Part shown: in pieces, positions 1 through 64,000 of the stretch
How positions within the stretch are numbered: the first letter of the stretch is position 1
Layout: every line of letters begins with the position of its first letter
Assembly: GCF_040581405.1 (NCBI RefSeq)
Contig: NZ_CP137157.1
Location: 2,313,001-2,377,000 of the forward strand
DNA from: Komagataeibacter sucrofermentans DSM 15973
GTDB lineage: Bacteria > Pseudomonadota > Alphaproteobacteria > Acetobacterales > Acetobacteraceae
Direction: 5' to 3'
DNA length: 64,000 nucleotides
Notes under the pieces: model-generated
Told to the model about the DNA's origin: nothing
What the model saw: only the letters and a program-made list of their open reading frames with translations
Database searches by the model: none
Position numbers and translations under genes: made by a program

Positions 1-578
1 GTCCAGAACCGTGGCGGGCGCGGCTGGTAGGTGGCCTTGCGCGCGCGCCGCCGCATGGCGGCCATATAGCCGCGCATGAGTTGCGGCACATCCACCGCCA
101 GCCCCGAGCGGTCAATCGCTACAAGGCTTTCGGCCTGCCCGCGCTCAAACACTTCATGGCCAAGCTGGTCGCGCGCGCCAAGCCAGCGGCCAAGCTGCAC
201 CATGCGCTCAAGTTCGAGCAGGCGCTCGTGCAGCAGGGTAGCTGCGTCCTCGGCATCGGTGTCCTCGCCATCATCCTCGGGCAGCAGCAGGCGCGACTTG
301 AGCCAGGCCAGCCATGCCGCCATGACCAGCCAGTCCGCCGCCTGCTCCAGCCGCACGGCAGGGATGGAGCGCACCACCGCCAAAAACTGCTCGACAAGCT
401 GAAGGATGGAAATGCGCCACAGATCCACCTTCTGCGCCCGGGCGAGTTCAAGCAGCAGGTCCATCGGCCCGTCGAACCCGTCAAGATGCACGATGGGCGA
501 AGTCGGCTGCCCCTGCGTGGCGTCAGCCATGGGGGCGGGCGTGCCAGCCGCCCGCCCTGCCTCCTCTGGCCGGGTCAT
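1..578 (-). CDS. scpA: Segregation and condensation protein A (C-terminus cut by window edge)
   Basis: ScpA is the kleisin subunit of the bacterial SMC-ScpAB condensin, which compacts and segregates the chromosome. Reading inward from 578, the product contains PIVHLDGFDGPMDLLLELA, the hallmark N-terminal ScpA motif. It is followed by LARAQKVDLWRISILQ and a helical region with WLVMAAWLAWLKSRLLLPE, both typical of the family. The frame stays open to base 1, so the C-terminus is outside the window. The chosen start is ATG at 578, 9 nt after the stop of the SPOR gene. An in-frame ATG at 530, just before the conserved block, is possible. It is the last visible gene of the argS-SPOR-scpA operon. 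Confidence 0.9.
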   Translation of the reverse strand, partial: MTRPEEAGRAAGTPAPMADATQGQPTSPIVHLDGFDGPMDLLLELARAQKVDLWRISILQLVEQFLAVVRSIPAVRLEQAADWLVMAAWLAWLKSRLLLPEDDGEDTDAEDAATLLHERLLELERMVQLGRWLGARDQLGHEVFERGQAESLVAIDRSGLAVDVPQLMRGYMAAMRRRARKATYQPRPPRFW

Positions 579-587
579 GGGGTGCGC

Positions 588-1562
588 TCAGGAATGGACC
601 GGTTCACACGGCAGGCTTTTGGCCTTGACCTTCTCGCACACCGATGCGGCCTGCGCCTTGCTCAGCCCCTTGATGCGCAGGCGGTAGAACGTCTTGCCAC
701 TGCGCTCCGCCTTGATGACGGCAGGCTGGTAGGAACCGAACACGCCGGGGTAGCGGCTGAGCAGATGGCTCCAGTTTTTCAGCGCTGCCTCCTGCGAATC
801 AAGGGCGGCCAACTGCACGCTGTAGGCGCCACTGCCCTCATTGAGGGCGCGCGGCACCGGCGGCGGCAGGGCAGCGGGTTCCTCCTCGGCCTGCTTTACC
901 GGTTCCGCTGGCTTCTGGGCGGCCTCCTGCGGGGCAGGCTCGGGCTGGGTGGCAGGCTGCTCGGCGGGGGCTGCGGCGGTCGCAGGCGGCGGGGTGGCAT
1001 TGCCGCCATCGGCGCTGTCGCTGCCCGGTGGCGGGGCATACTGCCGGGCCATGGCATCGGGCTGGGGCTGCTCGGGCGGGGGCGAGAGGCGCATCACGCC
1101 GCCATCAGCGGCCATGCCATCGCCTGCGCCCAGAATCTGCATGCCACCCGGATCAGCGGGCTTGACGCGCACCGGCCCCGGTGGCGGGCCAAGCACTGCA
1201 ATGCCGCCTTCATGATGGCCAAACAGAGACCAGCCACCAATGGCAATGACCAGAATGCCGCCAAGCCCGGCCGCGCCATAGACCAGCTTGCGGGTCAGCG
1301 GGTCATCGCCGAGCAGGCTGCTGCCTGCAAGGCGCGCCAGCAGGGCCTTGAAATCAGTCCCGCCCCTGCTGCCACGCGGCGGCGTGCGCGGGCCGATGTC
1401 ATCGGCTGGCTCCATGGGCGAGCGCGTGTTCAGGTCGGGGTTGGAATCAGCCCCCATGCGCTCGCGCGTGGCGGGGCGCTCGGCATAGGGATCGGGTGCC
1501 GCGGGGTTGTTCCGAAGATCATCGGAACCACCATTGCGCTGCGGGGTATCGTCAGGACTCAT
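588..1562 (-). CDS. SPOR domain-containing inner-membrane protein
   Basis: This is a 324-residue bitopic membrane protein. Residues 1-90 are polar and cytoplasmic. Residues about 93-114 form one transmembrane helix (LVYGAAGLGGILVIAIGGW). A long Pro/Ala/Glu-rich periplasmic linker follows. Residues about 241-324 form a SPOR domain (GAYSVQLAALDSQEAALKNW, FYRLRIKGLSKAQA). SPOR domains bind denuded glycan strands at the division septum, so a role in cell division or septal peptidoglycan is likely; this is inferred from the family. Its ATG overlaps the argS stop by 4 nt (ATGA), and scpA begins 9 nt downstream, indicating one operon. In many alphaproteobacteria nagZ lies between the SPOR gene and scpA; it is absent here. 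Confidence 0.88.
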   Translation of the reverse strand: MSPDDTPQRNGGSDDLRNNPAAPDPYAERPATRERMGADSNPDLNTRSPMEPADDIGPRTPPRGSRGGTDFKALLARLAGSSLLGDDPLTRKLVYGAAGLGGILVIAIGGWSLFGHHEGGIAVLGPPPGPVRVKPADPGGMQILGAGDGMAADGGVMRLSPPPEQPQPDAMARQYAPPPGSDSADGGNATPPPATAAAPAEQPATQPEPAPQEAAQKPAEPVKQAEEEPAALPPPVPRALNEGSGAYSVQLAALDSQEAALKNWSHLLSRYPGVFGSYQPAVIKAERSGKTFYRLRIKGLSKAQAASVCEKVKAKSLPCEPVHS

Positions 1563-3364
1563 CGCATCTCCTCGACCGGCTGCACGCCGAGCACGTTCAG
1601 GCCCGACCGCAGCACGGTTGCCGTCGCCTCGACAAGGGCGAGCTTCGTGCGGGTTGTGGCCACGTCATCTTCCTGCACGAAGCGCAGGGTGGTGTCATCC
1701 TTGCCCCGGTTCCACAATGCATGGAAATCGGAGGCCAGTTCATTGAGATAGAACGCAATGCGGTGCGGCTCATGCGCGCTCGCCGCCGACTCGACCATGC
1801 GCGGCCACTGCGCCATGCGCTGCAAAAGGGCCAGTTCCGCATCCGCGCCCAGCCCTGACAGGTCGGTCGTGGCCAGTTCGGCCGGCGTGAGGCCGCCGGG
1901 CAGCCTGCCCGCATTGGCAAGGGCTGCCGCCGCGCGCAGCACCGAGCAGCAACGCGCATGGGCGTACTGCACGTAAAACACCGGGTTGTCGCGGCTCTGG
2001 GCCACGACCTGATCCAGGTCGAACTCCATCTGCGCATCGGCCTTGCGGGTGAGCATGGTAAAGCGCACAGCATCCCGCCCCACCTCGTCAATCAGGTCGC
2101 GCAGGGTGACGAACGTGCCCGCGCGCTTGGACATGCGCACCGGCTGCCCATCACGCACGATGCGCACGATCTGGCACAAAAGCACGTCAAGCACCGGGCG
2201 GCCATCAGTAGCCAGCGCCGCAACAGCAGCCTTCATGCGGGTGACGTAACCGCCATGGTCGGCACCCCATACATCGACCAGCACATCAGCCCCCCGACGG
2301 ATCTTGTCGGCATGGTAGCCAATGTCATTGGCGAAGTAGGTGTTCGACCCATCGGACTTGCGCAGCGGGCGGTCGACATCATCGCCAAATTCGGTGGAGC
2401 GGAACAGGGTCTGGGGGCGGGCTTCCCAGTCATCGGGCAGCTTGCCCTTGGGGGGCTCGAGCACGCCTTCGTAGATCAGGCCCTTGTCTTCCAGCTTCCT
2501 GATGGCGCGGTCGGTCTCGCCATCAGCCAGGATACCGGCCTCGCTGGTGAACACGTCATGATGCACGCCGAGGGCGGCCAGATCCTCGCGGATCATGCCC
2601 ATCATGGTATCGACCGCCTCTTTCTTCACGGTCTCGAGCCACAGGGCTGGATCGGCGGGCCTGAGGCCGGGGGCGGCAAGGCTTTCGCCATGTTTTTTGG
2701 CCAGCGCCTCGCCCACGGGCACAAGGTAGTCGCCGCCATACTGGATGGCGCCGCCGGGCACCACGGCTGCGAATTCCTCTTCCGTCACGGTGGTGTGGAG
2801 CGCCTGCAGGTAACGCCAGTACGTGGCCCAGGCCAGCGCGATCACCTGCGCCCCGGCATCGTTGATGTAATATTCCTTCGTGACCTCATAACCCGCCTTG
2901 GCCAGCAGGTTGGCCAGCACGTCACCCACCACGGCGCCGCGGCAGTGACCCACATGCATCGGCCCGGTGGGGTTGGCCGAGACATATTCCACATTCACCT
3001 TCACGCCACGGCCAGCGCTGCTCGTGCCGTAGGCCTCGCCTGCGTGCAGCACGTCACGCGCCACGGCCTGCCACACGGCGGGGGCGAGGCGCATGTTGAC
3101 AAAGCCGGGGCCTGCCACCTCGGCCTGCGCAATGCCCGGCACGCTGGCCAGCGCCGTGACCAGTTCCGCCGCGATCTCGGCCGGGCGGCGACGGGCCGCC
3201 TTGGAGATGACCAGCGCCGCATTGGTGGCAAGGTCGCCATGTGCGGGGTCGCGGGTGGGCGTAACCTCGACACGCTCAAGGGCTGCTGGGGGCAGGTCGG
3301 GCATGGTGGCGCGCAGCGCATCGCGCACATGCGTGAGGTAACGGGCGAACAGACTGTCTGACAT
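1559..3364 (-). CDS. argS: Arginyl-tRNA synthetase
   Basis: This is a class I aminoacyl-tRNA synthetase that charges tRNA-Arg with arginine in the cytoplasm. The product has 601 residues. The N-terminal additional domain (residues 1-110) is followed by the HIGH-type signature HVGH at residues 137-140 (SANPTGPMHVGHCRG). The KMSKS-type loop is PVRMSKRAGTFVTL, and the C-terminal DALR anticodon-binding domain follows (YAHARCCSVLR). The frame extends upstream to 3439, but ATG at 3364 gives MSDSLFARYLTHV, which fits the start of the family. It is the first gene of the argS-SPOR-scpA unit. A decayed dgt lies just upstream, where an intact dgt usually sits in related genomes. Confidence 0.95.
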   Translation of the reverse strand: MSDSLFARYLTHVRDALRATMPDLPPAALERVEVTPTRDPAHGDLATNAALVISKAARRRPAEIAAELVTALASVPGIAQAEVAGPGFVNMRLAPAVWQAVARDVLHAGEAYGTSSAGRGVKVNVEYVSANPTGPMHVGHCRGAVVGDVLANLLAKAGYEVTKEYYINDAGAQVIALAWATYWRYLQALHTTVTEEEFAAVVPGGAIQYGGDYLVPVGEALAKKHGESLAAPGLRPADPALWLETVKKEAVDTMMGMIREDLAALGVHHDVFTSEAGILADGETDRAIRKLEDKGLIYEGVLEPPKGKLPDDWEARPQTLFRSTEFGDDVDRPLRKSDGSNTYFANDIGYHADKIRRGADVLVDVWGADHGGYVTRMKAAVAALATDGRPVLDVLLCQIVRIVRDGQPVRMSKRAGTFVTLRDLIDEVGRDAVRFTMLTRKADAQMEFDLDQVVAQSRDNPVFYVQYAHARCCSVLRAAAALANAGRLPGGLTPAELATTDLSGLGADAELALLQRMAQWPRMVESAASAHEPHRIAFYLNELASDFHALWNRGKDDTTLRFVQEDDVATTRTKLALVEATATVLRSGLNVLGVQPVEEMR

Positions 3365-3475
3365 GCGGCTTGGTTTCCCAACAGATAACGGTAACAGGCC
3401 CTGTGGCCCGGCATGGTATGGCCCGCCGGCATCGCGCAAAAGCGGTGGCAGGCGGAAGATCGTGCTGCGCGTGTT

Positions 3476-4103
3476 TCACCCCGGCGAGGACAGGTCCGTC
3501 AACCGTCGATATGCCTCAATGGTGCAGCAACCGGTCATACCGGCACTATAATCGGCCACCACCCGGCATGCACCTGCCATATCATCCGCCGCGCAGGCGG
3601 CAGGGGCTGGCGCGCTGGTGCCATCGGGCAGCAGGGTCATATCGGTGCCGAGAATGGTAAAGATCGATTCGACCGTAAGCCGCGCATACAGGAAATGGCG
3701 GATAGCCAGATTGACCCCGGCCATGGCCGGGCTGCAGACCACCACAGGGCGGCCGGCGTGGTGGATGTGATCGGCGCAGGGCGGGCAAGGTTACGCTGCG
3801 TCTGGCCGATCAGGTCCATGGCCAGCGTGTTGATGGCGTGGCGGATGGTTTCATGACGCAGGCGCGGATCGGCCTTGCTGGCATGCCGCGCAAGCGCTGC
3901 GGCACGGGCGGCTGCGAGGGCCGCACCCACTCCCGGCAGGCTTTCGGGTTCCTCGATATGCAGAAGCCCTGCGCGCAGGCCGTCATCAAGGTCATGGACA
4001 TGCAGGCGATATCATCGGACAGGGCGGCGAGCTGTGCCTTGGCCTCGGGGTAGAGCCTGCTACGGGCCTTAGCGGTCTGGACAGCGTAGGGTGCAGTGCT
4101 CAT
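3476..4103 (-). pseudogene. dgt: Decayed dGTP triphosphohydrolase-like gene (internal deletion plus frameshifts)
   Basis: Pieces of a Dgt-type dNTP triphosphohydrolase are spread over two reading frames. From ATG 4103 the N-terminus reads APYAVQTAKARSRLYPEA and jumps directly to QLAALSDDIA, which in intact proteins lies far downstream. The HD-domain metal ligands between these blocks are therefore missing. Near 4010 the frame shifts, and a second frame gives VHDLDDGLRAGLLHIEEPES down to about 3770. After another shift the homologous end reads VVVCSPAMAGVNLAIRHFL and VVADYSAGMTGCCTIEAYRR, stopping at 3476-3478. Intact relatives end in a very similar ADYIAGMT..EEHRRLFDL block. The position, upstream of argS and divergent from erpA, is the normal dgt locus. 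The product cannot be functional. Confidence 0.88.
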
Positions 4104-4231
4104 ATAGGATCAGGACCAAGCCATGGATGAAACGGTAAAGACCATAACTGCCGTACATCCATAACCCGCCCGCAGCCCACCGCCAACATGAAGTGGCCCC
4201 GGCCTGCGTGCACAGATCATGGTGAAACCCG

Positions 4232-4597
4232 ATGTCCACGCCCCCTTCCCCCCCGGCCGAGATGTTCCGCGTATCGGATTCGGCGGCCAATCGCCTGCGC
4301 GAGATCCTTGATGAGCAGCCCGCCGCCCCCACGGGCGAGCCAGCCCTGCGGGTGGCGGTCGAGGCGGGTGGCTGCAACGGCTTTCAGTATAAATTCGCGC
4401 TTGAACCCGAAACCCGGCCCGATGATATCGTCATTGCCGCAGGCACCGCCCGCGTGCTCGTTGACCCCGCCAGCATGGACCTGCTGAGCGGCGCCGTGCT
4501 TGATTTTGATGACAGCCTGATGGGCGCGCATTTCACGGTGCGCAACCCGCAGGCGGCCTCCTCGTGCGGGTGTGGCACCAGCTTCTCGGTGGAATGA
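4232..4597 (+). CDS. erpA: Iron-sulfur cluster insertion protein (HesB/IscA family)
   Basis: This is an A-type carrier of 121 residues that receives Fe-S clusters and delivers them to apo-proteins. The three conserved cysteines are present: Cys48 in GGCNGF, and Cys112 and Cys114 in the C-terminal SCGCGTSF motif. The core FQYKFALE and VDPASMDLLSGAVLDF match the family. In alphaproteobacteria the copy next to dgt and xth is usually called ErpA or IscA; the exact paralogue cannot be settled from sequence alone. The stop overlaps the start of xth, so the two genes are translationally coupled. The gene is divergent from the dgt pseudogene. Confidence 0.9.
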   Translation: MSTPPSPPAEMFRVSDSAANRLREILDEQPAAPTGEPALRVAVEAGGCNGFQYKFALEPETRPDDIVIAAGTARVLVDPASMDLLSGAVLDFDDSLMGAHFTVRNPQAASSCGCGTSFSVE

Positions 4598-5379
4598 TGA
4601 AATTCGTTACCTGGAACGTCAATTCCATCCGCCAGCGCCTTGACCATGTGCTTGACTACCTTGCCCGCGAGCAGCCCGACGTGCTGGCGTTGCAGGAGAT
4701 CAAGTGCGCCACCGAGATCTTCCCCGCCGAGGCCTTCAGGGAAGCGGGCTATAACAGCATCGTGGTGGGGCAGAAAAGCTATAACGGCGTGGCCATCCTT
4801 ACGCGCCTGCCGCATGAGGTCATCCACACCGCCCTGCCCGGCTGGGAAACCGACCCGCCGCAGGCCCGCTACGTGGAAATTCGCGCAGGCGGGGTGATCT
4901 TTGGCAATCTGTACCTGCCCAACGGCAATTCCGGCGGCAGTGCGGGCTACGACTCCAAGCTTGCCTTCATGGACGCACTCGCCCTGCACGCCCACGCCAT
5001 GCTCGCGGCCGGGCAGGACTTCGTGCTGCTTGGTGACTACAATGTCTGCCCCACCGATGAGGACTGTGCTCCCGGCGCGCTCTCGCCCGATGATGCGCTG
5101 CTGCGCCCGGCCACCCGTGCCGCCTTCCGCCGCCTGCTCTGGCTGGGCCTGACCGATGCGCTGCGCGCGCTGCACCCCACCGGGCGGTTCTATACGTTCT
5201 GGGATTATCAGGCTGCCGCCTGGCAGCGTGACAGCGGGCTGCGCATCGACCATGCCCTGCTCTCGCCCCGCCTGGCCGAACGGCTGCTGAGCGCCCTGCC
5301 TGCGCGCGATGAGCGCGGCAAGGCCCAGCCATCGGACCACGTGCCGCTGGCCGTTACAGTGGCCGACGCGGCGGGCTGA
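4597..5379 (+). CDS. xth: Exodeoxyribonuclease III
   Basis: This is an AP endonuclease and 3'-5' exonuclease of the exonuclease/endonuclease/phosphatase superfamily, acting in base-excision repair. The product has 260 residues. It starts MKFVTWNVNSIRQR, with LALQEIKC carrying the metal-binding Glu34. LLGDYNVCPTDED holds the catalytic Asp/Asn pair, and the C-terminal QPSDHVPLAVTV holds the catalytic Asp-His. Two ATG codons are adjacent, 4594 and 4597; both overlap the erpA stop, and the second gives the usual N-terminus. The 3' end overlaps the convergent EipB-like gene by 26 nt. Confidence 0.94.
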   Translation: MKFVTWNVNSIRQRLDHVLDYLAREQPDVLALQEIKCATEIFPAEAFREAGYNSIVVGQKSYNGVAILTRLPHEVIHTALPGWETDPPQARYVEIRAGGVIFGNLYLPNGNSGGSAGYDSKLAFMDALALHAHAMLAAGQDFVLLGDYNVCPTDEDCAPGALSPDDALLRPATRAAFRRLLWLGLTDALRALHPTGRFYTFWDYQAAAWQRDSGLRIDHALLSPRLAERLLSALPARDERGKAQPSDHVPLAVTVADAAG

Positions 5380-6244
5380 GGGGCGTGGCTGGCGGGCAGT
5401 GCTCGGGTGCTGGCAGCAGCCGGAACTCGCGCAACGTGCCCGCCAGCCTGAACTGCCCGAAATCAAGGTCGAGCCTGTCGGCCACGCCATTGGCGAAGTA
5501 GCGCATGCCCTGCTCGAATATCGGCCCCATGTCACGCGTGGTGGGGTTGTAGTAGGCAATATGCACCCGCTGCGCCCCAAGGGGGGCAAGGGCTGCAAAA
5601 GGCGTTGCGACCGGCGGCGCCTCGCGGGCCAGCAGCAGCACGTAGGTATTCAGCGCCCCGGTCTCGACCGTGCCATCGAACAGGGGTGGCGCGATCTCGG
5701 TCTGGCCCGCCTGCCCTGCCGCGATCACGCGGGTGGTGTGCGCTACGGGGAACAGCGTGCCCGCGGGCAGCGCCACGTCATGCACGCCGGGCGCGGTATA
5801 ATGCACCCTGCCGCCGGTGGGGCGCATATGCGCCTCGCCCGCTATGCGCGGGCTGGGCTGGCCGTTTTCACTCTGGTCTGCGCGGAAGATGAGGGATGAG
5901 CCATCCTTGTCCTCCAGTACCGCGTAATCGGAATCGCTGTTGTGCTCGTCACCGCCCCGCCCCACGCTGCGCACATGCAACTGCTGCTGGGTGGACCAGG
6001 CCGTGCACATGTCGGACAGCACGAAGGTCAGCTTTCCCTCCGCCGTCACCACATCGCCATTGCCCACGGCGGACAGGACAAGGTCATACACCGCCCGGTG
6101 CGCCGCCATGCCCGCGGCCGGGGCGGCCAGCGCCTGGCCATGCCACAGCCCCGTAGCCACCATGGCCGCGATCACGCCACGCTGATACGCCCGCCGCACC
6201 ACAATGCGGCGCGCCGTGAGGGAGGAGTCCTTCACGGCGGTCAT
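5354..6244 (-). CDS. EipB-like periplasmic cell-envelope integrity protein (DUF1849)
   Basis: This 296-residue exported protein resembles the EipB/DUF1849 family of alphaproteobacteria, which folds as a periplasmic beta-spiral and is needed for envelope integrity. A basic N-terminus is followed by a hydrophobic segment (RGVIAAMVATGLWHGQALA), with predicted cleavage near ALA-APA. Family-like blocks are HRAVYDLVL at the start of the mature part, FDGTVETGALNTYVLLL, and a C-terminal FGQFRLAGTLREFRLLP. Only two cysteines remain in the mature part, in DMCTAW and PEHCPP. This fits the single conserved disulfide of EipB. The gene lies 5 nt after aspS and is probably co-transcribed. Its 3' end overlaps xth by 26 nt. 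Confidence 0.78.
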   Translation of the reverse strand: MTAVKDSSLTARRIVVRRAYQRGVIAAMVATGLWHGQALAAPAAGMAAHRAVYDLVLSAVGNGDVVTAEGKLTFVLSDMCTAWSTQQQLHVRSVGRGGDEHNSDSDYAVLEDKDGSSLIFRADQSENGQPSPRIAGEAHMRPTGGRVHYTAPGVHDVALPAGTLFPVAHTTRVIAAGQAGQTEIAPPLFDGTVETGALNTYVLLLAREAPPVATPFAALAPLGAQRVHIAYYNPTTRDMGPIFEQGMRYFANGVADRLDLDFGQFRLAGTLREFRLLPAPEHCPPATPLSPPRRPL

Positions 6245-6249
6245 GGCGC

Positions 6250-8046
6250 TCAGTCCTTTTTCTGGCCGGGCTTGGGGCGCGGCAGGTCGAGGGCGAGCGA
6301 GAGTTCCTTGAGCCGCTGCGGCTCGACGGGGGCGGGCGCGCCCATCATCAGGTCCTCGCCCTGCTGGTTGAGCGGGAACAGGATCACCTCGCGGATGTTC
6401 GGCTCATCGGCGAGCAGCATCACGATACGGTCCACACCCGGCGCCGAGCCACCATGCGGCGGCGCGCCATAGCGGAAGGCGTTGAGCATGCCGCCAAAGC
6501 GGGCCTCGACCTCGCTGGCGGGATAGCCCGCGATCTCGAAGGCGCGGATCATCACATCAGGCTGGTGGTTACGGATCGCGCCTGAGGAGAGTTCGATGCC
6601 GTTGCACACGATATCGTACTGATAGGCCTTGATGGTCAGCGGGTCCTGATTCTGGAGCGCGTCCATGCCACCCTGCGGCATGGAGAACGGGTTGTGCGAG
6701 AAGTCGATCTCGCCCGTTTCCTCATTGCGCTCGTACATCGGGAAATCCGTGATCCAGCAGAAGCGGAAGGCATTCTGCTCGATCAGGTCGAGTTCGGTTG
6801 CAACCCGGGTGCGCACGGCGCCCGAGAACTTGACCATCTCATCGCCCTTGCCCGCCACGAAGAATACGGCGTCACCCGCCTTGAGGCCGGTTTTGGCGCG
6901 GATGGCCTCGATGCGCTCGGCCTCGAGGTTCTTGGCGATCGGGCCCTTGCCACCTTCTTCGGCGAAGATGATGTAGCCCAGCCCACCGGCACCCGATTCA
7001 CGCGCCCAGTTATTGAGCTTGTCAAAGAATGCACGCGGGCGGTCACCCGCACCGGGGGCGGGAATGGCGCGGATCTGGCCACCGTCGGCTGCGATGCGGG
7101 CAAATAGGCCAAAGCCGGAACCGGCAAACGCCTCGGTCACATCCGAGAGTTTGAGCGGGTTGCGCAGGTCGGGCTTGTCGCTGCCATAGACTTCCATGGC
7201 CGTGGCGTAGGGAATGCGCTCGAACGGCCCTTCGCTCACGATGCGGCCACCGCCGAATTCGCGGAACACGCCTTCCATCACCGGCTCGAGGGTCGCGAAC
7301 ACGTCTTCCTGTGTTGCGAACGCCATCTCGAAATCAAGCTGGTAGAACTCGCCGGGCGAGCGGTCGGCGCGCGCCGCTTCATCACGGAAGCACGGCGCGA
7401 TCTGGAAATAGCGGTCAAACCCCGCCACCATGGCCAGCTGCTTGAACTGCTGCGGGGCCTGCGGCAGGGCATAGAACTTGCCCGGATGCATGCGCGCGGG
7501 CACGAGGAAGTCACGCGCCCCCTCGGGCGACGATGCGGTCAGGATCGGGGTCTGGAACTCGACAAAGCCCAGATCCGTCATCCGCTTGCGCAGGCTGGCG
7601 ATCACCTGCGCGCGCAGCATGATGTTGCGGTGCACCTTCTCGCGCCGCAGGTCGATGTAGCGGTAGGTCAGGCGCAGGTCTTCGGGGTAGTGCTCACTGC
7701 CCGCCACCTGCAGCGGCAGCACATCGGCGCTGGACTGGACCTCGATCTCGCGCGCGCGCAGTTCGATCTCGCCGGTGGGCAGGTTGGGGTTTTTGGTTGC
7801 GCCATCGCGCAGCACCACTTCGCCTGTCACGGTCAGCACGCTTTCCACGCGCACGCGCTCGGCTGTTTCCAGCACGGGGGAGCCTGCGGGGATCACGATC
7901 TGCGTCATGCCGAAATGGTCGCGCAGGTCAATGAACAGCAGGCCGCCATGATCGCGCTTGGAGTGTACCCATCCGGAAAGGCGGGCCGTCTGCCCGGCAT
8001 CGGCAGCCCGCAGGGCCGCGCAGCTATGGGTACGATAGGGATGCAT
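6250..8046 (-). CDS. aspS: Aspartyl-tRNA synthetase, probably the non-discriminating Asp/Asn type
   Basis: This is a class IIb synthetase of 598 residues. It has an N-terminal OB-fold anticodon domain ([21 protein letters not shown]), motif 2 ([21 protein letters not shown]), a GAD insertion domain and motif 3 ([14 protein letters not shown]). His33 in the RDHGG loop occupies the position where non-discriminating enzymes carry His and E. coli carries Leu. This suggests it charges both tRNA-Asp and tRNA-Asn, with GatCAB finishing Asn-tRNA; that last step is inferred, because gatCAB is not in the window. The start is ATG at 8046. The EipB-like gene follows after 5 nt. Confidence 0.95.
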
Positions 8047-8180
8047 GCTCTTGTCCTGATTCTACCAGATTTGGGGGGCGCGGCCACAAAGGGTCGCACC
8101 CGGTTGCAGGCGCGACAAAGCCAATCCCGCCCGCGCCTGTCAAGGTTATAGCTGCACGGCCCCTGTGCGCGGGGCCATGC

Positions 8181-9272
<1,092 letters not shown>

Positions 9273-9395
9273 ATAAGACTTGCCGCCATCCAAAAACCGG
9301 AACACAAAAAAGGGCGTGTAGGGAAGCATCCGGCCGAAGCGCGTTCAAGGCCCTGCCGCCTGAATACTTTGAATAAAGCCGCAGTTGCGGTTTTT

Positions 9396-9498
9396 CTGCC
9401 ATAAGGCAGCGTAACCCGTTCCCGCATGGGCAGGATCATACAGGCAGTCAGCCCACAGGGCTACACCGGAACATGAAAAGCCCCCTGCCTTAAGGCAG
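9396..9498. repeat. Two near-identical 14-bp palindromes upstream of mtnA
   Basis: CTGCCATAAGGCAG at 9396-9409 and CTGCCTTAAGGCAG at 9485-9498 are the same palindromic motif with one changed base, spaced 89 nt centre to centre. They lie in the 307-nt gap between mtnA and htpG, upstream of mtnA in its direction of transcription. They could be paired operators or short hairpins. Neither has a convincing U-tract on the strand where it would terminate. Apart from these and the htpG terminator, nothing else is recognised in the 9273-9579 gap. Confidence 0.4.
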
Positions 9499-9507
9499 CA
9501 TGTGCCC

Positions 9508-9549
9508 TAAAAACGCAACATCCCGCCATGCAGGGCGCATGGCGGGATG
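9508..9549 (-). terminator. Rho-independent terminator of htpG
   Basis: A perfect 13-bp inverted repeat (CATCCCGCCATGC, 5-nt loop, GCATGGCGGGATG) spans 9519-9549. On the minus strand it is followed by TTGCGTTTTT. It begins 30 nt after the htpG stop codon at 9580-9582. Confidence 0.85.
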
Positions 9550-9579
9550 CTTCGGGCGCATCATTCAGCGCAGGGTGGC

Positions 9580-11466
<1,887 letters not shown>

Positions 11467-11514
11467 GGCTTATCCAGTCTGTCTGTTGCACTGCATCAGG
11501 TTACAATTTGTATT

Positions 11515-11545
11515 GGATATGGAAATCCCGGTCGGTTTTTCAATG
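11515..11545 (-). promoter_or_regulatory. Candidate sigma-32 (RpoH) promoter of htpG
   Basis: On the minus strand CATTGAAA is followed, after about 14 nt, by TCCATATCC. This resembles the heat-shock consensus CTTGAAA-N11-16-CCCCATNT. The -10 element lies about 50 nt before the htpG start. The match is to a known consensus by eye; rpoH itself is present at 29806-30702. Confidence 0.5.
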
Positions 11546-11608
11546 GCCTGCATGCACAGCGCCCGCAAGCCATGCAGGGTGAGACTGCTTGCTGACCGGC
11601 CTGGCCAA

Positions 11609-11652
11609 ATGCCACCCTTTTGAAAAAAGGCGACACCCAAAAACCTTTCCTG
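11609..11652 (+). repeat. Dispersed intergenic repeat, partial copy (hairpin 2 plus 3' flank)
   Basis: GCCACCCTTTTGAAAAAAGG with the flank CGACACCCAAAAACC matches the second half of the complete copy at 36745-36829, in the same orientation. The GCC(G/A)CC...GG(C)G(A/G)C stem is imperfect here. It lies between the Nudix gene stop and the htpG promoter. Confidence 0.65.
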
Positions 11653-11682
11653 CTTTCACCAATACATTGTCTTTAAACGATT

Positions 11683-12312
11683 TTAATCAAAATCCGTGGG
11701 CAGGTCGGGGTTGGCGGCATGTTCGAACATGCGGGTCAGCTGATGGGGCAGCACGCGCCCAAGCGACAGGTCGGTAGGCAGGCTGTCGGCTGCAAACCAG
11801 CCAATCTCCGATGTCTCGATACTGGTCTCGGCGCTCCCACCGGTCAGTTCGCAGATGAAACAAAGCGTGCAGCATGAAAAGGGTGCGGGCGGATGGCCCT
11901 GCCGGTCGCGGTCCCACACGGCGGCGAGCTTGGTCACGCGCACGCTAAAGCCGCTTTCCTCGCGCACTTCCTTTACCGTATTTTCCACCGGGGTCAGGTT
12001 TACATCCGCCCAGCCGCCCGGCAGGGTCCAGCGGTCATGGTCCAGCACCTCGCGCACCAGCAGCATGCGGCCCTGCGCATCAAACACGGCGGCGCGCACC
12101 ACCAGCTTGGGCGTGGCATAGCCGTCCTGACTGGTGAACAGGTCGAGCACGCGCTCCATGTCGGCATGACTGCCCGCGGCCATCATATCGGCTGCGATCT
12201 GCCTTATGCTTTCATAACGTTCGCGGTCGAACGGGCTTTCGGCATAGGTCAGGCCGCTCTGGGCCAGCGCCTGCAGGTCACGGGCCCAGATGAGCCATTG
12301 CGGGGTTGTCAT
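11683..12312 (-). CDS. Nudix hydrolase with N-terminal NUDIX-associated domain
   Basis: This 209-residue protein has two domains. Residues 1-60 match the helical N-terminal domain found in some Nudix hydrolases (WARDLQALAQSGLTYAESPFDRERYE). The Nudix fold follows, with the full box GWADVNLTPVENTVKEVREESGF; the REVREESG metal-binding glutamates are intact. It probably hydrolyses a nucleoside diphosphate linked to another moiety. The substrate cannot be read from sequence, though relatives with this N-domain act on ADP-ribose or NAD-type molecules. The ATG overlaps the stop of the upstream cupin gene by 4 nt, so the two are translationally coupled. Confidence 0.88.
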   Translation of the reverse strand: MTTPQWLIWARDLQALAQSGLTYAESPFDRERYESIRQIAADMMAAGSHADMERVLDLFTSQDGYATPKLVVRAAVFDAQGRMLLVREVLDHDRWTLPGGWADVNLTPVENTVKEVREESGFSVRVTKLAAVWDRDRQGHPPAPFSCCTLCFICELTGGSAETSIETSEIGWFAADSLPTDLSLGRVLPHQLTRMFEHAANPDLPTDFD

Positions 12313-12788
12313 GCATTGTCTCCTTGTGGCGTCCAGCCGGGCGGGGCCAGTTCAAACTGGCTGAAAACGAAGGCGGGGGCCACCTGGCAGCCCATAAGGC
12401 TCCACGCCCCCTCGCTCTGAGCCGCCTGCCATGCGCCCGGTGGCACCACCGCCTGCAACACCTGCCCCCGTGCTGGCAGCGGGCCAAGCACGATCCGCTC
12501 GATCGCGGCACCCTGCCTTGCGGCAATTTCCAGCACAAGCGGGCCGCCACCCTGCCAGCACCAGATCTCGGCTGCATCAACGCGGTGCCAGTGCGAGCGC
12601 TCGCCTGCCGCCAGCAGGAAACTGATGGTCGAGACCGCGCCACGCGGGCCATCGGGCGGGGTATCGCGCCATAGTTCGCGGTAGCTGCCGCCTTCGGGGT
12701 GGGGTTGCAGGCCCAGTAGCTGCCGCACGGTCTCGGCAGGGGTGTTGGGATCTCGCAAATCTGTCATGGGGGTTCTGGCTCCGGTCAT
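12309..12788 (-). CDS. Cupin domain protein (DUF985 family)
   Basis: This 159-residue protein has a single cupin barrel of the DUF985 type: LGLQPHPEGGSYRELWRD, STISFLLAAGERSHWHRVDAAEIW and a C-terminal VAPAFVFSQFELAPPGW. These are characteristic positions of the family, which includes plant and bacterial members of unclear enzymatic role. Start choice: ATG at 12788 has GGAG nine bases upstream. ATG at 12767 (MTDLRDPN) is a plausible alternative. The gene is coupled to the Nudix hydrolase by a 4-nt ATGA overlap. A dispersed repeat element lies just upstream. Confidence 0.8.
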   Translation of the reverse strand: MTGARTPMTDLRDPNTPAETVRQLLGLQPHPEGGSYRELWRDTPPDGPRGAVSTISFLLAAGERSHWHRVDAAEIWCWQGGGPLVLEIAARQGAAIERIVLGPLPARGQVLQAVVPPGAWQAAQSEGAWSLMGCQVAPAFVFSQFELAPPGWTPQGDNA

Positions 12789-12848
12789 GATCGCATGCTC
12801 CGGCGTAGCCCTCCTGCCGCCAGGCTGCAAACGGCAGGGGAACAGAGA

Positions 12849-12920
12849 ATAAAAGTTTCCGGGTGCCGCCTTTTTTCAAAAAGGCAGCGTTCTTTAAAGC
12901 TTTTTGGAGGAAAGCTTTAC
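12849..12920 (-). repeat. Dispersed intergenic repeat, near-complete copy, inverted
   Basis: Read on the minus strand it gives GGTAAAGCTTTCC..AAAAAGCTTT (hairpin 1), then GCTGCCTTTTTGAAAAAAGG (hairpin 2), then a CACCCGGAAACTTTTATTC flank. This is the same layout as the full copy at 36745-36829 but lacks the outer 5' flank. Its edge GGTAAAGC supplies the TAA stop codon (12917-12919) of the upstream UbiC-fold gene. Confidence 0.75.
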
Positions 12921-13588
12921 CTCTGGCCCTGAGGCGTAAAAGCGAGGGTCTGGTCGGTATAGGTTTCCACCACCTCGCTGAACGGACGGCCCTGGCCGTC
13001 ACGCAGTACCGCGCGCTGGCGCACGATTTCAGCCGGAGCCACGATCATCGTGCCGCCCTGCCCCACAACCGGTCCCGGCCATGGCGACCACAGCCGCGTA
13101 AACTCCAGCCGCTCGCGCGTAAAGTGCAGCGGCGCCACCACATGGCCGAAGGATGTGTCGGTTCCCTCCAGCGTGGCGTTCATCTGCGGGGTCAGCAGGG
13201 CGGGCACATACCAGTTATCCGCCACCGAAAGCACATATGGCCCGCAGACCAGCCGCACCTGCCGGTGCCGCACCGGTTGCGCAGCACTCACGCCCAGATC
13301 GGCCCGCACCCGCGCGGGCACGGGGTCGGGCTGCGGCAGGGCGACCTTCTGCGCCACGACAACGGGGCGTGCTGCCATATGGTGGGTAGCGCACCAGTCC
13401 TCCAGCGCCAGCGTGGCGCTGGGGTGGGTGAGCAGGGTTATTTCCAGTTCCTGCACGCTCATCATCAGGCGCGCGCGCTCGGCTGGCGTATCGGACCATG
13501 AAAGGCTGGCCGCCAGCATGGGGCTGGCAGGCAGCAGGCCCGCCCCCATCATCGCCGCTACACATACCCCCCTGCCCATGACATCCAC
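12917..13588 (-). CDS. Exported protein with chorismate-lyase (UbiC/UTRA)-like fold
   Basis: This 223-residue protein begins with a signal-peptide-like segment (VCVAAMMGAGLLPASPMLAAS). The mature part has an arrangement reminiscent of chorismate pyruvate-lyase: VRLVCGPYVLSVADNWYVPALL, then LEGTDTSFGHVVAPLHFTRE, and a C-terminal RAVLRDGQGRPFSEVVETY. Whether it has lyase activity is unknown; export would be unusual for UbiC, so a different ligand is possible. Its stop codon lies inside a dispersed repeat. It ends 2 nt... upstream spacing to bglAx is 2 nt, so the two genes are probably co-transcribed with bglAx first. Confidence 0.6.
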   Translation of the reverse strand: MDVMGRGVCVAAMMGAGLLPASPMLAASLSWSDTPAERARLMMSVQELEITLLTHPSATLALEDWCATHHMAARPVVVAQKVALPQPDPVPARVRADLGVSAAQPVRHRQVRLVCGPYVLSVADNWYVPALLTPQMNATLEGTDTSFGHVVAPLHFTRERLEFTRLWSPWPGPVVGQGGTMIVAPAEIVRQRAVLRDGQGRPFSEVVETYTDQTLAFTPQGQR

Positions 13589-13590
13589 CC

Positions 13591-15798
13591 TCAGGGCGCC
13601 ATGGTCCGGCCATGCAGATGCATGGTGGTCTGCTGGCTGTCATCGGTGGCGCATGACGCAAGCCACACGCGGAAGGTGCCCGAGGGCACGCTCCACCGGT
13701 CATGTTTTCCATCGAAATGGGCCAGCAGGCGCGGCTCAAGCTGCACGGAAACCTGACGGCTCTCGCCCGGCGCCAGGCTGATGCGCTGCCAGCCCGCCAG
13801 GCGGCGCGCGCCACCATCGGGCAGGCCAACATAGACCTGCGGCACATCCACGCCCGCCCGCGTGCCGGTGTTGTGCACGTTGAACGTGGCCGTAACCTGC
13901 CCATGGCGTTCCGTCACCTTCAGCCCATCGGTGCTGAACGTGGTGTAGGTCAGGCCATAACCGAACGGATAGAGCGGCTTGAAGTGATTGCGGTCGAACC
14001 AGCGATAACCGACATCGCTGCCTTCGTCGTAAACCAGTTCCTGATCGGTATGGAACTGCATCTCGAACACGTTATCTGCCGTAACACCTGCAATATCGGG
14101 GTGGGCCAGCTGAGATTCCGCCTGCGGGAAGGTCATGGTCAGGTGGCCCGAGGGCGCAACCTTGCCAAACAGCAGCCGGGCAATGGCCGGACCACCGCCC
14201 GAACCGGGGAACCATGCCTCGAGCACGCCCGCCACGCTGCTGTTCCACGGCATCAGCACCGGGTCGCCGGTTTCCATCACCACCACCGTGCGCGGGTTGG
14301 CGGCGGCCACGGCCGTAATCAGCGCATCGGCATTGTCATCAAGGTGCATGCTGGGCGCGTCCATCCCCTCGAAGGTGAACTGCGTGGCATATACCACCAC
14401 CACGTCAGCCGCCCGCGCGGCCCGCACGGCAGAGGCGATACTGGTGCCGGGATCATAGGTGATCCGGGCACCGGGCGCCTCGGCCTGCATGGCCTTGAGC
14501 GGCGAGGACGGGAAATAGACCGGATCACCCGGCCATTCCTTCTTGCCCGGCCCCTTCACCGCCTCGCCCCCGATGGGATCGACCTGGCTGGAGCCACCGC
14601 CCGAAATCACGCCCGCATCGGCATGGCCACCAATGACGGCAATGCGCGCGGTAGGCGAAAGCGGCAGGATGTTGCCCTGGTTGCGCAGCAGGACCGCGCC
14701 TTCTTCCTCATCCTTCTGGGCCACGAGGGTATCGGTCACGACATCAAGCGGCCCGCGCTGCGCCGGATGGTCCACAAGCCCCGCCGCGAACAGCGCGCGG
14801 ACAACGCGCTCCGCCATGTCGTTGATGCGCGCTTCGGGCACGCGTCCGGCCTTGACGTCAGCAGCCAGCAGGGTGCGGAAATAGGGCCGGGCATCCGTAT
14901 GGTCACCTGCGGATTCCTGATCCAGCCCCGCCAGCGCCGCCCGCGCGGAGGAATGCGTGGCCCCCCAGTCGGACATGACAAAGCCGGGATAATGCCAGTC
15001 CTGCTTCAGCGTCTTGTTCAGCAGGTACGGGTTTTCACACGCATACAGGTCGTTGACGCGGTTGTACGAGCACATGACCGCGCCCGGATGCCCGGTTTCA
15101 AGCGCGATCTCGAAGCCCAGCAGGTCGCTTTCACGCATGGCCACAGGGTCGATATCCGCGCTCATGGTCATGCGCGAGGTTTCGAGGTCATTCATCGCAT
15201 AATGCTTGAGCGTGGAGATCACATGCTGCGACTGCACGCCTGCAATGGTGCTGCCCACCATGCGCCCGGTCTGCAGCGGATCTTCGCCCGCATATTCAAA
15301 GTTGCGGCCGCCACGCGGGTCGCGCGTCAGGTCCGCACCGCCGCCAAGCAGGATGTTGAAGCCGCTCTGCCATGCCTCGCGCCCGATCATGACACCGGCC
15401 TGCCGCGCCATGTCCATATCCCACGTACTGGCCGTGGACTGGCCCGACGGCAGCGAAACCGCTTCACCATTCCTGCGGATATGCGCGGGGTTGCGCACGC
15501 CAAGCCCCGCATCCGAAATCTGCAGGTCAGGCAGGCCCGAACCCTGGGGCGCGCGCAGGTATGCAGCCGACCCCAGGCCACCGGGAGGGGCCACGCTGCC
15601 GTTAAAGCCGCCGCCATCAACACTGAACAGCAGGGACATCTTGTCCTCAAGGCTCATGGAGGCGAGCACCTGCCGCGCCCGGGCATCGGCCTGGTCGCCC
15701 CCGCCATCATGCGCATGCCGGGCAAAGGCGGGCGCCTGGGCCAGCGCCATGCCACACGCCACGGCGGATAACAGGAATATCTTGCGGGACAGTCTCAT
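13591..15798 (-). CDS. bglAx: Beta-glucosidase, glycoside hydrolase family 3
   Basis: This 735-residue exported enzyme removes glucose from cello-oligosaccharides and is the last gene of the Komagataeibacter cellulose locus. The signal peptide is about residues 1-26 (MRLSRKIFLLSAVACGMALA, then APAFA). The GH3 N-terminal barrel contains the nucleophile aspartate in GFVMSDWGATHS. The GH3 C-terminal alpha/beta sandwich follows (ARIAVIGGHADAGVISGGGS), with a fibronectin-III-like domain at the end (GTRAGVDVPQVYVGLP). The frame is open to 15897, but ATG at 15798 has a strong GGAGGA upstream and gives the signal peptide. A terminator separates it from bcsD, so it probably also has its own promoter. 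Confidence 0.93.
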   Translation of the reverse strand: MRLSRKIFLLSAVACGMALAQAPAFARHAHDGGGDQADARARQVLASMSLEDKMSLLFSVDGGGFNGSVAPPGGLGSAAYLRAPQGSGLPDLQISDAGLGVRNPAHIRRNGEAVSLPSGQSTASTWDMDMARQAGVMIGREAWQSGFNILLGGGADLTRDPRGGRNFEYAGEDPLQTGRMVGSTIAGVQSQHVISTLKHYAMNDLETSRMTMSADIDPVAMRESDLLGFEIALETGHPGAVMCSYNRVNDLYACENPYLLNKTLKQDWHYPGFVMSDWGATHSSARAALAGLDQESAGDHTDARPYFRTLLAADVKAGRVPEARINDMAERVVRALFAAGLVDHPAQRGPLDVVTDTLVAQKDEEEGAVLLRNQGNILPLSPTARIAVIGGHADAGVISGGGSSQVDPIGGEAVKGPGKKEWPGDPVYFPSSPLKAMQAEAPGARITYDPGTSIASAVRAARAADVVVVYATQFTFEGMDAPSMHLDDNADALITAVAAANPRTVVVMETGDPVLMPWNSSVAGVLEAWFPGSGGGPAIARLLFGKVAPSGHLTMTFPQAESQLAHPDIAGVTADNVFEMQFHTDQELVYDEGSDVGYRWFDRNHFKPLYPFGYGLTYTTFSTDGLKVTERHGQVTATFNVHNTGTRAGVDVPQVYVGLPDGGARRLAGWQRISLAPGESRQVSVQLEPRLLAHFDGKHDRWSVPSGTFRVWLASCATDDSQQTTMHLHGRTMAP

Positions 15799-15939
15799 GT
15801 GGCTGGCTCCTCCTTCAGGGGCTGGACAGTGACGACACGGGCAGCCGCCCGCCATCTCCTTGGCCCATTTGTGAAGCACCCTGCCCCCACGCCGCATGAT
15901 CTAGCGCAAAAACAGGGCAAAGAGTGGAGGCCATATACG

Positions 15940-15986
15940 CAAAAACCCCGCCTACAGGGCATGAACACGCCTGTGGGCAGGGTTTT
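15940..15986 (-). terminator. Terminator after bcsD
   Basis: On the minus strand AAAACCCTGCCCACAGG pairs with CCTGTAGGCGGGGTTTT around an 11-nt loop, with two mismatched or wobble positions, and runs into TTTTTGCG. It lies 26 nt after the bcsD stop and closes the bcsABCD transcript before bglAx. Confidence 0.75.
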
Positions 15987-16011
15987 GACGCAAATGGCGC
16001 GACTGGTAAGG

Positions 16012-16482
16012 TCAGGTCGCGGCGCTGCGGGTGCGCATGTACAGGATGACCGTCTGGGCCGGGACCGAGTTCAGGTCTTCCGCGTCGATATCACGCGTCA
16101 CGACATAATCACCGAAGGCGCCGGGCTGCGACGTGATCCAGCGGCCATAAAGCCCTTCCAGCACCGGGGCAAGCCATGTGCCGGCGGGTTCGCCCGCGCT
16201 GCCCACCTGCGGCAGGTCTTCATGCACGATGCGCATGGCCTGTTCTTCCGCCAGCAGGTCCAGCTTTACGTAGCCCCAGTTGATCATGGCCAGCAGGGCG
16301 TTCAGCTCGATCTGGAGCTGGTGGATGGTGTTGCACAGCGGCGGCTGGAAACGACCAGCCATACCCCGGCCGACCTCGCGCAACAGGTCATTCCTGACCT
16401 CGATCCCGGCCTGATCATCGATCTCCCAGGACAGTGCCTGCAGGAAAAGCGAAAAGTCCGGTTTTGCGTTCAAAGTTGTCAT
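16012..16482 (-). CDS. bcsD: Cellulose synthase subunit D (crystallisation subunit)
   Basis: BcsD/AcsD is a 156-residue periplasmic protein found in acetic acid bacteria. It assembles as a ring-like octamer that channels glucan chains and is needed for efficient crystalline cellulose. The sequence shows the known family: MTTLNAKPDFSLFLQALSWE, FQPPLCNTIHQLQIELNALL and the C-terminal DIDAEDLNSVPAQTVILYMR. No signal peptide is visible. Its ATG overlaps the bcsC stop by 1 nt (TAATG), showing tight translational coupling in bcsABCD. A terminator follows the gene. Confidence 0.97.
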   Translation of the reverse strand: MTTLNAKPDFSLFLQALSWEIDDQAGIEVRNDLLREVGRGMAGRFQPPLCNTIHQLQIELNALLAMINWGYVKLDLLAEEQAMRIVHEDLPQVGSAGEPAGTWLAPVLEGLYGRWITSQPGAFGDYVVTRDIDAEDLNSVPAQTVILYMRTRSAAT

Positions 16483-19400
16483 TACTGGTCCATAATAAGA
16501 TAGTGTGCGGAAATCATGGCGCCGCTTTCAGTCCAGTTACCGGCCTTCTGATAGCGCCCCGAGAGATCAAGACGAACATTGCGTGTAAAGCGATAGCCCA
16601 CCCTAGCATTAAAGCCGCCCGTAAGACCAGCAATACTATCCCCGGGATAGTAGGCGCTGTTCACCGTTTCCTGCGACAGATAATCCGTTGGCAGGGCATT
16701 CTGCACAAAGTTCGATGCAACGTAATTGGCACCGGACTGCAGCAGCGATGACGTGGGGAAGAAGGGCGCCGCGTGTTCATGGAACACCTGGTAGCCCACG
16801 CTACCCGTCACATCCCAGTCCAGCCGCTTGTGCTGGCCCGCATAACGCACCGGCACGGTTGCCGCATAATAGGACTGCGGCGAGAAGTAGCCGCCCTGCC
16901 CATAGGTATAGAAATCCTCGTTATGGGCATAACCGAAATAGGTCAGGCTCACGCCAATGCGCACCAGCATGTTGGCGTTATGCCACACCAGCGTATTGGC
17001 GCCGATGCCGGCTTCGCGCTCGCTGTTGCGCTGCACGTTCTTGCCGGTCTGGATCGCGTAGCCGCCACCACCATACAGGATGGTGTTGCCCAGCGTCGCC
17101 TCGACCTGACCGTGGAAGTGGTTGGTCACCACCCCACCCCATTCGCTACCCCACTGCTTGGTCAGGTCATGACCATAGACCTGACGCGCGTAACGACCGA
17201 CCTCGCTGTTGTAGTTCGGATCACGCAGGCCACCATAGGACAGCACGCTGTTGGTGATCGACCGGCGCTCGGCGCTGACACGGAACGTGACCGGCCCCAC
17301 GCGCGGCGAGAACTCGACCCCGCCCAGCACGTTGGTAATGGGGAAGCCGATGGGCGAGGCGCCGACATCAGCGCGCACCCAGCTATTGCCGAACTGCACA
17401 TCCGGCGCAAACCCGGCCTCGCCTGCACCAGCCGCGATGCGCTGGGTATGGTTGGCGCTCAGGAAATCAAGCCCGCCACACGAACTGTGGCCCGCGCACT
17501 GGTTGGCAGCCTGCGTTGCCATGAACGTGCCATAACGCGGCACATCATAGACGGAGCCTGTGTTGAGCTGGCCCGACCAGATCATGGTTGGCGTGATCGA
17601 GAAGGTCAGGGCGGAAGCACCGGCCTGCAGCGGCAGGCGGCCCACGATGGGAATGTTCGCTTCCGTCAGGCGGCCCATGCCATGCTCGCCCGAACGCGAC
17701 CGGAAGCCCAGCCCACCATCAATGGAGGGTGCAAGGTTTTCACGCAGCGTGTGGATCTGGCCAGCAATGGAGGAGAGCATCTGGTCCGACGTATCGGGCG
17801 ATGCCGCCTCGGCACTGTAGGAGCCACCGGTCACCGGCGCGCCCAGTTCCACCTGATGCCCGTAGCCACGCGACTGGAACGGGTTGGTCGATGGCGGGGC
17901 AAGCGCTTCTTCCTGCGCCCCGACCGGACCAGACGCGGCCCGCGTGCCCTCGACCTGCTGCAGGCGCAGGTCATAGGCGCGGCGCAGGTCCTCGATGGTG
18001 CGCTGACCATGGCCATCGGCCTGGTCAGCTACGGCCATGGCCAGCCAGGCGCGGGCATCCATCGGGCTTTCCTGCACGCCATCCATCGCGAGACGGGTGG
18101 CAAGACTGTTGTGGTTGCTGTTGACCGCCGCCTGCACCGCCGCCTGCCGCGCATCAAGATCCTGCGGGTTGTGGCGCAGCACCGCAAGGTCGATCTCGAG
18201 CGCCTTGCCCGGCTTGCCGTGGCCGTTATACAGCCGCGCGAGCGCCAGCTTGGGCGATGTCGCCTCCGGGTCGGCCTGCAGGGCGGGCGCCAGATGATCG
18301 TAGGCCTGCGCCTGATCGCCACGCTGGTTGAGCAGATCGGACTGCGCCACCGAGATGCCCATGCGCAGTTGCTGCAATGTCTGCATCTGCTCGGGCAGCA
18401 GCGCATTGCCCGCGCCCGAACCCGTGCCATCCCCCAGCGGGGCCAGCAGGCGTGCGGCTGCCACCGGGTTGCTGATCTTCATGTATTCGGTGGCGTAGGA
18501 CAGGCGCTGGTCGGGCGAAAGGTCGATGGTGCGCGTCGAGGCGATACGCAGCGCCATGCGCGCATGCACCATGTCGCCACGCTGGCGGAACAGGTCGGCC
18601 ACCGCCACGCCACGCGCGCCGGTCGGATCAGGCTGGGAAAGGGCCTCGCGGATCAGCGGCACCGGGTTGGATACCATCGACAGGCGGCTGGCCAGGTCCT
18701 GCTTGATTTCCATTTCCTCGGCAATGGAACGGATCGCGGGGGAATAATCCGCGGGCGACAGACCGGCCAGAAGCTGGCGGGTCATCGCATCATTGCCACT
18801 GCCATAGGTATACAGGATACCGGCCTGGCGGTCCTGCGCGGTGACAGGATTGGCCAGGATGGGCTGCATCACGCGCCCGGCTTCAGCCACATCGCCCTGC
18901 TGCTGCAGCGCATTGGCAAGGTTGATGCGCACCCACGGGTCACGCGGGGCCTGGGCCATCGCTTCGCGCAGGATGGAAACCTTGCGCGCTGAATCCGATG
19001 TCTGCGACGCTGCCGCCATAAGGCCGGAAACCTCGATTTCCCCGACCTGGCTGGCATATTGCGGGCTCACACGCGACAGGAGCTGGCGTGCTTCCGCCGT
19101 GTTGCCCTGCGCCATGTCCACCCGCGCCAGCCCCATAAGGGCCAGCTGGTTATTGGGCTCACGCGACAGGATGCCACGATATTCCTGCTCGGCGGCGGCA
19201 ACCTGCCCGGTCGAGCGCTGCAGGTCGGCCAGCATGAGGGTCGCGCCGGTGTACTGCCCGGGCTGGCGGGCCAGCGTGGCAAGCTTCTGCTTGGCCTCGG
19301 TATACTGATGGGCGGCAATCAACTGGCGAACGGCGGCATAGTCCCCGCTGACCGCCATGCCCGCAAGCGCCGGGCGCCAGCGATCGGCAGTCTTGGGGTC

Positions 19401-20462
19401 GGCGGCCATCGCCTCTTCAAAATAGCGGTGCGCCTCGGCGGTATCGCCCTGCCGCATGCTCACGAGGCCCATGCCACCCAGTGAATCAGCATCATGGGAG
19501 TTGATCTGCAACGCCGACTGGAAGGACTGTTCGGCAGCGGAAAGACGGCCCGCGTTGAGCTGCTGGTAACCGGCCTGCCGCGCAAGCCCCGCCTTGTCCG
19601 GCGGGCCGCCGGGGGGGTGAAGCATGTGTTCGCGCAGCGCGGCATCATTGGGGTGGGCGGAAAGCCACTGCTCCATGAGGGGCTGCGTATCGGGATTGAC
19701 CGGCAGCCAGCTCAGGGTCTGGCGATAGGACTGCGTCGCGGCGGCAGCTTCGACCGGGGCCTGACTCTGGAAGGATTGCAGATCCTTGAGCCGGGTCAGG
19801 CCTTCCATGCGGGTCGAGGTATTATAGGTCAGGGCCTGGGCAAAGGCGAGCTGGGCGCGGTAATTCTGCGGGTTGGACGCAACGATCCCGGCCAGCCCCG
19901 CGCGCGCCTGGTCCCACTGGGTCGGCACGCCCGCCATGGTCTGGTAGTATTCCACCGCAAGCGAACGGGGCGGCTTGCCACCGTGGAACAGCTTCTGGTA
20001 CCCCGCCACCGCCTGCGCGTTCTGGCCCGAACCCGCCAGCGAACGGATCTGTGACAGGTCGCTTTGGGAAATGGCCCGCTCGCTGAGCAGATCGCTCAGG
20101 TTGCTGACCGCCGTGCTGGCCGGGGCCACCTGCTGCAGGTGGCGCAGGGTATCGGCAGCGGCTTCGCGGTTGCCAACGGCCGCCTGGTATTCACCCTCCA
20201 CTTCCAGCACGTCAGGGGCATCGGGGGCGATGCGCTGCGCATTCTGCAGGGCCTGGCGGGCATTGTCATATTGCTGCTGCTGAAGCCAGAAGCGTGCCTG
20301 CTGCAACAGGATCTGCCGTGGGGCCGCAGCCGGACTCGCGGCTGTGGAAGTCACGGCAGTGGAAGCCTGCTGCGCCCGCGCAACAGGAACCGCCACCAGC
20401 ACCGTCATGCAACTGCTGGCCAGCAGGGCACCAGAAAGCGAAAGGGCGTATCGCCTGTTCAT
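16482..20462 (-). CDS. bcsC: Cellulose synthase outer-membrane export subunit C
   Basis: BcsC is a 1326-residue envelope protein that exports cellulose across the outer membrane. The signal peptide is residues 1 to about 30 (MNRRYALSLSGALLASSCMT, cleavage after ARA). A long periplasmic array of TPR repeats follows, for example residues containing QARFWLQQQQYDNARQALQN and LAFAQALTYN. The C-terminal BCSC_C beta-barrel (roughly the last 330 residues) contains ANIPIVGRLPLQAGASALTF, RISAERRSITNSV-like strands and the final VRLDLSGRYQKAGNWTESG. The frame is open to 20558, but ATG at 20462 gives the signal peptide and lies 2 nt after the bcsB stop. It is part of bcsABCD. Confidence 0.97.
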   Translation of the reverse strand: MNRRYALSLSGALLASSCMTVLVAVPVARAQQASTAVTSTAASPAAAPRQILLQQARFWLQQQQYDNARQALQNAQRIAPDAPDVLEVEGEYQAAVGNREAAADTLRHLQQVAPASTAVSNLSDLLSERAISQSDLSQIRSLAGSGQNAQAVAGYQKLFHGGKPPRSLAVEYYQTMAGVPTQWDQARAGLAGIVASNPQNYRAQLAFAQALTYNTSTRMEGLTRLKDLQSFQSQAPVEAAAATQSYRQTLSWLPVNPDTQPLMEQWLSAHPNDAALREHMLHPPGGPPDKAGLARQAGYQQLNAGRLSAAEQSFQSALQINSHDADSLGGMGLVSMRQGDTAEAHRYFEEAMAADPKTADRWRPALAGMAVSGDYAAVRQLIAAHQYTEAKQKLATLARQPGQYTGATLMLADLQRSTGQVAAAEQEYRGILSREPNNQLALMGLARVDMAQGNTAEARQLLSRVSPQYASQVGEIEVSGLMAAASQTSDSARKVSILREAMAQAPRDPWVRINLANALQQQGDVAEAGRVMQPILANPVTAQDRQAGILYTYGSGNDAMTRQLLAGLSPADYSPAIRSIAEEMEIKQDLASRLSMVSNPVPLIREALSQPDPTGARGVAVADLFRQRGDMVHARMALRIASTRTIDLSPDQRLSYATEYMKISNPVAAARLLAPLGDGTGSGAGNALLPEQMQTLQQLRMGISVAQSDLLNQRGDQAQAYDHLAPALQADPEATSPKLALARLYNGHGKPGKALEIDLAVLRHNPQDLDARQAAVQAAVNSNHNSLATRLAMDGVQESPMDARAWLAMAVADQADGHGQRTIEDLRRAYDLRLQQVEGTRAASGPVGAQEEALAPPSTNPFQSRGYGHQVELGAPVTGGSYSAEAASPDTSDQMLSSIAGQIHTLRENLAPSIDGGLGFRSRSGEHGMGRLTEANIPIVGRLPLQAGASALTFSITPTMIWSGQLNTGSVYDVPRYGTFMATQAANQCAGHSSCGGLDFLSANHTQRIAAGAGEAGFAPDVQFGNSWVRADVGASPIGFPITNVLGGVEFSPRVGPVTFRVSAERRSITNSVLSYGGLRDPNYNSEVGRYARQVYGHDLTKQWGSEWGGVVTNHFHGQVEATLGNTILYGGGGYAIQTGKNVQRNSEREAGIGANTLVWHNANMLVRIGVSLTYFGYAHNEDFYTYGQGGYFSPQSYYAATVPVRYAGQHKRLDWDVTGSVGYQVFHEHAAPFFPTSSLLQSGANYVASNFVQNALPTDYLSQETVNSAYYPGDSIAGLTGGFNARVGYRFTRNVRLDLSGRYQKAGNWTESGAMISAHYLIMDQ

Positions 20463-20464
20463 GA

Positions 20465-22873
20465 TCACGTTCTCTGCCTTTCTTCCTGCAACTCCCGACG
20501 GCGGCGCAGAGCATGCTTGGTCAGGGCGCGCATCAGGACAGCCACCACCAGAAGGCAACCGAACAGGCCAACCACGACCACGCGGCTGGGATGGTTGTGC
20601 ATATACCAGTCAGGCTTGAGCCACAGCGGCACGGTGCCAACCGTATACAGCGGCGAGCTGCGGTAGGAGGTCAGGTCATCCCCATGTGCCAGCACCAGAT
20701 CACCCTGGATCTTGGCCTGGTTTTTCCGCTGCGCCAGGATCTGCACAAGGTTGTTGAGCCCCTGCCCGTCACCCGAAAGCAGCGCGAGAACGGTCCGACC
20801 CGATGCCAGCGGCGATTCCGCCTCGACCATCGCGGCCACGCCACCGGTCAGCGTGCTCTCGACATCGGTCGGGGCCGTGCTGTTGATGGCCGACATGGGA
20901 TCCTGGAAAAGGTTCCACACGCCGCTCAGCGTCGAACGCAGGGCCATGTGCAGCCGCCCATCGGAAATCTGATAGGCCGAATTGCTCAGCAGCTGCGAAA
21001 CATCACCGCTATTGGCCAGCGTGGACAGGACAATCAGGTTCCGGTCCGCCACGTCATTCACATGGTCGCTGGAGACCACATCAACGCCAGACACCGGATA
21101 CCATGTCGTCGCCCCCATGAAGCCCATGAGGTCGAGATAGGCGCTGACAATCATGCCATTGGGGTGTTCGGGCAGCACCACGGCCGAGCGCGACAGGTCG
21201 GCATAGGTGGTGAACGGAAAGCCCGCACTGGCCATGAAGGCGAGGTTGGGCATCTGGGTGATGTGATAGGAGTTGGACAGATCGATCGTCGAATTGGGAT
21301 CAATGCCCATATGGAACGTGCTCGGGCCGGGTTTGCAGCCCGGCTCGACCATCGCCGCCATCTCGAAATAGAACAGCAGCTGGTTCTGGCCAAAGACCCG
21401 GTAGGTCGGGATGGGCATGGTGTGCTGCTGCACGCTGTCATTATTACGATGGCCAAGGCCCACCCCATGCAGGAGCTGGTCCAGCGGTGAATCCGGCTCA
21501 CGCAGCGGATAGGCCTCGAGATAGGTATCGTTGATGCCTACATTGAGCGACGAGCGCGACACATCCACGATCGGCCCCGGCGGCGCGCGGAAACGGACGT
21601 TCAGCTTGTACGGCCGATCGCGCCACGTATACAGGTCAGGCGAGACACGGAATGGCACCGCCAGCGCGCCAGGGGCGTAACCTTCAGCCTGCAGGGCGCT
21701 GTCTGGCACCAGTTCGCCCAGGCGGACCGGGCGGTTGGTCGGAATGAAGGAGGGCGCGTCATTCGCCACGCGGGCCCCGACCTCGATCGGCGCCACGTCC
21801 ATGCGGTTGGCTGTCGGCAGGGTGCTCGAACCAAAACCGATGCCCTTGCTCGCGGTGATGACTTCATCACGGTCGCGCCCGGTTACGAGCAGGATCGTGC
21901 CGTTGGGGTCGGATGGATTGGCCACTTCCATAAGCGTGGGGCCACTGACCGCCTGGCGCCCGAGGGCGGAAGGCAGCTCGTCAGCCACGCCGACAACAAC
22001 GGCGTTGCCCGTTTGCGGAATGGTGGAGAAGACCGGGAAGGTGACGCCACGGTAATCGGTCTGCTGGCCGAACCACGATGCCAGGATGCCCGTCGCCTTC
22101 AGCACTTCGGGATCAAATGTCTGTGCGAGAACGAACGGAATGACGATCTTCTGCTTTACGTTCTTGTCGAAGAACGGCTGGGGCAGACGCGACAGCTGGC
22201 GATGCGGGGGAAGCGGGATGGTGGTGATCTGCAGCTCGGAATGTTCGGACACGCTGGCCCAGAGCAACCCGTTGCTGGGGTCCGTGCAGCCCTTCGAGCT
22301 TGAAGCGAAGCTGAAATTCAGCCGGTTGCCACTGATGAAGAAGATGGGGTTGATATCAAACGAGAGCGGCCCAAATGTAGGGTGTGTGGGGTCAGGCCGC
22401 AGCGTGCCGATGAACTGTTCGTTCAGCGTGATCGTGACCGCGCTGGTGTCAGGCTGGAGGCTGGGCGACATCGCACCCGACACGACAAGCCGCGCCGAAG
22501 TCACGAGCTGGTCGGCCGGAATACCGAACTGCAGGCCCTGCAGCGTAGCAGCGCCCTGCATTTTGAGGGCACTCTGCGCACCAAGTTCCCTGAGGGAATA
22601 TGTATGCACCGTCGCCACGTCAGACCCGGCGATGGCGTTCTCGGCATTGTCCACGACCGCATCAGCCGCGCTGGCTGCTGAGGCATCCGCCGCCGGGGTT
22701 GTGGCGGGCGGGGCGGCACTCGCGGCTGCGGGCGGAGCAGCCTGCGGCGGTGCGGCAGGGAGAGGTGGCAGGTCTGAACCTGCGGGCTGCGGAGCTGGCG
22801 CCTTGGAAGCAACAGGCGCAGCCTGTGCCCCCGTTGCAAAGACCAGCAGCGCGATCAGGGACACCATTTTCAT
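20465..22873 (-). CDS. bcsB: Cellulose synthase periplasmic subunit B
   Basis: BcsB (802 residues) is the periplasmic, membrane-anchored partner of BcsA; it guides the growing glucan and is required for synthase activity. The signal peptide is [18 protein letters not shown]. It is followed by an Ala/Pro-rich stretch, then two repeats of carbohydrate-binding and flavodoxin-like domains. A C-terminal membrane anchor ([17 protein letters not shown]) is followed by basic residues. ATG at 22873 matches the N-terminus remembered for the published AcsB; a GTG four codons upstream has a better-placed AGGA. The gene starts 1 nt after the bcsA stop. In some Komagataeibacter strains bcsA and bcsB are fused; here they are separate. 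Confidence 0.97.
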
Positions 22874-22874
22874 A

Positions 22875-25139
22875 TCACGAGGCCGCACGGCTGATCTTTC
22901 CTTCTTGTGTCTGTCCACTGTGGATGGTTGTGGGCTCCCTGCGCTCAACCGGTAGTGCAAGTGGTTTCTTTTTTGGACGACTATTGGCCATTATTTTGCC
23001 TTTTTTGCGGAACAGCGCCTTAATGCTGAGCAGCAGGCTCCACAGGCTGCGTAGCGGTCTGTCATCCTCATAATTGTTCCATTGCAGCCAGGCATCAGCC
23101 CGCCCGAACACGAAGCGGACAATATCGCGTTCCGTATCAAGGTCATTATTGTCCCATGTGAACACGGCCTTGCCATTCGTGCAGCGCAGCATGGTGGCGG
23201 GAATATCGATTTCCTCGCCATCAAGCACGGCATGGATACGTTTCTTGACAGGCCCCGTGGTGACATCGGGCAAGGGGATGTGCACGGCAACACCACCCAT
23301 GGAAACATCCTGGGTCATGCCGTGCGTCGCATTATAATAGGTATGGGGCTGCCCTTCGGCAGGCGCATCGTAAACCGTTACCGGGATATGCGCTTCGACA
23401 CGATGGTTGTAACGGACCTGCTTGGTCTCGCGCCCCACGGCAATGGCAGCGAAAAGGATGATGAGACTGATCAGCGCCCAGGCGCAGTTCAGGAGATAAG
23501 CGTTCCTGGCAATGACATCGAGCTGATTGAAACGCACGATCAACTCGAACAGACCGATCAGCAGGCCACCCATCATGATGGTGGCGAAAATGATGTTGGG
23601 GTAGGTCGCCCCAAGATCGAACTCTTCCTCCTCAAGCACGCCGCCCTTTTCCGTCACGTTGAATTTGCCCTTGGAGGGGAACAGCAGGGTGACGATGGTC
23701 ACGCGCACCAGGAACAGCGCCATGGTGGTTTCGTACACCTCACTCCAGAACGAATAGCGCCAGCCCTTGTTCACCTTGGCGGCGGTTGCAATGGAGTGGA
23801 ACATGTGCGGGAGGGCATAGGCCGCCACGGCCAGTGGCGCGGCGGCGATGATGTTCTGGCCCGCAAACAGGAACGCCAGCGGCGAGGCAAGGAAGATAAC
23901 GCGCGGAATGGCGAAGAAGAACGACGTCATGGCCGAAAGATAGCAAAGCCGCTGGCCCAACTTCAGGCCGCGCCCGAGCATCGGGTTATCCACGCGGAAG
24001 ATCTGGATCATGCCGCGCGCCCAGCGCATGCGCTGGCCGATATGGGTGGTCAGTCGCTCGGTGGCCAGACCACTGGCAACGGGAATGCGCAGGTAAGCGG
24101 TGGACCAGCCGCGGCGCTGCATGCGCAGGGCGGTATGGGCATCTTCCGTCACGGTTTCAACCGCAAAGCCGCCGATCGATTCAATGGCCTCACGCCGCAG
24201 GATGGCGCATGAGCCGCAGAAGAAGGTGGCATCCCAGAAGTCGTTGCCATCCTGGATGACGCCGTAGAACAGGTTGCCTTCCGGCGGGGTGCGGTAGCCC
24301 ACGGCCAGGTTACGCTGGAACGGATCGGGAGAGTAGAAGTGATGCGGCGTCTGCATCAGGGCGATCTTGCGGTCAGCGACCATCCACCCCATGGCGATCT
24401 GCAGGAACGCGCGTGTCGGAATATGGTCACAATCCAGGATGAGAATGTAATCGCCGGAAGTCCGCTTAATGGCGTGGTTGAGGTTACCCGCCTTGGCGTG
24501 CGCGCTGTCGACACGCCCGATATACAGGGCGCCGCAATCCTTGGCGAACTGCTCGAATTCGGGCCGCACACCGTCATCAAGGATATAGACATTCACTTTA
24601 TCGGGCGGCCAGTCGATGCCGAGCGCGCCCAGCACGGTCAGGCGCACGATGCTCAGCTGCTCATCATAGGTCGGGATGAAGATATCGACAGTCGGCCAGT
24701 CGTCAACATTGTCAGGCAGGGGCAGCGGCGCACGATGAAGCGGCTGGATTGTCTGGAAATAGCTGAGAAACAGCATGTACAGGGCATACAGCTCGGCCAT
24801 GAGCAGGATTACGCCCAGTATGCCCTGAATCCATGTATTGAAGTCGAGCGTTTCGGTCAGGCGCCATGTCAGGTAACGCAGGGAAACCAGCGCGGAGAGC
24901 ACCTCGAGAAAAATCTGGGTGCGCCGGCTCTTGCCACGCCCGACAACAAAAAAGATGACAACACATACAGCTGCCACAATTAGCTGCTCATTATTGTTCA
25001 GCGTAACCGTGGTCGCGGCAATAAGTGCACAAAGCCCCAGCGCTCCAACTATATAGCTGGCCCCACGCAGTGACAGTATCTTGTTGGAGATGCGGCCTAG
25101 CCTACTCTCCGTGGGTACTGGCGACTGAACCTCTGACAT
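22875..25139 (-). CDS. bcsA: Cellulose synthase catalytic subunit A (UDP-forming)
   Basis: BcsA (754 residues) polymerises UDP-glucose into beta-1,4-glucan and moves the chain through the inner membrane. Transmembrane helices flank a GT2 domain with all catalytic motifs: DDG at 188-190, DCD at 236-238, TED at 331-333 and the QRMRW box at 369-373. The C-terminal PilZ domain has the c-di-GMP-binding RxxxR (576-580) and DVSMGG (611-616), so allosteric activation should be intact. ATG at 25139 was chosen; the codon before it, at 25142, is TTG. It leads the bcsABCD cluster, with intergenic gaps of only 1-2 nt. Confidence 0.98.
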
Positions 25140-25285
25140 CAATAGCTCGTCCGATAATAAATACTGATAAAACAGGTAGATATATTCAAAAGAAAACCGT
25201 CAGACGCATTCGGTCCGTCATGTCGCCTTTCGGCCCGCCGCTTGTGCGGGATGGGGAAAACCTTCCCCCTTCTTTCCTTTGGCAG

Positions 25286-25308
25286 GCCGGGAGCAGACTG
25301 CTCCCGGC
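25286..25308 (-). terminator. Strong hairpin without U-tract between ccpAx and bcsA
   Basis: GCCGGGAGC-AGACT-GCTCCCGGC (9-bp perfect GC-rich stem) sits 6 nt after the ccpAx stop. No run of T follows on the minus strand, so it may be a weak or partial terminator, or an mRNA-protecting 3' hairpin. An AT-rich stretch (25143-25200) follows just before bcsA and could carry a separate bcsA promoter; no clean -35/-10 pair is seen. Confidence 0.5.
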
Positions 25309-25314
25309 ACGGTG

Positions 25315-26349
25315 TCAGGATTCGCCGTTCGTGCCTTCACGCTTGCGCAACAGGGCATCACGCAGGCTGGGCTTGGGCACCAGCCGATCCGTGGCCCGAC
25401 CGCCAAGGGTCATGAACACTTCGGTCAGGGTCGGAGAATTGTCGGTCGGTGCAGGGCGGCCTGCCTGACTGTCATTCGGGGAACTCTTGTCAACTTTGGT
25501 CATTGTGGTCACCTTGGAAACAGGTTTTGAAACAGGCCGGGACACCGGTGCCGACTGGAACAGCCTTGCTGCGGGCGCCCGCTCACTTCCCGCACCAAAA
25601 AAGAAGCCTGGCCCTGTCAAACGCTGCCCACGCTGCTGCTGGGCCTTGGGCACGGGGGCCCAGTCCTCTGCTGCGATGGGGGGCGTGGCTGAAGCCGAGC
25701 CAAAAGCCGGGGCAGGACGGGGCGCCATGAAGGAAGACACCGCAGGTTTGGGGGGCGTCACTGGCGACAATGAGGGCCGCTCCTGCCTGACCGGCTGCGC
25801 CACGGCAGCAACAACCGGGGCCACGGGCGCGGGCTGCGGCGGCACGGGGGTCGCAACTGGCTGAGGGGCGGCCGCATATTCCGGAACCGTTACGGTTTCG
25901 GCGTGCGTGGCGGCATAGGTCTCGGGTTCGGCTGCGGGCGTATCGTCATGCGCAACATAAGGCTCGGGCGCGGCCTGTTCCGGCTCCGGCTGTGCGGCAT
26001 AGGCATCATGCGCGGCAGGCGTGTAGGCTGTTTCCCCGTAGTGCTGCGGCTGTTCTGCTGCCTCAACAGGCGCAGCCTCAGGCGCTGCCGGGGTGGAATA
26101 GGTATCATCGTAGGAAGAAACGAAATGCTGCGATGCTTCTTCAGCGGCAGGAGCGTGCTCGGCTGCTGCGGCCTGCTCTGCGCCAGACTCGTCGTGCCTG
26201 ACTTCTGGCCTGGGCGGGCGCTTCTGCTTGAAAGGGCGGTAGTGAAAACCTGCACTGCTGATACCGTAGCCATCCGTCAGCATACGGTCGACATCCTGCT
26301 GGTTGTCGATATTCACCTGCGTTCCTGCTTCCTTTTCAGGTGTGCTCAC
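25315..26349 (-). CDS. ccpAx: Cellulose-complementing protein
   Basis: CcpAx is a 344-residue protein specific to cellulose-producing acetic acid bacteria. It is needed for normal cellulose production and is known to associate with BcsD in arranging the terminal complexes along the cell. The N-terminus MSTPEKEAGTQVNIDNQQDV and GYGISSAGFHYRPFKQKRPP are recognisable. The centre is a low-complexity Ala/Pro/Glu-rich region (residues about 55-205), and the C-terminus is basic. There is no signal peptide or membrane segment. The start is GTG at 26349, overlapping the cmcAx stop by 4 nt (GTGA), so translation is coupled to cmcAx. A GC-rich hairpin follows the stop. Confidence 0.93.
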   Translation of the reverse strand: MSTPEKEAGTQVNIDNQQDVDRMLTDGYGISSAGFHYRPFKQKRPPRPEVRHDESGAEQAAAAEHAPAAEEASQHFVSSYDDTYSTPAAPEAAPVEAAEQPQHYGETAYTPAAHDAYAAQPEPEQAAPEPYVAHDDTPAAEPETYAATHAETVTVPEYAAAPQPVATPVPPQPAPVAPVVAAVAQPVRQERPSLSPVTPPKPAVSSFMAPRPAPAFGSASATPPIAAEDWAPVPKAQQQRGQRLTGPGFFFGAGSERAPAARLFQSAPVSRPVSKPVSKVTTMTKVDKSSPNDSQAGRPAPTDNSPTLTEVFMTLGGRATDRLVPKPSLRDALLRKREGTNGES

Positions 26350-27440
26350 ATCCCATCTCCCTGGTTCCGGGCGATATAGGCCAGCATCGTCAACGCGGCC
26401 GAATAGTAGTCGGGCGCATGATCGAGCGTGGGCAGTTCACCCGCCGAGGCCAGGCCCGTGCATGACGCCACCGCCAGATAGCCCGGCGGCGCATTATAGG
26501 GCGAACGCGCGCCGTTGGTCAGATCAACCCAGCCCGGCAGGGCGGATGCGCCATAATGGTTCCAGAACCGGCTGAAATCCGCCAGCAGTTCCGGGGTCAG
26601 CATATGCGCCCAAGACAAGTAGAGCGGCACGCGAATCGCATCATACGAGAAGCGCGGCGGCCAGCCCTTGGCAATGGAGAAGGCGTTGGTATGCAGGTTG
26701 ATCGACAGCCAGTCCGGCGGGAGCTTCCATTCACCGAATCGTCCCTTGGCGATGATCTGCAGCCCGTCGCCCATCACCTTTGTCCACTTCGCATCACCCG
26801 TGAGCGCAAAGGCCTGCATGAGGGAGGGCATGACGTAATAGGACAGGTTCAGCGTGACCGTATCCTTGGTGAGAAACCCGACAGCGCCCGGCAGCAGCAC
26901 CGTGTAGGGGCCGACGGACTTCGTCATGAGTTTCAGCACGTCGCCATAGATGTTCATGGCGTCCTGAATATAGTCGGCGCGCTTCCATCGCTTGCCGGCC
27001 CAAGCCAGGGCGAGGGCAATGAGCAGGTCCCCGTCGGTTGCGTTGTTCTTGTCGGCCACGGGCGGTTTGTGCCCGTCAAGGTAACGCCAGGAGAACAGGG
27101 CGTCATCCTTGTGCTGCAGGTTGGTGCGCGCCCAGACCCAGATTACCTCGAACGCCGCCTGGTCGCCCGCCGCAGCGGAAAAGAGCATGCCGTAGCCCTG
27201 CCCCTCGCTGTGGGATTCGCCGCTATTGCCCGTATCGATGATGCGCCCGTTGGGATGAAAATACTTGTCCCGGAAAATGGCCCACTGCTGGGCGATCTGC
27301 GGGTTGATGCCAATGGCATCATCAGCTTCAGCGCCGGAGGAAAGCATGGGAAAGCTGCCAGCCACAGCCATGACGGACAGAAAGGAGCGACGCCCCATCC
27401 CGGATACATGTTTTTGCAGCTTCATAAAATCCAACAGCAT
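26346..27440 (-). CDS. cmcAx: Endo-beta-1,4-glucanase CMCax, glycoside hydrolase family 8
   Basis: This 364-residue exported cellulase paradoxically helps cellulose formation, probably by trimming disordered chains. GH8 signatures are GNSGESHSEGQGYGMLFSAA (proton-donor Glu), DDALFSWRYLDGH, NNATDGDLLIALALAWAGKR and GYLAVASCTGLASAGELPTL. The N-terminus has MGRRSFLSVMAVAGSFPMLS, a twin-arginine-like motif (RRSFLS) before a hydrophobic core, suggesting Tat export; this is an inference. The start is ATG at 27440; in-frame ATGs at 27425 and about 27398 are alternatives. It is the first gene of the cellulose locus, behind a long AT-rich leader. Confidence 0.94.
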   Translation of the reverse strand: MLLDFMKLQKHVSGMGRRSFLSVMAVAGSFPMLSSGAEADDAIGINPQIAQQWAIFRDKYFHPNGRIIDTGNSGESHSEGQGYGMLFSAAAGDQAAFEVIWVWARTNLQHKDDALFSWRYLDGHKPPVADKNNATDGDLLIALALAWAGKRWKRADYIQDAMNIYGDVLKLMTKSVGPYTVLLPGAVGFLTKDTVTLNLSYYVMPSLMQAFALTGDAKWTKVMGDGLQIIAKGRFGEWKLPPDWLSINLHTNAFSIAKGWPPRFSYDAIRVPLYLSWAHMLTPELLADFSRFWNHYGASALPGWVDLTNGARSPYNAPPGYLAVASCTGLASAGELPTLDHAPDYYSAALTMLAYIARNQGDGM

Positions 27441-27803
27441 CTACCACCACACCCTCAAGAAGTCTGAACCCACGCCACTGCCTGGCCGAACGCCTGCTGC
27501 GCCCTCAATACCCTGCCACGCCATGACGCCTTAATCGGAAACTCCTCCATCCTGCAAGTCGAAGGCGACCATTCCGGGACAGACTTTATTACTGAAAAGG
27601 AGCATAACGTCTCTCCCCCCAGCGGCGAAACCGCCACCAGCGCCACAACTGGCTACAGGGAAGAAAAAGTTGCATTTTTGTCACGCAGGGGCAAATGGCC
27701 CTCTGTAAAAACCGTTGATAATTCCTAAGGAAATTAAAGAAGAGAAATATGGCAAACGATCGCCGTTCACTATGGTGTCATCTTTTGCAAAATTAAAAGA
27801 CGG
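27441..27803 (-). other. Long untranslated leader of the cellulose locus
   Basis: About 360 nt separate cmcAx from the predicted promoter below. The sequence is AT-rich in its distal half and contains a short GGGC-CATTT-GCCC hairpin near 27688-27703. An open frame of 63 codons (27455-27646) has no recognisable relatives or good ribosome-binding site and is not called. No c-di-GMP riboswitch could be recognised. Confidence 0.4.
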
Positions 27804-27843
27804 AAAATATTTTTAAATTTCAGACGCGATTGATCTGGATCAA
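27804..27843 (-). promoter_or_regulatory. Perfect FNR/FixK-type box and adjacent -10 element upstream of cmcAx
   Basis: TTGATCTGGATCAA at 27830-27843 is an exact match to the FNR-family consensus TTGAT-N4-ATCAA. On the minus strand a TATTTT (27804-27809) lies 20 nt downstream of the box. This is close to the class II arrangement, in which the regulator overlaps the -35 region. The next gene in that direction is cmcAx, about 390 nt away. The site is seen directly; its function is inferred. Confidence 0.6.
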
Positions 27844-27974
27844 TGCTTTTTAGCAGACGGGCAGACCGCAGTATATAAGATGCTTTTATTATATATTAAT
27901 ATAAATAAAGTTGCCTTGCCATAGCGCAGACAGGCTTCTGGCAAAGATATTTATAAAAAAACGAAGTACATACG

Positions 27975-27999
27975 AAAAACCCGCCTTGCGGCGGGTTTT
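27975..27999 (-). terminator. Terminator of tRNA-Glu
   Basis: On the minus strand AAAACCCGCC-GCAA-GGCGGGTTTTT forms a 6-bp GC stem extended by A-T pairs and ending in five T. It lies about 35 nt after the tRNA 3' end and insulates the cellulose promoter. Confidence 0.88.
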
Positions 28000-28032
28000 C
28001 ATCAGTCAGTCTTTTATTCAGCCAGAACTGGC

Positions 28033-28108
28033 TGGCGTCCCGTAGGGGATTCGAACCCCTGTTGCCGCCGTGAGAGGGCAGTGTCCTAGGCCTCTAGACG
28101 AACGGGAC
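28033..28108 (-). tRNA. tRNA-Glu, anticodon CUC
   Basis: The 76-nt cloverleaf starts GTCCCGTTCG and ends ACGGGAC-G-CCA, with CCA encoded. The acceptor stem pairs GTCCCGT with ACGGGAC, and the T arm is CAGGGGTTCGAATCCCCT. The anticodon arm is CTGCC-CTCTCAC-GGCGG, so positions 34-36 read CUC and decode GAG. The more usual UUC isoacceptor is not in this window. Confidence 0.95.
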
Positions 28109-28185
28109 AAAAGGCCGGTAGCCGCCTTCTAGGCGATGTTGCGGGGGCATGCAAGCAAAGAATCACGCACGCCCCGCATTTGTGT

Positions 28186-28542
28186 TCAGGGCTGCCCCAG
28201 CACCAGCCGCGCCGTGATGCGCCGCGCCAGTGGATCCCACACGATGATGCGGTCAGCCACGCCGCCGCCTGTCAGCGCCACGGCCAGCAGCCCGTCCGCC
28301 CGCGCGGTGAGCGACCGCACGCTCGTGCCGGGCGGCTCGTCCACCACAAGCGCTGCCTGTGCCGACATGTCCGGCCCGACCGCCGCCACGGGACCTGCCC
28401 CCGCCAGCGCGGCTGCTGGCGGGTGGGCAGGGTGCATCATGCGATGCACCAGAACCCCCACCAGCGCCAGCGACCCGAGGAACAGCAGAACCCCCATGCC
28501 GATCACTGCGGCGAGCAGCGCGCGCGATCCCTGTTTTTCCAT
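28186..28542 (-). CDS. Small membrane protein of the DUF6476 type
   Basis: This 118-residue protein has one N-terminal transmembrane helix (ALLAAVIGMGVLLFLGSLAL) and a small extracytoplasmic domain. The domain ends RIIVWDPLARRITARLVLG, similar to the DUF6476 family that often lies opposite rluD in alphaproteobacteria. Function is unknown. The open frame extends to 28797, but that would run across the divergent rluD start. ATG at 28542 (MEKQGSRALL) leaves a 48-nt divergent gap and is preferred. Confidence 0.65.
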   Translation of the reverse strand: MEKQGSRALLAAVIGMGVLLFLGSLALVGVLVHRMMHPAHPPAAALAGAGPVAAVGPDMSAQAALVVDEPPGTSVRSLTARADGLLAVALTGGGVADRIIVWDPLARRITARLVLGQP

Positions 28543-28590
28543 TCCGTGCTTTCCGTTCCCGAATACCGTTTTTTCCGATAGACACATGCC

Positions 28591-29562
28591 ATGAATGACA
28601 CTGCCCCCCCTGCCCCGATCATCGCCACCGCCGATGATGCAGGCCAGCGCACCGACCGTTTTCTTGCCAATGCGGTCGAGAGCCTTTCGCGCTCGCGCAT
28701 CAAGTCCCTTATGGAAAGCGGACACCTGCTGCGCAATGGCGATCCGCTGCGCGACCCGGCCGAACCGGTGCGGGCAGGCATGTGTTATGAAATTCACATC
28801 CCCCCCGCAATCCCCGCAACGCCGCAGGGCCAGGACATCGCGCTGACCATATTATATGAGGACCGCGACCTGATCGTGCTCGACAAGGCCGCCGGCATGG
28901 TGGTGCACCCGGCGCCAGGCAATGAAGATGGCACGCTGGTCAACGCCCTGCTTGCCCATTGCGGCGCGAGCCTGACCGGCATTGGCGGCGAAAAGCGCCC
29001 CGGAATCGTGCACCGGCTGGACAAGGACACATCGGGCATCATGGTCGCGGCCAAGACCGAAATGGCGCATCAGGCCCTGTCCCTCGCCTTTGCCGAGCGC
29101 CGGATCGACCGCGCCTACGAAGCCCTGTGCTGGGGCATCCCCACACCGGGCAGCGGGTCGTTCGATGGCGCGATCGGGCGCGACAAGCGCGACCGCAAGC
29201 GCATGGCGGTGGTGACCGGCGACAGCGGCAAGCACGCGCTCACCCACTACCGGGTGCTCAATACCTTCCACGGTGGCCTTGCGCATGTGGAATGCAAGCT
29301 GGCCACCGGGCGCACGCACCAGATCCGGGTGCATTTTGCCCATGCCGGGCATGCGCTGGTGGGCGACCCGGTCTATCTGCGCCGCATTCCTGCCGCCGCC
29401 CGCGCCCTGCCGCCCGGCGCGAAGGCGGCCGCGCTGGATTTTGGCCGCCAGGCGCTGCATGCACGCAGGCTGGGCTTCATCCACCCGCGCAGCGGCGAGG
29501 AGATGCTGTTTGAAAGCGCGCCGCCGGAAGACTTCCGCCAGCTTCTGGCCGATATTGCCTGA
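28591..29562 (+). CDS. rluD: RluD-like 23S rRNA pseudouridine synthase
   Basis: This 323-residue RluA-family enzyme isomerises uridines in 23S rRNA. The N-terminal S4 RNA-binding domain (QRTDRFLANAVESLSRSRIK) is followed by the catalytic domain with IVHRLDKDTSGIMVAAKT, which contains the catalytic aspartate. LATGRTHQIRVHFAHAGHAL and LHARRLGFIHPRSGEEMLFE complete the fold. Assignment to RluD rather than RluC rests on the S4 domain, the length and the position before rpoH, the usual alphaproteobacterial order. A second RluA-family gene is at 51753-52730. Confidence 0.9.
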   Translation: MNDTAPPAPIIATADDAGQRTDRFLANAVESLSRSRIKSLMESGHLLRNGDPLRDPAEPVRAGMCYEIHIPPAIPATPQGQDIALTILYEDRDLIVLDKAAGMVVHPAPGNEDGTLVNALLAHCGASLTGIGGEKRPGIVHRLDKDTSGIMVAAKTEMAHQALSLAFAERRIDRAYEALCWGIPTPGSGSFDGAIGRDKRDRKRMAVVTGDSGKHALTHYRVLNTFHGGLAHVECKLATGRTHQIRVHFAHAGHALVGDPVYLRRIPAAARALPPGAKAAALDFGRQALHARRLGFIHPRSGEEMLFESAPPEDFRQLLADIA

Positions 29563-29596
29563 TTAACAGGCATATTCATTGACAGGAGCAGGAACA

Positions 29597-29644
29597 ATGC
29601 CTATGTTCGGTGATTGTTCGCCGGGGCCGACGCCCCCAGGCTAA
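29597..29644 (+). CDS. Tiny proline-rich leader ORF before rpoH
   Basis: A 15-codon ORF, MPMFGDCSPGPTPPG, has AGGAG nine bases upstream of its ATG and stops with TAA at 29642-29644. Five of its last fourteen residues are proline, including a Pro-Pro pair, which can slow ribosomes. It is too short to judge by homology. The stop touches the first strand of a strong RNA helix in the rpoH leader, which suggests a regulatory leader peptide. This is a hypothesis from layout only. Confidence 0.35.
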   Translation: MPMFGDCSPGPTPPG

Positions 29645-29740
29645 CTGGACGTCCTGTATGGAACTGCCCAGGATGGGGGTTGCATGCAGGGACGTGAGAA
29701 GTCCAGTCGTGCGTCTAGCAGAGTGATGATGCAACCCGCC
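29607..29740 (+). ncRNA. Structured RNA segment in the rpoH leader
   Basis: Consecutive potential helices are visible: GGTGA-TTGT-TCGCC, GGGGC-CGAC-GCCCC, then ACTGGAC (29644-29650) with GTCCAGT (29701-29707) enclosing CGTCCTG/CAGGGACG. In addition GGGTTGCAT (29677-29685), which lies inside the loop of that stem, is a perfect 9-bp match to ATGCAACCC (29729-29737) outside it. The last pair can form a pseudoknot or a competing structure. It may be a cis-acting rpoH leader or an independent small RNA; I could not match it to a known RNA family from memory. Confidence 0.45.
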
Positions 29741-29805
29741 CGGTCACAATGACGTTGAGCCGGATTACAGCTGCCCCCATCCCTCTGGTACAGGAGTCCG
29801 TTGCA

Positions 29806-30702
29806 ATGGCCTCTTCTGCTCTTATTTCCGGTCCCGAAAACAACCTGTCCAAATATCTTCGGGATATCCGCAAATTCCCCATGCTCTCCCCCGAGGAGGA
29901 GCTTCGCCTTTCCCATCGCTGGAAGGACAAGGGCGACACTGAAGCCGCCCACAAGCTTGTCACCTCCCACCTGCGCCTCGTGGCCAAGATCGCCATGGGC
30001 TATCGTGGTTATGGCCTGCCGGTGGGCGAACTGATCAGCGAAGGCAATATCGGGATGATGCAGGCCGTGCGCCGCTTCGACCCCGATCGGGGCTTCCGCC
30101 TGGCCACATATGCCATGTGGTGGATCCGTGCCGCGATACAGGAATACATCCTGCATAGCTGGTCACTGGTGAAGATCGGCACAACCGCTGCCCAGAAAAA
30201 ACTTTTCTTCAACCTGCGTCGCCTCAAGGGCCAGATGCAGGCCATTGACGATGGCGACCTCCAGCCCGAGCAGGTCAACAAGATCGCCCAGTCCCTCGGC
30301 GTGCCCGAGCAGGACGTGGTGAACATGAACCGCCGCCTCGCCGCCCCCGACCACAGCCTGAACGCGCCGCTGCGCATGGATGGCGAGGGCGAGTGGCAGG
30401 ACTGGCTGGTGGATGACAACGACAACCAGGAACAGACCCTGGCCGAGAGCGAGGAATATTCCGGCCGTCAGGCGCTTCTGGCCAATGCCATGAAGTCGCT
30501 CAACGATCGCGAGCGCCACATCCTGACCGAGCGCAGGCTCAAGGATGAACCGGCCACGCTTGAAGAGCTGTCGCATGTCTACAACATCTCGCGCGAGCGG
30601 GTGCGCCAGATCGAGGTCCGCGCCTTTGAAAAGGTGCAGGCCGCGATGAAGACCGAAGTCGCATCACGCCGCGCCCGACATGCCGAGGGGGCTGAAGCCT
30701 GA
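29806..30702 (+). CDS. rpoH: RNA polymerase sigma-32 (heat-shock) factor
   Basis: RpoH directs RNA polymerase to heat-shock promoters. The 298-residue product has sigma regions in order: 1.2 (NLSKYLRDIRKFPMLSPEEE), 2 (HLRLVAKIAMGYRGYGLPVG and RFDPDRGFRLATYAMWWIRA), the RpoH-box region AQKKLFFNLRRLK, region 3, and region 4 with the helix-turn-helix SHVYNISRERVRQIEVRAFE. The frame is open to 29749, but ATG at 29806 (MASSALISG) has AGGAG nine bases upstream and is chosen. It is preceded by a 240-nt structured leader and followed by a terminator. htpG in this window carries a matching promoter. Confidence 0.95.
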   Translation: MASSALISGPENNLSKYLRDIRKFPMLSPEEELRLSHRWKDKGDTEAAHKLVTSHLRLVAKIAMGYRGYGLPVGELISEGNIGMMQAVRRFDPDRGFRLATYAMWWIRAAIQEYILHSWSLVKIGTTAAQKKLFFNLRRLKGQMQAIDDGDLQPEQVNKIAQSLGVPEQDVVNMNRRLAAPDHSLNAPLRMDGEGEWQDWLVDDNDNQEQTLAESEEYSGRQALLANAMKSLNDRERHILTERRLKDEPATLEELSHVYNISRERVRQIEVRAFEKVQAAMKTEVASRRARHAEGAEA

Positions 30703-30715
30703 AGTAAAGGCGACG

Positions 30716-30757
30716 GTCTTTAAAGCTTTCTGGAAAAAGCTTTACCAAACACTTTTA
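30716..30757 (-). repeat. Dispersed intergenic repeat, half copy, inverted
   Basis: Read on the minus strand it gives AAAAGTGTTTGGTAAAGC, then hairpin 1 (AAAGCTTTTTCCAGAAAGCT). This matches the first half of the copy at 36745-36829. The second hairpin is absent. It lies just after the rpoH stop and before its terminator. Confidence 0.65.
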
Positions 30758-30762
30758 AAATC

Positions 30763-30796
30763 AAAGCCCCGCGTGCCATTGGCTGCGGGGCTTTTT
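30763..30796 (+). terminator. Terminator of rpoH
   Basis: AAAGCCCCGC (30763-30772) pairs perfectly with GCGGGGCTTT, closing with TTTTT. It is 60 nt after the rpoH stop. Confidence 0.9.
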
Positions 30797-30828
30797 CTTT
30801 AAGATGTCACGCCTGCTGAAAACAGTAA

Positions 30829-30890
30829 GACGTTTAAAGCTTCAAAGGAGTGCTGCCTTCTGGCAAAACGGCAGCACTCCAAAACGCCTG
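30829..30890. repeat. Hairpin at the rpoH/purA convergence, possibly a diverged dispersed repeat
   Basis: GGAGTGCTGCC (30847-30857) and GGCAGCACTCC (30870-30880) form a perfect 11-bp stem. It is preceded by GTTTAAAGCTTC and followed by AAAACG, features that recall the dispersed element family. It lies 21 nt beyond the purA stop and can act as its terminator, although the T-run is short. Confidence 0.5.
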
Positions 30891-30901
30891 TTCCGCTCCG
30901 A

Positions 30902-32191
30902 TCAGTCCTCGAACGGGTCGCGCATCAGGATGGTGTCGTCGCGTTCGGGGCTGGTGGAAAGCAGGGTCACCGGCGCCTCCACCAGTTCCTCGATGCGGCG
31001 CACATACTTGATGGCCTGCGCGGGCAGTTCAGCCCAGGAGCGCGCGCCCTTCGTGCTGTCTTTCCAGCCTTCCATCGTCTCGAACACCGGGCGGATGCGC
31101 TGCTGCGCGCCGGGAGCCGAGGGGAAGTGCTTCGTGGTCTTGCCGTCGAGTTCGTAGCCCACGCAGATGCTGATCTCGTCCAGCCCATCGAGTACGTCCA
31201 GCTTGGTCAGGGCCAGGCCATTCACCCCGCCCACGCGCACCGCGCGGCGCACCAGCACGGCATCAAACCAGCCACAGCGGCGGGGGCGGCCCGTCACGGT
31301 GCCGAATTCATGTCCGCGCTCGCCCAGCGTGCGGCCCATGTCATCATGCAGTTCGCTGGGGAACGGGCCTTCGCCCACGCGGGTGGTGTAGGCCTTGGCA
31401 ATGCCCAGCACGAAGCCGATGCTCGTCGGCCCCACGCCCGCACCCGTGCCCGCATTGGCGGCCACGGTGTTTGATGAGGTGACGTAGGGATAGGTGCCGT
31501 GGTCCACATCCAGCATCACCGCCTGCGCGCCCTCGAACAGGATGCGCGAGCCGCTGCGGCGGCTGTCATCGAGCAGGTCCCACACAGGCGCCATGAAGGG
31601 CAGCACGCGGGGGGCGACACCATTGAGGAAGTCGAGCAGTTCCTGCTTGGTGAAGGTCTCGGCACCCAGCCCCTTGAGCAGGGTGTTGTGGTGGAGCAGC
31701 AGTTCGTCGAGCTTCCAGTCCAGCGTTTCCGGCTCGGCCAGATCACACAGGCGGATGGCACGACGGGCGACCTTGTCCTCATAGGCGGGGCCGATGCCGC
31801 GCCCGGTGGTGCCGATCTTGCGCTCGCCGCGGGCGGCTTCGCGCGCGCGGTCAAGCGCGCCATGCACGGGCAGAATCAGGGGGGCGTTTTCCGCAATCTT
31901 CAGCGTCTCGGGCGTCACCTTCAGGCCCTGGGCGGTCACGCGGTCGATTTCCTTGAGCAGCGCCTCGGGGTCAACCACCACGCCATTGCCGATCACGCCC
32001 ATCTTGCCGCGCACGAGGCCCGAAGGCAGCAGGGAAAGCTTGTAGGTCTGCTCGCCCACAACCAGCGTATGGCCTGCATTGTGGCCGCCCTGAAAGCGCA
32101 CGACCACATCGGCGCGGCTGGCCAGCCAGTCCACGATCTTTCCCTTGCCCTCGTCACCCCACTGGGTGCCGATCACGGTCACGTTGGACAT
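30902..32191 (-). CDS. purA: Adenylosuccinate synthetase
   Basis: PurA (429 residues) uses GTP to join IMP and aspartate in the first committed step of AMP synthesis. The N-terminus [20 protein letters not shown] contains the GDEGKGK phosphate-binding loop and catalytic Asp. [10 protein letters not shown] provides the catalytic His, [20 protein letters not shown] the IMP site, and [12 protein letters not shown]-type sequence lies in the C-terminal domain. ATG at 32191 has AGGAG seven bases upstream and is preferred over the longer open frame. hisZ lies 89 nt upstream in the same direction, so co-transcription is possible. Confidence 0.96.
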
Positions 32192-32280
32192 TTCATGCTC
32201 CTTGATATGCTGCCCGGCAGCCACTGCGCGGCCAGCCGGAAAAACGGGGTCGGTTCAGAAAAAAGAAATCAGTCGAAACT

Positions 32281-33432
32281 TCAGGCGCCATCCACCGGCA
32301 CGAGCTGGCCATTCACCACCACCTGCGTGCAGGCCAGCAGGGCCGCCTGCGCCAGCGGGTCTTCATCCGGCCCGAGGGCGCTGACCGTGGCATAGCCCGC
32401 AGCCCGGAGGGCAGCCGCCTTTTCCGCTGGCGTGCCCCATGGCAGGAAGATGCGCGTGCGGCTGGGCAGGGCCGGCGCCGCGCGCAGGATGATGTCGGGC
32501 CGCAGGGTAATGCCACAGGCCGGTTCATCATCATTGGACAGGTAGCGCCCGCCCCGGCCCAGCTCCTCGCGCTGGCCTGCGGCATAAACGCTTACGCACA
32601 CGCCGGTATGATACTGCCAGCCGCGAAACTCCACCGGGTCCACCGTCAGGCGGATGCCGGGCACGCGGGCCTCGATGGCGGCAACGGTGCCCGCCAGCCG
32701 CTCGCTCAGCGCGCGGACGGCGGGCGGCAGGTCAACCGCCGCGAGTTCAGCCAGCGCGCCCTGCGCCGGGCCTGCCGCATGCAAAAGGCGGATCAGCACC
32801 TCGGCCAAATCGCCGCCATGCCGTGCCACGGCAGCCGCATCCTTGCGGTCAAGCGCGCGCATGAGCGTGCTGCGCACAGGCCCCTCGAACCCGCCCGCAT
32901 CAAGCAGGGCGGTGGTGAGCGCTGGCATGGTCAGGTCAAAGGAGACGCCGCGCACCTGCAGGGTTGCCAGGCACTCGGCGGCAAGGGCCACGATTTCCGC
33001 ATCCGCATGCGGGCCATCGGGGCCGATCAGTTCCACGCCCGCCTGCGAGATCTGCCGATCCCCCTCACCCCGGTTGCTGGCCATAAGCACGCACGGCCCG
33101 GCATAGGACAGGCGCAGCGGGCGCGGCATGTCAGGCAGGCGCGTTGCGGCAATGCGGGCGATCTGGGGCGTCATGTCGGGCCGCAGGGCCATCATCCGCC
33201 GCGTATCGGGGTCCATCAGGCGGAAGGTCTGCGCCGCCACCGCCGCGCCCGAGCCAGACAGCAGGGTGGTCTCGAATTCCAGCAGCGGCGGGGTCACGCG
33301 GTCATAACCATGGGCCGCGAACACGCGCATCAGGGTCTCGACGCCCGCAGCCTCGGCCTCGGCCTCGGGGGGGAGCCGGTCCACGAACCCGGCAGGCAGA
33401 AGGGCTGGGTTGAACGGCGGGACATCAGTCAT
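32281..33432 (-). CDS. hisZ: ATP phosphoribosyltransferase regulatory subunit
   Basis: HisZ is a catalytically inactive relative of histidyl-tRNA synthetase. It pairs with a short-form HisG to make the first enzyme of histidine synthesis sensitive to histidine. The 383-residue product has the class II synthetase core (FRLMDPDTRRMMALRPDMTP, LRLSYAGPCVL, ISQAGVELIGPDGPHADAEI). It lacks the C-terminal anticodon domain, which separates it from HisS. ATG at 33432 gives MTDVPPFNPALLPAGFVDRL; the frame is open to 33495. It precedes purA, an arrangement common in alphaproteobacteria. hisG is not in the window. Confidence 0.9.
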   Translation of the reverse strand: MTDVPPFNPALLPAGFVDRLPPEAEAEAAGVETLMRVFAAHGYDRVTPPLLEFETTLLSGSGAAVAAQTFRLMDPDTRRMMALRPDMTPQIARIAATRLPDMPRPLRLSYAGPCVLMASNRGEGDRQISQAGVELIGPDGPHADAEIVALAAECLATLQVRGVSFDLTMPALTTALLDAGGFEGPVRSTLMRALDRKDAAAVARHGGDLAEVLIRLLHAAGPAQGALAELAAVDLPPAVRALSERLAGTVAAIEARVPGIRLTVDPVEFRGWQYHTGVCVSVYAAGQREELGRGGRYLSNDDEPACGITLRPDIILRAAPALPSRTRIFLPWGTPAEKAAALRAAGYATVSALGPDEDPLAQAALLACTQVVVNGQLVPVDGA

Positions 33433-33515
33433 GGCAGGCCTATCGTGCTGCATCATGCCCGCAGGCACGCGGCCGGGGCATGATGGTTCGGACATGGAAA
33501 GGAGAAATGGAGGGA

Positions 33516-34688
33516 TCAGGCGTGTTCGCGCCGCACCTGCTCATAAGCCCAGTCAAGCCACGGCAGCACGGCCGCGAGGTCTGCTGTCTCGACCGTGGCG
33601 CCACCCCACAGCCGCAGGCCCGGCGGGGCATCACGGTAGCTGCCCACATCCATCGCAACGCCTTCCTTGCCCAGCAGGGAGACGATCTTCTTCGCCGCCG
33701 CCGTCTGGGCTGCGTGATCGAGTGCTGCAAACCACGGGGCGACAATGCGCAGGCAGATGGCCGTGCTCGAGCGGTGCTCCGGGTTGGGCGCGAGGAACTG
33801 CGCCCAACCGGACTGCGCCTCCCATGCGGCAATCGCGGCAAGATTGGCTTCGCTGCGCGCGATCAGGCCCTTCAGCCCGCCAATGCTTTCGGCCCATTTC
33901 AGGCCATCAAGCGCATCTTCCACGCACAGCATGGAGGGCGTGTTGATGGTATCGCCTTTGAAAATACCCGCGATCAGGCCCTTGGCGTTGGTCAGGCGGA
34001 AGATCTTGGGCAGCGCGCGCGGCGCGGGGGTGGACACCAGGCGTTCCACCGCGCGGGGGGAAAGGGCCAGCATGCCGTGGGCCGCCTCGCCGCCGAGCAC
34101 CTTCTGCCACGACCATGTCACCACATCGAGCTTCTCCCACGGCAGGTCCATGGCGAAGGCGGCTGATGTGGCATCACAGATCACCAGCCCGTCGCGCTGC
34201 GTGGGAATAGCGGCATCATAGGGCAGGCGCGCGCCAGATGTGGTGCCATTCCAGGTCAGCACCACGTCCCGCGACCAGTCCACCTGCGCCAGATCCGGAA
34301 TCTCGCCATACCCGGCCTTGAGCACGCGGGCCTCGGGCAGTTCGAGCTGTGCAATGATGTCATTGGCCCAGGTGGCGGAGAAGCTCTCGAACGCCAGCAC
34401 ATCCACCGGGCGCGTGCCCAGAATGGACCACAGCACCATCTCGACCGCACCCGTGTCGGATGCGGGCACGATGCCGAGCACCCAGTCCTCGGGCATGCCC
34501 AGCATGGCCTTGGAGCGGGTAATGACCTCGTTGAGCCGTGCGCGCCCCTCGGTCGAGCGGTGCGAGCGCCCTACCAGCGCATCGGCCAGGGCATGGAGCG
34601 ACCACCCCGGGCGCTTGGCGCACGGACCGGAGGAAAAGCGCGGATTGGCAGGCCGCACGGACGGCTTTGCAGTAAGGGCTTCAGGCAA
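33516..34688 (-). CDS. serC: Phosphoserine aminotransferase, non-ATG start
   Basis: SerC is a PLP enzyme converting 3-phosphohydroxypyruvate to phosphoserine in serine synthesis. The sequence matches the alphaproteobacterial type: [53 protein letters not shown] and [19 protein letters not shown] with the PLP lysine. No ATG is available. The frame stays open upstream through a tRNA-Leu gene, so the true start must lie after it. TTG at 34688 ([15 protein letters not shown]) has AGGA 11-12 nt upstream and gives 390 residues, the usual length. TTG or GTG codons slightly upstream are alternatives. Confidence 0.92.
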
Positions 34689-34753
34689 GGGAGATAACGT
34701 CCTGTTCGCGACACGGCATTGGCACGGCAACACCGCCAACCGGTGCGCCAGAC

Positions 34754-34837
34754 TGGTGCGAGAGGGGGGATTCGAACCCCCATGCCTTTCGGCGGTCGAT
34801 TTTGAGTCGACTACGTCTACCGTTCCGTCACTCTCGC
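34754..34837 (-). tRNA. tRNA-Leu, anticodon CAA
   Basis: This 84-nt class II tRNA starts GCGAGAG and ends CTCTCGC-A-CCA with encoded CCA. The anticodon arm GTCGA-CTCAAAA-TCGAC places CAA at positions 34-36, decoding UUG. A variable arm (CCGCCGAAAGGCAT) and T arm GGGGGTTCGAATCCCCC follow. It lies 65 nt upstream of the serC start on the same strand. Confidence 0.95.
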
Positions 34838-34913
34838 ATACAGGCACCCCGCCCGGAGCGGGACGGATGATACCACGGCAATCAGTCCTTGGACGTCTTG
34901 CGGACCCGCTATA

Positions 34914-35849
34914 TCACACCGGCGGCGGCGGCTCCAGCCCCAGCATCAACGCCAGATTCTGGATCGCGGCACCCGATGCGCCCTTGCCCAGATTGTCCAG
35001 TCGCGCGGTCAGCACGGCCTGGCCGAGTTCTTCATTGCCATGCACGCGCAGCTCCATCCGGTCGGTGCCCGCCAGCGCATCAGCCACCAGCTTGCCGCAG
35101 GGCTCGACCACACTGACACGGTCGGAGCCTGCATAATGCGCGGCCAGCACCGCGTGCAGGTCGGCCAAGCCGACATTGCCGGGCAGCAGATCGAGATGCA
35201 GCGGCACGGACACGATCATCCCCTGCGCAAAATGCCCGACCGAGGGCACGAACAGCGGCAGTTGCGCAAGGCCTGCATACAGCTTCATTTCGGGGATGTG
35301 CTTGTGGCCAAGCCCCAGCCCGTACAGCTCGAAGGCGGGACCGCCCTCACGCTCATGCGCCTCGATCATGCTGCGGCCGCCGCCACTGTAGCCGCTTACG
35401 GCATTGACCGTGATGGGGTAGTCATCAGGCACCAGCCCGGCCTTGACGAGCGGGCGCAGCAGGCCCACCAGCCCCGTGGGGTAGCAGCCGGGGTTGGACA
35501 CGCGCGCCGCCTTGCGGATGCGCTCCGGCTGGGCCGCATCCATTTCGGGAAAGCCGTAAACCCAGGCCGGGTCGGTGCGGAAGGCGGTGCTGGCATCAAG
35601 GATGCGGGGCGCCTCGGCCCCCATGGCATCGGCCATGGCCACCGCTTCCTTCGCGGCGGCATCGGGCAGGCACAGCACCACCACGTCGACTGCGGCCATC
35701 ATCTCGCGCCGGGCGTCAGCATCCTTGCGGCGGGCGGGGTCAATGGAGCGCAGCGTGACCGGCAGGTGCCGCAGCCGCTCGCGGATGCCAAGCCCCGTGG
35801 TGCCTGCCTCGCCATCGATAAAGACCGTTGCCTGTCCGTCGCTGCTCAT
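34914..35849 (-). CDS. argC: N-acetyl-gamma-glutamyl-phosphate reductase, type 2
   Basis: ArgC reduces N-acetylglutamyl phosphate with NADPH in arginine synthesis. The 311-residue length marks the shorter type 2 family. The NADP-binding start is VFIDGEAGTTGLGIRERLR, the catalytic cysteine is in RVSNPGCYPTGLVGLLRPL, and SGYSGGGRSMIEAHE and GLGHKHIPEMKLYAGL are family blocks. The C-terminus has LDNLGKGASGAAIQNLALML. The start is ATG at 35849. mazG is divergent, 95 nt away. Confidence 0.94.
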   Translation of the reverse strand: MSSDGQATVFIDGEAGTTGLGIRERLRHLPVTLRSIDPARRKDADARREMMAAVDVVVLCLPDAAAKEAVAMADAMGAEAPRILDASTAFRTDPAWVYGFPEMDAAQPERIRKAARVSNPGCYPTGLVGLLRPLVKAGLVPDDYPITVNAVSGYSGGGRSMIEAHEREGGPAFELYGLGLGHKHIPEMKLYAGLAQLPLFVPSVGHFAQGMIVSVPLHLDLLPGNVGLADLHAVLAAHYAGSDRVSVVEPCGKLVADALAGTDRMELRVHGNEELGQAVLTARLDNLGKGASGAAIQNLALMLGLEPPPPV

Positions 35850-35944
35850 ATGCCATCTATCCTGATAAGAACTTCCCGCCTGGCGGTGCGCGATCTATAC
35901 AAAACCTGCGCCCGACCGCAACATAAACAGGCAGGAACCACCCC

Positions 35945-36739
35945 ATGCAAGACGCTGCCCCTTCCCTCCAACGCCTGCTTGGCATCATGGCCCGCCTGCG
36001 CGACCCCGAGAGCGGCTGCCCGTGGGACAAGGCGCAGGATTTTGCCTCGATCGCGCCCTACAGCATTGAAGAAGCCTATGAAGTGGCCGACACCATTGCC
36101 CGTGAGGACTGGGACGGCCTGCCCGATGAGTTGGGCGACCTGCTGCTCCAGGTCGTCTATCACGCGCAGATGGCCGATGAGAAAGGCCTGTTCGACTTCG
36201 CCACCGTAGCCACCCTGATCGGCGACAAGATGGTGCGCCGCCACCCCCATGTGTTTGGCGAGGCCGAAGCCCGGGCGGGCCAGTGGGAAAACGGCAAGGC
36301 GCTCGAACGTCTGGCCCGCAACCGGCGCGGCACGCTGGACGACGTGCCCGTGGGCCTGCCAGCGTTGATCCGCGCGCGCAAGCTTTCGGCGCGTGCCGCC
36401 CGCGTGGGGTTTGACTGGGATACGGTAGGCGAGGTCGCCGCGAAGGTGGATGAGGAACTTGATGAACTGAAGGTCGAGCTTGAAAGCGGCGACCGCGAGA
36501 AGATCTTTGATGAACTCGGCGATGTGCTGTTCACGCTCGCCACACTGGCCCGCAAGCTGGACATGGACCCCGAGGCCTGCCTGCGCCAGGCCAACGCCAA
36601 GTTCACCCGCCGCTTTACCGCCGTCGAGCACGATCTGGCCGACCGGGGGCTCGCACTGGCCGATGTGGACGTGAAAACCATGGAGGAAGGCTGGCAGGCG
36701 GTGAAACACCGCGAGCGTGCAGCAACAAAAAAGACTTAA
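35945..36739 (+). CDS. mazG: Nucleoside triphosphate pyrophosphohydrolase MazG
   Basis: MazG hydrolyses NTPs and dNTPs to monophosphates and limits misincorporation. The 264-residue protein has two tandem MazG domains. The first is LRDPESGCPWDKAQDF with the metal-binding SIEEAYEVADTI and DELGDLLLQVVYH. The second has EELDELKVELESGDREKIFD and DELGDVLFTLATLARKL. The C-terminal NAKFTRRFTAVEHDL is conserved. The gene is monocistronic by layout. A complete copy of the dispersed repeat begins 6 nt after its stop. Confidence 0.94.
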   Translation: MQDAAPSLQRLLGIMARLRDPESGCPWDKAQDFASIAPYSIEEAYEVADTIAREDWDGLPDELGDLLLQVVYHAQMADEKGLFDFATVATLIGDKMVRRHPHVFGEAEARAGQWENGKALERLARNRRGTLDDVPVGLPALIRARKLSARAARVGFDWDTVGEVAAKVDEELDELKVELESGDREKIFDELGDVLFTLATLARKLDMDPEACLRQANAKFTRRFTAVEHDLADRGLALADVDVKTMEEGWQAVKHRERAATKKT

Positions 36740-36744
36740 AAATC

Positions 36745-36829
36745 AAAAGTTTTTGGTGAAGCTTTTTTTCAAAAAGCTTCGAAAGAGCGCCGCCTTTTTG
36801 AAAAAAGGCGGCACCCAAGAACTTTTATC
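36745..36829 (+). repeat. Dispersed intergenic repeat, complete reference copy (three-way junction)
   Basis: The outer strands AAAAGTTTTTGGTG (36745-36758) and CACCCAAGAACTTTT (36812-36826) pair over 14 bp with one bulged C. They enclose hairpin 1 (GAAGCTTTTTTTCAAAAAGC, then TTC) and hairpin 2 (GCCGCCTTTTTGAAAAAAGG, then CGGC). It fills the whole gap between the convergent mazG and IMPase-family genes and may also end both transcripts. Confidence 0.85.
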
Positions 36830-36831
36830 TT

Positions 36832-37668
36832 TCAGGGAGCCGTCAGCAACAGGTCGTGCAGCGCCTGCCAGCTTGCGCGATCAGGCGCATAGAGCAGCCC
36901 GCCGCTACGGTCGGTCACGCGATAGGGCGCGCCATCAAAATGGGCGCTGTAGCCACCGGCTTCCTGATGGATCAGCCAGCCCGCCAGATGGTCCCACGGC
37001 AGGGTGCGGTTAAACAGCAGGAAATGGCAGCGCCCATCGACCAGCATGAGGTATTCATGCGCCGCACAACGGAAATCCCACGATCCCGCCACCTTGGGCA
37101 GGTTATGGGTCACCACATCACGCACGGGGGCTGGCAGGTAGCGCCATGAGGCATTGCCCGCCATCTCATGCGCGGGCACGGCGGGGGCAACCTGCAGGCG
37201 GCGCTCGCCCCCCTTGCCATCATCAAGCCACGCCCCCTGCCCGCGCGCGGCTATGGCCGCGATATTGCAGATGGGGTCCACAATCGCCCCGCCCACAACT
37301 TCGCCACCCGATACGGCAGACACCATCACGCCAAACAGCGGCACGCCCGCCGCGTAATTGGCGGTGCCATCAATCGGGTCGATGACAAAGGCCAGTTCAG
37401 CCGTGGCCAGGCCATCAAGCAGGTCAGGACTGGCGGCCACCGCCTCCTCCCCCACCACGAGGGCTTTGGGCCAGGCGGCCTGCAAGGCTGCGGTGAGGTC
37501 ACGCTCGGTGGCTTCATCCGCCACGGTCACGATATCCATCGGCCCGCTCTTGCTGCGAATATCGGCACGGTCAAGGCAACGGAAGGACGGCATGACATGG
37601 CGCTGTGCTGCTTCACGCATCATCGCCACCACCTTGTGCATATCCGCCAGTGTGATCCGTTGCGTCAT
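36832..37668 (-). CDS. Inositol monophosphatase family phosphatase
   Basis: This 278-residue Mg2+/Li+-dependent phosphatase carries the family motifs: VVGEEAVAASPD (metal-binding Glu), FVIDPIDGTANYAAG and the C-terminal LPWDHLAGWLIHQEAGGYSA. Family members act on inositol-1-phosphate, histidinol phosphate or PAP. Alphaproteobacterial members of this kind are often annotated as HisN or SuhB, and the substrate cannot be decided from sequence. The start is ATG at 37668. The stop lies 3 nt from a dispersed repeat; convergent with mazG. Confidence 0.85.
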   Translation of the reverse strand: MTQRITLADMHKVVAMMREAAQRHVMPSFRCLDRADIRSKSGPMDIVTVADEATERDLTAALQAAWPKALVVGEEAVAASPDLLDGLATAELAFVIDPIDGTANYAAGVPLFGVMVSAVSGGEVVGGAIVDPICNIAAIAARGQGAWLDDGKGGERRLQVAPAVPAHEMAGNASWRYLPAPVRDVVTHNLPKVAGSWDFRCAAHEYLMLVDGRCHFLLFNRTLPWDHLAGWLIHQEAGGYSAHFDGAPYRVTDRSGGLLYAPDRASWQALHDLLLTAP

Positions 37669-37811
37669 TGCCGCCTCCGCCCCTGTCCGTTGTTCAACCC
37701 GTCATTCCTGCGCCGGCGGGCGTCATTTTTCCACCCCGCGCGCCATCATGACCTGACCATCCAGAAAGCCTGCCTGTGCGGCCAGTTTTAAAAGACTCCC
37801 GCAACCATAAG

Positions 37812-37897
37812 GAAGTTTCTGATGAAGCTTTTTTTGGCAAGCTTCAGGAAATGCCGCCTTTTTGAAAAGAAGGCGGCATCCAGAAACTTCTCTTGAT
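37812..37897 (+). repeat. Dispersed intergenic repeat, complete second copy
   Basis: The outer strands GAAGTTTCTGATG and CATCCAGAAACTTC pair over 13 bp with the same single bulged C as the copy at 36745-36829. They enclose hairpin 1 (GAAGCTTTTTTTGGCAAGCT, then TC) and hairpin 2 (GCCGCCTTTTTGAAAAGAAG, then GCGGC). Base pairs differ from the first copy by compensatory changes (G-C to A-T, T-A to C-G). It ends 10 nt beyond the hflX stop. Confidence 0.85.
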
Positions 37898-37907
37898 CCC
37901 GCAGTCC

Positions 37908-39218
37908 CTAATCGACCAGGCAGGTCACGACGCGACCGAACTGCATCTCGAAACGCGCACGGTTGGCAGGTGAAAGGCGCACGGTCATCTCGGCCCCTTC
38001 CTCCCCATCGGCACGCTCGGTCACCTCGCCATGCTCGTGCAGCCAGGCCATGGCCGCGCCCTCGGTTATGGGCACGCGGTAGCGCACGACTTCCATCGCG
38101 CGGGTCATGCGCTCGTCAATCGCGGCCAGCAGGTCGGGCAGGCCATCGCCGGTAATGGCGGAAATGACCACGTTGCCCGGTCGCGCGCCCACGGCGTCGC
38201 GCCCGCCAACGAGATCGGCCTTGTTCAGCACCTCGATCACACGCCCCTGCCAGTCGGCCTCGATCGTGCCGTTGCGCGCCATGCCCTCGAGCACCTCGAT
38301 CACGTCATTGCGCTGCGAGGCGCTATCGGGGTGCGAGACATCGCGCACATGCAGGATGATGTCGGCCTCGGCCACCTCTTCAAGCGTGGCGCGGAAGGCG
38401 GCGATGAGTTCGGTCGGCAGGTCACTGATGAAGCCCACCGTATCGGACAGGATCACCCGCCGCCCCGATGGCAGCTGGATGCCGCGCATGGTGGGGTCCA
38501 GCGTGGCAAAAAGCTGGTCCTGCGCATACACGCTCGCCCCGGTCAGGGCATTGAACAGGGTGGACTTGCCCGCATTGGTGTAACCCACCAGCGCCACAAT
38601 GGGGAACGGCACGCGCCTGCGGGCCTGCCGGTGCAGCCCGCGCGTGCGGCGCACCTGCTCAAGCTCGCGCTTGAGGCGCACGATCCGGTCGCCGATCATG
38701 CGGCGGTCGGCCTCGATCTGCGTCTCGCCGGGGCCGCCAAGAAAGCCGAAGCCACCGCGCTGGCGCTCAAGATGGGTCCAGGTGCGCACAAGGCGGCTGC
38801 GCTGGTATTCCAGATGGGCGAGTTCGACCTGCAGCGTGCCTTCACGCGTGGCCGCGCGCTCGCCAAAAATATCAAGGATCAGCGCGGTCCGGTCGATCAC
38901 CTTGCAGCCCAGCGCGCGCTCGAGGTTGCGCTGCTGCACCGGGGTGAGCCGGGAATCGATAATGACAACGGTGATGTTGTCGGCCTTGACCGTCTCTTTA
39001 AGCGAATCGACCTGACCGCCGCCAAGCAGGGTAGCAGGCCTGCGGGCGCGTAGCAGCAGCACCGCCTGACACACCACCACCAGCCCGATGGAGGCGGCAA
39101 GTCCCACCGCTTCCTCCAGCCGGGCTTCGGCCGCGCGGGCATCATCGTGCCTGTCAGGGCGCTCCCATGGCAGGATGACAGCGGCGCGCGTGGCGGATGA
39201 AGGCGCCGCCACCGTCAC
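37908..39218 (-). CDS. hflX: Ribosome-associated GTPase HflX
   Basis: HflX (436 residues) is a GTPase that splits stalled 70S ribosomes, especially under heat stress. The N-terminal HflX domain contains [16 protein letters not shown] and [21 protein letters not shown] coiled segment with [19 protein letters not shown] follows. The G domain has G1 [18 protein letters not shown]3 [12 protein letters not shown] and G4 NKAD. ATG at 39218 overlaps the hfq stop by 4 nt, so hfq and hflX are coupled, as in many proteobacteria. A complete dispersed repeat lies directly downstream. Confidence 0.94.
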
Positions 39219-39493
39219 GACGGGCTGCCATCCGTGGCAGCAGGTTCTTCCGTATCCTCAGCCGGGGGATCAAACAGGCTGACGGGGGTGGCGGGCATGA
39301 CGGTGCTGATCGCGTGCTTGTAGACAAGCTGCGTATGCCCGTCGCGCCGCAGCAGAACGAAAAAATTGTCAAACCAGGTGATGATGCCCTGAAGCTTGAC
39401 GCCATTGACGAGGAAAATGGTGACCGGCGTTTTCGACCGGCGGACGTGGTTGAGAAACACGTCCTGTACATTCTGTGAAGGTTCTTTTGCCAC
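39215..39493 (-). CDS. hfq: RNA chaperone Hfq
   Basis: Hfq forms a hexamer that brings small RNAs and mRNAs together. The 92-residue product has the Sm1 motif [20 protein letters not shown], then [20 protein letters not shown]. The Sm2 motif is [14 protein letters not shown], where family members usually have YKHAIST. A short acidic tail ([12 protein letters not shown]) follows, consistent with RNA-shielding tails. The start is ATG at 39493. It overlaps hflX by 4 nt and follows ntrX by 127 nt, the standard alphaproteobacterial order. Confidence 0.96.
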
Positions 39494-39620
39494 GGCAGGG
39501 CCTTACTTGTTGTTTGTTGGGCGAAAATCAACACGGCACAGTCACGTGTCATGCTACGGCGTTGCCACCATCCGTATCACGGTTCGTTGTCTAGCAGGCA
39601 TGCGTCAGGTGGGCAAAAGC

Positions 39621-41012
39621 TCATCCTGCGTTGCGATCCTCCGATGTCACGCCGAGCTGCTTGAGCTTGCGGTGCAGCGCGCTGCGCTCCATGCCCACAA
39701 AGCCCGCGGTACGGCTTATGTTCCCGCCAAAACGCAAAAGCTGCGCCTGAAGGTACTGGGTCTCGAACAGGTCGCGCGCCTCGCGCAGCGGCAGGCTCAT
39801 CACATCCTCGTCAGAATCGAACTTGAGCAGCGCGGGCGCCCCATCCCCCACCGAGGACGGCAGCATGTCGGCCCGGATGGGGTCGGTGCTGTTGCCCGGC
39901 ATCATGATGAGCAGGCGCTCCATCAGGTTGCGCAGTTCGCGCACGTTGCCCGGCCACTCGTAGCTCTGGAGCGCGGCAATGGCATCGCCTGAAAGCTCGC
40001 GCAGCGGCAGGCCCGCGTTTTCTGCGGCGCGGTCAAGGAACATGCGGGCAAGCTCGGGTATGTCCTCGCGCCGCTCGCGCAGGCTGGGAATACGCAGCGG
40101 CACGACGGCGAGGCGATAGTACAGATCCTCACGGAAGCGCCCGAGCCCGATCTCGGCCTGCAGGTCGCGGTTGGTGGTGGCGAGCACGCGCACATCCACC
40201 TTGACCCGCCGCGAACCGCCAAGCCGCTCAAAGGTCTGGTCCTGCAGCGCGCGCACGATCTTGCCCTGCGTCTCGAGCGGCATGTCGGACACTTCATCAA
40301 GCAAAAGCGTGCCGCCATGCGCGCGCTCGAGCACGCCGGTGCGCCGACCCGTGCCATCATCGCTGCCTTCGATGCCGAACAGTTCTTCTTCAAACCGGCC
40401 CGGGGCGAGGGTGGCGCAGTTCAGCGCAATGAACGGCCCCTCCGCGCGGCGGGAGCTGGCATGGATCATCCTTGCTGCCACTTCCTTGCCCGTGCCCGCC
40501 GCCCCCGAGATCAGCACGCGCGAGCCGGTGGGCGCCACGCGGTCGATCTGGTTGCGCACGGCGGCAATGGCGGCGCTACGCCCCTCAAGCACGGTGCCCG
40601 AGCCCGCGCGCAGGCGCAGCTCGGCATTCTCGCGCGCAAGGCGCGAGGCCTCGAGCGCGCGGCGCACCACCACGAGCAGCCGGTCAGCCTGGAAGGGTTT
40701 TTCAATAAAGTCGTACGCGCCGTGCTGCAGGGCGGCAACGGCGGTCTCGATGGTGCCGTGGCCCGAGATCATGATGACCGGGACGGACGGCTCCTCCTTG
40801 TGCAGCACATTGAGGATGCCCAGCCCATCAAGCCGTGAACCCTGCAGCCAGACATCGAGCACCACCAGCGCGGGCCGACGCTCCCTGAAGGCGGCGATGG
40901 CTGAATCGGAATCACCCGCCAGCCGCGTTTCGTATCCTTCATCGGCCAGAATGCCTTCGATAAGGAGCCGTATATCCGGCTCATCATCGACGATCAGGAT
41001 TTCATGCCCCAT
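39621..41012 (-). CDS. ntrX: Nitrogen-related response regulator NtrX
   Basis: NtrX (463 residues) is the response regulator partner of NtrY, linked to nitrogen, redox and envelope control. The receiver domain starts [19 protein letters not shown], with the phosphoacceptor Asp in ALVVLDVWLQG. The AAA+ domain has Walker A GAAGTGKEVAARMIH and Walker B GGTLLLDEVSDMP. The sigma-54-contacting GAFTGA loop is missing; EGSDDGTGRRTG stands in its place. NtrX therefore probably does not activate sigma-54 in the usual way. A Fis-type helix-turn-helix ends the protein. It overlaps ntrY by 11 nt. Confidence 0.93.
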   Translation of the reverse strand: MGHEILIVDDEPDIRLLIEGILADEGYETRLAGDSDSAIAAFRERRPALVVLDVWLQGSRLDGLGILNVLHKEEPSVPVIMISGHGTIETAVAALQHGAYDFIEKPFQADRLLVVVRRALEASRLARENAELRLRAGSGTVLEGRSAAIAAVRNQIDRVAPTGSRVLISGAAGTGKEVAARMIHASSRRAEGPFIALNCATLAPGRFEEELFGIEGSDDGTGRRTGVLERAHGGTLLLDEVSDMPLETQGKIVRALQDQTFERLGGSRRVKVDVRVLATTNRDLQAEIGLGRFREDLYYRLAVVPLRIPSLRERREDIPELARMFLDRAAENAGLPLRELSGDAIAALQSYEWPGNVRELRNLMERLLIMMPGNSTDPIRADMLPSSVGDGAPALLKFDSDEDVMSLPLREARDLFETQYLQAQLLRFGGNISRTAGFVGMERSALHRKLKQLGVTSEDRNAG

Positions 41013-43269
41013 GGTCGTCCTTTATCGGCAAAATCAACGTCGACACAGCTCCCCTGCCCCCGGCATTGTCCTCAAGCCCGATGCTGCCGCCGTGATCTTC
41101 AAGAATCTTCTTGACGATCGCAAGGCCCAGGCCGGTTCCCTTGGGCTTGTGCGTCACATATGGCTCGGTCAGCCGGGCGCGATCCTCGACCGGCAGCCCG
41201 ATCCCGTCATCCTCGACGCGCAGGCGAACATGCGCGCCGTCATTTTCCAATGTAATACGGATGTGGCCAATGACGCCATCCCCGCCCGGCGCCGCGTCGG
41301 GGGCGCGCATGGCAATGGCGTCGGCTGCGTTCTGCAACAGGTTGGTCAGCGCCTGGCCCACCAGCCTGCGGTCGCAGCGCACGATCGGCCCCCGGTCGGG
41401 CAGATCGACCTCATAGACCAGTTCGGGGTGGGCGTTGCGTTGCAGGATCAGCGCCTCGCGCACGATGCGCGAGAGATCCTCGTTGCGCATGACTGGCTGC
41501 GGCATGCGGGCGAAGGCGGAAAATTCATCCACCATGCGCCCGATATCGCCCACGTGGCGGATGATGGTGTCCACGCATTGCACGAACGTATCGGGGTCGG
41601 ATGAAATCTCGCGCAGAAAGCGGCGCTTGAGCCGCTCGGCCGCAAGCTGGATGGGGGTGAGCGGATTCTTGATCTCATGGGCGATGCGGCGCGCCACGTC
41701 CGCCCAGGCCGCCTTGCGCTGCGCCACCTGCAGGGCTGTTATGTCATCAAAAGTAACCACGTAGCCCTCGGCCGAGACACCAGCCACGCTGCCCTGCATT
41801 TCCGCGCCGATTCGCACCAGCAGCGTACTGGCGCGCCCGCCCGCGAGCACCTGCACCTCGCCCGTCAGCTCGCGCGCACCATCATGGGCAATGCGGTCGA
41901 GCATGTCGGCAAGTTCGGGCACCACCTCGATCAACGGGCGGCCCACGCACTCGACCATGTCGCGGTGCAGCAGCACGCTCGCCGCCCGGTTGGGCAGTTC
42001 GATCATGCGCTGCGAATCCAGCCCGATCACCCCGGCCGAAACGCCTGACAGCACGGCCTCGGTAAAGCGGCGGCGTTCATTGATCTGGTTATTGGCCTGG
42101 ATCAGCTCGGCGCGCTGGGTGGCAAGCTGCGTGGTCATGCGGTTGAAGGCGCGTGACAGGCTGGCCACCTCATCATCGCGGTCGCCCTCGGGCACGTTGC
42201 TGTCGAGATCGCCCTTGCTCACCCGCTCCGATGCCAGGATGAGCAGCCCGAGCGGGCGCACGATCTGGTTGGCCAGCATCAGCCCGATCAGGATGGCGGC
42301 ACCGAGCACCAGCACCGCCACGAGCGCGAAGATCAGCACGAAGGTGAACTGGATCTTGCCGCGATTGCCATTGAGCCGCTGGTAGTCGGCCACCACCTGC
42401 TCGGTGCGGTGCATGTGCTCGAGAATGTCGGGGTCAACGGGGCGGGCGATCATGAGCATGAGCGGTGGCGTATCGCCCAGCGTCACAACCGCGCGGACAG
42501 TCTTTTCATCCGCCGAATCCAGGATCGCGATCTCGTTGGTGCGGGCCATGAGGGTTGCGGCGGGCGGCGGCAGGTCCTTCATGTTGGCCGTGCGCCCCAT
42601 CAGCCCGCCCGAGGCCACGACCGTGTTGGTGAACGGGTCGTACACCACCGCCACGTCCAGCCCGCGCAGCGTAGCCTGCGAATCCAGCACCTGCGAGAGC
42701 GCATCGGCGTTGTGCAGCAGGTCGTTACCCGACCCGGCCAGCGCGGTCTGGGCGCTGACCAGGTAGTTGGCCAGCGAGAAGGCCTCGGTGCGGATGTTGG
42801 CGTTATGCTCCTGCAGGTACCCGCGCGAGGTTTCGAGCGCCTCGTTCAGCGCGGTGTTCACCCGGTCGCTGAACCAGATCTGGATGCCGTAATGAAAGAA
42901 CACGGCGGCAAACGTGCCCACCACGATGGTGGGCGCCACCGCCACGATGCCGAACAGCGTGACCAGCCGCACATGCAGCCGGGCACCTGCCAGCCCGCTG
43001 CGCCGCTCGGCCAGCACGCGGCCCACCTTTTCGGTCAGCGATGTGGCCAGCAGCAGCAGCACCAGAAAGTTGAGAATGAACACCAGCGCCTGGATCTGCG
43101 GGTGATGGGCCAGCGAATTGCCACCCGACAGCACCACGAAGGTCGCAACCCCCAGCACAAGCGCGAGCAGCACCAGCACCAGGGCCACGTTGCGGCGCAC
43201 GAGCATGTCGAGCATGCGCCGCGCCAGCCGATAGGCAACGCTCGTGCGCGGCGGGGCGGGCGTGGTCAT
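41002..43269 (-). CDS. ntrY: Sensor histidine kinase NtrY
   Basis: NtrY (755 residues) is the membrane sensor for NtrX. Three or more N-terminal transmembrane segments ([56 protein letters not shown]) are followed by a periplasmic sensor region and another helix ([20 protein letters not shown]). Then come a HAMP domain ([20 protein letters not shown]), a PAS domain, the dimerisation/His site [20 protein letters not shown] and an HATPase domain ([30 protein letters not shown]). It overlaps ntrC by 4 nt and ntrX by 11 nt, so the ntrCYX part is translationally coupled. Confidence 0.94.
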
Positions 43270-44720
43270 GCCCCCCCGCGCACCACGGGAATGTCGAGAT
43301 CGCGGATCTTCTTGCGCAGGGTATTGCGGTTCAGCCCCAGCATGGCGGCGGCGCGGATCTGGTTGCCGCGCGTGGCCGAGAGCATCATGGAAATGAGCGG
43401 GCGCTCCACCTCGGCAATCACCTTGTCATAGATATCGCTCATGGGCATGTCGTCCTGCCCTGCCCCCGCCGCGAGGAAGCGGCGCAGGTGGCGCTCGACC
43501 GCCTCGGCCAGGGTTTCGGTGCTGCTGCCCCCCTCGCCCGGGGCGCCACTGCTGCTGACTTCGGCGAGTTCGGCATCAATGATGTCGGCCCCGATGTTTT
43601 CCTGCGGGTGGAGTGCGGTGATGCGGCGCATCAGGTTTTCAAGCTCGCGCACGTTGCCCGGCCAGCGATAGGCCTGCAGGCGGGCCATCGCCTCCTCATC
43701 GAGCACGCGCACGTTGCCCGCGCCATCGGCGTTCTCGTTAAGGAAGTGCCGCGCGAGCAGCGGAATGTCCTCCACCCGCTCGCGCAGGGGCGGCAGGCGC
43801 ATGGGCACCACGTTCAGGCGGTAGTACAGATCCTCGCGGAAGCTGCCTTCCCGGATGGCCTGACGCAGGTCGCGATGGGTGGCGGCGATGATGCGCACAT
43901 TGGCCCTGATGGGCACGGTGCCGCCCACGGTGGTGAAGGCGCCATCCTGCAGCACGCGCAAAAGCCGGGTCTGGGCCTCGGGCGGCATGTCGCCAATCTC
44001 GTCAAGGAACAGCGTGCCGCCCGCCGCCTGCTCGAAGCGCCCCGCCACCCGGCTGGTCGCCCCCGTAAAGGCCCCGCGCTCATGGCCGAACAGTTCGCTC
44101 TCGATCAGGTTGCGCGGAATGGCAGCCATGTTGATGGCCACGAACGGCCCGGTACGGCGCGGCCCGTAATCATGCAGGGCGCGGGCGACGAGTTCCTTGC
44201 CGGTGCCGCTCTCGCCCGTAATCATCACGGTCAGGTCCGATGTCGTGAGGCGGGCGATGATGCGGTAGATGTCCTGCATCACCACCGAGCGCCCGATAAG
44301 CGACATCTGCTCCTCGGGCCGGGGGGCCACCACCGCGGGCTGCACCGGCATGGCGGGGGTGGCCAGCGCGCGGGCGACAACGGCCAGCACTTCCTTGAGG
44401 TCAAACGGCTTGGGCAGGTATTCGAACGCGCCGCGCTGGGTGGCCTTGACCGCCGTCATGAGCGTGGACTGGGCGCTCATCACCACCACCCGCAGGTCGG
44501 GACGGATACGGCGGATGCGCGGAATGAGGTCCAGCCCGTTCTCATCGGGCATCACCACATCGGTAATCACGAGGTCGCCCTCGCCTTCCTCCACCCACTG
44601 CCACAGGGTGGAGGCCTGGGCCGTGGCGCGGACCTGATAGCCCGCGCGCCCAAGCGCCTGGCTCAGCACCGTGCGGATGGAGCGGTCATCATCGGCAACA
44701 AGAATGGTCGGCAGCGACAT
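43266..44720 (-). CDS. ntrC: Nitrogen regulation response regulator NtrC (NR-I)
   Basis: NtrC (484 residues) activates sigma-54 promoters of nitrogen assimilation genes when phosphorylated by NtrB. The receiver domain has [20 protein letters not shown] and phosphoacceptor Asp in [18 protein letters not shown]. The AAA+ domain has Walker [21 protein letters not shown], an intact [19 protein letters not shown] loop and Walker [21 protein letters not shown]. The C-terminal Fis-type HTH ends [18 protein letters not shown]. The GAFTGA loop contrasts with its loss in the neighbouring NtrX. It lies 31 nt downstream of ntrB. Confidence 0.96.
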
Positions 44721-44751
44721 ACGCTATAAATCTCTCAACTCTGGCAGGGCT

Positions 44752-45897
44752 TCAGGGCGTGCCCCGGTCTTCGGTCACGACAGGCAGATGCAGCAGGACC
44801 TCGGTGCGGCCGGGGCGGCTTTCCACCTCGATCACGCCGCCATGGTCGCCCACGATCTTGCCCGCAAGCGCCAGCCCCAGCCCGCTGCCCGTGGTCTTGG
44901 TGGTGAGGAACGGCTCGAACAGGTGCGGGCGGATGTTCTCGGGAATGCCCGGCCCGTTATCACGCACCGACACCAGCAGCGGCAACTGCACGCGCTGGCT
45001 GCCCGCCCCGGTGGAAACCCATATGCCGGGGCGGTAGCTGGTGGTGAGCGTAATCTGCGGCGGCGCGTCGCCCTCGGGGTGGTCGTGCAGGGCCTCGGCG
45101 GCGTTCTTGACCAGATTGAGCAGCACCTGCACCAGCTGGTCGCGGTTGCCCCACACTGGCGGCAGCGAGGGGTCATACACTTCCTCAAAGCGGATATCAG
45201 CGGCAAAGCCCTGCTGGGCCAGCCTGCGCACATGCTCGAGCACGCGGTGGATGTTGACCGGCCTGCGCTCGATCGGGCGGTCGCTGAACATGTCCATCCG
45301 GTCCACGAGGTCGCGGATGCGGTTGACCTCGTCCTGGATCAGCACGGCAAGCTCGCGGTCCGATTCGCCCACCGAGGTTTCAAGCAGTTGCGCCGCCCCC
45401 CTTATGCCGGAGAGCGGGTTCTTGACCTCATGCGCCAAAATGGCCGCCATGCCCGCAACACTGCGCGCCGCCGAGCGGAAGGTAAGCTGGCGGTCGAGCA
45501 CGCGCACGGCGGAGAAGTCATGAAACGTCAGCGCGACCGAGCCCGGCTCCTCCATCACGGGGGCGCCCTGCACGGTCACGCCCTCATGGCGCAGGCGGGG
45601 GCTTTCCAGCGTGACCTCGTGCTCGACCACGGTGTGATCCTGCGCGCGCACCTGCTCCATGAGCAGGAAGAGCGGGCTGTCACCGGGCAGGATATCGGTC
45701 AGGCGCATCTGCACCAGATGCGCGCGCGACATGCCGAAAAACGGCTCGGCGGCGCTGTTAACGTAGCCGATGGCGTTATCGGCGCGCACCACCACCACCG
45801 GCAGCGCCAGCGAATCGAGTATGACCTGCCCGTTTCCCGTTACGTTGTCGGGCGCGCAGGGCACATGGCCGGAGGGTGCGGGCGGGGTATGGTTCAT
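44752..45897 (-). CDS. ntrB: Nitrogen regulation sensor kinase NtrB (NR-II)
   Basis: NtrB (381 residues) is a cytoplasmic kinase/phosphatase controlled by PII that phosphorylates NtrC. There is no membrane segment. A PAS domain ([20 protein letters not shown]) is followed by the His-containing dimerisation domain [20 protein letters not shown] and an HATPase domain with [23 protein letters not shown] and [21 protein letters not shown] at 45897 overlaps the dusB stop by 4 nt, so it is coupled to dusB. Confidence 0.95.
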
Positions 45898-46955
45898 GCC
45901 GCGCGCGCTGCGGCCTTTTCCGCCTCAACGGTGGAGGGGCGCGGCCCGCGCACATGGCCCGCCGCGATCTGCCCGTCATAGAATTCATGGATCATGCCGA
46001 TCACGCCATCGACCGTGTCCATCTTGTTCACGGCAGCGCGGAAGCCTGCCGAACCCGGCAGCCCCGCCGAGTACCATGACACATGCTTGCGCGCGAGCCG
46101 CAGGCCGGGATGGGCGCCAAAATGGTCGATCATCATGCCGTAATGCTTCAGCACGATGGCTTTTTCCGCCACCAGATCAGGCTCGGGAATATCCTCGCCA
46201 TGCATGAGCGCGCGCGCCACCTGGGCCAGGAACCACGGGCGGCCATAGCAGCCGCGCCCGATCATGACACCCTGTGCGCCCGAGCGCTCAAGGGCTGTGC
46301 GGGCATCCTCCACGCTCAGGATATCGCCATTGACGATCACCGGCAGATCCACCGCATCGACCACATTGCGCACGAAGTGCCAGTCCGCCGTGCCGTTATA
46401 GAACTGCTGGCGGGTGCGGCCATGCACGGTTACCATGCGAATGCCCGATTCCTGTGCAATTCGGGCCAGTGTGGGGGCATTGAGGCTGTTATGGTCCCAG
46501 CCCATGCGCATTTTCAGCGTAACGGGCACATTGACCGCGCGCACCACGCCCTCAAGCAGGCGGCCGGCATGGGCCTCATCACGCATCAGGGCGGAGCCGG
46601 CAAGCTGGCCCACGGCCACTTTCTTGACCGGGCAGCCGAAATTGATGTCGATGATGTCTGCCCCGCGATCAACCGCGATCCGCGCCGCCTGGCCCATCGC
46701 CTCGGGGTCGCACCCGGCAAGCTGCACGGAGTTGGGGCCGTCATCAGCCACTTCGGCCATGCGCAGGGTGGTCTCGTTCTCGCGGATCATGGCCCATGAC
46801 GCGATCATCTCGGACACGACAAGCCCTGCGCCGAGGCTGCGCGCCAGCCTGCGAAACGGCAGATCGGTCACCCCCGCCATGGGGGCGAGAATGACCGGCG
46901 CCTTGAGAATGACCCCGCCACCCAGATCAATGGGCGAGAGCAGTTGAGACGACAT
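45894..46955 (-). CDS. dusB: tRNA-dihydrouridine synthase (DusB/NifR3)
   Basis: DusB (353 residues) is an FMN enzyme reducing uridines in the tRNA D-loop. Family signatures are [37 protein letters not shown], the catalytic cysteine in [38 protein letters not shown] and [16 protein letters not shown]. Its historical name NifR3 reflects the conserved position before ntrB in alphaproteobacteria, which is also seen here. The start is ATG at 46955. The 257-nt divergent gap to ispDF should hold the promoter of the dusB-ntrBCYX group; no NtrC site was recognised there. Confidence 0.95.
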
Positions 46956-47212
46956 GAACCCTACTTCCCCGCCGGCTTTCCAGCCGCGTGCGGCAACGTG
47001 GAAACAGGCCAGCTACATTATCCATCAAAAATGCTTATGATTTAGGCAGAATACCTGCTCCCGCCGCCCCGTGCAATCAGCTTCAGGGCACGCAACGCAC
47101 ATTTTTGCCCGATCGTGACAACCCGAAAAGCACAGCCGGAACAGACCCGACATTGCCCCTGCCCGCGCACAATGCTTGACGCGCGGCCCACATGGCCGCA
47201 TTGCTCCGCATC

Positions 47213-48382
47213 ATGCGTGTTGCAGCCATTCTTCTCGCCGCGGGCCAGGGCAGCCGGTACAGCGCCCAGACCGCGACCCCCGTCGCCAAGCAGTATGTCA
47301 CGCTCGGCGGCTGGCCCGTCATCCGCCACGCGGCGGATGCCCTTGCCCCTCATGTCGGCCTCATCCAGCCGGTGGGCGATCCCGCCCTGCTGGCCCGTGC
47401 GCTTGAAGGCTTTGCGCCCGAAGGCTGCACGGTCCTGCCCGTGGTGCCCGGTGGCGAGACGCGCCAGGCCAGCGTGCGCGCGGGGCTTGAGGCCCTTGAC
47501 CGCCTGCCCGGGGCCGAGCGCCCCGAACTGGTGCTGATCCATGATGGCGCGCGGCCCTACGTGCCCGCCAGCGTGACGCAGGGCGTGATCGCGGCATTGG
47601 CCGAACATGCGGGCGTGATCCCCGCAGTGCCCGTGGCCGATACCATCAAGCGCGCAAAGGATGGTATCATTACCGATACCGTGCCGCGCACCGATCTATT
47701 CCGTGCCCAGACGCCGCAGGGCTTCCGCTTTGGCCTGCTGCGCGACCTGCACCGCGCGGCCGAAGCCGCCGATGCCACCGATGACGCCGCCCTGCTTGAA
47801 GGCGCGGGTCACCCCGTGGCCATCGTGCCGGGTGCAGAAGACAACATCAAACTGACCTACAAGGAGGATCTGGTGCGACTGGAACGCCTGATCGGCCCGA
47901 CCCTGCTGCCGCGCACAGGCATGGGCTACGACGTGCATGCCTTTGCCGAGAACCGTCCGCTCATCATGTGCGGCATCAACGTGCCGCACACGCGCGGCCT
48001 TGCGGGCCACTCCGATGCGGATGTGGGCATCCATGCACTGTGCGATGCCATTTATGGCGCCCTGGCCGAAGGTGATATTGGCCGCCACTTTCCGCCCAGC
48101 CAGAATGAGTGGAAAGATGCCGACAGCGCGCGCTTTCTGGTGCACGCGGGCGAGCGTATCCGCCAGCGTGGCGGCATGCTGGTCAATGCCGATGTGACGC
48201 TGATCTGCGAGCGCCCCAAGATCGGCCCGCACTCCGAAGCCATGCGCGCCCGCCTTGCCGAGCTGCTCAAGGTTGATGTCGACCGCATCTCGGTCAAGGC
48301 CACCACCTCCGAGCGCCTCGGCTTTACCGGCCGCGAGGAAGGCATTGCCTGCCTGGCCAGCGCCACGGTGCTGGTGCCCTGA
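47213..48382 (+). CDS. ispDF: Bifunctional IspD/IspF (MEP pathway)
   Basis: This fused enzyme of 389 residues carries out two non-consecutive steps of the MEP isoprenoid pathway. The N-terminal IspD cytidylyltransferase domain has [35 protein letters not shown] and DTIKRAKDG. The C-terminal IspF cyclodiphosphate synthase domain (from about residue 235) starts [17 protein letters not shown] and has [20 protein letters not shown], with the Zn-binding Asp/His, and ends [23 protein letters not shown] at 47213 ([11 protein letters not shown]) is preferred; the frame is open to 47192. The fusion is common in alphaproteobacteria. Confidence 0.95.
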
Positions 48383-48406
48383 GGCAGGGATAAAACGGAC
48401 AGTAAC

Positions 48407-48463
48407 TGTTTTGGGGGCCGCTTTTTTTCAGGGAGGGAAAGGCGGCACCCGAAAACTTTTATC
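48407..48463 (+). repeat. Dispersed intergenic repeat, partial copy (hairpin 2 and flanks)
   Basis: GTTTTGGGGGCCGC...GGCGGCACCCGAAAAC forms a single stem joining the outer flank and hairpin 2 of the family. It is followed by TTTTATC, as in the complete copy. It occupies the gap between the convergent ispDF and ATP12 genes. Confidence 0.7.
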
Positions 48464-48476
48464 TACAAGGTTGAGG

Positions 48477-49238
48477 TCAGACCGCCCGGCAAAGCTGGAG
48501 GAAGCGCGTCGCATCCTCCACTTCCACTGCCTGCAGGCGCAGGGCCTCGAGCAGTTTTGCGTCCTTGCCCCATATTTCCATCTGGCTGCGCTCGTCCACG
48601 CTGGCAATCTCGGCAGCTTTTGCCGCAGGCAGCGCGCCGGTCACGACTGCCAGTCCCAGCACGATGCTTTTCATCGCGGGCACCATCACCCCCAATGCGG
48701 CCAGGGTGGCATCATCCATTTGCGTCAGCAGCGCCCGCCACGCGTCATGCACGGCAGGTGACTGCACGAGCGGCATGATGCCCGTCGTCACTGCCATGTC
48801 GATGTCATGACGCGCACGCAGCCACGCAAGCTGCGGGTCCCATAGCGCCTGCTGCTCACGGCACAGGGGGGCTGGATAATCGGCGCGGTAACACAGCAGT
48901 TCGCCATCCACATAGTGCAGCAGGGCCGCGACCTGTGCTGTGGGATCAGGGGCCACGCGCTCGATCATGGTGCCCGCGATGCGCGTCATGGGCAGGTCAT
49001 CGGGCGTGAAATGGCCGCCCTTTTCCCCGCCCGCCTTCATCCATTCATCAGCAATGGCCTGTGCGAGCGCGCGCGAGGGCACGCACAGCGCCGTGCCGCC
49101 GGGCAGGCGGATGCCCCGCCCGTCAAGTTCCACCGTAAAGCCGCCACCGGCAACCGGGCTGATCGCGGCCTTGGCCCAGAACCGCCGGCGCCTGCCTGCG
49201 GTCTGGGGCGTGGGGGGGCGTACGCCGTCCTTCATCAT
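48477..49238 (-). CDS. ATP12-family F1-ATPase assembly chaperone
   Basis: This 253-residue protein belongs to the ATP12 family, which in mitochondria protects the F1 alpha subunit during ATP synthase assembly and is widespread in alphaproteobacteria. Recognisable blocks are FTVELDGRGIRLPGGTALCV, the LAQAIADEWMKAGG segment, DDLPMTRIAGTMIERV, LLCYRADYPAPLCREQQALW and WLRARHDIDMAVTTGIMP, the usual order in the family. It is cytoplasmic. Its ATG overlaps the AsmA-family stop by 4 nt, so translation is coupled. A partial dispersed repeat follows the gene. Confidence 0.9.
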   Translation of the reverse strand: MMKDGVRPPTPQTAGRRRRFWAKAAISPVAGGGFTVELDGRGIRLPGGTALCVPSRALAQAIADEWMKAGGEKGGHFTPDDLPMTRIAGTMIERVAPDPTAQVAALLHYVDGELLCYRADYPAPLCREQQALWDPQLAWLRARHDIDMAVTTGIMPLVQSPAVHDAWRALLTQMDDATLAALGVMVPAMKSIVLGLAVVTGALPAAKAAEIASVDERSQMEIWGKDAKLLEALRLQAVEVEDATRFLQLCRAV

Positions 49239-51721
49239 TTCAGGATGCCCAGCCCCTTGAGCAGGCCGCCAACCTTCTTCACATCAGGCGAGGCCTTGGA
49301 GTTGTTCAGCAGGCCAGCCGCGCCATTGGCGCCCCCTTCAGCCTTGGGGGCTGCCGTGGTGGGCTCGGGGCCGGTCGCGCCTTCACGCGCGGCCTTGAGG
49401 GTGGCCGGGCACGGATCGGTCACGGCATTGCTGTTCGAGCCGCCAAGCAGCAGGCCGATGGCGTAGCGCCCGTCAGACCCCGCATCCATCTTGGGGCGCG
49501 GCGCGCTGAGCGTGCCCCCTACGCGCAGCGGCACGGAAGCCCCGGTGCCACTGATCATGAGCTGCGGCACCAGATGCAGGTCAAGCGCCTGCGAGACCAT
49601 GCCCACCGTGCCCTTGCCGGTTACGGTCAGCGCATTGGTCTGCACGCCGATGGTATCGACATTGGCCGTGCCATTGGCCATGGCCATGTGCAGGCCAAAG
49701 CAGCGCAGCGCGATCGGGCCGGACCCCAGCGCGCCACGCGCGGCATCACCAAGCAGTTCGCCCAGCGCACTGCCGCTGACCGTGCCATTGACCATCGACA
49801 CGCCCAGATGCCCGTTCATGCCGTTACGCAGTTCGGTGCGGGTGTTGCCCTGCGTCCTGACCGAACCCACGACCTGTAGTGCGCCCTGCACCATGTTCGA
49901 AAGCCCGGCCTTGCTCTCCAGCCAGGCGGCGGGCAGCACCAGCGTGCCGATCGTGCCCGAAACGGTGGGGGTTTTGCCTGCCGTTGCATCCACCTCAAAC
50001 TGCCCGGACAGGCGGCGGCCCGTGCCTTCGGCCTGCAGGGGGTCAACCTTCAGCACGCCGTTGCGCAGGTTGATGTGGGTCAGGGCATTACGATAGGTAT
50101 CGCCCTCGAATTCCATCTGCGCCACCGTCAGGCGCAGGTCCATGTCCAGCTTGCGCAGTTCATCAAACGGCAGGGCCTCGTCATTCGCCTTGGCCTGCGC
50201 GGGGGCGGCGGTCACCTTTTTCGCATCCGCCTGCGCGGGCGGGCCCATCAGGGCATCGGCATTGAGCCAGCTTGCATCAATCGTGCCACTGACCAGCGGC
50301 ACCCCGCCCACGCCACCATGCACGGACAGGTCAAGGCCGCCCTTGAGCGCAAGCTGCGTGCTCTTGACCACCAGATCGGACAGCTGGAAATGCGCGCCGT
50401 TATCCTCGCTCACCAGATGGGTCGAAGCATCGAGATGATCGAGCACCGCGCCATTGGGCAGCGGCAGTTGCCCCGCCGAGGCCGTGACATTGACCACCGC
50501 GCGCGAACCGCCCAGCGTGCCCGCTACCCGCAGCGAGCCCGGATCACCCGACAGGTCGAGCGAAAGCGGCAGCGCCTCGGCCAGGTGCGACATCACCGCG
50601 GCATCAAGCTGCTGGAGCGAGCCGAGCGTGCCGGTCAGCTTCAGCCCCTTGCCCTGCCACTGGCCCTGGCTGTTGATGGTGACCGTATCCTTCGGCCCCG
50701 GCGCGTCAATCGACAGGCCCTGCAATGTCAGGCCCGACAGGTACTGCCCCGCATCAACCGCCCCCGTATCGAGGTGCAGCGAATTGAGCAGCGGCGTGCT
50801 GCCTTCCTTGTCGGCGGCACTGCCATCAACCACATTGGCCTTGAGCGTGAGGCGGCGCACGTCGGGCAGGTTCAGCCCCGGCACGAAGGCGTCGATCGCC
50901 CTGAGGCTGGCGATGTTGCCATCAACCGTGACGTTATAGCCCTTCATGTGGTCGGGGTCGGCCACGGTGCCATCAAGCGCAAGCTGCCCCACCTGCTCGC
51001 CGCCTGCCTTGAAAGCCGCCTTGAGCGCGACGGGCCAGCCGGCGCGCGCGGTGGAGGTGAGGTTGATCGAACCCGTATGCCCCGCCAGCGTAAAGCTGCC
51101 GGTATCGTTATGGCCCGCCACGTCGATCTCGGGCTTGCTGCCATCCACATCGGTCAGGTTGATGTGGTCGAGCGCCACCTTGCCCTTGCTGCCCGACAGG
51201 CGATCATCCCAGTCCACATCGGCATTGCTGATGCGGATGCTGCCGATCTGCACCTTCCAGTCCGATGCCGCCTGCTGGGTCTTGGCATCCGGCTTTGCGG
51301 TGGCCTGCGCGCCGGTGGGGGTCAGGCGCCAGTTGGCCATGCCCTGTTTGGTGCGTTCGAGGTGGATGACCGGATGGTCGAGCTTTAGGCCATCAAGCTG
51401 GATCTCGTGGTGCAGCAGCGCCATCAGGCCCACGCTGGCCTGCAGCCTGTCTGCCGTGACCATGTCGGTATAGGCCCCGCCTGCCATGTCTGACAGGCCC
51501 ACATCCTTCACCGAAAGCGAAAGGGTGGGGAAAACGCTGAACTCCAGCGCCCCCATGCGTACCTGCCGGCCGGTCTGTTTTTCAAGCGCGGCAATGGCCT
51601 TGGCGCGCACGGCATCGGGGTCGAGCATGGATTTGAGCACCAGCCCCCCGCCGCCTGCTATCACCACCAGGGCGACCGCCCCCCCGATCAGGATCCGTTT
51701 TGCATTTCCGTTCTGTGCCAT
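49235..51721 (-). CDS. AsmA-family envelope protein
   Basis: This 828-residue protein has one N-terminal membrane anchor (ILIGGAVALVVIAGGGGLVL) and a long periplasmic part. The AsmA signature is DPDAVRAKAIAALEKQTGRQ, then VRMGALEFSVFPTLSLSVKD. A large beta-rich middle and the conserved C-terminal AsmA_2 region (RTELRNGMNGHLGVSMVNGT, then a SGSALGELL segment) follow. AsmA-like proteins are long bridge-type proteins thought to move phospholipids between the membranes; the role here is inferred. The frame is open to 51934, but ATG at 51721 (MAQNGNAKRILIGG) gives the anchor at the N-terminus. It overlaps the ATP12 gene by 4 nt. Confidence 0.9.
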   Translation of the reverse strand: MAQNGNAKRILIGGAVALVVIAGGGGLVLKSMLDPDAVRAKAIAALEKQTGRQVRMGALEFSVFPTLSLSVKDVGLSDMAGGAYTDMVTADRLQASVGLMALLHHEIQLDGLKLDHPVIHLERTKQGMANWRLTPTGAQATAKPDAKTQQAASDWKVQIGSIRISNADVDWDDRLSGSKGKVALDHINLTDVDGSKPEIDVAGHNDTGSFTLAGHTGSINLTSTARAGWPVALKAAFKAGGEQVGQLALDGTVADPDHMKGYNVTVDGNIASLRAIDAFVPGLNLPDVRRLTLKANVVDGSAADKEGSTPLLNSLHLDTGAVDAGQYLSGLTLQGLSIDAPGPKDTVTINSQGQWQGKGLKLTGTLGSLQQLDAAVMSHLAEALPLSLDLSGDPGSLRVAGTLGGSRAVVNVTASAGQLPLPNGAVLDHLDASTHLVSEDNGAHFQLSDLVVKSTQLALKGGLDLSVHGGVGGVPLVSGTIDASWLNADALMGPPAQADAKKVTAAPAQAKANDEALPFDELRKLDMDLRLTVAQMEFEGDTYRNALTHINLRNGVLKVDPLQAEGTGRRLSGQFEVDATAGKTPTVSGTIGTLVLPAAWLESKAGLSNMVQGALQVVGSVRTQGNTRTELRNGMNGHLGVSMVNGTVSGSALGELLGDAARGALGSGPIALRCFGLHMAMANGTANVDTIGVQTNALTVTGKGTVGMVSQALDLHLVPQLMISGTGASVPLRVGGTLSAPRPKMDAGSDGRYAIGLLLGGSNSNAVTDPCPATLKAAREGATGPEPTTAAPKAEGGANGAAGLLNNSKASPDVKKVGGLLKGLGILK

Positions 51722-51752
51722 CTTACTTCCTGTCCTGTGGTGCCGGGCGGCA

Positions 51753-52730
51753 TTATGTGCGCCGTGCCGGGGCGGCGGCCGGGGCGACAAACCCGATCTG
51801 CCTGAATGTCTCGCGCATGTGAGGCGAAAGTTCGGCCTCGACCACCAGCGTGCCCCCGGCGGGGTGCGGCAGTTCCAGCCTGCGGGCGTGCAGGTGCAGC
51901 CTGTCGGCAAAACCGGTGACATGCGCCTTGTCACCCCCGTATTTCGGGTCGCCCAGTATGGGGTTGCCCAGCGCCTCGCAATGCACGCGTAGCTGGTGGG
52001 TGCGGCCTGTCAGCGGCGAGAGCGCCAGCCACGACATCTTGCGCGCCGCCGCATCCAGCACTTCATATTCCGACAGGGCATGCACGGCATCCGCATCTCC
52101 GCGCTCGGCCACTACGCTGATGGCCCCTGCTCCCGCGCCCAGCTTGGTCAAAGGCTGGTCGATGATGCCGGTGGCGGGCGACGGACGCCCCACAACCACG
52201 GCCCAGTAGACCTTGCGCACGTCACGCCCCCTGAAGGCGGCTGCCAGCTTGGCCGCAACGCCCGGCGTGCGGGCCACGAGCAGCAGGCCCGACGTGTCAC
52301 GGTCGATGCGGTGGACAAGACGGGGGCGCGGATCATCGGGATTTTCACGCAGGCCCTCGAGCAGCGCGTCGATATGGTGGGTGATGCCGGGGCCGCCCTG
52401 CACGGCAATGCCCGCAGGCTTGTTGAGCACAATCAGATGGTCATCGCGGTACAGCACCATCTTGTTGATCTCGCGCACCTGCCGCTCATCAAGCGGCCTG
52501 ACCGCCAGCGGCGGCGGGCGGTTGGCATTGGGGATGGGCGGCACGCGCACGGCCTGCCCCGGCGCAAGGCGGGTTGCGGCGGTGGCGCGCTTGCCATCCA
52601 CGCGCACCTGCCCCGTGCGGCACAGCTTTTGCAACGCGCCCTGCGTCAGGTGCGGGTAATGCCTGCGGAACCAGCGGTCGAGGCGGATATCGGCTTCGTC
52701 ATCGCTGACGGTAAGGGTAACGACACTCAT
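51753..52730 (-). CDS. RluA-family pseudouridine synthase (RluC-like)
   Basis: This 325-residue enzyme isomerises uridine in rRNA. It has an S4 domain (LDRWFRRHYPHLTQGALQKL) and the catalytic block RLVHRIDRDTSGLLLVARTP with the active-site Asp. LSPLTGRTHQLRVHCEALGN and LHLHARRLELPHPAGGTLVV complete the fold. The pattern is closest to RluC-type synthases; the exact target sites cannot be read from sequence. ATG at 52730 overlaps the rarA stop by 4 nt, so the two are coupled. A second family member is at 28591-29562. Confidence 0.88.
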   Translation of the reverse strand: MSVVTLTVSDDEADIRLDRWFRRHYPHLTQGALQKLCRTGQVRVDGKRATAATRLAPGQAVRVPPIPNANRPPPLAVRPLDERQVREINKMVLYRDDHLIVLNKPAGIAVQGGPGITHHIDALLEGLRENPDDPRPRLVHRIDRDTSGLLLVARTPGVAAKLAAAFRGRDVRKVYWAVVVGRPSPATGIIDQPLTKLGAGAGAISVVAERGDADAVHALSEYEVLDAAARKMSWLALSPLTGRTHQLRVHCEALGNPILGDPKYGGDKAHVTGFADRLHLHARRLELPHPAGGTLVVEAELSPHMRETFRQIGFVAPAAAPARRT

Positions 52731-54094
52731 GACCCACGGCTTTCGCGCACTCTGTTCCAACTGTCCAGCCGTCGCGCGACTTCACGTTCATATCCGCGGT
52801 CGGTCGGCTGGTACAGTTTTGGCCTGCGCATGCCATCGGGGAAGTAGTTCTGCCCCGATATGCCGCCCTCCGTATCATGGTCATATTCATAGCCCTTGCC
52901 ATAGCCGATATCCTTCATCAGCGCGGTGGGCGCGTTGAGGATGTGGGCTGGCGGCATGAGGCTGCCGGTGGCGCGTGCCGCCCGGCGGGCCATGTTGTAG
53001 CCCTTGTATACCGCGTTCGACTTGGGTGCCGTGGCCAGATGCACCACAAGCTGCGCAAGGGCCAGTTCCCCCTCCGGCGAGCCGAGGCGCTCGAAGGTTT
53101 CCCACGCGGCAACGGCCAACGGCAGGGCCTGGGGGTCGGCCATGCCCACGTCCTCGGCGGCGAAACGGGTGAGGCGGCGGGCGATGTAGCGCGGGTCCTC
53201 ACCACCTTCGAGCATGCGGGCGAACCAGTACAGCGCCGCATCAGGGTCGGAGCCGCGCAGGGATTTATGCAGCGCCGAGATGAGGTTGTAATGTTCCTCG
53301 CGGTCCTTGTCATACAGCGCCGCGCGGCGGGCGAGCAGGCGCGACAGGGCGGCGGGGTCAAGCGGTTCGCGCTGCGGCGGCAGGGCCAGAAGCTGCTCGA
53401 CCATGTTGAGCAGGTAGCGCCCGTCGCCATCAGCCATGGCGCGCAACGTTGCGCGGGCTTCGGGCGTAAGCGGCAGAGGCGTGCCGGTGGTGGCCTCGGC
53501 GCGGTCGAGCAACTGCTCCATCGCAGCATCATCCAGCCGGTGCAGCACCAGCACCTGGCAGCGTGAAAGCAGGGCGCTATTGAGCGCGAAGGACGGATTC
53601 TCGGTCGTGGCCCCCACCAGCACTACCGTGCCATCCTCCACCACCGGCAGGAAGCCATCCTGCTGGGCGCGGTTGAAGCGGTGAATTTCATCAACGAACA
53701 GAAGCGTGCCCCCGCCCGAGGCCGCCGTGCGCCGGGCCTCCTCAAACGCGCGCTTGAGGTCGGCAACACCCGAGAACACGGCCGAAAGCTGCACGAAGCG
53801 CAACCCGGCGGCGGCGGCAAGCAGGCGGGCGATGGTGGTCTTGCCCACGCCCGGGCCGCCCCACAAAATCAGGCTGGCGAGCGAGCCGCGCGCAAGCATC
53901 TGCCGCAGGCTGCCATCGGGGCCGAGCAGGTGGTCCTGACCTACCACCTCATCAAGCGTGGTGGGGCGCAGGCGGTCGGCAAGAGGCTGATTGCGGGCAG
54001 GCTGGGCGATGGGAGCCTGCGGAAACGCGACAGGGCCACGCGCGGGGGGCTGCGGGGCCGCGTTGCCAAACAGATCCGCCGGGCCATCATCCAT
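52727..54094 (-). CDS. rarA: Replication-associated recombination protein A (AAA+ ATPase)
   Basis: RarA/MgsA acts at stalled replication forks and is related to clamp-loader ATPases. The 455-residue product has LADRLRPTTLDEVVGQDHLL at the start of the AAA+ domain, Walker A LWGGPGVGKTTIARLLA, Walker B TLLFVDEIHRFNRAQQDGFL and sensor 1 VLVGATTENPSFALNSALLS. The C-terminal tetramerisation region contains HYNLISALHKSLRGSDPDAA and YKGYNMARRAA. The open frame reaches 54169. ATG at 54094 (MDDGPADLFG) fits the family. ATG at 54115 has an AGGAG only 3 nt away, too close. It is coupled to the pseudouridine synthase. Confidence 0.93.
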   Translation of the reverse strand: MDDGPADLFGNAAPQPPARGPVAFPQAPIAQPARNQPLADRLRPTTLDEVVGQDHLLGPDGSLRQMLARGSLASLILWGGPGVGKTTIARLLAAAAGLRFVQLSAVFSGVADLKRAFEEARRTAASGGGTLLFVDEIHRFNRAQQDGFLPVVEDGTVVLVGATTENPSFALNSALLSRCQVLVLHRLDDAAMEQLLDRAEATTGTPLPLTPEARATLRAMADGDGRYLLNMVEQLLALPPQREPLDPAALSRLLARRAALYDKDREEHYNLISALHKSLRGSDPDAALYWFARMLEGGEDPRYIARRLTRFAAEDVGMADPQALPLAVAAWETFERLGSPEGELALAQLVVHLATAPKSNAVYKGYNMARRAARATGSLMPPAHILNAPTALMKDIGYGKGYEYDHDTEGGISGQNYFPDGMRRPKLYQPTDRGYEREVARRLDSWNRVRESRGS

Positions 54095-54247
54095 GCTGTC
54101 TCGCCTGCCTGCCATATGCTCCTGCCTGTACGTGGTGCAACCGTGCCCCATTATGGGCTGTATCTGCATAGATTGGGAAGCATCATGGCCAATACCAGTC
54201 CCGGCGACATGATACTGGCGTATGTTATCTTGAAAAACAGGGATTTC

Positions 54248-54293
54248 TGAAGTTTTCGGGAAAAAGCTTCACCAAAAACTTCCTTCCGGTTTC
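54248..54293 (-). repeat. Dispersed intergenic repeat, half copy, inverted
   Basis: On the minus strand GGAAGTTTTTGGTGAAGC is followed by TTTTTCCCGAAAACTTC. The outer flanks pair directly (GAAGTTTT with AAAACTTC), as if the second hairpin had been lost. It lies upstream of rarA and of the AT-rich orphan. Confidence 0.7.
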
Positions 54294-54325
54294 TGGCAGG
54301 TTTACAGGCCGGGTTTTAAAATTTC

Positions 54326-54550
54326 ATGGATCAAGCAATGGACATCATAAAAAAGGGCATTATCCGATCAGGTGAATACAAGGGATGGGAGATCGAAATC
54401 GATGATGACACGGCCGGAGATACAACCGGTTATTACATATACATAAAGAACATGAAAACGGAGCCCAATACTGGATATGATTTGTGGTTCCTGAATATGG
54501 AGGAACTCAAAAACGAATTGACATTTTTTGATGTCGATTGGGATGCCTGA
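54326..54550 (+). CDS. Small AT-rich orphan protein of unknown function
   Basis: The 74-residue product is acidic and rich in aromatic residues: EYKGWEIEIDDDTAGDTTGY, then YIYIKN and DLWFLNMEELKNEL, ending FFDVDWDA. The W..EI..D..TGGY-like layout recalls small immunity-like proteins, but I do not recognise a family. Codon use is clearly AT-rich (many AAA, AAT, ATA codons) against a high-GC background, suggesting recent acquisition. Two dispersed repeat elements flank it at 54248-54293 and 54584-54624. ATG at 54338 is an alternative start. No good ribosome-binding site is seen for either. Confidence 0.6.
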   Translation: MDQAMDIIKKGIIRSGEYKGWEIEIDDDTAGDTTGYYIYIKNMKTEPNTGYDLWFLNMEELKNELTFFDVDWDA

Positions 54551-54583
54551 GGATTTCGATATATCCACACAATAAAACGAATA

Positions 54584-54624
54584 AACGTGTTTGGGTGCCG
54601 CCTTGTTTTCAGGAAAGGCGGCAT
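54584..54624 (-). repeat. Dispersed intergenic repeat, partial copy, inverted
   Basis: On the minus strand GCCGCCTTTCCTGAAAACAA, then GGCGGCACCCAAACACG, matches hairpin 2 and the 3' flank of the complete copies. It lies between the AT-rich orphan and the end of the MBOAT gene, where it could end the MBOAT transcript. Confidence 0.7.
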
Positions 54625-54639
54625 TGCCTGCACAGGCTT

Positions 54640-56016
54640 TCAGAACTGGAAATAGATGAACGCTTCTGGCGGCCTGCCCCCCACCAGAAACACCAGCAGC
54701 ACGAAAGCGACCCCCGCCGCCACCGCCAGCCAGGGTGTGGGCCGCATGCGCTCCAGCACCATCTGCTGCGAGGCGGGACCGATGACCGCAATGACCAGCG
54801 CAAGCCCCAGCACCACGGGGTGGCCCACCGCCACGCCACCGCCGCCATGCGCGCCCAGCATTCCCGCCAGCATGCGCCCTGCCGTGGGCAGGTCGGCAGC
54901 GCGGAACACTACCCATGTCAACAACACGAAGGTCATGGTCAACCCGTAGCCCATGCCCCGTGGCAAAGTGCGCCCGGTGCGGTCCCACCCGTGAGCGGTG
55001 GCGAGGGCTGCGCCATGCAGCAGGCCCCAGACCACGAAATTCCACCCCGCACCGTGCCACAGACCGGCCAGCCCCATGGTGGCCATGACGTTCGCCGCCT
55101 GCCGCGCGGGCGCACAGCGGTTGCCGCCCAGCGGAATATAGACGTAATCACGCAGGAAGCGTGACAGCGTCATGTGCCACCGCCGCCAGAAGTCACGCAC
55201 CGATACGGCCCGGTAAGGCGCATTGAAATTGAACGGCAGGCGGATGCCCATCATCAGCGCCATGCCGATCGCCATGTCCGAATAGCCGGAAAAATCGAAA
55301 TAGATCTGGAGCATGAAGCTCACAGCCGCCAGCCACGCCGCCCCCAGCGCCGGGGCATGGCCCATATGGGCTGCCTCGAACACCGGCGTGCACAGGCCGC
55401 CCAGCGTATCGGCCAGCCCGACCTTCTTGCCCAGCCCCAGCAGCAGCAGCAGGCCGCCCCGGCCAAGGTTTTCCCACATGGCGGGCCCACGCGGGCTGGC
55501 ATCGAACTGCGGAATCAGTTCGTTATGCCGCACGATGGGGCCTGCCACGAGTTGCGGGAAGAAGGTCACGAACTCCACAAAATCCGCCAGCCGGTAAACC
55601 CGCGCCTGCCCACGCCCGAGGTCAACGAGGTAGGATACTTTCTGGAACACGAAAAATGACAGCCCCAAGGGCAAAATCACCGGCCATGGCGCAGGCGCGC
55701 GCCCCATGGCGGCCAGCACGCAGCCCGCCAGCCAGAATGCGTATTTGAAGCCGAACAGCACCGCCAGATTGCCCGCAATGCCCAGCCACAGCCAGCCCCG
55801 CCACCGCGTGCGCCCCCACAATACGGCAACGCCCTGGCTGAAGCCGGTCATGCCCAGCAGAAAGGGCACGAACCGCCAGTCCCACAACCCGTAAAAGACA
55901 AGGGAGGCCGCGATGAGCACGGCCTGCCGGGCGCCCCTGCTGGCGGCTACGACATAATACAGCCCCAGCACCACCGGCAGGAAGACGAGCAGGAAAGGCT
56001 GGCCCGCAAACAGCAT
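54640..56016 (-). CDS. MBOAT-family membrane O-acyltransferase (AlgI/WssH-like)
   Basis: This 458-residue polytopic membrane protein with about ten hydrophobic helices resembles AlgI/DltB-type acyltransferases, which acetylate exopolysaccharides or cell-wall polymers. Signatures are VFQKVSYLVDLGRGQARVYR, FFPQLVAGPIVRHNELIPQF, FDFSGYSDMAIGMALMMGIR, RDFWRRWHMTLSRFLRDYVY and the catalytic His in GLWHGAGWNFVVWGLLHG. The usual SGNH-type partner (AlgJ/AlgX) is not adjacent, so the acetylation target is unclear; cellulose or acetan-like polymer are possibilities. Its ATG directly follows the stop of the flavoprotein gene (TGAATG), so they are co-transcribed. Confidence 0.88.
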   Translation of the reverse strand: MLFAGQPFLLVFLPVVLGLYYVVAASRGARQAVLIAASLVFYGLWDWRFVPFLLGMTGFSQGVAVLWGRTRWRGWLWLGIAGNLAVLFGFKYAFWLAGCVLAAMGRAPAPWPVILPLGLSFFVFQKVSYLVDLGRGQARVYRLADFVEFVTFFPQLVAGPIVRHNELIPQFDASPRGPAMWENLGRGGLLLLLGLGKKVGLADTLGGLCTPVFEAAHMGHAPALGAAWLAAVSFMLQIYFDFSGYSDMAIGMALMMGIRLPFNFNAPYRAVSVRDFWRRWHMTLSRFLRDYVYIPLGGNRCAPARQAANVMATMGLAGLWHGAGWNFVVWGLLHGAALATAHGWDRTGRTLPRGMGYGLTMTFVLLTWVVFRAADLPTAGRMLAGMLGAHGGGGVAVGHPVVLGLALVIAVIGPASQQMVLERMRPTPWLAVAAGVAFVLLVFLVGGRPPEAFIYFQF

Positions 56017-57249
56017 TCAGCCGCGACGTTCGGCCACGGCCTGCCCTGCCGCGTGCCCGCTGGCCCAGGCCCACTGGAAGTTGTAGCCCCCCAGCCAGCC
56101 GGTTACGTCCACCGCCTCGCCCACCATGAACAGCCCCGGTACGTCGCGTGCTTCCATATCACGCGAGGAGAGGCTGGCCGTATCCACGCCGCCGCGCGTC
56201 ACCTCGGCCTTCACGTAGCCTTCCGTACCATGCGGGTTGAGCCGCCAGGCCCCGAGCATGCCAGCCGTATCGGCCAGCACCGAATCAGGCAGGCCCGCAA
56301 GCTGACCTTCGGGCAGGCAGGAGCGCGCAAAAAGCTGGGCCAGGCGCTGCGGCAGCAGCATGGACAGCATGGCCACCCCGCCCGCGCGCGGGCGGTCGCG
56401 CTTGATCTCGAGCAGGCGCGCGGCTGCGTTGATGCCCGGAAGCAGGTCGATCTCGAGCGCCTCGCCCGGCTGCCAGTACGATGATGCCTGCAAGATGGCA
56501 GGCCCCGACAGTCCGCGATGGGTGAACACCATGCCATCGCGGAAGGTGGCATGACGCGCCTGCCGCCCTGCCCCCTCATGGCAGGTAATGCCCACATTGA
56601 CCGAAAGCCCGGCCAGCAGCTCCATCCACTCCCGGTCGCGCGCGCCAAAGGTCAGCGGCACGAGGGCGGGCGCGGGCGCCACCACGCGCAGCCCGAAACG
56701 GCGCGCGAGGTCATGCGCCAGCCCCGTGGCGCCAAGCTTGGGAATCGACAGCCCGCCTGTCGCCACGATCAGGCTCGGCGCATGGAACACGCCATGGTCG
56801 GTCTCGACGCGGTAATGGCCTGCCGCATCACGCGCCACGTCGATGATGCGGTGCGACAGGCGCATCTCCACGTGGCCTGCCGCGCATTCGCGCATGAGCA
56901 TGTCCACGATGTCACGCGCCGAGCGGTCACAGAAGAGCTGGCCCGCCGCCTTCTCGTGCCACGGAATGCGGTGGCGCTGCACAAGGGCCAGAAAATCGGC
57001 GGGCGTGTACCGCGCCAGCGCCGATTTGGCGAAGTGCGGATTGGCGGACAGGAACTGCCCCGCCCCCGCATCCATGTTGGTGAAGTTGCACCGCCCGCCG
57101 CCCGAGATAAGGATCTTGCGCCCCGCGTGCTGCGCGTGGTCGAGCACCACCACGCGCGCGCCACCCTGCCCCGCCGTGGCAGCGGCCATGAGGCCCGCCG
57201 CCCCCGCGCCCAGCACGATGGCGTCGTGACCGCCCCCCTGCGTTGTCAT
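56017..57249 (-). CDS. FAD-dependent flavoprotein of the BaiN/HI0933 (YhiN) family
   Basis: This 410-residue protein has an N-terminal Rossmann FAD site (DAIVLGAGAAGLMAAATAGQ) and the family block GRKILISGGGRCNFTNMDAG. A substrate domain and the C-terminal FAD motif VPGLFMVGEAVDVTGWLGGY, followed by NFQWAWASGHAAGQAVAERR, complete it. These are classic HI0933-family features. Members are often annotated as aminoacetone oxidase or BaiN, but their substrates in these bacteria are unknown. The start is ATG at 57249. fzlA lies 3 nt upstream and the MBOAT gene follows without a gap, so fzlA, this gene and the MBOAT gene probably form one operon. Confidence 0.87.
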   Translation of the reverse strand: MTTQGGGHDAIVLGAGAAGLMAAATAGQGGARVVVLDHAQHAGRKILISGGGRCNFTNMDAGAGQFLSANPHFAKSALARYTPADFLALVQRHRIPWHEKAAGQLFCDRSARDIVDMLMRECAAGHVEMRLSHRIIDVARDAAGHYRVETDHGVFHAPSLIVATGGLSIPKLGATGLAHDLARRFGLRVVAPAPALVPLTFGARDREWMELLAGLSVNVGITCHEGAGRQARHATFRDGMVFTHRGLSGPAILQASSYWQPGEALEIDLLPGINAAARLLEIKRDRPRAGGVAMLSMLLPQRLAQLFARSCLPEGQLAGLPDSVLADTAGMLGAWRLNPHGTEGYVKAEVTRGGVDTASLSSRDMEARDVPGLFMVGEAVDVTGWLGGYNFQWAWASGHAAGQAVAERRG

Positions 57250-57252
57250 GCG

Positions 57253-57921
57253 CTAGAAATCCAGGTCCGCGTAATGGGCGGGCGGCGTAAAGCCTGAAAT
57301 CCGGTCCTGCAGCACGGAGCGGAAGCATGGCCGGCTCTTGACGCGGGCGTACCAGTCCTTGGCGGCAGGCGCTCGCGACCAGTCCACATCATCAAGAAAG
57401 TCGAGGCAGGACAGATGGGCGGCGGCCGCAAAATCTGCCAGCGAGAGCTGGTTGCCCGCCAGCCACCGCCGCGTTTCCGCCAGCCAGTCGATATAGGCGA
57501 GGTGGGTGCGGATGTTGGCATACCCCGCCCGCAGCGCCGCCCCATCGGGGTTGCCGGTGCCGGAGATGCGCTTGTACACTTTCTCGGTCAGCAGGTTGCG
57601 CGAGACCTCGTGGCCGAATTTCTCGTCAAACCACACCACCAGCCTGCGCACCTCCACCCGCTCGGCCAGCGTGCGGCCAAGCAGCGGGGTGTCGGGGTAG
57701 GCTTCCTCAAGGTATTCGCAGATCACCCACGAATCCGGAATGCACAGCCCGGTGTCTTCCTGCAGCATGGGCACGGTGCCCGCGGGGTTGCGGTCAAGAT
57801 ACTCGGGGCGCTGTTCCCACACACGCTCGATCTTGAGTTCAAACGGCAGCCGCTTTTCGCCCATCACGAGGCGAACCTTGCGGGCATAGGGCGAAAGGGG
57901 AAGGTGGTACAGGATGCGCAT
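57253..57921 (-). CDS. fzlA: FtsZ-binding protein FzlA (glutathione S-transferase-like)
   Basis: FzlA is a GST-fold protein of alphaproteobacteria that curves FtsZ filaments and controls constriction; it is not thought to be a typical GST enzyme. The 222-residue product matches the family throughout: MRILYHLPLSPYARKVRLVM, NPAGTVPMLQEDTGLCIPDS, YLEEAYPDTPLLGRTLAERV and the FzlA-specific ending ISGFTPPAHYADLDF. The C-terminal tail with HYADLDF is a hallmark. ATG at 57921. It stands divergent from minCDE with about 80 nt between starts, which groups two FtsZ regulators. Confidence 0.87.
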   Translation of the reverse strand: MRILYHLPLSPYARKVRLVMGEKRLPFELKIERVWEQRPEYLDRNPAGTVPMLQEDTGLCIPDSWVICEYLEEAYPDTPLLGRTLAERVEVRRLVVWFDEKFGHEVSRNLLTEKVYKRISGTGNPDGAALRAGYANIRTHLAYIDWLAETRRWLAGNQLSLADFAAAAHLSCLDFLDDVDWSRAPAAKDWYARVKSRPCFRSVLQDRISGFTPPAHYADLDF

Positions 57922-58000
57922 GTTCCCGCTTTATTGCATTGCCACGCCCTTCGCCAAGCCCCGAGTACGGCCCATGCCACACATCCCTGCAAAACAGGTA

Positions 58001-58834
58001 ATGCATATCCATGAAAAGACAGGATTCCCTCGACAGTCAGGCTACGGCGCGGTAGCTGAAACAGACAGGCCCATTGACCCAGAGCAGGACAGGAACACGT
58101 TGCCAGACGAACTGCGCCCCACACCCAAGATCCGCGCCCGTGGCCGATCCTTTCTGGCCCTGGTCCTCTCCCCCGAACCCCTGCTGGCCGACTGGCTGGC
58201 AGGCCTTGATGCCCAGATCGCGCGCTCAAGCGCCTTTTTCGCGGGCAAGCCGGTCATTCTCGACCTCTCCCTGCTCGAGGCGGGAACCGAGGGGCTGGCC
58301 GGGCTTTATCCCGCGCTGCGCGCGCGCGGCATCCGCATCATTGGAATCGAAGGCGGCGACACCTCCTGGCCCGCCTGCGCCGGGTGGGACTGGCCCGCGG
58401 GCTTTCAGGGCGGCCGCGCCTCGGGCGCCGTGGAGATCCCCGATGATACGACACCTGCCCCCCCCGAGCCGCCGCGCGGGGGTTCGCTCATCATCGAGCA
58501 GCCGATCCGCTCTGGCCAGGTAATCATGAACCCTGATGGGGACATCATCATCCTCGGCTCGGTCGGTTCGGGGGCAGAGGTGACGGCAGGGGGCTCGATC
58601 CATGTCTATGGCCCGCTGCGCGGCCGCGCCATAGCAGGCATGAACGGCCAGCCCGACGCCCGAATCTTCGCCCATTCCATGCAGGCCGAACTGCTGGCGA
58701 TCGACGGTTATTACATCACCGCCGAGGAAATCGACCCGCGCTATGTTGAAAAACCGGCGCAGATCATTCTCAATAATGACACACTTGTGGTCCAGCCGCT
58801 TGTTCCGCCCACCCTCAGGGGCCGCAAACCCTGA
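58001..58834 (+). CDS. minC: Septum site-determining protein MinC
   Basis: MinC inhibits FtsZ polymerisation away from mid-cell. The 277-residue product has an N-terminal FtsZ-binding domain (IRARGRSFLALVLSPEPLLA, FFAGKPVILDLSLLEAG) and a C-terminal beta-helix (SLIIEQPIRSGQVIMNPDGD, then SIHVYGPLRGRAIAGMNG, IFAHSMQAELLAIDGYYI). These are strong MinC_C signatures. The start is uncertain. ATG at 58001 was chosen; ATG at 57974 or 57914 would add residues that do not align with the family. minD begins 113 nt downstream. Confidence 0.92.
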   Translation: MHIHEKTGFPRQSGYGAVAETDRPIDPEQDRNTLPDELRPTPKIRARGRSFLALVLSPEPLLADWLAGLDAQIARSSAFFAGKPVILDLSLLEAGTEGLAGLYPALRARGIRIIGIEGGDTSWPACAGWDWPAGFQGGRASGAVEIPDDTTPAPPEPPRGGSLIIEQPIRSGQVIMNPDGDIIILGSVGSGAEVTAGGSIHVYGPLRGRAIAGMNGQPDARIFAHSMQAELLAIDGYYITAEEIDPRYVEKPAQIILNNDTLVVQPLVPPTLRGRKP

Positions 58835-58947
58835 ACTGACGCCCAAGCCCCCCGTTGCGCTTCACGCGCGCCCATTCATATTACAACCGTATCCATCAGG
58901 TCATGAACAAGAAAACACCCCCCAAAAGCGCACAAGGAACTACCCCC

Positions 58948-59760
58948 ATGGCAAAAGTGCTGGTGGTCACATCCGGCAAGGGCGGCGTCGGCAAGACAAC
59001 GTCCACGGCGGCACTCGGCGCGGCGCTGGCACAGACAGGCCAGAATGTGGTGGTGGTCGATTTCGATGTCGGGCTGCGTAACCTCGACCTGGTCATGGGG
59101 GCCGAGCGGCGCGTTGTGTTCGACCTGATCAACGTCATCCAGGGCGATGCCAAGCTTTCGCAGGCGCTGATCCGCGACAAGCGGATCGAGACGCTGTCCA
59201 TCCTCCCCGCCTCGCAGACACGCGACAAGGATGCGCTGACCGCCGAGGGCGTGGCCAGCGTGATGGCGCAGCTGCGTGAAAAGTTCGACTGGGTGATCTG
59301 CGACAGCCCCGCCGGGATCGAGCGCGGCGCGCAACTGGCCATGCACCATGCCGACCACGCCATCGTGGTGACCAACCCCGAAGTCTCGTCGGTGCGCGAC
59401 AGCGACCGCATCATCGGCATGCTCGACAGCACCACCAAGAAGGCCCAGGACGGCGGCAAGATCGAGAAGCACCTGCTGCTCACCCGCTATGATCCCGCCC
59501 GCGCCGCCCGGGGCGAGATGCTGCGCATCGAGGATGTGCTCGAGATCCTGTCCATCCCGCTGCTCGGCATCATCCCCGAAAGCGAGGAAGTGCTGCGCGC
59601 CTCCAACCTTGGCGCGCCGGTTACCCTGAGCAGCCCGGACAGCCCGCCCGCCCGCGCCTATGCCGAAGCCGCCCGCAGGCTGGAAGGCGAGAAGCTGGAA
59701 GTGACCGTGCCGGTTGAACGCAAGGGCCTGCTCGCACGTCTGTTCAAGGGGAAAAGCTGA
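58948..59760 (+). CDS. minD: Septum site-determining ATPase MinD
   Basis: MinD is a membrane-bound ParA/MinD ATPase that recruits MinC and oscillates with MinE. The 270-residue product has the deviant Walker [40 protein letters not shown], the Walker B region [20 protein letters not shown] and [17 protein letters not shown]-terminal amphipathic membrane-targeting helix ends [12 protein letters not shown]. The frame is open to 58855, but ATG at 58948 has AAGGAA eight to nine bases upstream and gives the correct N-terminus. Its stop overlaps the minE start (TGATG). Confidence 0.97.
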
Positions 59761-60038
59761 TGAGCTTGTTTGGCTCCTTTTTTGGCCGTAACAACAAGAC
59801 CTCGGCCCCCGTCGCGCGCGACCGGCTGCAGATCCTGCTGGCCCACGAGCGCACGGGCAATGGCAATGAATCCGACCTGCTGAACAAGCTGCAGGCCGAA
59901 ATTCTGGAAGTGATCAAGCGGCATATCGCCGTTGACCAGGACAAGGTGCAGGTCAAGCTGGACCGGGGCAATTCCGTCTCGATGCTGGAAATCGACATCG
60001 AAGTGCCGCAGCAGATGCGCCCCTCGGGCCAGCCTTAA
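59760..60038 (+). CDS. minE: Cell division topological specificity factor MinE
   Basis: MinE drives MinD off the membrane and places the Min gradient. The 92-residue product has the N-terminal membrane/MinD-binding segment [20 protein letters not shown], then [14 protein letters not shown], where the conserved ArgLeuGlnIle-type contact helix lies. The dimerisation domain follows ([20 protein letters not shown], then [12 protein letters not shown]). The 1-nt TGATG overlap with minD shows translational coupling. It is the last gene of minCDE; a GntR gene faces it. Confidence 0.95.
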
Positions 60039-60062
60039 GGCGGCCCGGGGCAGCCCCGCCGG

Positions 60063-60737
60063 TTACGACAGGCGGGGTTCGATCCAGCGCCGCGCGTGCT
60101 CGAAGTCACGCGTGACCGCCGCCTGGGCCGCCGCGACATCGCGCTGGCGCAGCGCCGTGATCAGGTCTTCATGCGGGTGGGTGCGCCCTTCGTGCTCGGC
60201 CTGGATCATCGGGCGCGACAGGGCATAGATCGGCCCGATCCGCATCCACAGGTTGCGCAGGATGTTTGCCGTCAGCGGCAGTTCGGCCAGGGCGGCGACG
60301 GTCGTGTGAAAATCGGCATTGAAAGCGGCCATGCCCCCGTCATCACGCGCGCGGGAGGCATCCATGAACTGGTGCTGCAAAATGACCAGCGCTTCGATGC
60401 CGTGGGTTGAGGCACGCCGGGCGGCGGCGGCGGCAAGGCGCATCTCAAGGTCCATCCGCAGGTCATGGATCTCGGCAAAGCTGCGCTGGGTCATGGCAGG
60501 CACGATGGCGGTGTTGCGGTCATTGAGTTCCAGCGCATGTTCGGACACAAGCCGCAGCAGCGCCTCACGCACGGGCGTGGGGCTCAGCCCGAGTTCAGCG
60601 GCAAGCGGGCGCAGGACCAGCCGTTCGCCAGAGCGATACCGGCTACGGATCAGCCCACGGCGCACATGATCATAGGCTTCCTCGCTCAAGGCGCGGCGGG
60701 GAAGCTTTTCGGGCTGGCCTGCGGTGAATGCTACCAT
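60063..60737 (-). CDS. GntR-family transcriptional regulator (FadR/FCD subgroup)
   Basis: This 224-residue regulator has an N-terminal winged helix-turn-helix (AYDHVRRGLIRSRYRSGERL, then LRPLAAELGLSPTPVREALL). The FCD ligand-binding domain has EIHDLRMDLEMRLAAAAARR, FHTTVAALAELPLTANILRN and the C-terminal HEDLITALRQRDVAAAQAAV. FCD regulators usually sense small organic acids; the ligand here is unknown. An 18-nt perfect inverted repeat about 40 nt upstream of its start may be its operator. It could also control the divergent ferritin-like gene. The start is ATG at 60737. Confidence 0.88.
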   Translation of the reverse strand: MVAFTAGQPEKLPRRALSEEAYDHVRRGLIRSRYRSGERLVLRPLAAELGLSPTPVREALLRLVSEHALELNDRNTAIVPAMTQRSFAEIHDLRMDLEMRLAAAAARRASTHGIEALVILQHQFMDASRARDDGGMAAFNADFHTTVAALAELPLTANILRNLWMRIGPIYALSRPMIQAEHEGRTHPHEDLITALRQRDVAAAQAAVTRDFEHARRWIEPRLS

Positions 60738-60777
60738 GCGCTTGAGTGATCCTTAATGCAAATAGGTCTTATTAATT

Positions 60778-60795
60778 CAGATCAATAATGATCTG
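60778..60795. promoter_or_regulatory. Inverted repeat, candidate GntR operator
   Basis: CAGATCA-ATAA-TGATCTG is a perfect 7-bp inverted repeat with a 4-nt centre. It lies between the divergent gntR (start 60737) and ferritin-like (start 60986) genes. This is a typical position for an autoregulatory operator. The link to this regulator is inferred. The rest of the 248-nt gap shows no further feature of note. Confidence 0.5.
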
Positions 60796-60985
60796 CACGT
60801 GAATGGCAACGCCTGTGCATGCGAAAAACCTGCCTTAACCCCCATTTTCTTGGGTTTATGGGCGTTTTTTCATGAACGGCGGCCCATTTTGGGGGGAACC
60901 ACGCGCTCTTTCGGCCCGTTACGCCAGCAACCACCCTTCAACAGGCCTGTGGCTTGAGCAGGCCAATCCATACAGGGAAACCATC

Positions 60986-61552
60986 ATGGCCGATGTTGCT
61001 GAAAATACGTTCCTGACCGACGTAAAGACCCTGCGCGAACGCGCGAAGAAAGCGATCGAGAAAGGCGCGCTCACCCCCGCCTATCAGGGCAACGTGCAGA
61101 CCGCCATCGACCTGCTGCAGACCGTGGTGGCGACCGAGCTTGTCTGCGTGCTGCGTTATACGATGCATTCCATCTCTGTCGAGGGCATTACCAGCGAGAG
61201 CGTGGCCGCCGAGTTCGCCACCCACGCCAAGGAAGAACGCGCCCATATGATGTGGGCGGCCGAGCGCATCGATCAGCTTGGCGGCGTGCCCGACCTCTCG
61301 CCCGAGGGGCTGGCCACCCGCTCCGCCAGCGAATACGGCAATGGCGGCAACCTGGTTGAAATGGTGCGCCAGAACCTTGTGGCCGAACGGCTGGTGATCG
61401 AGCATTACCGTGAACTGATCCGCTATTTTGCCGATCACGACCCCACAACGCGCATCATGCTCGAGAAGATCCTGGCAGAAGAAGAAGAACACGCAACCGA
61501 CATGCACGACCTGCTGGTGGCGCACGAGGGGCGTCCGTTCCTGAAATCCTGA
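60986..61552 (+). CDS. Ferritin-like (bacterioferritin/Dps-type) protein
   Basis: This 188-residue four-helix protein has di-iron ligands in two helix pairs: ATELVCVLRYTMHS and HAKEERAHMMWAAERIDQLG in the first half, VAERLVIEHYREL and ILAEEEEHATDMHDLLVAHE in the second. The E-x2-H pattern fits the bacterioferritin-like group. It probably stores iron or protects against peroxide; the haem-ligand methionine was not confirmed. The frame is open to 60872; ATG at 60986 (MADVAENTFLTDVKTL) matches similar proteins and has AGGGAA 7-8 nt upstream. A GC-rich hairpin follows the gene. Confidence 0.85.
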   Translation: MADVAENTFLTDVKTLRERAKKAIEKGALTPAYQGNVQTAIDLLQTVVATELVCVLRYTMHSISVEGITSESVAAEFATHAKEERAHMMWAAERIDQLGGVPDLSPEGLATRSASEYGNGGNLVEMVRQNLVAERLVIEHYRELIRYFADHDPTTRIMLEKILAEEEEHATDMHDLLVAHEGRPFLKS

Positions 61553-61590
61553 CCGCGTTTCCTGCCTGTTGCCCTGTGCGCATCTATCCT

Positions 61591-61608
61591 GCCCCGCATC
61601 CGCGGGGC
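61591..61608 (+). terminator. GC-rich hairpin after the ferritin-like gene
   Basis: GCCCCGC-ATCC-GCGGGGC is a perfect 7-bp stem 39 nt after the stop. It lacks a T-run, so termination would be weak; aldA-like expression may include some read-through. Confidence 0.4.
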
Positions 61609-61665
61609 GGGTAGTCCTGCCGCGCGTGTTATACTCCCCTGACCCGAACATGGAGAAACCGGATC

Positions 61666-63126
61666 ATGAACCAGATCATGTCCCAACCGAAAACCTACGA
61701 CCTGTTCATTGGTGGTGAATGGAGCGCGCCCGGCACGCCCGAGCGTGACACCATCCACAACCCCGCCACGGGCGAGGTGCTGGCCAAGGTGGCCGTGGCC
61801 AGCGAGGACGATGTCAACCGTGCGCTGCAGACCGCGCAGAAGGCTTTCCCCGCATGGAGCCGGCTGGTGGCGACCGACCGGGCTGACTATCTGTACCGGC
61901 TGATCGAGCTGATCAGACGCGACAGCGAAAAGCTGGCCCGCATCATTACCTCCGAAAACGGCAAGCCGCTCAAGGAAGCCCGCATCGAGGTCAACTTCGC
62001 CATCCAGCTCATCCGCTTCGCAGCCGAGAACGTGCGCCGCCTTGAAGGCAACATCATTCCCGGCAGCCGCCCCGGCGAGAAGATCCTGATCGAGAAGATT
62101 CCCCACGGCGTGGTGGCGGGCATCTCGGCATGGAATTTTCCGCTCGCACTCACCGCGCGCAAGCTCGGCCCGGCCCTTGCCGCAGGCAACACATTCGTCA
62201 TCAAGCCGCATGAACTGACACCGCTCGCCACCTTCGCGCTGGCCGAACTCTCGGTCGAGGCGGGCTTCCCCAAAGGCGTGTTCAATGTCGTGACCGGCGG
62301 CGGCGCCACGGTGGGCAATGCACTGGTGACCAACCCCCTCACCAAGCTCATCACCATGACCGGCAGCACGCCCGCAGGCCGCAAGATCATGGCCGCGGCC
62401 TCTGAAGGGCTGAAGGAAGTGCGGCTTGAACTCGGCGGCAAGGCCCCGTTCATCGTGATGGAGGATGCCGATATTGAAAAGGCGGTAGACGCCGCCGTGG
62501 CCGCGCGCTTCATGAATTGCGGGCAGGTCTGCACGGCCAACGAGCGCACCTATGTACACACCGCCGTGTATGACGAATTCCTCAAACGCCTGCGTGAGAA
62601 GGTCGCCGCGCTGAAAACCGGCAACCCGCTCGATGAAGCCACCGACATGGGCCCCAAGATCAGCGCCGCCGAACTTGAGAAGGTGGATGCGATCGTGCAG
62701 AAAGCCATCGGGCAGGGTGCCAAGGTCGAACTCGGCGGCAAGCGCCTGACCGGCGGCGCATATGACAAGGGCAACTTCTACGCCCCCACCCTGCTGACCG
62801 GTGTCACGGCGGATATGGATATTGCGCAGAATGAAGTGTTCGGCCCCGTGCTGTCACTGATCCGCGTGAAGGACTTCGATGATGCCATCGCCCAGGCCAA
62901 CAACTCGCGCTATGGCCTGTCGGCCTACATGTTCACGCAGAACCTGAAAAACATCATGCGCATGACCAACGAACTCAACTTTGGCGAGATTTACGTCAAC
63001 CGCGAGGGCGGGGAAGCCGCGCAGGGCTTCCACCACGGTTATGGCGATAGCGGCATCGGTGGCGAGGACGGCCAGTACGGGCTTGAAGCCTATGTCGATA
63101 CCAAGACCATCTACCTCAACGCATAA
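61666..63126 (+). CDS. AldA-like NAD-dependent aldehyde dehydrogenase
   Basis: This 486-residue cytoplasmic dehydrogenase resembles E. coli AldA (lactaldehyde/glycolaldehyde dehydrogenase). Family sites are present: the cofactor region GVVAGISAWNFPLALTARKL, the TMTGSTPAGRKIMAAASEGL motif, the general-base Glu in ELGGKAPFIVMEDADI and the catalytic Cys in FMNCGQVCTANERTYVH. The C-terminal EIYVNREGGEAAQGFHHGY, then DSGIGGEDG, is shared with AldA-type enzymes. The substrate is inferred; acetic acid bacteria oxidise many sugars and alcohols. ATG at 61666 was chosen; 61678 is an alternative. A strong terminator follows. Confidence 0.9.
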   Translation: MNQIMSQPKTYDLFIGGEWSAPGTPERDTIHNPATGEVLAKVAVASEDDVNRALQTAQKAFPAWSRLVATDRADYLYRLIELIRRDSEKLARIITSENGKPLKEARIEVNFAIQLIRFAAENVRRLEGNIIPGSRPGEKILIEKIPHGVVAGISAWNFPLALTARKLGPALAAGNTFVIKPHELTPLATFALAELSVEAGFPKGVFNVVTGGGATVGNALVTNPLTKLITMTGSTPAGRKIMAAASEGLKEVRLELGGKAPFIVMEDADIEKAVDAAVAARFMNCGQVCTANERTYVHTAVYDEFLKRLREKVAALKTGNPLDEATDMGPKISAAELEKVDAIVQKAIGQGAKVELGGKRLTGGAYDKGNFYAPTLLTGVTADMDIAQNEVFGPVLSLIRVKDFDDAIAQANNSRYGLSAYMFTQNLKNIMRMTNELNFGEIYVNREGGEAAQGFHHGYGDSGIGGEDGQYGLEAYVDTKTIYLNA

Positions 63127-63153
63127 GCAGCACAGGCAGCCCCCACGCGCCAT

Positions 63154-63184
63154 GGCGGCCCGGAGCACTCCGGGCCGCCTTTTT
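63154..63184 (+). terminator. Terminator of the AldA-like gene
   Basis: GGCGGCCCG-GAGCACTC-CGGGCCGCC forms a perfect 9-bp stem and is followed by TTTTT. It begins 28 nt after the stop. Confidence 0.9.
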
Positions 63185-63240
63185 CATGCGCCGTAACCAA
63201 ACTATAATGACCCGGACGGGTCTGTTATGGAGAGGGGCAC

Positions 63241-63711
63241 ATGGGCAGATACTACTATATGGTGTGCATGGAGTGCGGCGAGGTGGTCAACCTTGGCAAG
63301 GCCGTTGCCTTCACCGATGACCGCCTTGCGGCACCGGACCCGCTCTATGGTTTTGCGTTCACGACGGATGGCCACCAGCATGATGATGGAGACAACATCT
63401 CCCCCGTAACCATCATGACATGGCGGTACCTGGAGCATTTCATGATGCGCCATCGCGGCCATGAACTCCGCGTGCTGCCCGACCTGATTGAAAAATATGA
63501 AAATGACCATTTCCCGGTCTATGCGCCCGGCGATCCGTTCGGAACCGATGAGTACCTGCCGGATGAAAGCTACTACCGCTCCCCCACCGGCCGCCCCGAC
63601 CAGGACCGCGATGCGGCACGGGTGCCCGACAGCGTCGTGAAACGGTTAAAGGAATTACAGGCCGGAAAGAACGTATCCGTACCGATATGGGACACCGAAG
63701 ACCAAGCCTGA
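63241..63711 (+). CDS. Protein of unknown function with N-terminal CxxC
   Basis: The 156-residue product is soluble. It begins MGRYYYMVCMECGEVVNLGK, with one Cys-x2-Cys pair, not enough by itself for a zinc ribbon unless further ligands (HQHDDGD, HRGHELR) take part. The middle has WRYLEHFMMRHRGHELRVLP. The C-terminal third is Pro/Asp-rich and charged. I do not recognise a family. GAGAGG 5-10 nt upstream supports the ATG at 63241. Base composition is similar to its neighbours. It is convergent with coaA, with 37 nt between stops. Confidence 0.75.
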   Translation: MGRYYYMVCMECGEVVNLGKAVAFTDDRLAAPDPLYGFAFTTDGHQHDDGDNISPVTIMTWRYLEHFMMRHRGHELRVLPDLIEKYENDHFPVYAPGDPFGTDEYLPDESYYRSPTGRPDQDRDAARVPDSVVKRLKELQAGKNVSVPIWDTEDQA

Positions 63712-63748
63712 TGCACCGCAAAAACGCTACTCTTTTAAAAACCGATCC

Positions 63749-64000
63749 TTAAATCTGGCGCATCCACACCGTATCGATCGCATGGCTGGGGCTTTTGTGC
63801 ATGACCACGCGGGCGCGCTCGCGCGTGGGCAGGATGTTCTGCTGCAGGTTGGGCAGGTTGATCCGCCGCCAGATGTCGCGCGCAAGCTGCTCGGCCTCGC
63901 CTTCCGGCAGGTCGGCGTAATGGTGGAAATAGGACGTGGGCTTGCGGAAGGCGGTTTTCTGCAACAGCAGGAAGCGTTTGACGTACCAGTCCTCGATCAC
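63749..64000 (-). CDS. coaA: Type I pantothenate kinase, C-terminal part (cut by window edge)
   Basis: The last 83 residues of a CoaA-type pantothenate kinase are present: IEDWYVKRFLLLQKTAFRKP, YFHHYADLP, IWRRINLPNLQQNILPTRER and ARVVMHKSPSHAIDTVWMRQ. E. coli CoaA ends with a very similar NLVENILPTRERA..V block. CoaA phosphorylates pantothenate in coenzyme A synthesis. The frame is open to base 64000; the GTG at the edge is probably an internal valine codon, so the N-terminus is outside the window. Confidence 0.92.
   Translation of the reverse strand: MIEDWYVKRFLLLQKTAFRKPTSYFHHYADLPEGEAEQLARDIWRRINLPNLQQNILPTRERARVVMHKSPSHAIDTVWMRQI

Follow-up and report, generated by a model that had tools for sequence, protein, structure and literature searches.

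Introduction

What is the family of folded intergenic elements that recurs along the genome of Komagataeibacter sucrofermentans DSM 15973, how did it spread, and what might its copies do at the ends of genes? An earlier note on a 64,000-nucleotide stretch of this genome (the window; contig NZ_CP137157.1, positions 2,313,001 to 2,377,000) had listed nine such copies. It read them as a REP/MITE-like family whose three-way-junction structure is selected, perhaps spread by a transposase outside the window and used as terminators. Komagataeibacter is used for bacterial cellulose production, where terminator parts are of practical use. No description of the family was found in the open-licence literature, going by titles and abstracts, and the part of PMC4686929 that was available holds nothing relevant to it.

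Results

In a search of 464 kb, a profile HMM finds all nine copies of the earlier note, scoring them at 22.1 to 88.9 bits with E-values from 4.4e-5 down to 6.5e-26; the matches start at 11608, 12849, 30706, 30836, 36744, 37811, 48417, 54235 and 54581. Hereby, the 31 training copies include those at 36742 and 37808, the other seven window copies being outside that set. The copies, termed cores in the following, and the two genes that enclose the highest-scoring one are given below (CM, covariance model; nhmmer, profile HMM; gene names from reading the translation).

11608..11648, plus strand, partial core with hairpin 2 and right outer arm; nhmmer 29.6 bits
12849..12921, minus strand, near-complete core; CM 52.2 bits, nhmmer 62.3 bits (model positions 14-86)
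30703..30759, minus strand, partial core with hairpin 1 and left outer arm; CM 24.7 bits, nhmmer 35.9 bits
30825..30892, plus strand, diverged and decayed core without hairpin 1; CM 20.6 bits
35945-36739, plus strand, MazG-like gene
36742..36829, plus strand, complete core; CM 94.9 bits, nhmmer 88.9 bits
36832-37668, minus strand, inositol-monophosphatase-like gene
37808..37894, plus strand, complete core; CM 78.9 bits
48401..48463, plus strand, core without hairpin 1 in a convergent gap; CM 18.2 bits, nhmmer 22.1 bits
54235..54286, minus strand, partial core with hairpin 1 and left outer arm; nhmmer 29.4 bits
54580..54645, minus strand, partial core with right outer arm and hairpin 2; nhmmer 27.3 bits

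For both complete copies, folding reproduces the three-way junction with its single unpaired C. RNA folding yields -37.8 and -41.1 kcal/mol (z -5.6 and -6.7), with none of 200 shuffles as good, and DNA folding of the 36742 copy yields -26.2 (z -5.65). Rfam at the gathering threshold reports two tRNAs only across the window. The core at 36742..36829 occupies the whole 92-nt gap between its convergent neighbours; at this MazG-like site an element is seen by eye in 12 of 14 named Komagataeibacter, two of the 12 carrying it in opposite orientation and one in collapsed form. The named relatives of this locus place the organism in Komagataeibacter, close to K. xylinus and K. nataicola. The core at 37808..37894 lies 15 nt past the 3' end of gene 37908-39218 (minus strand), while 12849..12921, without its left outer arm, sits at the stop codon of gene 12917-13588 (minus strand). 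The decayed core 30703..30759 adjoins the 3' end of gene 29749-30702 (plus strand), and 54580..54645 extends to that of gene 54640-56016 (minus strand). With genes called by our own ORF scorer, which gives a coding share of 0.86-0.88 in the stretches of this genome, the neighbours of the nine copies are convergent in five cases, tandem in three and apparently divergent in one, copy 54235, which adjoins a doubtful small ORF. Two reduced copies have fuller counterparts elsewhere: the site of 11608..11648 holds a near-complete core in the relative G004, and that of 30825..30892 holds one in both G004 and the more distant G013. As a separate observation, a GC-rich hairpin with a T run at 30766-30796, resembling a canonical terminator, sits between two decayed cores and comes after the gene at 29749-30702, which reads as sigma-factor-like.

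Further copies exist beyond the window, in line with the expectation of the earlier note. In the own genome (G000; a chromosome contig of 2.95 Mb and four smaller contigs) there are at least 150 covariance-model matches at E<1e-3, all 150 scored candidates being matches and one of them lying off the chromosome contig. Complete reading of 855 kb of the chromosome gives 118 copies of at least 20 bits. Core density is 4.0 per 100 kb at 1.3-1.7 Mb, opposite the contig start, versus 13.8 in 2.31-2.95 plus 0-0.22 Mb, and the occupancy of convergent gaps is 6/24 versus 57/80 in the same regions. All 19 Komagataeibacter genomes searched match, with 33 to at least 143 copies each. Within the Acetobacteraceae, with 17 candidates scored per genome, matches at E<=1e-6 occur in 31 of 249 genomes, spread over 15 of 102 genera, and G102, from a second genus (g85), is as rich as G000 with at least 150 copies, all 150 scored candidates again matching. 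None of 12 genomes of other families contains a copy, and the phage records searched gave no match.

The intact element is 162 bp long and carries 15-bp terminal inverted repeats (TIRs), GAGACTGTTTGAAAA; it is multicopy and offers no room for a transposase. Exact matches to the TIR 15-mer number 149, spread over 18 of the 19 genus genomes, whereas a reversed-pattern control has 0. Nineteen fetched copies, picked for having both TIRs exact, measure 161-165 bp; 18 of them have identical 3-nt flanks (11 TTA, 3 TAA, 2 TGA, 1 TCA and 1 ATA), which follow TNA in 17 of the 19. The 37 TIR rows examined reduce to 33 distinct places, since four rows repeat another, and 31 of these enclose a core. In G005 all 20 places do so, including one that also belongs to the first set. 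Two plasmid copies, one being the only plasmid-contig copy among the 150 and the other from Novacetimonas hansenii, have perfect inverted repeats with TTA on both sides, and second-genus genomes contain the same MITE. Since TIRs and TNA duplications surround it, the ~86-nt core is therefore the body of a MITE, and the mobility of the element is well supported. Of the earlier designation "REP/MITE-like", the MITE half stands and becomes specific through the 162-bp unit, its TIRs and its TNA duplications; the REP-like half is not supported for this genome.

Most cores have lost these ends. In G000 nearly all copies retain the core while the TIR ends are gone, and a recognisable arm is absent from three quarters of the full-length cores. 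Arm remnants accompany 26 of 103 full-length cores from four stretches versus 4 of 117 intergenic control sites, and both arms accompany 9 of 103 versus 0 of 117, in a set that includes own and G004 copies with shared ancestry. One example is the G004 core orthologous to 11608..11648: compared with the MITE arms, its flanks reach scores of 29 (right arm) and 30 (left arm). That the core appears to outlast the arms is partly an effect of core-based searching. Two further arrangements were observed. In L307 (3745-4790; G015) a 1-kb element taken for an insertion sequence proved to be a cytochrome-like gene between two MITE copies whose outer TIRs are exact, an arrangement like that of a composite transposon. 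A different element of ~110-142 bp with a GAGACTGTTTGAAAA end and without the core occurs in L362, L389 and L391 (G214, another genus), and in L362 it abuts a core.

An autonomous transposase with the MITE ends was not recognised, the TIR places having been checked for cores and part of them for transposase ORFs, with the ORFs of one relic alone compared with Pfam. This IS5-type relic, beside a TIR in L282, has two ORFs, one of which matches DDE_Tnp_1 below the curated cut-off; it was rejected as the autonomous partner because the six relatives examined have other ends. The IS630 transposase beside plasmid copy H1 was dismissed as a mere neighbour, the TIRs enclosing just the 162-bp unit. The RAYT partner considered in the earlier note finds no counterpart either: PF01797 (Y1 transposase, includes RAYTs) has 0 matches in the own genome, with 5 of 14 control genomes positive. 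Spread by a transposase encoded outside the window is plausible.

Comparison with G004 (flanks ~93% identical) reveals a same-place copy for 44 of 47 syntenic own copies (15 more are without synteny) and, in the reverse direction, for 44 of 48 (three more without synteny); the three and four unmatched sites include no clean empty site. In the more distant G013, seven of 38 syntenic sites have a core and 31 are without (18 lack synteny), and in 160 kb of G102 six of 15 rows, representing four distinct copies, are at the same place (six lack synteny). The 37808 site is polymorphic, with a core in 7 of the 19 genus genomes: the right MITE end is attached in G015, a piece of it is left in G003, and the core stands alone in the other five. 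We infer a gain here rather than a loss; the exact pre-insertion sequence was not recovered at this site. Copies can also differ in orientation, as seen between own genome and G004 for a full-length pair with both flanks alignable (joined-stretch position 332221) and at 162354, where the own copy is without one end; two other apparent flips are deletion products. At the MazG-like site two species carry the opposite orientation: K. xylinus NBRC 15237, where the flanks match, and K. rhaeticus, where they have diverged too far for a judgement. The simplest reading is inversion between the outer arms, and a second insertion replacing an earlier core may also account for the change. At 48401-48463, comparison with G004 shows two halves resembling opposite core orientations, which form a simple palindrome as from a template switch.

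The proposed position next to gene 3' ends was found to hold beyond the window. The 118 cores in 855 kb comprise 69 in convergent, 36 in tandem and 7 in divergent gaps and 6 that are apparently genic; convergent gaps make up 18% of the bases in gaps of at least 80 bp, yet receive 62% of the intergenic copies (69/112). Among gaps of at least 80 bp, a core occupies 57 of 80 between convergent genes, 36 of 205 between tandem genes and 8 of 114 between divergent genes. In tandem gaps with at least 60 nt of slack (own stretches including 1.3-1.7 Mb), 30 of 39 cores are at most 40 nt from the upstream stop, compared to 10.0 expected, and none of 20000 simulations is as high. Copies that retain one or both TIRs in exact form are expected to be the youngest; there are 39 such copies (28 from G005), of which 16 are convergent, 14 tandem, 2 divergent, 7 unresolved and none genic. 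TNA sites in G000 are genic in 81% of cases, and the intergenic ones are 21% convergent and 34% divergent. Thus, the 3'-end bias is already established at an early stage, through a preference for certain targets or through rapid loss of insertions; either of these alone, target choice or removal of harmful insertions, could account for the location. Five of the 19 intact copies are at a stop codon, and 10 of 19 lie within 60 nt of another core, versus 18% of non-divergent intergenic positions in G000 (a cross-genome comparison).

On each strand the core reads as an A-tract, then the outer stem that encloses two hairpins, then UUUUAUC and U-rich flanking sequence; CUUUUAUC marks its edge. A U-tract score of at least 3, counted from the first T of the T-run, is reached on each strand by 45 of 68 copies versus 20 of 1461 intergenic background positions; this result depends on the register, a start one base earlier leaving 1 of 68 on the plus strand. 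Bidirectional intrinsic terminators between convergent genes have an A-tract, a stem and a U-tract on both strands, and the core shares this arrangement. Unlike them, it is an ~86-nt three-way junction common to a whole MITE-borne family, and its activity is putative; such junctions may escape terminator predictors built around short loops. Layout and location fit a bidirectional intrinsic terminator, and because of this anatomy and place termination is likely; use of the copies as terminators, as had been suggested, is plausible on these sequence grounds. A simple scan finds a canonical terminator in 42 of 71 core-holding versus 14 of 38 core-free convergent gaps of G000. In G013, only 6 of the 30 convergent gaps without a core show a canonical terminator, and replacement of cores by such terminators was mostly not seen; the core is thus no plain substitute for one.

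Beyond the compensatory changes noted for the outer stem, the paired columns covary significantly under column shuffling. In the 100 best matches (E<=1e-13, 89 stretches; the alignment is fitted to the model and includes orthologous copies), 89 cells are double-changed versus 43.2 in shuffles, and 20 pairs are changed on both sides versus 11.9, with 0 of 500 shuffles as high. Nine of the 16 outer-stem pairs show change on both sides. In the 31-copy set, covariation is modest. The claim that the structure is selected is hence only partly upheld: the covariation is real, but because intact mobile copies already have the fold it does not prove selection after insertion, the signs of which are weak. 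Orthologous cores are 87.2% identical, intergenic flanks 85.2% and third codon positions 86.0%; substitutions in the cores reveal no clear constraint and do not show strong purifying selection. Across 15 orthologous pairs, 13.2% of paired and 17.9% of unpaired columns changed, 32 of 70 one-sided changes retained a pair (34% expected), and 14 double changes occurred versus 5.5 expected, six of which still pair. Strand-specific wobble as a sign of RNA selection was rejected, there being no sense-strand bias in tandem gaps (G-U 76 versus A-C 74 in 39 copies). Gaps are rarer in orthologous cores, with 42 gap columns to 1258 aligned ones, than in the flanks, with 124 to 682. Selection may retain the core.

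Discussion

Taking the MITE, its duplications, its location, the loss of its ends and the covariation as observed, we consider the copies to be probably relics of a MITE with a bidirectional terminator-like hairpin that is tolerated or useful where transcription ends. The intact 162-bp element starts with a 15-bp TIR and a left arm, continues with the ~86-nt core and ends with a short right arm and the inverted TIR; it inserts with a 3-bp TNA duplication, presumably through a DDE transposase acting in trans, which we take to be of IS5 type from the TNA duplication. The near-symmetric core presents a terminator layout (A-tract, three-way-junction hairpin, U-tract) on either strand, and insertions would survive mainly at gene 3' ends, foremost in convergent gaps, where a two-sided transcription stop would be harmless or useful. 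Some lie in a stop codon, which the TNA duplication would restore. Over time, the transposon ends would erode while the core stays, sometimes collapsing to one hairpin or turning up reversed. A more far-reaching version is possible, although we hold it tentatively: the transposon may carry a two-way terminator as its cargo, which convergent genes of Komagataeibacter and of one or more further genera would have adopted as their usual 3' end, partly via insertions into stop codons that the TNA duplication rebuilds, the near-symmetric fold letting a copy turn in place without loss of function.

The copies could instead derive from a plain MITE without function, insertions elsewhere having been purged as they broke genes, promoters or operons, so that the cores are neutral debris at gene ends. 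The near equality of substitution in cores and third codon positions, the absent wobble bias, the location bias already present in TIR-bearing copies and the few canonical terminators where G013 is without cores all agree with such debris. We nevertheless regard it as unlikely in view of the filling of 57 of 80 convergent gaps of at least 80 bp, the U-tracts on each strand and the weak signs of pairing constraint in the 15 orthologous pairs, though just 6 of 14 double changes there still pair. Improbable is an origin as non-mobile terminators, homogenised by gene conversion or convergent in origin, with later capture of one of them by a MITE. Most cores do lack arms, and for just 2 of 15 cores is the ortholog the best match; yet non-orthologous cores are 83.1% identical over 86 nt and thus too alike for convergence, 26 of 103 cores have arm remnants, and the 37808 site shows core plus MITE end in one relative and the core alone in others.

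A REP/BIME-type element moved by a RAYT, with a role in mRNA stability or supercoiling, is largely contradicted by the TIR and duplication anatomy and appears highly improbable. A similar bias towards gene 3' ends is reported for REPs in the part of PMC3733652 that was available, which also describes REP/BIME as palindromic, present in many copies and targeted by insertion sequences, all of which the present family resembles. The same part states that CGTC repeats are missing in Acetobacteraceae. The ~86-nt core consensus has neither a GTAG nor a CGTC tag at either end, as opposed to a tagged palindrome of 20-40 bp; its larger 162-bp unit, the TIRs, the TNA duplications and the absence of the Y1 transposase (PF01797) from the own genome set the family further apart. 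Closer is the likeness to the RUP/NEMIS MITEs, which in the available part of PMC3733652 are likewise non-coding, 70-300 bp long, with 15-30 bp TIRs and many copies. Compared by description, the family differs from these in its body, a three-way junction with A- and U-tracts, in that most copies in G000 are without TIRs and keep the body, and in the high filling of convergent gaps.

The relics of this MITE provide a concrete case of a transposon scattering transcription-end-like signals across a bacterial genome, and related species with the same copy, without it or with it reversed make its effect on neighbouring genes directly testable. Cores are themselves interrupted in other genomes: an IS5-type insertion sequence starting GGGCCTGTTGGGAATTA splits the first hairpin in L330 and L335 (G011, G005) and in L367 (G170), as if the core served as its target.
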